Virus record (IMG/VR): IMGVR_UViG_3300035670_001022
Location: 1 to 28,320 of that record
DNA: 28,320 bases
Origin: a virus
Reading direction: 5' to 3' (one strand)
The notes beneath the pieces were generated by a model. That model saw only the letters and a program-made list of their open reading frames with translations, made no database searches and was not told the origin of the DNA. Position 1 is the first letter of the stretch, and each line of letters starts with the position of its first letter. Below, one piece after another: positions 1-28,320 of this stretch. Made by a program: the position numbers and the translations under genes.

Positions 1-358
1 GAAGGTTGCCCGCATTGAACGGCTGCGACAGAAGCTCATCGGCCCGGCTGGACTGGTTAGCCGCCAGCGTTGCCATGTTCAGGCTTGCAGCATTGTTCTG
101 CTCGCGGATGGCCTGCGCTTCCGGGCTGAGCGTCGTGGTCGCTGTGTATTGCGGGATTTGGTATGCTCGGCCCGTGGTCGGGTCGGTAAAAGTCTGCATT
201 CCCGATTGCGAATAGGTCAGCGAGCCATCAGGGGTTACCTGGTTGACCTGCCCCATCGTGGTGTTTGCAATCGCCGTCCCGATGTTCGTGCCAGTCTGAG
301 CGCTGGCGACTTCGTTCGGATCAGGCGGCTTTGGCGCCTTCGGTTTTCCGATGCCCAT
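1..358 (-). CDS. Virion-associated protein, C-terminus beyond window edge (partial)
   Basis: The reading frame opens with an ATG at 358 and runs off the left edge, so only about 119 N-terminal residues are seen. It begins MGIGKPKAPKPPDPNEV, then a region rich in T, N, Q and S with a 'TPDGSLTYSQSG' stretch and later 'LSPEAQAIREQNN'. This layout (a short Lys/Pro-rich head, then 'G.l.y....', then 'LsPEqqal.dqq') is one I recognise from proteins at the end of the structural operon of many podovirus-like phages. They are usually annotated as hypothetical, internal virion or tail proteins. It overlaps the upstream GNAT-like gene by 38 bp. The role is inferred from position; it could be an ejected internal protein or a tail component. 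Confidence 0.7.
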   Translation of the reverse strand, partial: MGIGKPKAPKPPDPNEVASAQTGTNIGTAIANTTMGQVNQVTPDGSLTYSQSGMQTFTDPTTGRAYQIPQYTATTTLSPEAQAIREQNNAASLNMATLAANQSSRADELLSQPFNAGNL

Positions 359-782
359 TGAAGAACCTCGATTCTTTCCATTGTTCAAAAGTCAGAGTCC
401 AGAAGACCCCATCGTGATCCCGGCCAAACATGCGGGGCACGTCAAAGCGGGTGAACCCAAAGGCGCTGAGCTGCCGGTGAAGCCTGACATTCCGCCCACT
501 GTTGAGCGTCGTCACCATCTGGCAGCCAAGACCGTCAAAGGCGTAAGAGAACAATTCCTGCAGAATGCCTCGCGTCATCCATTTCGGGGTGATGCTCGCG
601 CCTGAAAACGAAATGGTCTTGGCGGCCGGGTTCCAGTTATGCCAAATCCAGCCCGCTACCATCAAGCCGTCTTTGTCGATTACGCCCACGCCCTTCGCGC
701 CCGAGAACCCCCGTTCCGCATCCGGAATAAGCTGAGCAACAAACGCTTCCACCGCATCCGAATGACCGTGCAGGAGTTTCAC
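321..782 (-). CDS. GNAT-like acetyltransferase-fold protein
   Basis: The 153-residue product has the look of a minimal GNAT fold: an N-terminal helix ('SDAVEAFVAQLIPDAERGF'), strands around 'GVGVIDKDGLMVAGWIWHNW', a central strand, 'TRGILQELFSYAFDGLGCQ' as the pantetheine-side helix, and 'SGRNVRLHRQLSAFGFTRF' as the end-of-fold helix and strand. Similar small proteins occur among podovirus structural genes, where their substrate is unknown. The start overlaps the stop of the large tail protein gene (ATGA), so translation is probably coupled. No clear Q/RxxGxG/A acetyl-CoA loop is visible, so enzymatic activity is uncertain; a structural or chaperone-like role is possible. Confidence 0.65.
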   Translation of the reverse strand: MKLLHGHSDAVEAFVAQLIPDAERGFSGAKGVGVIDKDGLMVAGWIWHNWNPAAKTISFSGASITPKWMTRGILQELFSYAFDGLGCQMVTTLNSGRNVRLHRQLSAFGFTRFDVPRMFGRDHDGVFWTLTFEQWKESRFFNGHRKTEGAKAA

Positions 783-2371
783 ACCACCACCGCCCCGATT
801 TCATACATCACGTCAAAGCTCATAAGCTCAGCGTCCGGGCGGGGCGTGACACCACATGTCACCTGCACCTGCGGGGCAAACACGAATCCGGCCTCCGCCA
901 GTGCCTGCCAGTTGCTTGTAATGCTCAGCGCCCCTGCAGAGCCATCCCAGACGGCTGTGTCCCAATCCCCACCGTCCCAGACATCCTCTACCGAATCCGC
1001 CACACTGGACGGCGCAGGCGGCAGGCTGACCGCGTAATCGACACTCCCCGACACTTGCGCAATAAACGCCCGCGTGGCCCGGAAATTAGCCCGCACAAGG
1101 TTGACAGACTTGATCGCCGCCCCGGCCCCGAGCTGGCTGAAATGCCCGACATAATCGCAGGTGTAAACGTCCCCGTCATCTGACCCGCCAAAGTCTGTCT
1201 GGTAGATGATCCCGTCACCGGTCCCGATATAATGCACGCCCAACAGGACTGTCTGCCCACGTATATCCCAAGGCGTCCCCGTGAACCGGCACCACGCCCC
1301 GGTCTCAAGGTTGCAGACAAAGGACAGACGATCTACCGATGCACTCGGACTCGGCATCCCGACAATCATCTGGTTGCGCTCGTCATACTTGAGCAGCGTC
1401 CACGGCAAACCTGCCCGGTCGCGGATCGCATCATTCCAGTCCGGCTCAATCGCCCGGCTGATGGCGGAAAGGCTCAGCGCGGCCCGGTCCTTGCTGATAC
1501 ATTCAGAGACGGGGATAATCCCTTCCACCGTTGCTATCAGAAGCTCGCCGCCTGCCCGCTCAATCGCATTCTTGCCAAGGGGCGCGGCAATCTCATAGCG
1601 GCCCACAAGGGACCATGCGGCCGCATCGGAAGGGTTCGTTCCCTGATAGACCGCCACCTCTCCCAGCGTGGAGACAATCACACAGAAGTCATCCAGGCCG
1701 TCGCCCGCGTCCTGTGACCATGTGGCTCCGAACAGCAAAGCCCCGCCGCGAGAAAACACGCCTTGCAGGCTGAAACTCGTCAGCGCCCCGGTCTTGCTGC
1801 CCACCGGCAGATACCAGAACCGCATCGTGCCGCCTTCAATGAAGAACAGCCGGTTCTTGAACGCCCACACATGGCTAAGGAGCGACGTGGTGAGGCCGGT
1901 CATCGTGCTGGCCGACCATGAAGACCCGTCAAACTCTTGCGGCGTGTCTTCGCCATTGCAGCCCACGAGGAAATCCCCGCCGGAGGTCTCAAACTGCACG
2001 AACGTCCAATTGCCGCCGTTCAGGCTTCCCACTGCCGCGCTTGGGGCAACGTCCGGATCGGAAACCGTGGTAATGTCGAAAATGCTGTCAGCGGTCGCCG
2101 CAAACAGCTTTTCCGTTGTGCCGGAGAGATAGCCCCACATCGCCGTGCAGGGGTCTCCCAGAGTTGCATATTTCCCGCACCCACCCCGCAGTTTGATCCC
2201 TGTCTGGCTGGGGAACCAGTTATCCAGAACCAATGCCGCCTGATCCATCGGCTGCGACAGGTTCGTATTTGTCACCCAGCCCCGCACGGGCGCCGGGAAC
2301 GTCTGCGGGCGAGACGTGCGCGGCACTGGATAAACCGGCCTGCGGCTGTTGGGCTGGAGCGCCAGTCTCAT
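779..2371 (-). CDS. Large tail protein, probable podovirus tail nozzle/knob-like protein
   Basis: The 530-residue product begins with a basic Pro-rich segment (to about residue 30), followed by 'RGWVTNTNLSQPMDQAAL' and 'NWFPSQTGIKLRGGCGKY'. This opening is typical of the large tail protein found next to the adaptor gene in BPP-1/P22-type short-tailed phages. The rest is rich in beta-strand-like repeats with Gly/Trp/Asp turns, consistent with a beta-propeller or nozzle as in P22 gp10. It overlaps the adaptor gene by one base (TAATG) and the GNAT-like gene by four. It probably forms the distal tube of the short tail below the adaptor ring. The family assignment rests on recognised sequence style and synteny, not on a search. 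Confidence 0.75.
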   Translation of the reverse strand: MRLALQPNSRRPVYPVPRTSRPQTFPAPVRGWVTNTNLSQPMDQAALVLDNWFPSQTGIKLRGGCGKYATLGDPCTAMWGYLSGTTEKLFAATADSIFDITTVSDPDVAPSAAVGSLNGGNWTFVQFETSGGDFLVGCNGEDTPQEFDGSSWSASTMTGLTTSLLSHVWAFKNRLFFIEGGTMRFWYLPVGSKTGALTSFSLQGVFSRGGALLFGATWSQDAGDGLDDFCVIVSTLGEVAVYQGTNPSDAAAWSLVGRYEIAAPLGKNAIERAGGELLIATVEGIIPVSECISKDRAALSLSAISRAIEPDWNDAIRDRAGLPWTLLKYDERNQMIVGMPSPSASVDRLSFVCNLETGAWCRFTGTPWDIRGQTVLLGVHYIGTGDGIIYQTDFGGSDDGDVYTCDYVGHFSQLGAGAAIKSVNLVRANFRATRAFIAQVSGSVDYAVSLPPAPSSVADSVEDVWDGGDWDTAVWDGSAGALSITSNWQALAEAGFVFAPQVQVTCGVTPRPDAELMSFDVMYEIGAVVV

Positions 2372-3069
2372 TAACCGCTCACAGATTTGGGATAAGCGTA
2401 AATCGCATCACGCGGCAGGCTCGGGCGCCCGATACGGATAATGCGGCTACCCTTATCCTCTGCGATCCGCTTGGCGAGCGCCCGCTCATAGTCGGCAAGG
2501 TTCTCCGCATAGGGCAGGCCTTTCATTTCCCGCCACCGCCAGATGATGCCGAGCTTGAGCAGCCGCTCATCAATCCGGAATGTATCCGTGTCCGTATCGA
2601 ACGCGGCCTTGTTGGTGCCCGATGCCGGGGCCACGATCAGGTTTGACTGATACCAGTATTTGATGGCCTCGGCATCGGCAGGGGCAGGCTTGATGTGGAT
2701 CTGGTCGCCATACTTGATCCAGGCGTTCACTACGAAGTCAAACGACTGCACATCAAGGCCCAGCCACTCATCGCGGTCAGAGACTGGGCTCAGCGGGGTT
2801 TCCAGCGAAGAGGTCCAGAGCTGCGATTTGTCCAGCATCCGGTCGTAATCGGTCGGCAGGTCAAAATCTTCCGTCGATCCGTCTCCGGTGATGGTCGCAA
2901 TCCGGTTCAGCTTTTCCCACTCATGGGCAGAGGCGATCATCTCGGCCATTTCCTGCGCCAGCGTGGCCAGCTCCAGATGCTCGCGCACCGCAGAGCCAAA
3001 CACGCTCGTTGGCTTCGCTAAGGCGATGCCGGACGTACACGCAGACTGGATGACCGAGAGAACGCTCAT
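2371..3069 (-). CDS. Head-tail adaptor (P22 gp4/SU10 adaptor-like)
   Basis: The 232-residue product has the usual pattern of podovirus head-to-tail adaptors: an N-terminal helical domain ('HLELATLAQEMAEMIASAHE'), then 'WEKLNRIATITGDGSTEDF', then 'LPTDYDRMLDKSQLW'. A central beta region follows ('WIKYGDQIHIKPAPADAEAI', 'KYWYQSNLIV') and a C-terminal helix pair ending in 'DYERALAKRIAEDKGSR'. The 'dfdLP.DydRm' and 'YWY.S..iv' blocks are the most characteristic. The protein should form a dodecameric ring below the portal. Its gene lies between the coiled-coil protein and the large tail protein with ATGA/TAATG overlaps, the order expected for head completion and then tail. Confidence 0.82.
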   Translation of the reverse strand: MSVLSVIQSACTSGIALAKPTSVFGSAVREHLELATLAQEMAEMIASAHEWEKLNRIATITGDGSTEDFDLPTDYDRMLDKSQLWTSSLETPLSPVSDRDEWLGLDVQSFDFVVNAWIKYGDQIHIKPAPADAEAIKYWYQSNLIVAPASGTNKAAFDTDTDTFRIDERLLKLGIIWRWREMKGLPYAENLADYERALAKRIAEDKGSRIIRIGRPSLPRDAIYAYPKSVSG

Positions 3070-3794
3070 GCGGACGCCTCAGCCCCGGCCAGTTCCTCAG
3101 CCATCGTCTTAAGCGTGGCAAGGCTGGGGCGCCCCTTCACACCCTTGCCGGTCTGAATCTGAATGTACCGCTTGAGGTCTTCAGCCGTGTTGCCTTGGAA
3201 CTGGCCTTCGGTGACCACTTCAATCTTTGGCTCGCCATCATCTTCCGCCTTGGCCATGCCACCCGCCTGAAGCTGCCGGATGGTTTCCTGCATGGCGGCA
3301 AGCTGGGCCTGCAATTGTTCATTCTGCGCAGCGAGCTTGCTGTCGATGGCGCCCTCCTTGGCCTTTTCCAGCCAGTTCTGGGCTTTGACCTTCCATTCGC
3401 GGGCACCCATGCCGAGCCGGTTGAGCGCCGTGCCGTCAAGCGCCGCAAGGGCTTCCACAGTGAACACTTTCTGCGCCTTGAACTCGGCCACCTTCGATCC
3501 GGTGATGCCGGGAAGCTGGTCAACAGGCGTGCCGTCTGCGTGCATTTCGCGGTTCTCAAGAAACGCCGCATAATGCCGGGGGAACTGGTCCTTGTAGGAA
3601 AGCTGCTCCCGGGCTTCGGGGCAGAAACTCGTGTCCGTGGCCGGAGCAACCAGCACCGAATTGCGGTCACCGGCGAACTGGATTTTCACCATCTCCACGT
3701 CCTTGAACCGGGGAACGCCGTCCTTTGCCGTGGCTTTCGGGTCTTCCACCGTTTCAACGTAGAAAGTGATGTGAAGGTGCGATGTATCTTGCAT
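3066..3794 (-). CDS. Structural-operon protein with coiled coil, unknown function
   Basis: The 242-residue product starts with a beta-rich region ('LHITFYVETVEDPKATAKDG'). It continues with a small helical block ('ITGSKVAEFKAQKVFTVEAL', 'LNRLGMGAREWKVKAQNWL') that looks like a helix-hairpin-helix or SAM-like fold. Residues about 150-180 form a Gln/Ala/Leu coiled coil ('LAAQNEQLQAQLAAMQETI'), and a second small domain follows ('AEDLKRYIQIQTGKGVKGRP'). Similar proteins sit between capsid and adaptor genes in related phages. It may be a head-completion or DNA-contacting virion protein; I cannot name a function. The gene ends in an ATGA overlap with the adaptor gene. Confidence 0.7.
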   Translation of the reverse strand: MQDTSHLHITFYVETVEDPKATAKDGVPRFKDVEMVKIQFAGDRNSVLVAPATDTSFCPEAREQLSYKDQFPRHYAAFLENREMHADGTPVDQLPGITGSKVAEFKAQKVFTVEALAALDGTALNRLGMGAREWKVKAQNWLEKAKEGAIDSKLAAQNEQLQAQLAAMQETIRQLQAGGMAKAEDDGEPKIEVVTEGQFQGNTAEDLKRYIQIQTGKGVKGRPSLATLKTMAEELAGAEASA

Positions 3795-3871
3795 GTCGGG
3801 ATTCCGTCTGAGGGATTGTGGAAAAGGACCGGAGGCGAGAAGTCATCCCGCCCCCGGAAGGTCAGGCTGGG

Positions 3872-4354
3872 TTAGGCGTAAGTGCCGACCGTGGAGATGG
3901 CAGGCCAGTTGAGCGAACCGGTCGTGTTGACCGCATCTGCGCCGCCGGTGGCCGTGCCAAGGACCATGCCTTCGATGTAAAGCGTGCCAACGGTGCTGGC
4001 GTCGTCCACCTGTCCGGCGTCAGACGTTGCCGCCAGACGGCCATTGGCCGCTGCGTCCTGCTCCGTCCGGATACCGCACGGGCCATAGACCTGCGCCCAT
4101 CCATACTCGTTGTCGGCAAATGCCGTCTCCACAACGCCGATCTTGTCGCCAAGCGCATCGTTGGAAGTCGTGAGCATTGCCGCCTGAAACGACTCGTCAA
4201 TGGTGACGACATAGCCGTCCCCGGTGATTTCGCCGCTTGCCTGCACGTAGACGTAGGCCTTGCCCACGCCCCACATGATAGTCCCCAGCTCGAAAGTGGG
4301 GTTCGTTGAAACCTCGTCAAACGAGGCCCCAACTGCGTTCTGACCAATAGTCAT
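3872..4354 (-). CDS. Probable capsid decoration/cement protein
   Basis: The 160-residue product is rich in Gly, Ala, Thr and Val with alternating hydrophobic strands ('TIMWGVGKAYVYVQASGEIT', 'GTLYIEGMVLGTATGG') and few charged residues. It lies directly downstream of the major capsid gene, separated by 12 bp. Small beta-rich proteins at this position are often decoration proteins that stabilise the mature head. No specific decoration family signature is visible, so the call rests on size, composition and synteny. A tail-related role is less likely because no tail gene is adjacent on the capsid side. Confidence 0.6.
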   Translation of the reverse strand: MTIGQNAVGASFDEVSTNPTFELGTIMWGVGKAYVYVQASGEITGDGYVVTIDESFQAAMLTTSNDALGDKIGVVETAFADNEYGWAQVYGPCGIRTEQDAAANGRLAATSDAGQVDDASTVGTLYIEGMVLGTATGGADAVNTTGSLNWPAISTVGTYA

Positions 4355-4366
4355 GGGTTTCCCTCC

Positions 4367-5377
4367 TCAGACGCTGCTATCGTAAAGCTTCGCCATGTGT
4401 TGAGGATCATTCATGGTAAGATTACCGAAAAATCCTATATGTTGTACGACTGCATCCTGGTTCACCGGCATCTGCTTGCCGCCGAACTTCACGAAGTTAC
4501 GATCAGGGTGGTAACGGAACTTCATCGCCTTGGTGTCGAGGAAGTAGGTGGTGTTGGCAGGCATGGCCGAGCCGATCCCGCCCTCAAGCACCACGTCCAC
4601 GGACTTGCCGCCGCCGTAGTATTTCAGGGTGGTGAAGCCGAGCTTGCCAAGGCCGTTCTCGTCATTGATGCGCTGGATGTTCACCGTCGCTGCCGTATAG
4701 GCAATGTAGTGCTCCTGAGCACACGCAATGATGTCCGGACCCTTCTTGCCTTTGGAGCGGGCAATCATGATCGCGTCGAAAATCGGCTTGATCGAAGTCG
4801 CCGTTACAGCCGTGTAAGCCGTTCCTGCAACCGTGATCGAGTTGGCATCATACGTGGTTGTCCGCCAGATGGCGTTGTCCGCGCGGCTGATACCGCCATA
4901 GGTGCCCGAATCAACCGTGGTCGGAACCATGAGCTGGAGACCGCCGATCTGGTTGGTGGCCGTGCCTGCAGAATGCACGTCCTCAACAAACCGGTCTTCC
5001 AGTTCCTGCTCAGCGGCGGAGATATGCTCCTCCATGATGTTCTTGAGCTGGTTGCGGCCCGAGTTCTTCAGGATGTCCTCTCCCGACAGCGTGACCGACA
5101 CAGCCGCCAGCTTTGCGGTAAATTCCGCATCGTTGAACAGCTCGGCCGGGGTCGGATTGAGGAACTGGTATCCCGAATAACGGGTGTAGGTGCCGCTCTC
5201 ATTGTAGAGCAGGCGCTCGCGGATCGAAGGCCCGGAAAACTCCTTGAACTGGTTCCGGCTCTTCATCACCGAGAGGATGGCGTTGGAATTGCTCACAAGG
5301 TCGGCATAACCGGCGCTGCGCTCTTCCAGGGCCAGCGAGAAAGCTTCCTGGAGCTTCTCGGTTGAGGTCAATGACAT
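4367..5377 (-). CDS. Major capsid protein (HK97-fold, podovirus type)
   Basis: The 336-residue product has hallmarks of a major head protein: an N-terminal helical arm ('LTSTEKLQEAFSLALEERSA'), 'FSGPSIRERLLYNESGTYTR' (N-arm/E-loop-like), a long spine helix ('QLKNIMEEHISAAEQELEDR'), and 'GIGSAMPANTTYFLDTKAMK' followed by 'FRYHPDRNFVKFGGKQMPVN' near the C-terminus. The closing 'QDAVVQHIGFFGNLTMNDPQ' resembles the 'w.GNlt..n...qG.l' endings of many podovirus coat proteins. It sits between scaffold and decoration genes. No N-terminal delta domain or protease gene is seen, which fits a separate scaffold protein rather than HK97-type maturation. Confidence 0.85.
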   Translation of the reverse strand: MSLTSTEKLQEAFSLALEERSAGYADLVSNSNAILSVMKSRNQFKEFSGPSIRERLLYNESGTYTRYSGYQFLNPTPAELFNDAEFTAKLAAVSVTLSGEDILKNSGRNQLKNIMEEHISAAEQELEDRFVEDVHSAGTATNQIGGLQLMVPTTVDSGTYGGISRADNAIWRTTTYDANSITVAGTAYTAVTATSIKPIFDAIMIARSKGKKGPDIIACAQEHYIAYTAATVNIQRINDENGLGKLGFTTLKYYGGGKSVDVVLEGGIGSAMPANTTYFLDTKAMKFRYHPDRNFVKFGGKQMPVNQDAVVQHIGFFGNLTMNDPQHMAKLYDSSV

Positions 5378-5401
5378 GACGCTCTCCTGTAGATGTTGAG
5401 G

Positions 5402-6448
5402 TTAAATCCCGAGCTGGTCGAACGCATTGTCCAACGCTTTACGGGCGCTTTCAGGCGGTTTGCGGCGCGCGGGGTCTGAGCCCGAGCCGGGAGCGCCAGT
5501 TACAGAGAGTTGGCCTTTGCGGTTTTGAGCCGCTAGTGCCGGGTTTTGCGGAGCCACGGGCGCTGCGCCGGGTTTGAGCCGGTCTGCAATGTCATAGGCT
5601 TCCTGCAATCTTGTGCGCGGGTCCGTCGCGGTCACCATGCCGCTGCGGAGGATGCCCGCGATTGTTCCTTCCAGTTCATCATACCGGGGGTTCTTCACCG
5701 CAAACTCTGCAATGAATGACTGGATTTCGCGCTGCTGCGCTTGGGTAAACTGCTGTGTGGACTGCTTGAGCTGGGCATTCTCAGCCTGCAGGCGCTTGAT
5801 TTCTGCCGTGGTCTGCTTGGCAAAGTCATCCAGATCCTGCTGGAGAACATGCGCCGCGACTTCCTGCAGAGTGAACCCGTGGCGCTGGGCGAGCGTGTCG
5901 AACACCTTCACCGGGTCCGTCGCCATCATGCGCGCCATACCCTCGTAGTCAGCGAGCACGCCCTTCACATCCATCCCATATTGCTGGGCAAGCTGTTCAT
6001 AGGGCTTGATCTCCGATTCCCAGCGGGTCGCCGTCTCGCGGTATTTTGCAATCCCCTGTTCCATCTCCTGGATGGTGCGGTGAACATCAGCTTTCAGCGC
6101 GGGCGGGGCAGCAAGCCATGCGGCCTTGGCTTCAGCCGACAGGCGGGAAGGCGGTTCATCGGGATTAAACGGCTTGGCGTCAGGCTTTGCCTCTTCAGCC
6201 TTCGGAGCGTCCTGCTTGACAGGCTCAGGCTTGGCCTCCTTGGGAACATCCGCCTTGGCTTCGGCTTCCTTCTGCGCAAACCGGCCGCGCTCATCGCGGG
6301 CGCGCTGGGAGAGCATTTCCGGCTCATCCTCGAATATCTTGTCGAACGCATTGTCCAGAGCGCCGGAAAGCGTGGGCGCTTCCTTCGGCCCGGTGTCCGG
6401 AGCAGGCGCGATTTCCTGCTCAATAGGGGCGTTGTCGAGTTCTTGCAT
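5402..6448 (-). CDS. Scaffold-like protein
   Basis: The 348-residue product is highly charged and mostly helical. It has an acidic, Pro-rich N-terminus, a Lys/Glu/Ala/Pro low-complexity stretch at about 50-100, then helical segments with a predicted coiled coil near 200-250 ('TTAEIKRLQAENAQLKQSTQ', followed by a Gln-rich run), and a basic C-terminal tail ('DPARRKPPESARKALDNAFD'). Placement directly upstream of the major capsid gene, together with this composition, is classical for scaffolding proteins, which drive procapsid assembly and leave before DNA packaging. The heptapeptide ALDNAFD occurs near both ends (residues 30-36 and 338-344), encoded by a shared 17-bp identical DNA stretch. This could be a docking motif for coat or portal. 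Confidence 0.75.
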   Translation of the reverse strand: MQELDNAPIEQEIAPAPDTGPKEAPTLSGALDNAFDKIFEDEPEMLSQRARDERGRFAQKEAEAKADVPKEAKPEPVKQDAPKAEEAKPDAKPFNPDEPPSRLSAEAKAAWLAAPPALKADVHRTIQEMEQGIAKYRETATRWESEIKPYEQLAQQYGMDVKGVLADYEGMARMMATDPVKVFDTLAQRHGFTLQEVAAHVLQQDLDDFAKQTTAEIKRLQAENAQLKQSTQQFTQAQQREIQSFIAEFAVKNPRYDELEGTIAGILRSGMVTATDPRTRLQEAYDIADRLKPGAAPVAPQNPALAAQNRKGQLSVTGAPGSGSDPARRKPPESARKALDNAFDQLGI

Positions 6449-6473
6449 TGTGGGCTCCGTCTGAGGGATCGTG

Positions 6474-6836
6474 TTATGCGCCGAACCCGGCCCGGCTCAG
6501 CGCCTTGCCAACTGCGGCTTCTACTTTCTTCTTCTGTGTTTCCTTGCGCCGCTTCACCTCCGAAGGCGCCTGACGGCGCATGTATTCCGGGTTGGTGTAG
6601 CTCTTATCGTCCCCGACTTCGATGACACCGGCTTCCTTGTACGTCCGGCGCAGGCGGCGCTTGCTGTCATACATCTGGCCGTCCAGCATCGACTTAACCG
6701 GCTCCATACTGTCCCGGATAATCATGGGCGCGGCCAGTTCAGACCGGTTGTCTATCTTCCACTCGCGGTGATTGTCGGGCCACTGATCGACATCATGCAG
6801 GTCGCCGCACAGCTTGCAGATACGGTAACGGGGCAT
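6474..6836 (-). CDS. Small zinc-motif protein of the head operon
   Basis: The 120-residue product begins MPRYRICKLCGDLHDVDQWP, with a CxxC motif followed by a His that may bind a metal. It continues with 'DNHREWKIDNRSELAAPMII', 'DGQMYDSKRRLRRTYKEAG', and a Lys/Arg-rich C-terminus. Proteins with the same opening occur near scaffold and portal genes of podovirus-like phages; I know no assigned function. The start was chosen at 6836 because its ATG overlaps the stop of the upstream gene (TAATG); a longer reading frame would run deep into that gene. The 'y.Skr..Rr.yk..G..EvG' block suggests DNA- or capsid-related binding, but this is inference. Confidence 0.75.
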   Translation of the reverse strand: MPRYRICKLCGDLHDVDQWPDNHREWKIDNRSELAAPMIIRDSMEPVKSMLDGQMYDSKRRLRRTYKEAGVIEVGDDKSYTNPEYMRRQAPSEVKRRKETQKKKVEAAVGKALSRAGFGA

Positions 6837-7177
6837 TATTCCACAGTCTCCATTTCCATACTCAGCCCCTCTGCCACCAGCACAGCGCCAAAGTGCTCCG
6901 CAGGCACCCCGCCCGTCTGCACAGAAACAACCAGCGCCGTGCGGATGGCGTCGATCTGCTCGTCTGTGTAGCCGGTGTCTGGCGGGTACGCATTGCCAAG
7001 CCAGACTTGAGCCGCCTCGGGCGTCACCCAAGCGTGCAGGCCGTAGTGGGTAAGGTCAGCGCCCGTGTACAGCGGCACGCTGAACTCATGGCCGCTATGC
7101 CCCATCGCCATGCCAAGCTGCTCGGCAGTGTCGCGGAAGTCAGCGGGTGTAATGGCGACGAGGCTTTCGGTGTACAT
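6836..7177 (-). CDS. Hypothetical protein of the head operon
   Basis: The 113-residue product (MYTESLVAITPADFRDTAEQ) is neutral to acidic. It has alternating hydrophobic strands and a helix at 'TGYTDEQIDAIRTALVVSVQ'. No family is recognised. Its start overlaps the stop of the head-fibre candidate gene by one base (TGATG) and its stop overlaps the next start (TAATG), so it is an integral, translationally coupled member of the late operon. Lying between portal and scaffold, it may act in head morphogenesis or accompany the carbohydrate-binding protein encoded upstream. Confidence 0.65.
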   Translation of the reverse strand: MYTESLVAITPADFRDTAEQLGMAMGHSGHEFSVPLYTGADLTHYGLHAWVTPEAAQVWLGNAYPPDTGYTDEQIDAIRTALVVSVQTGGVPAEHFGAVLVAEGLSMEMETVE

Positions 7178-8190
7178 CAGTAAGACGCCTCTATGATTGA
7201 TTTTTGAGCGGCAGTCAGTGTCGCAGTTGTGATGCCAAATCCGGCATTGTCCGTGTTGAGCGCATAGCCTGTCCCGCCACTCAGCGTCGTCGTGCCAAAT
7301 GTGACAGAGCCATCAGAAGCTACCGTCCACGTATCATAACTGTCATTCGGCAATGCGATGTTGTGAACGTCATCCACGTTGTCGAAGTCCAGCGCGTAGG
7401 TGCTGCTTACATCCCGCAGGATCGGACGGGCTGCGTCGCTTGGGGCGGTGGCGTGGTAGCCGGGGATTTCTTTGACGGAGATGTTGTCGATGGAAAAATC
7501 ATCCCCTGGATCCCCGTAAAAAAATATGTTGGATGTACTTGCCGATGCATAGGTGCGCGTGAAAGTTCCTGTAGTACTTGCAGATGGAAGAGAATAAGCG
7601 CCGCTGCCCTGAAAAATCTTTACAGAGCCACTCGTTATTGAAACGACTTCAAACTTTAGCTGGTAAATCTTTCCTAGTGTAATGCCGGTAATGTTTTGCT
7701 GTAAATATTGCCTGCTAGCAGTTCCGCTTACGCTCGCAACACCACCACTAATCGTCCACCCTGTGCCCTTGTTCCAGTTGCTATCAGTATCAAACGTCCC
7801 ATTCGTCACAAGCTCCGGCGTATCCAGCGCGGCCAGATACTCCGCCGCCGTCAGCCCGCCCATCTGAGCTTTGTCCAGCATCAGCCCGACAGGCCCATCG
7901 GCAACCGCATTCGCACCGCCCGTGCGGGCTGCGTACACAGACGTCAGGTCGTTAGGATCATAGAACGCCACCGTCTCGCCTGCGGACAAAAGGGAGGCGA
8001 TTAGCTGGTCAAACCCCTGAGACACCCAAAGCGTGCCATCAGGATTGAGCAATGTGACGGGCTCAGCCCCGGCATCCACAAGGATGATTGCCTCGCCATT
8101 GGTGTCCACAACCGTCATTGGCGGCGCATTGCTGGCGACGTTCACCACGGGGCGCCCGTTGGACGTGACAATGACAACCGGAACCGCCAT
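7177..8190 (-). CDS. Virion protein with carbohydrate-binding-like (jelly-roll) domain
   Basis: The 337-residue product has a repetitive beta N-terminus ('MAVPVVIVTSNGRPVVNVAS', with 'NGxPVvvV' style strands). A 'DPNDLTSVYAARTGG' segment follows, seen in many phage tail or fibre proteins ahead of lamin-G/CBM-like modules. Residues about 133-240 form a module opening with 'NGTFDTDSNWNKGTGWTISG' and closing with 'DDFSIDNISVKEIPG', a layout I recognise as a carbohydrate-binding jelly-roll common in phage receptor-binding and head-fibre proteins. The C-terminal part is again beta-rich. It lies right after the portal gene, an unusual place for a tail fibre, so a head fibre or decoration role is possible. 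The DNA for the module (about 7480-7780) is visibly AT-richer than its surroundings. Confidence 0.7.
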   Translation of the reverse strand: MAVPVVIVTSNGRPVVNVASNAPPMTVVDTNGEAIILVDAGAEPVTLLNPDGTLWVSQGFDQLIASLLSAGETVAFYDPNDLTSVYAARTGGANAVADGPVGLMLDKAQMGGLTAAEYLAALDTPELVTNGTFDTDSNWNKGTGWTISGGVASVSGTASRQYLQQNITGITLGKIYQLKFEVVSITSGSVKIFQGSGAYSLPSASTTGTFTRTYASASTSNIFFYGDPGDDFSIDNISVKEIPGYHATAPSDAARPILRDVSSTYALDFDNVDDVHNIALPNDSYDTWTVASDGSVTFGTTTLSGGTGYALNTDNAGFGITTATLTAAQKSIIEASY

Positions 8191-10241
8191 CAGCTAACCC
8201 GCTCGGGCTGCGGACGGTTCATGCGCTCTTGCGCCGTGAACTGCTTCAACACCAAGTCAAGCTGCTTCAAGCGCTCATCCATTTGGGCCATGCGGCCCTC
8301 GTGCTGCTGCTGCATCTGCATTTCGGTCATGCGGAACTGGTGTTCTTTGTCCTTATTCTGCGCATCCAGTTTCATCGCCTCTACTTTCGGATCAGGCGGC
8401 GGAGGCGGCGGCGGGGCGGAGGCTTTCTCCGTGATGTTGGCCACAAAGTCATCAATCGTCTGCTCAAGCTCACGCCCGGCGCGGTAGGCCCCTGCCACAA
8501 ATCTCAGCATCTCCCCAACAAGCACAGCCGCTTCAGGCGCAGCCTGGATCACTGGAATGGAAGCCGTCAGGAGCCCGCCCACGCCCGTTGCAAACTCGTT
8601 GCGCCGCTGCTTCTCCATGTCCTCGTTTGGCTGGATGGTGCTGTCGCTTGCCGTCTGCAGAACGAACGGACGCATCTTTTCGTTACGCAGTAGCGCGAAC
8701 ACTTCCTCTGCGGCTACAGCGTCCTTTGGCAAGGGCGGAAGCTGGGGCATCTGTGGCATTGGCTGCGGCGGCTGGCCGGGCTGCTGCTGGGCCTGCATCT
8801 GCGCCATCTGCCGCTTCATCGCTTCGTGCTGCTGGATAAGCTGGCCCGGAACGATCTTGTCGAGCTGGCCCATCTCAAGCAGCGTCTGCGGCTGGAAGTT
8901 CTCCGCCATGATTTCACCCGCAATCAGCATGGTGTCATCAGAAACGCGGATCATTTCTTCCTGCTTGGAGCGCACACGGACAGATCCGAACTGAGCCTTG
9001 ATGTTCTGCGCCGTCGCTGTCTCGGTCGCTTTTGTCTCACCCCGCATAATGTCGGAGATGCCGCTGATCTGGTAAATGTCCTCAATCAACTGCTTGCGAA
9101 GGTCCACGAGCGCCGCAATCGTCTGCGCAATGTCCACCAGAGGCATCCAGACGATGGCGTCTTTCATGCCCTGTCCCAATGCCGCAACAGTCGGAACCGG
9201 GATCATCACCGCGTTGTCGTCTACAGACTGGAACGCCTTCTCAATAGCCGTGCCGACACTCTCGGCCCCGGCAGAATAGAACCCCTTCAGCCTCAGCGCT
9301 TCAGACAGTGAACTGATCCGCCCCGTAAGCGTGTTCACTTCCTCAAGCTGGTCGCGGTAGAACAGGTAATCCGGAACCGGGATCAGGCTTTCAGGCTCGG
9401 TCACACCATAGGCAGGCTTCGGGCACGGGAAGAACCCGTCAAGGTTCAGCCACGGTTCCTGCATATCGAGAACTTCATCGGCCTTCGGGTGTATCCAGAC
9501 AACAACGTTCTTGCCCTTGTGCCAGATTTCCCAGACCTCGGCTTTCTTCTCCACGCGGTATTCTTCGGCCGTGTCGTTCTCAGTCTCGGTGTAATGCAGG
9601 CCCTTCCAACGGTCTCCGAAGCGCTTCTGTCCCTGCTTTGCTGTGAGCCACGAACGCCGGGCAACCCAGCCCACTTCATTCCACGCTCTTACAGGCTCGT
9701 GCAGGAAGTCCTTGCGGTTCAGGTGATCGTAGCAGACGTACTCCCCGAACCCTTCCACATACTCTTCGCCTTCGGTCGGCTTGGTGTTGGGATCGGGCTG
9801 GGCAATCTCGCCTTCAGTCTTGTAGCGCGGCCAGATCACGCCCCGGCCATAGAGCGCAAGGTCATCGCGCACACCAATCAGCGTGTCATGGATGCGCTCT
9901 ATGTCGAAGCTCGCCAGCAAGGCGCGCTCGATAAGCTCTGACGCAGCGCGCGGCACAGGCCTGCGATCCGTGAACCTCGGCTTGCAAACGGGAATGGGCT
10001 TGCGGGCATAGATCGTGGGCTTGATGACTTCGAGGTTGGCATAGAGGAGCTGCATTTCGCGGCTCTTGTTCTCACCCGCCAGGCGCTTCAGGCTGGCATA
10101 GTTTTCCTTGGCCCGCTCGCACCGCTCATGCCATGAAGCAAACGCCTTCTCCGCGTCCTTGATGAGTTCACACCAAGGTTTTGCGCTCATGTCCTGCGCT
10201 TCAGGGTCTTGAGGGATCGTGTCGTTGACGGTTTCTTGCAT
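8190..10241 (-). CDS. Portal protein
   Basis: The 683-residue product has the length and sequence style of podovirus portals. The N-terminal part carries 'LLYANLEVIKPTIYARKPIP' and 'RFTDRRPVPRAASELIERAL', followed by 'DDLALYGRGVIWPRYK'. A central region contains 'PYPDYLFYRDQLEEVNTLTG'-like sequence (as read, 'PVPDYLFYRDQLEEVN') and 'LRKQLIEDIYQISGISDIMR', then 'GETKATETATAQNIKAQFGS', the conserved portal crown/stem signature. After about residue 480 there is a Gln/Pro/Met low-complexity stretch, and near 620 a run of seven prolines and a Gln/Met-rich coiled coil. It should form the dodecameric DNA-entry ring and contact TerL, encoded just upstream. The stop overlaps the next start (TGATG). 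Confidence 0.9.
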   Translation of the reverse strand: MQETVNDTIPQDPEAQDMSAKPWCELIKDAEKAFASWHERCERAKENYASLKRLAGENKSREMQLLYANLEVIKPTIYARKPIPVCKPRFTDRRPVPRAASELIERALLASFDIERIHDTLIGVRDDLALYGRGVIWPRYKTEGEIAQPDPNTKPTEGEEYVEGFGEYVCYDHLNRKDFLHEPVRAWNEVGWVARRSWLTAKQGQKRFGDRWKGLHYTETENDTAEEYRVEKKAEVWEIWHKGKNVVVWIHPKADEVLDMQEPWLNLDGFFPCPKPAYGVTEPESLIPVPDYLFYRDQLEEVNTLTGRISSLSEALRLKGFYSAGAESVGTAIEKAFQSVDDNAVMIPVPTVAALGQGMKDAIVWMPLVDIAQTIAALVDLRKQLIEDIYQISGISDIMRGETKATETATAQNIKAQFGSVRVRSKQEEMIRVSDDTMLIAGEIMAENFQPQTLLEMGQLDKIVPGQLIQQHEAMKRQMAQMQAQQQPGQPPQPMPQMPQLPPLPKDAVAAEEVFALLRNEKMRPFVLQTASDSTIQPNEDMEKQRRNEFATGVGGLLTASIPVIQAAPEAAVLVGEMLRFVAGAYRAGRELEQTIDDFVANITEKASAPPPPPPPDPKVEAMKLDAQNKDKEHQFRMTEMQMQQQHEGRMAQMDERLKQLDLVLKQFTAQERMNRPQPERVS

Positions 10242-11614
10242 CAGACCTTCAGCTTGGTGTTCTTACGCGGCATTGGTGGGCCCTCAAGGATGACAGAGCC
10301 TGTGGGCTGGGGCGGCTTGGTGGCTTCCGCTTCAATCAGGTAAACACCCCGGTTGACGCAGTATTCGCCAAAGGCATCCGCCCCGTGCGAGTTCTCGTCA
10401 TGCAGCGGCCCCATGTAGGTGCGCAGTTGTTCGTTACGCTTGCGGCTGTAGCGGCGAAGCCTGTTGACGCCCAGCATTACGCGCGGCGTCCGGTTGAACC
10501 TGAACTGAGGCAACAAAGCACGGCCTGCGTTTATGCGCTCTTCCGGCCCGACCGCTGCGCCCTTGTGAATAGGCTTCACGCCAAAGCTCATCAGCGTCTC
10601 AACGCGGCTTCTGGCGCCAGCTCCCCATTCCCTGTTCTTCACATCATGAGGCAGAAAATGGACCGCATACCGGAACCCGTTGTCCCGCCCAAGCAAGAGC
10701 CGTTGTTCAGCGCGCTCCTGCAAATCAGGGATCATCTCGGGCAAGGCTTGCCTCACAATGTCCTCAGCGCCAAGCCCGCTCACCTCGTAATAATCAACCG
10801 CCGTATGGAACAGGCCGTCATCCTGGATAAACCAGATAGCGGTGTAGTCATCCACGCCAATGTCCCATGCTGTGCGAACTGGCAGCTTGGGATTGTGCGG
10901 GAAATTCCCAATGCGGCCTTCCTCTTCGGCGCGGGCAATCAGGCGCGCGTAATAGGCGCCCTCGGTAACAATCTCATAGTCGCCGCCCCAGACATGCTGG
11001 GCCATTTCAGGATCGCGGGCAAAGTCATCGGCGCGCTCTTTGAGCAGCACGCTCGTTGCCCAAGGGTTGTCCTCAAGGTTTACCCTTAGAACAATCGCAT
11101 CATCAGGCGGATGCGCGCCCCGGAAAAACTCGTCTACTGCATCGCTTTCATATCGTGGGTTCCAAGAGAACCAAATTTCCGAGCCTTCCTTGCGGATCGT
11201 AGGGCGAAGCAGTCTCAGGCTTTTGTCACTGAGCGTCTGCGCTTCTTCCACCCACGCGACATCAAAGTCTTCCAGCGACTTGATGTTCTCAGCGTTGTAG
11301 TTCTGCATCCCCTTGAATACGATCAGCGAGCCATTGCGTCCGCGTATCTCGTTCTGCTGAACATCGAAGAACTGGCCGAGGCCGAACTTCTGGATCTTGT
11401 CGATAAGAAGCTGGCGAACGGAATCCCGGATCGTAACTTGGACTTCACGGATACAGGCGGCGCGGATTTTCTTGGCCCGGCATAGCAGTATCAGCTTTTC
11501 AGCGAAGTGATGCGACTTACCGCCGCCGCGTCCGCCATGAAGGGCTTTGTAGCGACTTTGCTTGAACAGCGGCCTGTAGACAGCAGGAACCTGCCAATCA
11601 ATCACCGCCGACAA
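10241..11614 (-). CDS. terL: Terminase large subunit
   Basis: The 457-residue product carries the packaging ATPase and nuclease motifs. Walker A is GGRGGGKS (residues 27-34), Walker B is VAWVEEA (119-125), and the coupling motif region is 'EIWFSWNPRYESDAVDEFF'. The C-terminal nuclease domain shows acidic residues in 'TAWDIGVDDYTAIWF' and in 'ENSHGADAFGEY'. This is the PBSX/phage terminase_3 type. The protein translocates DNA through the portal and cuts concatemers. The gene overlaps the small subunit gene by 17 bp and ends where the portal gene begins, the usual late-operon order. Confidence 0.93.
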   Translation of the reverse strand: MSAVIDWQVPAVYRPLFKQSRYKALHGGRGGGKSHHFAEKLILLCRAKKIRAACIREVQVTIRDSVRQLLIDKIQKFGLGQFFDVQQNEIRGRNGSLIVFKGMQNYNAENIKSLEDFDVAWVEEAQTLSDKSLRLLRPTIRKEGSEIWFSWNPRYESDAVDEFFRGAHPPDDAIVLRVNLEDNPWATSVLLKERADDFARDPEMAQHVWGGDYEIVTEGAYYARLIARAEEEGRIGNFPHNPKLPVRTAWDIGVDDYTAIWFIQDDGLFHTAVDYYEVSGLGAEDIVRQALPEMIPDLQERAEQRLLLGRDNGFRYAVHFLPHDVKNREWGAGARSRVETLMSFGVKPIHKGAAVGPEERINAGRALLPQFRFNRTPRVMLGVNRLRRYSRKRNEQLRTYMGPLHDENSHGADAFGEYCVNRGVYLIEAEATKPPQPTGSVILEGPPMPRKNTKLKV

Positions 11615-11945
11615 AGCTGATCCTCAGCTCTTTGGCCTCGCCGTTTTCATCCGTGCCTGCAATCTGCATGGGTAAGACTTTGCCGAGCAGGGAAAGGAAT
11701 GGGCCGGGGTTCTCGTTTGCCTGCTTGGTCAGATACTCAACCATTCCGCCTTTGCCGGTAGGCTTGCCGTCTTGTCCGATTTCCCTGCCTGCAGCTTCGG
11801 CAGCTTGTAGGATGGCATCCTTGAGAAGGGCCGTGGTTTTGTTCTGTGCGCCTTTCGGCCTGCCTTTGCCCGCGTTGGTCAGGTTTTCAGTATTGTAGGA
11901 CTTGCGCGGCTTCTTTGTCTTTTGGCCCTGTATTTTAGTGGTCAC
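11598..11945 (-). CDS. Terminase small subunit (probable)
   Basis: The 115-residue product opens with a basic tail and 'NLTNAGKGRPKGAQNKTTAL', then a helical region ('LLKDAILQAAEAAGREIGQD'), then 'GGMVEYLTKQANENPGPFLS' and 'LLGKVLPMQIAG'. This is a recognised style of small terminase-like protein found directly upstream of terL in alphaproteobacterial phages. It would recognise phage DNA and recruit TerL. The start is a GTG at 11945 preceded by a strong AGGAGG ribosome-binding site. The C-terminus overlaps terL, implying coupled translation. The gene follows a 110-bp gap with no other gene, so a late promoter could lie there. Confidence 0.75.
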   Translation of the reverse strand: MTTKIQGQKTKKPRKSYNTENLTNAGKGRPKGAQNKTTALLKDAILQAAEAAGREIGQDGKPTGKGGMVEYLTKQANENPGPFLSLLGKVLPMQIAGTDENGEAKELRISFVGGD

Positions 11946-12055
11946 GTAATCCTCCTGCCGGTTTGAGCGGTCAGTTGATCGTTACTCGATATGATTCTAT
12001 TCTTGGTTACGGGCCGGAAAGTCTCAGCCCCGTAATTTCGTAGCCTTTGGTTGCG
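11946..12055. promoter_or_regulatory. Gap upstream of the packaging genes with a GANTC site
   Basis: This 110-bp gap separates the small membrane-protein genes from the terminase genes. It is AT-richer than its surroundings and contains the pentamer GATTC at 11993-11997, which matches GANTC, the CcrM methylation sequence recognised by GcrA in alphaproteobacteria. The AGGAGG of the terminase small subunit lies at its left end. I do not see an unambiguous -35/-10 pair, so the promoter role is inference from position and from the GcrA gene carried by this phage. Confidence 0.35.
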
Positions 12056-12142
12056 CTACTCGCCTTCGCGCCTCATCACAAACCAAAGGCCCCCGAGCGT
12101 GAGCGCGGAGGCTATCAGCAGGAAGATGCCCCACAGGAGCAT
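12056..12142 (-). CDS. Very small single-pass membrane protein
   Basis: The 28-residue product (MLLWGIFLLIASALTLGGLW, then FVMRREGE) is a single hydrophobic segment with a charged C-terminal tail. The start is fixed by a one-base TAATG overlap with the upstream gene, so the two are translationally coupled; a longer frame starting upstream would run into that gene. The pattern fits a small holin-like or antiholin-like peptide or an accessory membrane protein, but nothing more specific can be said. It precedes the terminase genes. Confidence 0.55.
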   Translation of the reverse strand: MLLWGIFLLIASALTLGGLWFVMRREGE

Positions 12143-12375
12143 TACTTCACCAGCGGGTTCTTGCGGGCCACCAGGTATCCGATAGCGCCAAGGCCAAGCA
12201 CGACGATAAGCGTGCTGATGCCCTCCAGCCACGAAAGATACCAAGGCCAGCCGGTCAGCACGTATTTGCAGCCGAGAGAAACAACGAAGCAGACCATGAA
12301 CACGGCCCAGAGGAAATTGGCAAAGGGCTTTGCCTTCTTGGCAGACTGGGCGATGTCGGGATGAAGGATGGCCAT
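12142..12375 (-). CDS. Small two-helix membrane protein (holin candidate)
   Basis: The 77-residue product (MAILHPDIAQSAKKAKPF) has two clear membrane segments, 'FLWAVFMVCFVVSLGCKYVL' and 'GISTLIVVLGLGAIGYLVA', and a short basic C-terminus. The start at 12375 has an AGGA motif at suitable spacing, whereas an upstream ATG at 12426 would overlap the preceding gene. Size and topology fit a class II holin, but the gene is far from the endolysin and spanins (after 26128), so a role in lysis is only possible. It ends in a TAATG overlap with the 28-residue membrane protein. Confidence 0.6.
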   Translation of the reverse strand: MAILHPDIAQSAKKAKPFANFLWAVFMVCFVVSLGCKYVLTGWPWYLSWLEGISTLIVVLGLGAIGYLVARKNPLVK

Positions 12376-12379
12376 TGTC

Positions 12380-12754
12380 TCAGTCCTCTGTGTATGCGCC
12401 GTTAGCGCGGCTGGAGCTAAATTCATCGGGTTCGGTCTGGCCGAAGACGGGGCGAAAGTATTGCTCCACGTCTACGGTTTCCCCGAGTGTCCCGCTGAAG
12501 ATTTTTTCGGCGCCCCAATTGGTTGGCGCATCCATAGGCATCGGCACCTCGGCAGGCGGGTTTACATACCGCTGCAGGGCCTCCTGAGCGGCTACAACGG
12601 CAGCCTCGTCAGCTTCAAGGCTTTCAGCAAGGGATTGCCGTTCGGCTTCGATCTCAAGATACCGGGCCTGCCGGGTCTTGAAGTCTTCGCTTTCCAGCTT
12701 GTCACTGGCAGCGATAAGGGTCCGGCTGAGCCGGGTGAGGGTTTCGTCAATCAT
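12380..12754 (-). CDS. Coiled-coil protein, unknown function
   Basis: The 124-residue product is acidic. An N-terminal helical, coiled-coil-prone region ('LEIEAERQSLAESLEADEAA') covers about residues 1-65, followed by a less ordered tail containing 'NPPAEVPMPMDAPTN' and 'VFGQTEPDEFSSSR'. No family is recognised. It is the first gene after the structured 228-bp gap and is followed by two small membrane-protein genes only a few bases away, so the three probably form the head of the late transcript. Start at an ATG (12754). Confidence 0.6.
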   Translation of the reverse strand: MIDETLTRLSRTLIAASDKLESEDFKTRQARYLEIEAERQSLAESLEADEAAVVAAQEALQRYVNPPAEVPMPMDAPTNWGAEKIFSGTLGETVDVEQYFRPVFGQTEPDEFSSSRANGAYTED

Positions 12755-12982
12755 GTCTCTGGTTCCCAGCTATCAGAACAGGTTGAGCGGTGCCCGCGAC
12801 TTGGGGGAAAAGCGCTGTGGCCAAGGGAGAAAGCCCGGCGCCGCTCATGACTGTGCTGTTTGGACAATGCTATCGCACTTTGGCGGGAGTGATCGCTTGT
12901 GCGATAGGCCCCCACCTAGCGTAACGTGCGCGGCTCGGCCCTCGGGCTGCGTGCGGAATCCACGTTAGGCGTGTATGTTGTG
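12755..12982. promoter_or_regulatory. Structured intergenic region between early and late leftward genes
   Basis: No credible gene lies in this 228-bp gap. It holds a perfect 9-bp inverted repeat, CTATCGCAC at 12870-12878 and GTGCGATAG at 12899-12907, with a 20-bp spacer. A longer imperfect pair, GCGTAACGTG at 12919-12928 and CACGTTAGGC at 12961-12970 (9 of 10 complementary), encloses a smaller GCCC/GGGC hairpin. A GAATC (GANTC) site lies at 12956-12960 between the arms. The position, just downstream of the NusG-like operon and upstream of the late genes, suits a late promoter, operator or antitermination site. No U-run terminator was found. Confidence 0.45.
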
Positions 12983-13270
12983 CTAGTGTTCGCGGGTTAG
13001 GTCAATAGGCTGACGTTTGCTGCACGCAAGCGCGTTGTCATCGGTCCAGACAGGGTTGAACCCGATTAGCTTGCCGTCTCGGTAAACGGCTTTCAACTGA
13101 CAGCCTGTGTCAGGGTCGGCGTATATCTGCGGGTACAGAACGAAATAAGCTTTTTCCAGAACTTCCAAGCTGCCCGCAATGCACACGCAAATGAGCCAAA
13201 CACCAAGCAGGGCATTTACCACGTCACTAAGCCGACCGAATCTGTCAATGGTCACCGCATCCGTCATCAC
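12983..13270 (-). CDS. Single-pass membrane protein, unknown function
   Basis: The 95-residue product has a short cytoplasmic head (MMTDAVTIDRFGRLSD), one membrane segment ('VVNALLGVWLICVCIAGSLE'), and a C-terminal domain of about 55 residues with two cysteines ('DTGCQLKAVY', 'NALACSKRQP'), which may form a disulfide if periplasmic. No family is recognised. It overlaps the end of the NusG-like gene (ATGA) and is the last gene of the early leftward operon. Its position at the boundary of early and late genes is notable, but a function cannot be inferred. Confidence 0.6.
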   Translation of the reverse strand: MMTDAVTIDRFGRLSDVVNALLGVWLICVCIAGSLEVLEKAYFVLYPQIYADPDTGCQLKAVYRDGKLIGFNPVWTDDNALACSKRQPIDLTREH

Positions 13271-13788
13271 GCCACCCGCTCCACCAAGCTAACCGCAATA
13301 CGCATCTGATCCCGCCCCAAGAGCATATGCCGGACCTGCACAAGCAGGCTCTCCCCGTCAACAGACATCACCGGGCAATCCAAAGTCTCGGCTGCCAGCG
13401 TGAACCGTACCACGTCGCCTGCCTTGACCTTGGGCGGCTCAGGGCGGTTGTTGAACCTTGGAACGTCCGTGTCATGGAAAAACGGCATACGGGGGTTGAG
13501 CAGCGCTTGCAGTTCCCTCTCAGGGATAGCCCGCATACGGCCGCAGAAGCGCACAGGCTGGCGGACATGGCGCATCTTGCTGAAGGCCCATAGGTCATAG
13601 CCGTTGACGAACACATAGCCACGCAACGCCACAATGGGCTGCGGCTTGAAGTTCGCCTCGGCCTTGCCCCGGTGCCGGTGCTTGCGGCGCCTGTCGAGCA
13701 TCATCAGCGCGAAGGCGTCGTATCCGGCCTCCCGAAGTTCGGCAGCGGCTTTTGGTTCATGGCGGGCTGTGAAGGCGTAGTAGTTCAT
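13267..13788 (-). CDS. Phage NusG-like transcription elongation/antitermination protein
   Basis: The 173-residue product has the two-domain plan and length of NusG. The N-terminal NGN-like domain (about 1-105) begins MNYYAFTARHEPKAAAELRE and carries the RGYVFVN core strand at 56-62, equivalent to the PGYVFV of NusG. A linker leads to a KOW-like domain (about 121-172) starting 'VKAGDVVRF' and ending 'AVSLVERV'. NusG-family proteins bind the RNA polymerase clamp and change pausing or termination; paralogues such as RfaH act on chosen operons. Here the gene ends the early operon and precedes the structured gap and the late genes, a fitting place for a late-gene antiterminator. That role is inference. 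It is coupled to its neighbours by ATGA overlaps. Confidence 0.8.
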   Translation of the reverse strand: MNYYAFTARHEPKAAAELREAGYDAFALMMLDRRRKHRHRGKAEANFKPQPIVALRGYVFVNGYDLWAFSKMRHVRQPVRFCGRMRAIPERELQALLNPRMPFFHDTDVPRFNNRPEPPKVKAGDVVRFTLAAETLDCPVMSVDGESLLVQVRHMLLGRDQMRIAVSLVERVA

Positions 13789-13955
13789 CGTGCCTGTCTC
13801 CGTGTCTTGGGGCGGCGAAGCTGACGCCCCGCCAGTGCCGGGTCTTCGATTGTTGCGAACACAATGGGAGCGCGCTTACCGCAGCGCTGGCAGGTGATGC
13901 GCCCGTGTTCGTCTCGCTCGGTGAACTTGTGGATGCGGAACCGGCAGAGGATCAT
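13785..13955 (-). CDS. Small zinc-finger protein, DUF1660-like
   Basis: The frame encodes 56 residues, beginning MILCRFRIHKFTERDEHGRI and continuing TCQRCGKRAP, so there is a Cys-...-His half-site and a CxxC pair as in the DUF1660 family of small prophage proteins (C-R-x-x-x-H-K ... C-x-x-C-G). It has a basic C-terminal tail. The function of the family is unknown; it may bind nucleic acid. The start overlaps the stop of the winged-helix gene (ATGA) and its own stop overlaps the NusG-like start (ATGA), which strongly supports it as a real gene. Confidence 0.7.
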   Translation of the reverse strand: MILCRFRIHKFTERDEHGRITCQRCGKRAPIVFATIEDPALAGRQLRRPKTRRQAR

Positions 13956-14338
13956 GCCGCAGCCCTTTCATCGTCAGCGTCGGTCAGAAATGCTTTCAGC
14001 GCGTCCCGGTTGGGGATCTGATACCGTCCGCCCCAGCCATAGACCCGGCTTGGTGCCAGATGCTCCGGGAGCTTCTTGCGGATCAGGCACATCTGGACGT
14101 TCAGCGAGCGTTGCGTGGTGGCCATGTCAGCGGCTTCCAGCAGCTTCTGGAGTTCGTGAGAGCTTAGATCGCGCTCGCTCAGGGCGGTCATGATGACCGT
14201 CTGCATCGGGGTGAGGCCCTTGACCGGGACGATGTGCCGGAAGCCCTTGCGGTGCTCGGAGAGCTTTGCCTCGGCTTCCTCCGCACGCCAGCGCCAGTAG
14301 GCAACTTGGTCCTCAAGGTCTTCGTAGTGGGTTTTCAT
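13952..14338 (-). CDS. Winged-helix DNA-binding protein
   Basis: The 128-residue product starts MKTHYEDLEDQVAYWRWRAE, a short coiled coil. It then carries a winged-helix domain at about 43-115: 'LTPMQTVIMTALSERDLSSH', 'ELQKLLEAADMATTQRSLNV', and 'MCLIRKKLPEH' leading to 'RVYGWGGRYQIP'. The pattern LRkKL followed by vyG.GYri resembles the effector domain of OmpR/PhoB-type regulators, but no receiver domain is present. The start at 14338 was chosen because it overlaps the upstream stop (ATGA) and has a normal length. It is probably an early transcription regulator or a replication accessory protein. Confidence 0.65.
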   Translation of the reverse strand: MKTHYEDLEDQVAYWRWRAEEAEAKLSEHRKGFRHIVPVKGLTPMQTVIMTALSERDLSSHELQKLLEAADMATTQRSLNVQMCLIRKKLPEHLAPSRVYGWGGRYQIPNRDALKAFLTDADDERAAA

Positions 14339-14910
14339 GCGGCGTTCCCCTTCATTGCGGACTCCAGTTGCGCCTGCATCCGGGCAAGGTCGCTGGCGTG
14401 GTTCTTGACGCGCTCCAGGAACTGCCCCGGCTTTGGTGCCCATTCGTCCGGGCTCTTGAGCTGCATGCGGGCGCATTCGATGATGCTGGCGAGGGGCTGG
14501 CCGTCGAGGACGTAAAGCCATGCCTTCACCGCATCCTCGTGGATGTCCTTGCCCGGAGGGACGTAGGCAATCAGCATCTGCTTGAGGACCGCGAGAACCT
14601 GCACGGGACTATCCGCCGGTGCCTGTGCGCGTTTCAGGAGCCCAACACTCGCCGTCAATTGTGAAGGCGTCAGATTGAACTGGATCGGCTGGCCGGGAGG
14701 CGTGTCCTTCCATGCTTGCAGCAACCCGGTCGAAAGCCGCGAGAGTTTGTTCAGCTCCTCCTCGCTGGACAAAGGCGCGAGAGCCGGAGCGCTTGCGCTT
14801 GTCGTCTGCAGCGCGCCGGACCCAGTTGCGCCATGTGGCTGACCAGTCGTGCTTGGTGGCTGTTCGGCCTGTTGCTGAAATCCAGTAGTCACGGAACCTA
14901 TCGGCTTCAC
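14335..14910 (-). CDS. Replication-associated helical protein, unknown function
   Basis: The frame encodes up to 191 residues. The first 45 are low-complexity (Pro/Thr/Ser/Gln), followed by a folded helical domain: 'LNKLSRLSTGLLQAWKDTPP', 'VLAVLKQMLIAYVPPGKDIH', 'DAVKAWLYVLDGQPLASIIE', 'WAPKPGQFLERV'. The 'vka.W...L.g.P...i..A...W.P.pgqf' pattern resembles phage proteins encoded next to replication initiators, possibly helicase-loader-like. The N-terminal 302 bp lie inside the upstream replication gene in another frame. The first start is a GTG at 14910. A TTG at 14772 directly ahead of the folded domain is an alternative, so the true start is uncertain. Confidence 0.6.
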   Translation of the reverse strand: MKPIGSVTTGFQQQAEQPPSTTGQPHGATGSGALQTTSASAPALAPLSSEEELNKLSRLSTGLLQAWKDTPPGQPIQFNLTPSQLTASVGLLKRAQAPADSPVQVLAVLKQMLIAYVPPGKDIHEDAVKAWLYVLDGQPLASIIECARMQLKSPDEWAPKPGQFLERVKNHASDLARMQAQLESAMKGNAA

Positions 14911-15478
14911 GGTTGGTCTCCTCTGGGGTCAGGCCCTCTTTCGTGGCGGCTGCATAATCAATCGGGGTGGGTGCCCAATTCGGGGCAATGCGCGAACCTC
15001 GAGCCGCTCCCCTCGGGGATGGCTTGCGCTTTGGCTGTTCAGGTTCGGGGGGCGGCGCGCTTGCGCGCTCTACAGAAGCGTTAGCTTCTGTTATATCTGT
15101 ATCTGTATCTGTATCTGTATGGTGCGGCTTTGGTGTTTGTATCGCTTTGATTTTATTGGGGTGCGAACGATTTTCGGCCTGCTTTTCTCGAAATGTTCTC
15201 GTTTCTTCGAGGAGATAATCGGCGCGAGAGTTTGAGATAATCCCGTGATCAATGTTGATTTTGCCCATCGCATAAAGCTCATCGCGCAGGCTTTTCCATT
15301 TGCGCACGGAGCATCCCATTTGTCCGGCAATGTATTGCGCGTCATCCGGCAGGCGCCCGCTGCGCATGTAAATCAGGTCCAAAAGGATGGCATAGGCACC
15401 TTTAAGCTCCAGACCCATGCCAATGGTCCCGTCGAGAAAGTCGCGTGGAAACCGCTTGTAATATGGAAGCCCGCTCAT
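14609..15478 (-). CDS. DUF1376/YdaU-like phage replication protein
   Basis: The 289-residue product has an N-terminal DUF1376-type domain (about 1-85): 'LPYYKRFPRDFLDGTIGMGL', 'ELKGAYAILLDLIYMRSGRL', 'AQYIAGQMGCSVRKWKSLRD'. This is a winged-helix fold found in phage replication initiators. A linker with a TD repeat follows (about 120-128), then a Pro/Arg-rich stretch, then a C-terminal block 'FRDYWISATGRTATKHDWSA' and 'TWRNWVRRA', common at the ends of phage replication proteins. It probably binds the origin or loads replication factors. No helicase or polymerase gene is in the window, so the phage likely relies on the host replisome. The gene is coupled upstream by ATGA. Confidence 0.75.
   Translation of the reverse strand: MSGLPYYKRFPRDFLDGTIGMGLELKGAYAILLDLIYMRSGRLPDDAQYIAGQMGCSVRKWKSLRDELYAMGKINIDHGIISNSRADYLLEETRTFREKQAENRSHPNKIKAIQTPKPHHTDTDTDTDITEANASVERASAPPPEPEQPKRKPSPRGAARGSRIAPNWAPTPIDYAAATKEGLTPEETNREADRFRDYWISATGRTATKHDWSATWRNWVRRAADDKRKRSGSRAFVQRGGAEQTLAAFDRVAASMEGHASRPADPVQSDAFTIDGECWAPETRTGTGG
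15094..15120. repeat. TATCTG hexanucleotide microsatellite inside the replication gene
   Basis: Four perfect tandem copies of TATCTG occupy 15094-15117, followed by a partial TAT. On the minus strand they encode alternating Thr-Asp in the linker of the DUF1376 protein. A six-base unit keeps the frame when copies are gained or lost, so linker length could vary between phage isolates by slipped-strand replication. Confidence 0.85.
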
Positions 15479-15762
15479 TGGATTGTCACCTCCGGCTGGG
15501 TGACCACAACGGGCTCATTTCCGGGGATTGCGCGAACGCCGTCCCATATTTCCATCACGGCAAGGTAAGAAATATCCATGTCGCGGGCGATGTGCCGGGC
15601 GGCGTTGAATACCTCCAGATCGGTCACATAGGCGGGCACACACGAACCAGACTCGTCAGTGAACGCCGCAAAAAGCAGCAGGATAACTTGCTGTATCCAC
15701 GGCATATCCGGCTGACGCGTCATGATTGCCAGATGCGTTTCGGTGTATTTATCGAGGTTCAT
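15475..15762 (-). CDS. Hypothetical early protein
   Basis: The 95-residue product (MNLDKYTETHLAIMTRQPDM) contains a hydrophobic helix 'PWIQQVILLLFAAFTDE' and a helical segment 'LEVFNAARHIARDMDISYLA'. No family is recognised. The start at 15762 is supported by a four-base ATGA overlap with the GcrA-like gene; a longer frame would run into that gene. It ends in an ATGA overlap with the DUF1376 replication gene, so it belongs to the early leftward operon and may assist replication, but this is only context. Confidence 0.6.
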   Translation of the reverse strand: MNLDKYTETHLAIMTRQPDMPWIQQVILLLFAAFTDESGSCVPAYVTDLEVFNAARHIARDMDISYLAVMEIWDGVRAIPGNEPVVVTQPEVTIQ

Positions 15763-16178
15763 TGCCCTGCCCTCCCCATTTCTGTGTGATCCGGGCAGTA
15801 AGGCCCGTCTGTTGCCTTGCAGCCGCAAAAGCGGTGCGGGACGTTATCGGTGATCGGCCAGCGGCAGGACGTGAGCGTCAGGGCTTCCAGAGGGATGCCA
15901 CCGGGCTTGACGGGCTTGATGACGGCCTTGGGCTGGCGTACAGGCTTAGGCGGCTCAGGGCGCTTTTCACGGCGTTCTGCAATGCGCTCCCGTGCGCGGC
16001 GTTCGTTGTTGGCCTGCGCCTTTGTGCGGCGCTGCCCGCGCTCGCCGTGGCGATAGGCAATGCCAATCACGGTGTTGCGGGTCAGGCCCAGCTTCTGGGC
16101 GACCTGCTGGTTAGTGGCGCCCTTGGCCAATTCGGCCAGTACAGCGCGAACCTGCTGTTCTTTGCGTGCGGTTGTCAT
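15759..16178 (-). CDS. gcrA-like: GcrA-family cell-cycle regulator homologue
   Basis: The 139-residue product has the two ends typical of GcrA. The N-terminal helix-turn-helix (about 8-46) reads 'LAKGATNQQVAQKLGLTRNT' followed by 'VIGIAYRHG' (GcrA: ...G.S...IA..LG.vTRNAVIGK.hRlG). The C-terminus (105-139) reads 'CRWPITDNVPHRFCGCKATD' followed by 'GPYCPDHTEM' (GcrA: CRWPIGdp....FCG......YC..H). A basic Arg/Pro linker joins them. In Caulobacter, GcrA binds sigma70-RNA polymerase and activates promoters carrying CcrM-methylated GANTC. The Cys and His residues look intact, although the first W of the usual GcrA N-terminus ('MSWTDE') is absent. It may let the phage use host methylation or cell-cycle state; that is inference. 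Confidence 0.85.
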   Translation of the reverse strand: MTTARKEQQVRAVLAELAKGATNQQVAQKLGLTRNTVIGIAYRHGERGQRRTKAQANNERRARERIAERREKRPEPPKPVRQPKAVIKPVKPGGIPLEALTLTSCRWPITDNVPHRFCGCKATDGPYCPDHTEMGRAGQ

Positions 16179-16194
16179 GAGCCCCCAGGCCCTC

Positions 16195-16575
16195 CTATTG
16201 GCGCCAGTTGGCGCGTTCTTCTTCCGTGGTCAGTCGATATTCGTCAGCCTCTCCGCCGCCCTCAGCAGGGCCTTTGCGCCCTGTCGGGACGATCTGAGGG
16301 GGAAGCCGCTTGCCGTCCGCATCGCGCGGGCGCTGAAGGTCGGAACACCGGGCGCGCCATGTGTTCAGGACGCCGCCGTGACGGTGCCAGATCTGTTCAG
16401 GGGTAGCCGGAGCCTTCGCCAGCTCAGCCAGTATGACGGCCTTCTTGCTCGGCGCCTTGATCGAAGCACGCTGCGCAGCGCGGGAAGAGTTACCGGGCTT
16501 GCGGTAGAGCTTGGCCGTGTTGTTGGCCGTGTGGGCCTTCAGCCAGTCTTCGATGTCGATCTGAGGGTCAGCCAT
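16195..16575 (-). CDS. Winged-helix-like phage protein
   Basis: The 126-residue product starts MADPQIDIEDWLKAHTANNT, then a basic stretch, then a helical domain 'SKKAVILAELAKAPATPEQI' with 'RARCSDLQRPRD' and a wing-like end near 'DEYRLT'. The layout (helix, ..ATP.qi, 'R.sdL.r', variable loop, 'yrL') resembles winged-helix proteins of phage early operons. The start at 16575 gives a normal N-terminus and an 8-bp overlap with the upstream small gene; an ATG at 16593 is a poorer alternative. It lies between the Cro-like and GcrA-like genes, so a regulatory or replication role is plausible. Confidence 0.6.
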   Translation of the reverse strand: MADPQIDIEDWLKAHTANNTAKLYRKPGNSSRAAQRASIKAPSKKAVILAELAKAPATPEQIWHRHGGVLNTWRARCSDLQRPRDADGKRLPPQIVPTGRKGPAEGGGEADEYRLTTEEERANWRQ

Positions 16576-16720
16576 ATGCCAGCCCCACGACAATCAGCAC
16601 GAGGGTCCACGCAGCGAGCGCGAGCGGGAAAATGAGGGCGGGGCTTACCTGCCCTCTGCCCGGCGAGAGGTTGACATCGGCTTTTCGGAGCGACGCAGGG
16701 TTTTGGGGTGCGGGGGTCAT
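16568..16720 (-). CDS. Small single-pass membrane protein
   Basis: The frame encodes 50 residues (MTPAPQNPASLRKADVNLSP, ending in the hydrophobic run 'ALIFPLALAAWTLVLIVVGL'). The N-terminal half is soluble and basic, and the C-terminal half is one membrane helix. The start overlaps the stop of the Cro-like gene (ATGA), and the end overlaps the next start by 8 bp, supporting it as a real operon member. No function can be assigned. Confidence 0.6.
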   Translation of the reverse strand: MTPAPQNPASLRKADVNLSPGRGQVSPALIFPLALAAWTLVLIVVGLAYG

Positions 16721-16938
16721 GCGGCTGACTCCCGGTTCCTCCGGTCAAGACCCAACAGGCCAATGGCCGAAACCTTGCCGCCGGTCGCGTCTTCGATGGC
16801 CTTCGCCATGTCCACGCTGGGGCGCCTGTTCGGATCATTGATCAGGTCGTGAAGGTATCCTTTGGACGTGCCGACTTCTCTCGCGAGGCGAGTAAGGGTA
16901 CCGCGTCCGTGCTCGTTGATGTAATCAGCTAGGGTCAT
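16717..16938 (-). CDS. Cro-like helix-turn-helix repressor
   Basis: The 73-residue product is a compact DNA-binding domain in the style of Cro/YdaS proteins: 'MTLADYINEHGRGTLTRLAR', 'EVGTSKGYLHDLIND', 'RRPSVDMAKAIEDATGGKVS'. Residues 16-33 form the helix-turn-helix, with recognition helix TSKGYLHDL. The gene is divergent from the CI-like repressor gene and separated from it by 94 bp holding three 17-bp operators, so it is the first gene of the leftward early transcript. The nearly identical recognition helix of the divergent repressor (SSKGYISDL) supports shared operators. The start at 16938 is preferred because the upstream in-frame region is operator DNA. Confidence 0.8.
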   Translation of the reverse strand: MTLADYINEHGRGTLTRLAREVGTSKGYLHDLINDPNRRPSVDMAKAIEDATGGKVSAIGLLGLDRRNRESAA

Positions 16939-16946
16939 GCGACAGT

Positions 16947-17024
16947 GTTCGCATATCGCGAACGCCTTGGCAAGGGGCTTAGTTCGCAATGTGCGTGATT
17001 ACAGATTTTTCGCCGCGTGCGAAC
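16947..17024. promoter_or_regulatory. Immunity operator cluster 1 (three 17-bp sites)
   Basis: Three related dyads lie between the divergent cro-like and cI-like genes: 16947-16963 (GTTCGC ATATC GCGAAC, perfect arms), 16982-16998 (GTTCGC AATGT GCGTGA, right arm degenerate) and 17008-17024 (TTTCGC CGCGT GCGAAC, one mismatch). Centre-to-centre distances are about 35 and 26 bp. The layout matches a lambdoid right-operator region with three sites of graded quality. Clear -35/-10 boxes could not be fixed by eye. Confidence 0.8.
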
Positions 17025-17032
17025 TTAGGGGC

Positions 17033-17344
17033 ATGAACAACGAGCGCCCCTTCTACCTGAAACAATGGCGAGAACATCGCGGACTGTCCCAACAGCGCCT
17101 TGCAGATCGTATCGAAAGCTCCAAAGGCTACATATCCGATCTTGAGCGTGGGAAGCGTCGGTACAACCAGGATATACTGGAGGCACTGGCCGAAGCGCTC
17201 ATGTGCCAGCCCGCAGACCTGCTGATGCGCGACCCATCAGACCCCTCCGGCATATGGTCTATCTGGGATCAGGTATCGGATGCCGACCGTCCGCGTATTG
17301 TAGCGGCCATCCGCGCACTGGTTGGGGACAAAACGGGCACCTAG
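17033..17344 (+). CDS. CI-like prophage repressor (XRE family)
   Basis: The 103-residue product has an XRE helix-turn-helix domain at about 8-66: 'LKQWREHRGLSQQRLADRIE', 'SSKGYISDLERGKRRYNQDI', 'ALAEALMCQPADLL'. The short C-terminal tail ends 'DADRPRIVAAIRALVGDKTG'. No LexA/CI peptidase domain is present, so RecA-stimulated self-cleavage is unlikely and induction must work another way (antirepressor, degradation or other signal). The gene is transcribed divergently from the Cro-like gene and flanked by operators on both sides (16947-17024 and 17352-17404). The start at 17033 follows a weak AGGGGC; the longer upstream frame would cover operators. Confidence 0.85.
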   Translation: MNNERPFYLKQWREHRGLSQQRLADRIESSKGYISDLERGKRRYNQDILEALAEALMCQPADLLMRDPSDPSGIWSIWDQVSDADRPRIVAAIRALVGDKTGT

Positions 17345-17351
17345 AAAAATA

Positions 17352-17404
17352 GTTCGCAGATTGCGTTACTTTTCCTATTGCTAATGGGTTCGCGATGTGC
17401 GAAC
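17352..17404. promoter_or_regulatory. Immunity operator cluster 2 (two 17-bp sites) before the rightward operon
   Basis: Two copies of the same dyad lie in the 87-bp gap after the repressor gene: 17352-17368 (GTTCGC AGATT GCGTTA, right arm degenerate) and 17388-17404 (GTTCGC GATGT GCGAAC, perfect arms), about 36 bp apart. The AT-rich stretch between them (17361-17387) probably contains the promoter of the rightward recombination operon, although its boxes are not clear. A repressor bound here would silence the genes from 17432 to int. Confidence 0.8.
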
Positions 17405-17431
17405 GTCTCCCCATCGAAAGGGAGACACCCA

Positions 17432-17716
17432 ATGCTCACCGAACGCGAATACTGGAACGCCGCAGCCGCTGAAGAGCGCGCTGCCCGCATGGCCGCTGAG
17501 GCCGTCAACGACATCCTGACACCTGCAGAAGCGATGGCGCTGGAGATTGCCTGCAAGGCTTTCCCGCAAGAGAGCGCGGGCCTCATTGAAAGCATCTTCG
17601 ATGACCGCGGCTGGCCTGATGATGACGCCAGCGAGCTTTGGCTTTCAGAGACAGGCCAGACCGTCTGGAAGATTTACCGCGCTTATCGGGCGCTTGGAAC
17701 GAAGGCGGCTGCGTGA
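17432..17716 (+). CDS. Hypothetical first gene of rightward operon
   Basis: The 94-residue product (MLTEREYWNAAAAEERAARM) is acidic and helical, with 'LTPAEAMALEIACKAFPQES' and a C-terminal 'GQTVWKIYRAYRALGT'. No family is recognised. The start at 17432 follows a GGGAGA ribosome-binding site just beyond the operator at 17388-17404, making it the first gene under repressor control. A longer frame starting at 17378 would cover the operator and is rejected. Its stop overlaps the next start (TGATG). Confidence 0.65.
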   Translation: MLTEREYWNAAAAEERAARMAAEAVNDILTPAEAMALEIACKAFPQESAGLIESIFDDRGWPDDDASELWLSETGQTVWKIYRAYRALGTKAAA

Positions 17717-18039
17717 TGGACTACTGGAAAGAGCTTATTGAGGAAGCTTTTGAAGAGGCTCGCATCACCGCCACGCCTGAACAGGTTTCTATTGTTGCAA
17801 GCTGGGCCGAGAGCGGGCGGGAACACTACTCGCAAGCGATGGGTTACGATGTGGCCAGCAGCAACTGGCACGCGCAGAACAACGCAGAGAAGGAGCAACT
17901 TCGCAAGGAAGTAATCCGCGAAAAGAACAAAGTGGCCTGCAAAGAGTGCGCGGGAACGGGTGAAACGAAGTCATACTTCGGAACGTTTGTCGCCACCAGT
18001 CAGTGCAGCAAGTGCCATGGTGATGGCCGCCATGATTGA
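17716..18039 (+). CDS. DnaJ-type zinc-ribbon protein
   Basis: The 107-residue product is helical up to about residue 72 (MDYWKELIEEAFEEARITAT), then ends in a zinc ribbon with two CxxCxGxG-type repeats, 'CKECAGTGET' and '[10 protein letters not shown]', as in the DnaJ cysteine-rich domain. Two such repeats can bind one zinc. No J-domain is present, so it is not a DnaJ chaperone; small phage proteins with this ribbon are common and of unknown function. The start is set by the TGATG overlap with the preceding gene. Confidence 0.65.
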   Translation: MDYWKELIEEAFEEARITATPEQVSIVASWAESGREHYSQAMGYDVASSNWHAQNNAEKEQLRKEVIREKNKVACKECAGTGETKSYFGTFVATSQCSKCHGDGRHD

Positions 18040-18223
18040 GCACCCCCACGAGCGCGCCCGCCTCAACACCTACGCCGACCACCTAGAAGCAGAAGCCCGC
18101 CAGCGTGTTCTTGCTGGCTGGGCAGAAATCGCACGGGAACGCCGGGTGCGGGAAGAAGAACAACTGAGAGCTGCACGCATTTCGATGTGGGGGCCATACG
18201 GAGAGGATCAGAACAATGGCTGA
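18017..18223 (+). CDS. Small helical protein, start uncertain
   Basis: The frame encodes about 68 residues containing '[20 protein letters not shown]' and '[20 protein letters not shown]', an amphipathic charged helix. Candidate starts are ATGs at 18017, 18023 and 18032, all overlapping the end of the zinc-ribbon gene; none has a strong ribosome-binding site, so translation is probably coupled. It ends just inside the Bet gene. No family is recognised. Confidence 0.5.
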
Positions 18224-19079
18224 TGGAAATCAACTGGCAGTAATCAAGCAGCACACTGCCCCGGCAATGCTTGGTGCGGATCAGGTGGACCTTATCAAGC
18301 GCACGATCTGCAAGGGCGCAACAGATGACGAACTGCAACTGTTCATCAGCCAGTGCAACCGAACCGGACTGGACCCGTTTGCCCGCCAGATTTACGCGGT
18401 AAAGCGCTGGGACAGCAAAGCCCGCACGGAAGTGATGGCGGTTCAGGTAAGCATTGATGGCTTCCGTTTAATCGCTGAGCGCATCGGCAAGTATGCTGGC
18501 CAGGTTGGCCCGTTCTGGTGTGGCGAGGATGGCGCCTGGAAGGACGTGTGGCTCGACAAGAAGCCGCCCGCTGCTGCCAAGGTTGGCGCCTTGCGTTCTG
18601 ACTTCCAAGAGCCGTGCTGGGGCGTTGCACGCTTCGATGCATACGCTCAGACCACGAAGGAAGGCAAGCTGACCACCATGTGGGCCAAGATGGCTGACGT
18701 GATGATTGCCAAGTGCGCCGAAAGCCTCGCCCTGCGCAAGGCGTTCCCGCAGGAGCTTTCCGGGCTCTACACGTCTGACGAAATGGGACAGGCGATGCCG
18801 GTTCAGGAAACCCATGACGCGCCCGAAGTAGAGGTGCTGGAGGCTCCCCGTCAACCCGCAAGCAAAGGCCCCAGCCGAGAGCTTTACACCGCCCTGCAAA
18901 CTGGTCTGCGCAAGTGCGTGGGATCGCATGGGCTTCGTCAGTGGGCGGAAGCCTTCAAAGACGACATCAAGAAGCTGCCCAAGGATTGGGCCGATGAAAT
19001 CCGCGCCGAATACAAGGCAGAACTTTCCGCCGCTCTCGATTTTGAAGAGGGCCAACAATATGAAGAGGCAAACCACTGA
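18216..19079 (+). CDS. bet: Bet-type single-strand annealing recombinase
   Basis: The 287-residue product has the Red-beta/Bet core in its first ~190 residues: '[20 protein letters not shown]', '[20 protein letters not shown]', '[20 protein letters not shown]', '[20 protein letters not shown]', and '[20 protein letters not shown]' followed by 'QELSGLY'. The C-terminal part is variable and probably binds partners. It anneals complementary single strands in phage recombination and concatemer formation. The usual partner, a 5'-3' exonuclease, is not recognisable in the window; a coiled-coil protein follows instead. Stop and next start overlap (TGATG). Confidence 0.9.
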
Positions 19080-19765
19080 TGGACAACCTGCACAACAACC
19101 CGCCCTCCGCCGCCGAACTGTTTGCGGACGAAATCGCCAGCCTGAAATCCCGCGTGGCCAACTTCCCGCCAATCACGGATGACAACGCCGGTGAGGCCCG
19201 CGACCTGATCGGCCTTGCCACAAAGCTGGCAAAGGATATTGACGCCAAGCGGGACGAAGAGAAGCGCCCGCACCTGGAAGCAGGCCGCCAGATCGACGCC
19301 ACCTACAAGCCGCTGGTGGATGACGCCAAGGCCGCCCCCGAACCGCTGCGCAAAGCCCTGATGGATCACATCAACGAGCAGAAACGCAAGGCTGACGAAG
19401 CCGCCCGCATCGCCCGCCAGAAAGCCGAGGAAGAGGCCAGCGCCGCAGCCCGGCTGGCAGATGATCCGCTGCTAGGTGACGAGGCTATGGAAGCCGCCAA
19501 GCTGGCAGAGCAGAAGGCTGAAGTTGCTGCCGCATCGGTGAAAACGGTTGCGACGGTCAAGGGCTCCGAAGGGTTCCGGGCTGCCGGGGTTCGCAAGTCC
19601 TACCGCGCCAAGGTGATCGACGCCAAAGCGATGGTCATGCACTTCGCTGCGCACCCGGACGTGATCGCCGCTGCTGAGCGTGCCGCCAATGCTGAGGCGC
19701 GTTCCTCCAAGGGTTCGGCACAAATCCCCGGCGTGGAAATCGAGACCGTGGAGAGCCTTGTCTGA
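19079..19765 (+). CDS. Coiled-coil protein of the recombination operon
   Basis: The 228-residue product starts [20 protein letters not shown] and contains 'LAKDIDAKRDEEKRPHLEAG' and 'QIDATYKPLVDDAKAAPEPL'. A long Ala/Glu/Lys coiled coil covers about 95-160, and a small C-terminal domain ends 'GSAQIPGVEIETVESLV'. Proteins of this kind usually sit beside Bet/RecT genes in proteobacterial phages; their role is unknown, though an accessory function in recombination or nuclease control is often assumed. It is tightly coupled to Bet and NinB by TGATG overlaps. It carries no nuclease motifs, so it does not replace the missing exonuclease in an obvious way. Confidence 0.7.
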   Translation: MDNLHNNPPSAAELFADEIASLKSRVANFPPITDDNAGEARDLIGLATKLAKDIDAKRDEEKRPHLEAGRQIDATYKPLVDDAKAAPEPLRKALMDHINEQKRKADEAARIARQKAEEEASAAARLADDPLLGDEAMEAAKLAEQKAEVAAASVKTVATVKGSEGFRAAGVRKSYRAKVIDAKAMVMHFAAHPDVIAAAERAANAEARSSKGSAQIPGVEIETVESLV

Positions 19766-20163
19766 TGTCCCGCTACCTCCTGACCATCCGTAACGAGAGA
19801 GACCGCGCCAAAGCCGCAGAGTGGCTGGCAAGGCTCCCGTTCGGGTGGCGGGTGGAGTTCAAGGAACAGAAAAGAAGCCTTCCGCAGAATGACAAGTTTC
19901 ACGCCATGCTGACAGACATCGCAACGCAAGTCGTTTGGCTTGATGGCAAACGCTACCCGCCAAACGACTGGAAGCGGTACTTTATGAGAGAAGTCAACAA
20001 TGAGCGGTACATGCCACACGAAGACGGCGGCTACGTTCCGATTGGCCGATCCTCCACCGATCTGGGCAAGACAGAAATGGCTTTCATGTTCGATTTGCTG
20101 GAAGCCTTCGGGGCTCGTCATGGCGTTGTGTTTCAGGAGGCTGTCAGTGAGCAGAAGGCCTGA
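19765..20163 (+). CDS. ninB: NinB recombination protein
   Basis: The 132-residue product matches the NinB (Orf of lambda) family in size and motifs: 'LPFGWRVEFKEQKRSLPQND', 'KFHAMLTDIATQV', 'YPPNDWKRYFMREV', 'PIGRSSTDLGKTEMAFMFDL', 'FGARHGVVFQEA'. The 'rs..QN...w..l.Dia' block and the 'l.K.em....l' block are characteristic. NinB/Orf is a recombination mediator that helps annealing proteins and bypasses RecFOR. It lies two genes downstream of Bet, in the expected neighbourhood, and overlaps the HNH gene by 17 bp. Confidence 0.9.
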   Translation: MSRYLLTIRNERDRAKAAEWLARLPFGWRVEFKEQKRSLPQNDKFHAMLTDIATQVVWLDGKRYPPNDWKRYFMREVNNERYMPHEDGGYVPIGRSSTDLGKTEMAFMFDLLEAFGARHGVVFQEAVSEQKA

Positions 20164-20533
20164 CGATTTACCAAAACGGCGCCCGTTTCCGAAAGCCGTC
20201 AAGGCCGAAGTCCTGAAGCGTTCTGGCGGCATGTGCGAAGCAGAAGGCTGCACACGGACTGGGCGTGACTTCGATCACATCAAGCCTGTCGCCTTCGGAG
20301 GCACAAGTACGCTGGATAACTGCCAGCTTCTGTGCCGGGACTGCAATGCAGAGAAAGGCATCCAGGAAGGGCGTGACGCGGCTCAGGCAGATCGCAAGGG
20401 CGGACGGTCAGGACAGTACGCCCGCCGCACCCGCGCCAAGGCAGAAGGCCGTTACAGACCGATCCCGTCTCCGAATGTGAGCGGTCTGAGTAAACATAGC
20501 GCCGGTTATCGTAAGCCGGAATGGAGGAAGTGA
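20147..20533 (+). CDS. HNH endonuclease
   Basis: The 128-residue product carries an HNH domain at about 12-75: 'EVLKRSGGMCEAEGCTRTGR', 'DFDHIKPVAFGGTSTLDNCQ', 'LLCRDCNAEKG', with the DH of the first catalytic strand, the central N and a CN, plus two Cys pairs that probably bind structural zinc. The C-terminus is basic. A GTG at 20147 is chosen as start because it follows a strong AGGAGG six bases upstream; the longer frame from 20000 lies wholly within ninB. NinB-HNH pairs are common in phages. It may act in recombination or packaging; it is not next to terL. Confidence 0.85.
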   Translation: MSRRPDDLPKRRPFPKAVKAEVLKRSGGMCEAEGCTRTGRDFDHIKPVAFGGTSTLDNCQLLCRDCNAEKGIQEGRDAAQADRKGGRSGQYARRTRAKAEGRYRPIPSPNVSGLSKHSAGYRKPEWRK

Positions 20534-20535
20534 AG

Positions 20536-20796
20536 ATGACCGAGACATACGACCACACTGAAGGCCTCGAAAAAGCGCGTCAGCTTACGATGCAGGATTG
20601 CTCCGGGTTTAGTGCCCCGGTCTGCACGTCTGCGGTCTGCGGCACGCATACGGACAACCTGATTGCGCACGCGCTTTACATCAACGTACGCGATGGAGAA
20701 ATCGTTGGCACCCCATTCGGGCCGGAAATCCCCAATGGGCGGTACGTGTGGATTGCTGATTTGCAAAGCGCGGCCCGCGCAGCGAAGGAGAGCTGA
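20536..20796 (+). CDS. Hypothetical protein
   Basis: The 86-residue product (MTETYDHTEGLEKARQLTMQ) has three cysteines in its middle ('QDCSGFSAPVCTSAVCG') and a beta-rich C-terminus ('GPEIPNGRYVWIADLQSAAR'). The start at 20536 has AGGAAG upstream and follows the HNH stop by two bases. No family is recognised. It lies between an HNH nuclease and a cytosine methyltransferase, but nothing ties it to either. Confidence 0.6.
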   Translation: MTETYDHTEGLEKARQLTMQDCSGFSAPVCTSAVCGTHTDNLIAHALYINVRDGEIVGTPFGPEIPNGRYVWIADLQSAARAAKES

Positions 20797-20797
20797 C

Positions 20798-21445
20798 GTG
20801 CGCGTGTTGAACCTCTACGCAGGCGTTGGCGGGAACCGGAAGCTGTGGGCCGATTGCCAGGTGACGGCAGTTGAGTTGAACCCGGCTATCGCTGCTGTCT
20901 ACCAGCGGCTTTACACGGACGATACGGTCATCGTAGGAGACGCGCACGCATACCTTGAGCAGCATTGGCGCGAGTTCGATTTCATCTGGTCGAGCCCGCC
21001 CTGCCCGACACATTCCCGCATGGCCAAGGCGACCCGGCATGACCTGCGCCGGTATCCAGACCTGAAGCTGTACGAGGAAATCCTGTTCCTGAAACACTTC
21101 TTCAAGGGAGCCTGGTGCGTCGAGAATGTCGTGCCCTTCTATGAATACCTGATCCCGGCGCAGGTCCGTGGCCGTCACGCGTATTGGGCAAGCGGGCCGA
21201 TCCCTAGTTATTGCGAGCCGATGCCTGCTGACTTCATCAACCTTGCCAACGTGGAGGGCAAGCGCCGCCTGCAAGATTGGCTGGGCATTCACTTCGAGGA
21301 AAACATCTACATCGGCAACAACCACTGCCCTGCCCAAGTGCTCCGCAACTGCGTGCATCCCAATGAGGGCTTGGCCATTTTCAACGCGCTGACAGGACGC
21401 GGCTTCGATCCGCCGACTGAGCAGCTTAGCTTACTGGAGACCTGA
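20798..21445 (+). CDS. C5-cytosine DNA methyltransferase (solitary)
   Basis: The 215-residue product has the C5-methylase motif order. Motif I is LYAGVGG (6-12), which binds S-adenosylmethionine. An acidic 'TAVELNP' follows (motif II), then 'VIVGDAHAYL' (motif III), PPCP with the catalytic cysteine at 69 (motif IV), 'VENVVPFY' (motif VI, 108-115) and a QVRGR (122-126) that may be motif VIII. The target-recognition part is very short and the protein is much smaller than bacterial methylases (often over 300 residues). Start is a GTG at 20798 after AAGGAG. No cognate restriction gene is seen, so it probably protects phage DNA or modifies host DNA. Confidence 0.85.
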   Translation: MRVLNLYAGVGGNRKLWADCQVTAVELNPAIAAVYQRLYTDDTVIVGDAHAYLEQHWREFDFIWSSPPCPTHSRMAKATRHDLRRYPDLKLYEEILFLKHFFKGAWCVENVVPFYEYLIPAQVRGRHAYWASGPIPSYCEPMPADFINLANVEGKRRLQDWLGIHFEENIYIGNNHCPAQVLRNCVHPNEGLAIFNALTGRGFDPPTEQLSLLET

Positions 21446-21473
21446 CGTGCGACTGGAAGAGGAGACACCTGAC

Positions 21474-21794
21474 ATGGATCAGAACACAGAGTTTGAGGCG
21501 ATCAAGCTCCGTCATGAGGCAGACAATAAATGGAACGGGCCGTTTGGAGATGATATGCAGTACGACATGTTTAAAGACCGCGCCACCCTCATCACCCTAG
21601 TGGAATCCGAACGCGCCCGCGCTGACAAGGCAGAGGCAGAGCTGGCGGAACTCAGAACGCTGATTGATTGCGTCGTGGAAAATTGCGAGGCCAGCGCGTC
21701 AAGTCATCAGGAACGCATCGAAACGATCCACAGGATCACCAGTGCATATGCGTTGCTGTGGGAAAGCGCCCGCGCTGTGAAGGGGGAAGGGTGA
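21474..21794 (+). CDS. Coiled-coil hypothetical protein
   Basis: The 106-residue product (MDQNTEFEAIKLRHEADNKW) contains a charged coiled coil ('LVESERARADKAEAELAELR') and a helical C-terminus ('RIETIHRITSAYALLWESAR'). The ATG at 21474 has GAGGAG upstream; a GTG at 21447 directly after the methylase stop is an alternative that would add nine residues. Its stop overlaps the next start (TGATG). No family is recognised; proteins of this type are frequent fillers in phage early operons. Confidence 0.6.
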   Translation: MDQNTEFEAIKLRHEADNKWNGPFGDDMQYDMFKDRATLITLVESERARADKAEAELAELRTLIDCVVENCEASASSHQERIETIHRITSAYALLWESARAVKGEG

Positions 21795-22030
21795 TGGAAG
21801 CCTTTGTATTCTGGGCGCCGTGGGTCATGTCGGCTGTGACGATCTGGATGACGGTCATGGCGGGCAACAAGCATCCTTCGGCATGGCTGATCGGGCTCTG
21901 CAATCAGGCGCTCTGGCTGGCGTGGATCGCTGCCTCTGAAAGCTGGGGATTGCTGCCAATGAATATTGCTCTTTGGATCGTGTACGCACGTAATCACATG
22001 AGATGGTCCGATGCGAAAAAGGCTCTGTAG
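21794..22030 (+). CDS. Small membrane protein, PnuC-like style
   Basis: The 78-residue product (MEAFVFWAPWVMSAVTIWMT) is strongly hydrophobic with about three short membrane segments: residues 5-22, 'SAWLIGLCNQALWLAWIAAS', and 'GLLPMNIALWIVYARNHMRW'. The sequence rhythm (K.psaW..gl..q..W...i.....G..p.n...w.vyarn...W) is seen in small phage membrane proteins and also resembles part of PnuC-type transporters, but it is far too short for one. Start is set by the TGATG overlap. Confidence 0.6.
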   Translation: MEAFVFWAPWVMSAVTIWMTVMAGNKHPSAWLIGLCNQALWLAWIAASESWGLLPMNIALWIVYARNHMRWSDAKKAL

Positions 22031-22226
22031 TAGCGCCTCACAAACGAGTGAGCCCGAAAGACCCGCAGGCGAAAGCCCGTTGCAGCTCTTAGGTGAGGCC
22101 GGACCTATACCGAACGGCTTTTTTAAAGCCGACCCGCCTTGCAGCGATTGCGTTCTCGGCTGGTGCCAAATGAACTGCGACCCCTATCTAGGCCCCACCC
22201 ACCCCAAGGAGCAAGACCATGAATAA
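22011..22226 (+). CDS. Small cysteine-rich protein
   Basis: The 71-residue product (MRKRLCSSASQTSEPERPAG) ends in a Cys-rich region 'CSDCVLGWCQMNCDPY' that could bind a metal. The N-terminal 50 residues are low-complexity. The start at 22011 overlaps the end of the membrane protein gene by 20 bp, and the C-terminus overlaps the next gene by 8 bp. An ORF of this length could arise by chance, but the CxxC pair and tight packing favour a real gene. Confidence 0.45.
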   Translation: MRKRLCSSASQTSEPERPAGESPLQLLGEAGPIPNGFFKADPPCSDCVLGWCQMNCDPYLGPTHPKEQDHE

Positions 22227-22623
22227 ATTAGTAGAGGTGGCGGAGAGGGCTGTAGCAAATTACCTAACTGTCGGCTGGGATGGCATCCATAAAAACAAAG
22301 CGCACTGGCGCGAAACTTATGGAATGCTTGATGGTATTTACGGCGACGTAAACGGACCATTTCAAGACGATTGTAGAGAGGCAGCTAAAGCCGCCATCCT
22401 CGCCTTCCTCGAAGCGGCGCTGGAGGATGAGGGGGTGATTGAGGCAGTCGCGAGGGCGCTCTGCCAGAGCGAGGAAGTTCCGCCAGATGAAGTTTATGTC
22501 ACTTGGGAAGATGGCAGGATGTTGCAATGGGAAACGTATCAAGATGCAGCGCGCGCCGCCCTACGCGCTCTCATCCAGCAGGTGAAGTCCGCAGCGCCCG
22601 GTAGCGAGCTGGAGGGGGAGTGA
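22219..22623 (+). CDS. Hypothetical helical protein
   Basis: The 134-residue product (MNKLVEVAERAVANYLTVGW) is acidic and helical with 'REAAKAAILAFLEAALEDEG', 'VIEAVARALCQSEE' and 'AARAALRALIQQVKSAAPGS'. The Ala-rich repeats resemble the 'aA.Aal.al' helices of many small phage proteins. It has an AAGGAG ribosome-binding site (22206-22211 region), and its first 150 bases are AT-richer than their neighbours. No function can be assigned. Stop overlaps the next tiny gene (TGATG). Confidence 0.6.
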   Translation: MNKLVEVAERAVANYLTVGWDGIHKNKAHWRETYGMLDGIYGDVNGPFQDDCREAAKAAILAFLEAALEDEGVIEAVARALCQSEEVPPDEVYVTWEDGRMLQWETYQDAARAALRALIQQVKSAAPGSELEGE

Positions 22624-22715
22624 TGGGCGGCGAAATCTTTATCGCATTGCTGGCAGTATCGTTCTGCGCAGGCATTCTGTTTGAACGTTTTAATTCTGAA
22701 AGAAAAGACCCATGA
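22623..22715 (+). CDS. Tiny membrane peptide
   Basis: The frame encodes 30 residues (MGGEIFIALLAVSFCAGILF, then ERFNSERKDP): one hydrophobic helix with a charged tail. Start and stop are both embedded in overlaps with neighbouring genes (TGATG at the front, ATGA at the end), which supports translation. Function unknown. Confidence 0.5.
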   Translation: MGGEIFIALLAVSFCAGILFERFNSERKDP

Positions 22716-23014
22716 CCCGCAATCTCATAGAGCGCCTTGACGCAGGGGAGACTGGGAGGGACCCGATCTACGACGCCATGAAGTCTCACTTCAAGGGCAA
22801 GTTCGACGCCGACCGGGCGCGCTTTCTGGAAGACGCAAACGCGGCCGACGATGGCGGCTGGACGAAGCACACGGACTATCATTGGTCGCGGATGCTTAAA
22901 GGCCACCGGCTCGATTATTGGCCCAGCCGGAAGAAGTATCAATATCGGGGCAAAGTTCGGCGCGGTGACGTGGCAGCCCTCCTACGCAGCGTGGAGGACA
23001 GCGAGGCACCATGA
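22712..23014 (+). CDS. Hypothetical phage protein
   Basis: The 100-residue product (MTRNLIERLDAGETGRDPIY) contains a conserved-looking C-terminal block 'TDYHWSRMLKGHRLDYWPSR' and 'KKYQYRGKVRRGDVAAL'. Similar blocks are familiar in phage proteins encoded near int in alphaproteobacterial prophages; no function is known to me. The block is basic and aromatic and might bind nucleic acid. ATGA overlaps link it to the tiny peptide upstream and the excisionase gene downstream. Confidence 0.6.
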   Translation: MTRNLIERLDAGETGRDPIYDAMKSHFKGKFDADRARFLEDANAADDGGWTKHTDYHWSRMLKGHRLDYWPSRKKYQYRGKVRRGDVAALLRSVEDSEAP

Positions 23015-23340
23015 GCGCGCTCCTGACGATACAGCAGGCGGCCAAACAGCTTGGCGTGTCAGAAGACACCTTCCGCGCTATTGTGCGAGAGGGAGGCATT
23101 CCGCGCATTCGTATTTCGGAAAGGGTCGTCCGGTACGATCCTGAAGACGTGGCTGCATATATCGAGAGGGCAAAATGTCGGTCTACAGAAAAGGCCGCTT
23201 CTGGCACTATGACTTCATCATCCAGGGCCAGCGCTTCTACGGTTCGACGGGTCAGGAAACAAAGCGCGCTGCCGAAGCCGTGGAGCGAAAGAAGCGACTT
23301 GAGGCCGCGACCGGCACCCGTGAAGACGCCGGGCAACTGA
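23011..23340 (+). CDS. xis-like: Excisionase-like helix-turn-helix protein
   Basis: The 109-residue frame begins with an excisionase/MerR-type winged helix at about 3-53: 'LLTIQQAAKQLGVSEDTFRA', 'IVREGGIPRIRISERVVRYD', 'PEDVAAYIERAK'. Proteins of this type bind the att arms and bias integrase toward excision. The usual length is 60-70 residues; here the frame continues 166 bp into int, and the tail is low-complexity Ser/Arg/Pro, probably of no structural value. The start overlaps the upstream stop (ATGA). It could also act as a transcription regulator of int. Confidence 0.8.
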   Translation: MSALLTIQQAAKQLGVSEDTFRAIVREGGIPRIRISERVVRYDPEDVAAYIERAKCRSTEKAASGTMTSSSRASASTVRRVRKQSALPKPWSERSDLRPRPAPVKTPGN

Positions 23341-24236
23341 CGATCGACCAGGCCGCGTCCAAATACTGGGATGAGAAGTCACCCACTACCAAGGACAAGG
23401 ACCACCTGCAACGCCGCCTGACCGTCATGGTGAGCTGCGTCGGCAAGCACAAGAAGCTCTACGAGATAGACGCCCCGGACGTGCTGGAGGCCATCGCGCG
23501 CCGCAGGGCCTACAAGGACCAGCGCCGCCCGCCCTCGCCCTCCACGATCAACAGGGATCTGATAGACACCACCCTGCGCCCCCTGATGAACCGTGCCCGC
23601 AAGGCCTGGAAGGCAAAGGGGCTGGCAGAGATAGACTGGGCATCCCTGCGCCAGCGCGAGCCCGAGGCCGAGGCGCGCGAGTATTCAGACGCTCAGGTCA
23701 CCGCATGGAAAGCCGCCCTGCCCCCGGTTGAGCGGTTCTTTCTCCACTTGCTGCTGCGCTACGGCCCCCGGTTCGGAGAGCTGTATTTCCACCCTGACCG
23801 GTTCGACGCAGACGGCCCGCGCCTCAACCTGCCCGGCTCCAGCCGGAAGAACAACCGCGACCACGTTGTGCCCCTACAGGCTGAGGACGCCGCCATCATC
23901 GCCGCTATGGTCGGCATCGCCCGCGCCGCAGGGGCTGACCATATCTGGCTCCTCCCCGGAGACCCGCCGGTCGAGATCACCTACAATCAGATGCACTGGC
24001 GCCTGCGCTCCGCGGCGAAGGCTGCCGGGCTGACCATGCCCCGCGTGATCCACGGCGCCCGCCACCACACTGGCATGAAGACTCTGCGCGCCACGGGCAA
24101 TCTCCGCCTCACACAGCGGCTTCTAGGACACGCGACGATACAATCCACCGTCCGCTACGCGCACGCCACAGAAGCCGATCTCAGGGCCGCGCTGGACGGA
24201 ATGCATGGCCAGCCGCCGAAGGCAGACGAAGCGTGA
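23175..24236 (+). CDS. int: Tyrosine integrase
   Basis: The 353-residue product is a phage tyrosine recombinase. The N-terminus has an arm-binding-like domain (MSVYRKGRFWHYDFIIQGQR), followed by a core-binding helical domain ('LTIDQAASKYWDEKSPTTKD') and the catalytic domain. Catalytic residues are visible in order: R199 in YGPRFGEL, K225 in RKNNRDHVVPL, H293 and R296 in IHGARHH, H319 in LLGHATIQSTV, and nucleophile Y328 in RYAH. The ATG follows GAGGG and overlaps the excisionase frame by 166 bp. The gene ends about 125 bp before the tRNA-Leu half, the usual int-attP order. Confidence 0.95.
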   Translation: MSVYRKGRFWHYDFIIQGQRFYGSTGQETKRAAEAVERKKRLEAATGTREDAGQLTIDQAASKYWDEKSPTTKDKDHLQRRLTVMVSCVGKHKKLYEIDAPDVLEAIARRRAYKDQRRPPSPSTINRDLIDTTLRPLMNRARKAWKAKGLAEIDWASLRQREPEAEAREYSDAQVTAWKAALPPVERFFLHLLLRYGPRFGELYFHPDRFDADGPRLNLPGSSRKNNRDHVVPLQAEDAAIIAAMVGIARAAGADHIWLLPGDPPVEITYNQMHWRLRSAAKAAGLTMPRVIHGARHHTGMKTLRATGNLRLTQRLLGHATIQSTVRYAHATEADLRAALDGMHGQPPKADEA

Positions 24237-24483
24237 ACAAAGTTCGGGATATATGGGGGACTGCTAATCGGCCCCTACCGTCCTGTTTCGGGTTCGTTCG
24301 GGGATCGGTTCCGGGGTGACAAACAGCCAGAACCCCCGTAGATGCAGCAGATTACCGAGAGTGCCGGCGTGGTGGAACGGTAGACACAGGGGACTTAAAA
24401 TCCCTCATCGATCGACAAAAACATTATCGATCGCAAAGACTTAGCCGTCGATCGTCAGATAGCTTCGGGACTATTTCGGGAAA
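24237..24483. other. attP: Probable attP region
   Basis: This non-coding stretch after int holds a tRNA-Leu 5' half (24363-24406) as likely core. The hexamer TTCGGG occurs in the same orientation at 24243, as a pair at 24287 and 24297, and as a pair at 24464 and 24475, so paired copies flank the core at similar distances. Three TCGATCG copies at 24408, 24427 and 24448 adjoin the core at 19-21 bp spacing. Phased short repeats on both sides of a tRNA core fit integrase arm sites and accessory protein sites. The exact crossover cannot be fixed without the host attB. Confidence 0.7.
24363..24406 (+). tRNA. tRNA-Leu(UAA) 5' half only (attachment core, not a complete tRNA)
   Basis: The sequence matches the 5' half of a bacterial tRNA-Leu: acceptor strand GCCGGCG, D-arm with GGTGGAAC and GGTAGACAC, and the anticodon arm GGGGA-CTTAAAA-TCCCT with anticodon TAA. 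The match ends there: no variable arm, T-arm or 3' acceptor strand follows, and the downstream DNA is a TCGATCG repeat. It cannot form a functional tRNA alone. It is best read as the sequence shared by attP and attB. Having the 5' half in attP is the reverse of the usual 3'-half rule. Confidence 0.8.
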
Positions 24484-24490
24484 GCCCAAC

Positions 24491-24523
24491 AAAAAACCCC
24501 GCCCGGTCAAAGACCAGACGGGG
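24491..24523 (-). terminator. Intrinsic terminator for the leftward accessory genes
   Basis: On the minus strand a 12-bp stem (CCCCGTCTGGTC with GACCGGGCGGGG, two of the pairs G-U) with a three-base loop is followed by six Ts. It lies about 60 bp past the stop of the gene at 24584-24808 and ends that transcript before it enters attP and int. Confidence 0.85.
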
Positions 24524-24583
24524 CTGCTTTCCCTCAGGGGCTGGGGGGCTGATGGGTCCGAGGGTCAGCGCTCTGGATTATCT

Positions 24584-24808
24584 TCAGGATTGTGGCGGGG
24601 GTGGGGCGGCGTAAGCCTTGCGCGCAATCATCGCTTCATAAGCCATGTGCGCGGCTTCAAGTTCAGCGCGCATCTCGGCGCGGCGAACGTCCTGTTTGAT
24701 TTTCTGCTCAATGGGAACATTTGCGTTCCACATATCTGAATATTGCATTGCGGATCGTGCACGGGTGTACCGTTCGGCAATGGCGCGTTCTTCTTCTGTC
24801 AGTGTCAC
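24584..24808 (-). CDS. Small helical protein paired with the RHH regulator
   Basis: The 74-residue product (MTLTEEERAIAERYTRARSA) is helical and charged, with 'EQKIKQDVRRAEMRAELEAA' and a C-terminal run of four prolines. No family is recognised. Its start overlaps the stop of the ribbon-helix-helix gene (ATGA), and the two form a two-gene operon ending at the terminator at 24491-24523. The arrangement recalls a toxin-antitoxin pair, but the protein has no recognisable toxin motif. Confidence 0.6.
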   Translation of the reverse strand: MTLTEEERAIAERYTRARSAMQYSDMWNANVPIEQKIKQDVRRAEMRAELEAAHMAYEAMIARKAYAAPPPPQS

Positions 24809-24990
24809 TTCAGTCTCTCCTTCAGCAGCTTGAGAAGTTCAGCGTTGGTAATTGGCTGAGCCTTTTCCAGCGCCTTCAATCCAGCAATGACCGCAGCCTT
24901 TGCGCTGGGGTAGCCTTTTGCCACACGATCCAGCAACTCGACTTCTTCGGGCTGGAACCGGAACGATCTCGGGGTGTCATTTCTTGCCAT
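24805..24990 (-). CDS. Ribbon-helix-helix DNA-binding protein
   Basis: The 61-residue product (MARNDTPRSFRFQPEEVELL) has the RHH pattern: a strand 'PRSFRFQ', a helix 'PEEVELLDRVAKGYP', a turn and a second helix 'SAKAAVIAGLKALEKA'. RHH proteins bind DNA as dimers on repeated short sites and often repress their own promoter. A promoter with boxes TTGACA-17-TACGTT starts transcription about at the ATG at 24990, so the mRNA may be leaderless. Repeats TGTC..TACA in the promoter region are candidate operators. The longer frame beginning at 25041 would cover the promoter. Confidence 0.75.
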   Translation of the reverse strand: MARNDTPRSFRFQPEEVELLDRVAKGYPSAKAAVIAGLKALEKAQPITNAELLKLLKERLK

Positions 24991-25089
24991 GGCGTTAACG
25001 TAGCGACGGCCAGAAATTTTGTCAATACACCCCCTTGTCATGTCGCTACAGATTGGCTATCTTGTCACTACAGACACGGAGCCCCCGCC
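24991..25089. promoter_or_regulatory. Divergent promoters with phased repeats of the accessory cassette
   Basis: Leftward promoter: TTGACA (25025-25020), 17-bp spacer, TACGTT (25002-24997). Rightward promoter: TTGTCA (25035-25040), 17-bp spacer, TATCTT (25058-25063). Three direct repeats related to TGTCRMTACA lie at 25020-25029, 25041-25050 and 25063-25072, spaced 21-22 bp (two helical turns), and an inverted GTCGCTAC copy lies at 25000-25007. The repeats overlap the -35, spacer or -10 elements, so a bound dimer of the RHH protein could repress both promoters. Confidence 0.75.
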
Positions 25090-25248
25090 ATGAACCTCAC
25101 CGCCCACATTGCCCGCCAGAACCGCAAGACCGCTGGTGACTTGCTCAAGACAGCGTGCAAGCTGATTGAAGGCTGCACCGATCCTCACAAGCGCTTCCTC
25201 GCCATGCGCGAACTGCGCCGGATGCAGCAGCTTGCAGGTGCCGCATGA
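25090..25248 (+). CDS. Small basic protein of the accessory cassette
   Basis: The 52-residue product (MNLTAHIARQNRKTAGDLLK) is basic and helical, ending 'FLAMRELRRMQQLAGAA'. It follows the rightward promoter by about 20 bp, and its stop overlaps the start of the membrane protein gene (ATGA). The ribosome-binding site is a weak GGAG (25078-25081). No family is recognised. It may be an accessory or regulatory partner of the downstream membrane protein. Confidence 0.6.
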   Translation: MNLTAHIARQNRKTAGDLLKTACKLIEGCTDPHKRFLAMRELRRMQQLAGAA

Positions 25249-25865
25249 CAACGAAGCGCACCCTTCCGACACAGGCCCCGAAGTTCTCCGAGGGCGAATG
25301 GATCACCGGCATTGCAACGGTCGTGTCCTGCACCATCTCGGCGCTGGCCCTGTCCTATCACATATGGGACGAAATCACGGTCAGTCACGAGGCTGTCAGG
25401 ATCGCCTTCACGGGCCTTGCTGGCGCCTTCGCCCTGCTGATGGGGATTGTGCCCATGTCCCTCGCCAGAGCGCACGGGAGCGCAATGGAAGGCGGTAACG
25501 CTCAGTCTGGCTTGCTGGTGCTGGTCGTGCTGTTCATGACCGTGGACGCGGCTTTGCAGATCCATGCGATACAGTACATCATGAAGCTGATGGGCCTGAC
25601 GCCTCCGGGCATGTGGCTTCTGGTAGCCATAACAGCCGCGTTCCAGATCGGGGCGTTCTTTGTGAGGGGCCAGCTCTATGCAGCCTCCCGCGAAATCCAG
25701 GAACTCATCGACGCTCGAGCCCATGAGCGGGAACTAGCCCGCGAGAACCGCCGGGCGCGTCTGGAAGCCGAAGCCACTGAGCTGGGCATCCTGTTTGATG
25801 GGCGGACCTCTGACAGCATCTTGCAGGGGAAGATACATCAGCGGCGGATGCACGCTGTAGGCTGA
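25245..25865 (+). CDS. Four-helix membrane protein with C-terminal coiled coil (moron candidate)
   Basis: The 206-residue product has four membrane segments: about 20-41 ('ITGIATVVSCTISALALSYH'), 50-73 ('RIAFTGLAGAFALLMGIVPM'), 87-112 ('SGLLVLVVLFMTVDAALQIH') and 121-147 ('GMWLLVAITAAFQIGAFFVR'). A charged coiled coil of about 35 residues follows ('AHERELARENRRARLEAEAT'). No family is recognised. It has its own divergent promoter region and sits just before a terminator hairpin, on the opposite strand to the flanking lysis genes. That combination is typical of a moron expressed in the lysogen, such as a superinfection-exclusion or host-modifying membrane protein; the function is inferred from context only. 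Confidence 0.7.
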   Translation: MTTKRTLPTQAPKFSEGEWITGIATVVSCTISALALSYHIWDEITVSHEAVRIAFTGLAGAFALLMGIVPMSLARAHGSAMEGGNAQSGLLVLVVLFMTVDAALQIHAIQYIMKLMGLTPPGMWLLVAITAAFQIGAFFVRGQLYAASREIQELIDARAHERELARENRRARLEAEATELGILFDGRTSDSILQGKIHQRRMHAVG

Positions 25866-25866
25866 A

Positions 25867-25904
25867 ACAAAAAAGCCCGTCAGGACCGAACACCTGACGG
25901 GCTT
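25867..25904. terminator. Hairpin terminator between accessory cassette and lysis genes
   Basis: A perfect 12-bp stem (AAGCCCGTCAGG and CCTGACGGGCTT) with an eight-base loop lies 8 bp after the membrane protein stop. On the minus strand it is followed by a T-run, so it best terminates the leftward lysis transcript; for the rightward transcript the T-tract is short. It probably works in both directions and separates two convergent units. Confidence 0.8.
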
Positions 25905-25950
25905 AAACTAGATGCCGCCTGTTTTGTAGAGCCGGTTCATGACGCCGGGC

Positions 25951-26127
25951 TTACCTTTTGTCAGGCGGCGCGATAGGCAAGTTGCATCGCGACTTTACCT
26001 CCGCGTCCCCGACGCACGCGCCGAGGGAGTTATAATGTGCCATCCGAGCATTCCACGAAATGCGGTCACTGGCTTCTCGGATTCCGCTTTTATCCGCCGT
26101 GGTGTAGCACCCCGCAACAATACCCCA
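25951..26127 (-). other. In-frame open continuation after the stop of the membrane protein gene
   Basis: After the TGA of the 26128-26529 gene the same frame stays open for 58 codons to a TAA. It would encode 'WGIVAGCYTTADKSGIREAS', 'DRISWNARMAHYNSLGACVG' and 'DAEVKSRCNLPIAPPDKR', a normal-looking mix with cysteines. There is no ATG, GTG or TTG ahead of its likely first residues. It could be a UGA-readthrough extension, a gene split by a point mutation, or chance. The rest of 25905-25950 holds no gene. Confidence 0.4.
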
Positions 26128-26529
26128 TCACATCACCGAGATGCAAGCTCTTGCCATTGATACGTTCCGCTCCCGGATGGCGTCCTTGATCTTCGAGACT
26201 TCCTGAACGGTGGGATTTGTCAGGCAGTCCAGATCATCCGCAGCGCAGAGGATTTGCGGTTCAGGGAGCGCGCCTTGCTTGCAGGCCATTTCCCCGACGC
26301 TGGCGTAATTCGCTGTCTGGAACACTGCCACGCCCGCCCAGATCAGCGACAGGGCCAGCACGGTCAGCATAGCCCCCGGAAGCCATTGCAGGAGCGTGAA
26401 CGAGTGCTTGCCTACGTAATGGGCTTTGACCTGCCCCGCATTGACCGGCGCCACCTTTGCAGGCGGGTTCAGGTGCTTGCTGACAAGCTTTGGCTTGGGG
26501 CGGGTTACTGTTGGCACGACACCGCCCAC
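26128..26529 (-). CDS. Single-pass membrane protein of the lysis region
   Basis: The 133-residue product (GTG start at 26529, MGGVVPTVTRPKPKLVSKHL) has a basic cytoplasmic head of about 45 residues, one membrane helix ('LPGAMLTVLALSLIWAGVAV') and a C-terminal domain with four cysteines ('GEMACKQG', 'ILCAADDLDCLTNP', 'ARACISVM'), consistent with a periplasmic, disulfide-bonded part. The start overlaps the outer-membrane lipoprotein gene by 25 bp; a second GTG at 26517 is possible. No family is recognised. Its place behind the spanin genes suggests a lysis accessory role or a virion-linked envelope protein. Confidence 0.6.
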   Translation of the reverse strand: MGGVVPTVTRPKPKLVSKHLNPPAKVAPVNAGQVKAHYVGKHSFTLLQWLPGAMLTVLALSLIWAGVAVFQTANYASVGEMACKQGALPEPQILCAADDLDCLTNPTVQEVSKIKDAIRERNVSMARACISVM

Positions 26530-26834
26530 TGCTCGTCATTGCCCACCACATAGATGCGGGTCCATTCAGGGGCGGCACGGTAGTCATCTTCTGTCACGCC
26601 ATAAGTTGGACTGACGGAACAGGTGCCGTCATCGTTGCGTTCGCCAGCGCACCAAACAATGGTGTCCAGAGACTTCGGAACCTGCCCGAAGCACCACTGC
26701 GCCTTAGCGACGTTTACTGCCGTCTCCTGTAGCTGCACCACGTCCAAAGATGCGTTTGCGCTGGGCGTCTGACATGCGCTCAGGGTCAAGAGGCTGAGCA
26801 GTGTCGCGGCGGTCAATAGCTTGTTCGGCTTCAT
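26505..26834 (-). CDS. Rz1-like: Outer-membrane lipoprotein, Rz1-like o-spanin candidate
   Basis: The 109-residue product has a lipoprotein signal peptide, MKPNKLLTAATLLSLLTLSA followed by Cys21, so the lipobox is LSAC. The mature part contains further cysteines and Trp residues ('AVNVAKAQWCFGQVPKSLDT', 'TCSVSPTYGVTEDD'). The gene starts inside the i-spanin candidate and overlaps it by 131 bp in another frame, the classical Rz/Rz1 arrangement. At about 89 mature residues it is longer than lambda Rz1 and not proline-rich, so the assignment depends on the overlap and lipobox. It would join the inner-membrane partner to bridge and fuse the membranes at lysis. Confidence 0.7.
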   Translation of the reverse strand: MKPNKLLTAATLLSLLTLSACQTPSANASLDVVQLQETAVNVAKAQWCFGQVPKSLDTIVWCAGERNDDGTCSVSPTYGVTEDDYRAAPEWTRIYVVGNDEQWAVSCQQ

Positions 26835-27057
26835 CCTGAGCCTCCTGTTTTAAGGTTTCCACGTACTCTACAGCGCGCTCTTTCTGGCGCATGTTCTCGG
26901 CGCGTTGCTTCAGGCGTTCCTCACGCCGGATGCGCCGGTCACGAAGCCCAAGCCATGAGAAAAACAGCAGCAGACCGGCGCCAATGCCAGCGGCCCACTG
27001 CGCTGCGGGATTTGACTTAAACCACAGCCAAATGCCGTATCCTATCGGGGCGGCCAT
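26704..27057 (-). CDS. Rz-like: Inner-membrane Rz-like i-spanin candidate
   Basis: The 117-residue product has one N-terminal membrane segment at about 17-38 ('AAQWAAGIGAGLLLFFSWLG') and a long charged helix ('RRIRREERLKQRAENMRQKE', 'RAVEYVETLKQEAQDEAEQA'), the plan of a type II inner-membrane spanin subunit with a periplasmic coiled coil. It directly follows the lysozyme gene (one-base overlap at 27057), and the lipoprotein gene begins inside it. Together these two make a standard two-component spanin set. Confidence 0.72.
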   Translation of the reverse strand: MAAPIGYGIWLWFKSNPAAQWAAGIGAGLLLFFSWLGLRDRRIRREERLKQRAENMRQKERAVEYVETLKQEAQDEAEQAIDRRDTAQPLDPERMSDAQRKRIFGRGAATGDGSKRR

Positions 27058-28109
27058 CAGTATTTCGGATCCTGCGTATGCTGGCGGCGATAGTGCGCCT
27101 CAGACCGGCCGGACCACCACATGATGATGCCCATGACCATCAGGAACCCGCAAACCAGGCCTGCCATAATCATGAACGTTTCTGGCTTGAATTTCTCGAT
27201 CAGCGTTCCGACGCGCTCTGCATTGGCCGCCGCTGCGGTGACACCCGTGCCGGTGATGGTGCCGATGATGGCCGTTTCCTTGCCACGCTCAGCCCGGTTG
27301 ACCGCCTTGCCGGTCTTGCTCTCTTCGATCTTCTTCGGGGGCAGCGTGACATCCACCGGCTCAGCAGGAGGGGCTACCTTCTCCTTGGCAGCGGCTTTCG
27401 GCTTTGCGGCAGGCGGAGGAGGGCGAGGCGTGGCGACGGTCTGGCCTACCTTGCCACCGAGCTTTTCGAGCTGGGCGTTGTTGAGGTCGGCGGTGATCTG
27501 GTCTTCCGTCTTTGGCGCCACCTTTTCTGCTTCGTGGCGGGCAACTTCCAGCACGTGCCAAGGATCGGTCTGCTCAATGATCTGGCCGTTTGCGCGCTTG
27601 AGCGTGGCCGTCCATGCATAACGGTGCGGCCAGTTCATCATCAGGCACAGTTCTGCCAGCCTGCGGCGGTAGAGGCCCTTCTCTGTCGGGGTGTTCGGGT
27701 TGCGGTACTTGATCCACCAGTCCACAATTTCATTGAAGTCGCGGGGCTTGCGGTTGAACACAGTGGGCAGGGTGTATTGGCCCGCCTCCAGCTTTCCCAT
27801 TCGGATGTTGTATGTCCAGGATGCGCAAGCGTCATGCTCGGCCTGTGTGTCGCAGTTGAAATGCTTCCAGACAAGCGGGTCCACCACGTTGTGCATGAAG
27901 AACTCAAAGGCATCATCTGCCTGCTGTTGAGTGATAGTCAGGCCCTTGACCACCGGAATTTGCCCCGGCGTGCCCGGAAACAGGAAGTTCTCCTGCCCCC
28001 AGCCGATAACCCAGTTGTTGCTGGTGTCGTCCCAATATGCATCGAGCCTGCAATCCTCAAACTCGCGCACAAAGGCTTTCACCTCATTGCTAGAACTATG
28101 CCTGTTCAT
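27057..28109 (-). CDS. GH24-like phage lysozyme (endolysin) with C-terminal membrane segment
   Basis: The product has about 350 residues. Up to about residue 170 it reads as a phage lysozyme: 'VREFEDCRLDAYWDD' (E-x8-D as in T4 lysozyme E11/D20), 'IGWGQ', 'LTITQQQADDAFEFF', 'CASWTYNIRMGKLEAGQY', 'GLYRRRLAELCLM'. The position of catalytic Thr26 is occupied by Val ('NWVIGWGQ'), which is unusual. A Pro/Lys/Ala-rich linker follows (about 230-280). A strong membrane segment, 'FMIMAGLVCGFLMVMGIIMW', lies about 18 residues from the C-terminus. It should cut peptidoglycan at lysis. Start is ATG 28109 or 28121, both overlapping the upstream gene. Confidence 0.75.
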   Translation of the reverse strand: MNRHSSSNEVKAFVREFEDCRLDAYWDDTSNNWVIGWGQENFLFPGTPGQIPVVKGLTITQQQADDAFEFFMHNVVDPLVWKHFNCDTQAEHDACASWTYNIRMGKLEAGQYTLPTVFNRKPRDFNEIVDWWIKYRNPNTPTEKGLYRRRLAELCLMMNWPHRYAWTATLKRANGQIIEQTDPWHVLEVARHEAEKVAPKTEDQITADLNNAQLEKLGGKVGQTVATPRPPPPAAKPKAAAKEKVAPPAEPVDVTLPPKKIEESKTGKAVNRAERGKETAIIGTITGTGVTAAAANAERVGTLIEKFKPETFMIMAGLVCGFLMVMGIIMWWSGRSEAHYRRQHTQDPKY

Positions 28110-28320
28110 GGTCAGCCCCATTGGGTTTGTCAGTTTTCGGGAAGTCTACAGGGTACTCTTTCGGCCCTTCCGGTATCTCCAGATCGGGATCGGGCGCCTG
28201 CTCCGGCTCAGGTGGAACAGCAGCGCGCGGGTCAGGCTCTTCCGGCGCGGCCACACCCAGAATGCGGGCAGCGGCCTTGGCGTTGAAGATGCGGTTCACG
28301 AACGCTTCAAACTCGTTATA
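28096..28320 (-). CDS. Hypothetical protein, N-terminus beyond window edge (partial)
   Basis: The frame is open to the right edge, giving at least 74 C-terminal residues. It reads 'NEFEAFVNRIFNAKAAARIL' and then a Pro/Glu/Asp-rich acidic tail ('EEPDPRAAVPPEPEQAPDPD'). A GTG at 28299 could be an internal start but lacks a good ribosome-binding site, so a longer gene is more likely. It overlaps the lysozyme gene start. Nothing more can be said of its function; the acidic tail could be a virion or membrane-associated protein end. Confidence 0.5.
   Translation of the reverse strand, partial: YNEFEAFVNRIFNAKAAARILGVAAPEEPDPRAAVPPEPEQAPDPDLEIPEGPKEYPVDFPKTDKPNGADHEQA

Follow-up and report, generated by a model that had tools for sequence, protein, structure and literature searches.

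An independently mobile phage module combines an undescribed membrane-protein family with a swappable block for a putative RHH repressor

What is the use of a small divergent gene cassette lodged between the attachment site and the lysis genes of a temperate phage? The window analysed here, a virus record of 28,320 bases, raises this question at positions 24491-25904, where a leftward pair of genes (an RHH-type regulator and a 74-aa partner) lies beside a rightward pair (a 52-aa protein and a 206-aa four-TM protein), with back-to-back promoters between the pairs and one hairpin at each end. A probable attP core flanks the cassette on the left and oppositely oriented lysis and late genes flank it on the right. 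A first-pass annotation had proposed these four genes and this placement, and both hold. It had also read the cassette as a unit expressed from the prophage and possibly blocking superinfection. We find that the cassette is real and independently mobile as a phage module, in which a membrane protein of an undescribed family is joined to an unusual, swappable block with a putative repressor. The known kind of locus behind it would be an accessory RHH-controlled prophage locus, and prophage-expressed defence is a hypothesis about it. At a rough probability of 0.4, our tentative reading is that an autoregulated RHH repressor controls an inner-membrane effector of a new family, the function of which, by analogy, would be superinfection exclusion.

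Position of the cassette in the phage genome

To the left of the cassette, an integrase gene (23175-24236) faces a 40-bp segment (24367-24406, plus strand) that is identical to the 5' half of tRNA-Leu(TAA), through the anticodon arm, in Tabrizicola, Cypionkella and several other Rhodobacteraceae. Because of this identity, the segment is likely the attP core of the phage, and the host likely belongs to the Rhodobacteraceae. In the integrated state the cassette would sit at the prophage end, adjoining host DNA, and the 5' half of the host tRNA gene would be replaced. The whole stretch from 24363 to 24406 covers tRNA-Leu(TAA) from its start as far as the anticodon arm, and has GCCG in the acceptor stem where most sampled hosts have GCCC.

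To the right, the late genes occupy the strand opposite to the rightward unit and the two run convergently, so that its orientation keeps the cassette out of the late transcript. The lysis cluster (26505-28121) is read leftward, and the last gene of the lysis operon lies at 26128-26529. Within the cluster, the endolysin (27057-28121) joins a phage lysozyme domain to a C-terminal hydrophobic segment (residues 316-334), and an Rz-like ORF (26704-27057) overlaps an Rz1-like lipoprotein ORF (26505-26834) in a different frame; no separate holin was recognised in 26505-28121. The cassette is also separate from a Cro/CI-type regulator pair at 16.7-17.3 kb, which is likely the main switch of the phage. 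The early region further carries a C5 cytosine-DNA-methylase-like gene (20663-21445; Pfam DNA_methylase, PHROG DNA methyltransferase).

Between the two gene pairs, the regulator promoter reads TTGACA-17-TACGTT on the minus strand (25025-24997) and the promoter of the rightward unit reads TTGTCA-17-TATCTT on the plus strand (25035-25063), each with 9 of 12 consensus matches. Such sites are rare, the whole 28 kb holding 14 with at least 9/12 matches on both strands together, and the same promoter layout is found again in the relatives described below. The back-to-back promoters are thus present as first annotated, and only the word strong, at 9/12 each, was an overstatement. Terminator hairpins had likewise been placed at both ends, and the left one stands: at 24495-24525 (minus strand), 14 pairs followed by a minus-strand T-run form an intrinsic-terminator-like element that closes the leftward unit. 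The right hairpin (25873-25904, minus strand; 12 pairs) lies between the convergent units. Since its T-run is on the minus strand and the plus strand offers only TT, it suits the leftward lysis operon as an end signal better than it does the rightward unit, which it would serve at best as a weak, bidirectional terminator.

A membrane protein conserved across differing phages

The rightward operon opens with the gene for the 52-aa protein (25090-25248, plus strand), which overlaps by 4 bp the ORF of the 206-aa protein (25245-25865, plus strand). The latter has four hydrophobic segments and a charged tail rich in lysine and arginine. From hydropathy, alignment and a low-confidence model, it is predicted to span the membrane with four TM helices, both ends being cytosolic to judge by the charge of the tails. 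Conservation is strongest in the predicted cytosolic loop between TM2 and TM3 (LARxHGxAxEGxxAQxGL), and a second conserved block lies in juxtamembrane position right after TM4 (RGxLxAAxREIQxLIDARA).

The suspicion that this protein has no known family is borne out. In fact, none of the module proteins scored above cut-off against Pfam, PHROGs, NCBIfam or PADLOC, and a protein search of phage and plasmid records returned no match to the membrane protein. DUF2637 comprises plasmid-spread four-TM proteins and was considered for the 206-aa protein by description only. A structure-based search, recommended from the outset for this protein, came back empty: its model, built from a shallow alignment, reaches a pLDDT of 55 and has no significant Foldseek match in PDB or BFVD, and we therefore claim no fold. 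At the level of sequence, the 206-aa protein would represent a new, previously unclassified family of phage membrane proteins.

Three other contigs of the viral collection, L002, L003 and L046, encode this membrane protein at 48-61% identity to that of the window (L002 aligning at 64% over 179 residues and L003 at 51%), and the L046 protein is 89% identical to that of L002. In all four contigs, window included, an RHH-type gene is divergent from the membrane operon and directly upstream of it. Outside this arrangement the genomes differ: L002 has a few recombination and lysis genes in common with the window, L046 only some genes, and L003 nothing outside the module. Because it recurs amid otherwise differing genomes, the module travels on its own, apart from the rest of the phage genome. 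The membrane, 52-aa and RHH genes each have homologues and are thus more than chance ORFs, and the membrane gene is under purifying selection, with a dN of 0.07 and a dS of 0.46 between L002 and L046.

Not every gene of the cassette is kept. Homologues of the 52-aa protein occur in L002 (40%) and L046 (82% between these two contigs), where they are located outside the divergent pair, and L003 has none. The 74-aa partner ORF (24584-24808, minus strand), which has a GTG start and overlaps the stop of the RHH gene, shows the weakest coding signature in the cassette (GC3 0.54); no homologue of it was found, and it is unrelated to the partner ORFs in the relatives. Since the 52-aa gene and the partner ORFs vary in this way, the core of the module consists of the RHH gene, the operator and the membrane gene, without the 52-aa protein or the 74-aa partner.

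Relatives of the membrane protein were found in none of 395 Rhodobacteraceae and 385 alphaproteobacterial genomes, in a search that recovered two positive-control records. Two genome matches at E~0.003 were set aside as chance, covering only the C-terminal part of the profile and falling inside frames of 646 and 715 residues. An exact peptide pattern scan of the genome contigs found none either, a result that says little on distant relatives. Like a moron, the cassette has promoters of its own, flanking hairpins (the right one weak for the rightward unit) and a presence in otherwise unrelated phages. With its convergence on the late operon and its lack of family matches, this agrees with its first description as a self-contained accessory cassette.

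The regulator block and its exchange

The regulator gene (24805-24990, minus strand) encodes 61 aa from an ATG at 24990; an alternative ATG upstream, at 25041, falls beyond the promoter. The protein has no match in Pfam. Its membership in the RHH (Arc/Mnt/CopG-like) class draws support from its counterparts, which hit RHH profiles below the cut-off (RHH_10 at 23.2 bits against 27 for the L002 regulator, RHH_1 at 19.2 bits against 20.5 for that of L046), and from hhalign comparisons, in which the window-type profile aligns weakly but in register with Mnt (P 0.017) and Arc (P 0.098). The window regulator is homologous to those of L003 (score 96; shuffles 24 +/- 4.5) and L002 (score 51; shuffle maximum 46), both scores exceeding all 2000 shuffles. 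A low-confidence monomer model (pLDDT 66) contains two adjacent helices and a third; a structural search with it gave no convincing match, and the model is too poor to settle an RHH fold. Searches with the RHH protein returned only the query's own contig among the viral contigs and nothing among the 395 Rhodobacteraceae genomes, the latter search being run without a positive control.

Read from the sequence, the ATG of the regulator lies 6 nt after the -10 element in the window and 6-7 nt after it across all four loci. The regulator mRNA should therefore be leaderless in the window, L002, L003 and L046 alike. The lambda cI mRNA made from PRM is leaderless as well.

Both window promoters are covered by four operator-like sites of the form TGTCRCTACA, starting at 24999 (inverted), 25020, 25041 and 25063, that is, at spacings of 21, 21 and 22 bp or two helical turns. 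Site 1 (24999-25008, minus strand) lies over the -10 of the leftward promoter, and site 2 (25020-25029, plus strand; TGTCAATACA), which has two mismatches, lies over its -35. Site 3 (25041-25050, plus strand; TGTCGCTACA) falls inside the spacer of the rightward promoter, and site 4 (25063-25072, plus strand; TGTCACTACA) extends from the end of its -10 to the expected transcription start. Arrays of at least four sites also occur in L002 (GTGGGTATCA) and L003 (GCAGCAATAC), with sequences quite unlike those of the window, and at none of the three loci was the site count reached in any of 200 dinucleotide shuffles. L046 has one inverted pair only (GTAGAC/GTCTAC), without a clear four-site array. 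We thus regard the repeated half-sites at the RHH gene's own promoter as operator-like in the window, L002 and L003. With such sites over the promoters, the RHH protein probably represses the whole unit, its own gene included. The idea of a prophage-expressed unit therefore keeps its promoters and loses its simplicity: the cassette is probably not just switched on.

The comparison of L002 with L046 reveals how this block behaves. Homology between the two runs through the 52-aa gene and resumes about 35 bp before the membrane gene, from where it continues onward (88%). What has been replaced is the block of regulator, partner, both promoters and operator, and the swap ends shortly before the membrane gene's conserved leader. 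The L046 regulator is again RHH-like (RHH_1) and has no detectable relationship to the L002-type regulator, and its partner ORF is an HNH/AP2 endonuclease. An exchange of the whole block is expected if regulator and operator form one specificity unit for the downstream gene. The swap can be seen as a natural experiment in which repressor specificity diversifies and the effector is kept. At the third locus (L003, 1-1903), the RHH gene comes first in what looks like an operon, followed by a 76-aa ORF and the integrase gene with start/stop overlaps, and this regulator may control integration too.

Candidate roles of the membrane protein

To explain these observations, we propose that the cassette is an accessory locus that regulates itself in a temperate phage of Rhodobacteraceae. 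Its small RHH repressor, translated from a leaderless mRNA, would bind the four sites over both divergent promoters; because the sites span both, it would limit its own synthesis together with that of the rightward operon, whose four-TM inner-membrane protein would be the effector. In a lysogen, the effector would be kept at a low set level, and a burst would follow when the DNA enters a repressor-free cell or when the repressor is lost. We infer repression, membrane location and timing from the DNA. By analogy with known systems, the effector could then hinder the entry or growth of competing phages, through a block of DNA entry like that of P22 SieA or through the kind of gated depolarisation that has been suggested for RexB and Sbash gp31.

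The evidence for an exclusion unit comprises the synteny in four contigs, the operator-like arrays, the regulator swap, the purifying selection, the hydrophobic segments with their charged tail, the orientation opposed to the late genes, the separate Cro/CI-type locus and the likeness to a P22 gene plan described below. Against it, the membrane protein has no named homologue, and neither a SieA nor a RexB relationship was detected; L046 departs from the four-site pattern, and the RHH assignment of the window protein leans on its relatives and on the register with Mnt and Arc. Known exclusion genes are usually expressed constitutively from the prophage, and the operator-covered promoter argues against such simple constitutive expression here. 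Superinfection blocking by the 206-aa protein is nevertheless plausible by analogy, and we would rank superinfection exclusion as the likeliest role, ahead of an early function after infection and of a conversion of host physiology. If this reading is true, the membrane proteins would form a new family of phage effectors, served by a repressor-operator block that is dedicated to them and can be swapped, and the cassette would offer an easily cloned 1.4-kb unit for tests of prophage-encoded exclusion in Rhodobacteraceae.

Two kinds of exclusion protein invite comparison. Sbash gp31, CarolAnn gp43 and RexB are four-TM prophage exclusion proteins with cytosolic ends, and Sbash gp31 has invariant residues in its central cytosolic loop (PMC6426596, PMC6426606). 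The 206-aa protein resembles them in its predicted four TM helices, cytosolic ends and conserved TM2-TM3 loop. With lambda RexB, the protein of this class that was compared, hhalign gave a probability of 0.3 and no sequence homology. Beside the membrane gene there is no RexA/DUF4747-type sensor (~370 aa), the neighbours being 52-, 74- and 61-aa ORFs without family. Moreover, the cassette would be controlled by a divergent RHH protein, unlike the RexB class, which is expressed with the immunity repressor. P22 SieA is a small polytopic inner-membrane protein with its own promoter, opposed to the late genes (PMC10883804), and in these respects the window protein, as predicted, is much like it: a small polytopic membrane protein that a temperate phage encodes behind a separate promoter, on the strand opposite to the late genes. 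The P22 type differs in having three TM segments and no known dedicated divergent RHH repressor over its promoter, and hhalign (probability 1.8) found no sequence relationship between the two proteins.

The layout of the cassette recalls yet another P22 locus, immI, where mnt and arc-ant are transcribed away from each other, from overlapping promoters with operators between them, and sieA is adjacent (PMC8022706). In both, an RHH repressor, a putative one in the cassette, is divergent from a two-gene operon with a tiny first gene, largely outside late transcription, and immI encodes an inner-membrane exclusion protein alongside (sieA, which has its own promoter). The second rightward gene of the cassette encodes a membrane protein and not an antirepressor, and its 52-aa protein is not recognisably Arc-like, unlike the product of the P22 operon's first gene. 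If the exclusion reading is true, the cassette would follow the P22 second-immunity plan, but end in a membrane protein.

This likeness gives rise to a possible, if doubtful, alternative, in which the lysogen does not make the membrane protein, its gene being shut by the RHH repressor, and the protein acts within minutes of the infection of a non-immune cell or of induction. It would then alter the host membrane or the outcome of the lysis-lysogeny decision, as P22 Ant does by another route. Besides the match to mnt / arc-ant, this early role would account for the operator-like sites over both promoters, for the swap of regulator, promoter and operator as one block between close relatives, as in heteroimmune phages, and for what looks like an operon in L003, led by the regulator and including a small ORF and the integrase. 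However, the membrane protein is unrelated to antirepressors and would make an unusual lysogeny switch, and a main Cro/CI-type locus is present elsewhere.

A conversion of the host, with the membrane protein altering the envelope or transport physiology of the lysogen and leaving other phages unaffected, seems unlikely. It would suit the position at the prophage end given by attP, the separate promoter and the predicted membrane location. Yet such genes usually have cellular relatives, and the 395 Rhodobacteraceae and 385 alphaproteobacterial genomes contained no bacterial homologue. We also envision, as a decidedly unlikely scheme, a second immunity with a membrane effector: interchangeable RHH repressor/operator blocks would stand before one conserved membrane protein, a resident prophage would silence the copy of incomers of its own type and leave that of other types active, and the burst from an un-silenced phage would decide the co-infection contest at the inner membrane.

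Could the membrane protein instead control lysis, as the holin or antiholin that partners the endolysin and spanins encoded next to it? The lysis cluster does adjoin the cassette and lacks a recognised holin of its own, and the L003 protein gives a weak, sub-threshold holin hit (phrog_3428, E 0.056). But the gene lies on the strand opposite to the lysis genes, with a hairpin in between, and has its own promoter, probably covered by repressor. Its counterpart in L002 is set apart from the lysis genes by a 2.3-kb gene plus an HNH gene, and no recognised lysis gene adjoins the one in L003. The long conserved cytosolic tail is moreover unlike holins, and the endolysin has a C-terminal TM segment of its own, all of which makes lysis control very improbable. 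Hardly credible at all is a toxin-antitoxin pair with the RHH protein as antitoxin, the overlapping 74-aa ORF as toxin and the membrane gene as a mere neighbour: type II loci commonly have a short ORF overlapping the end of an RHH gene, but the partner ORFs of the relatives are mutually unrelated (one being the HNH/AP2 endonuclease), no toxin family matched in Pfam, NCBIfam or PADLOC, and the conserved element is the divergent membrane gene.

In L046 (5160-5696) and L002 (8622-9194), genes for HNH/AP2 endonucleases are found within the module or next to it, and they may have brought about the swap of the regulator block. L003 carries, at 3877-4917, an ORF with a long alanine-rich repeat stretch (AAAAAWRAAAAA...) that stems from GCC/GCG-repeat DNA.
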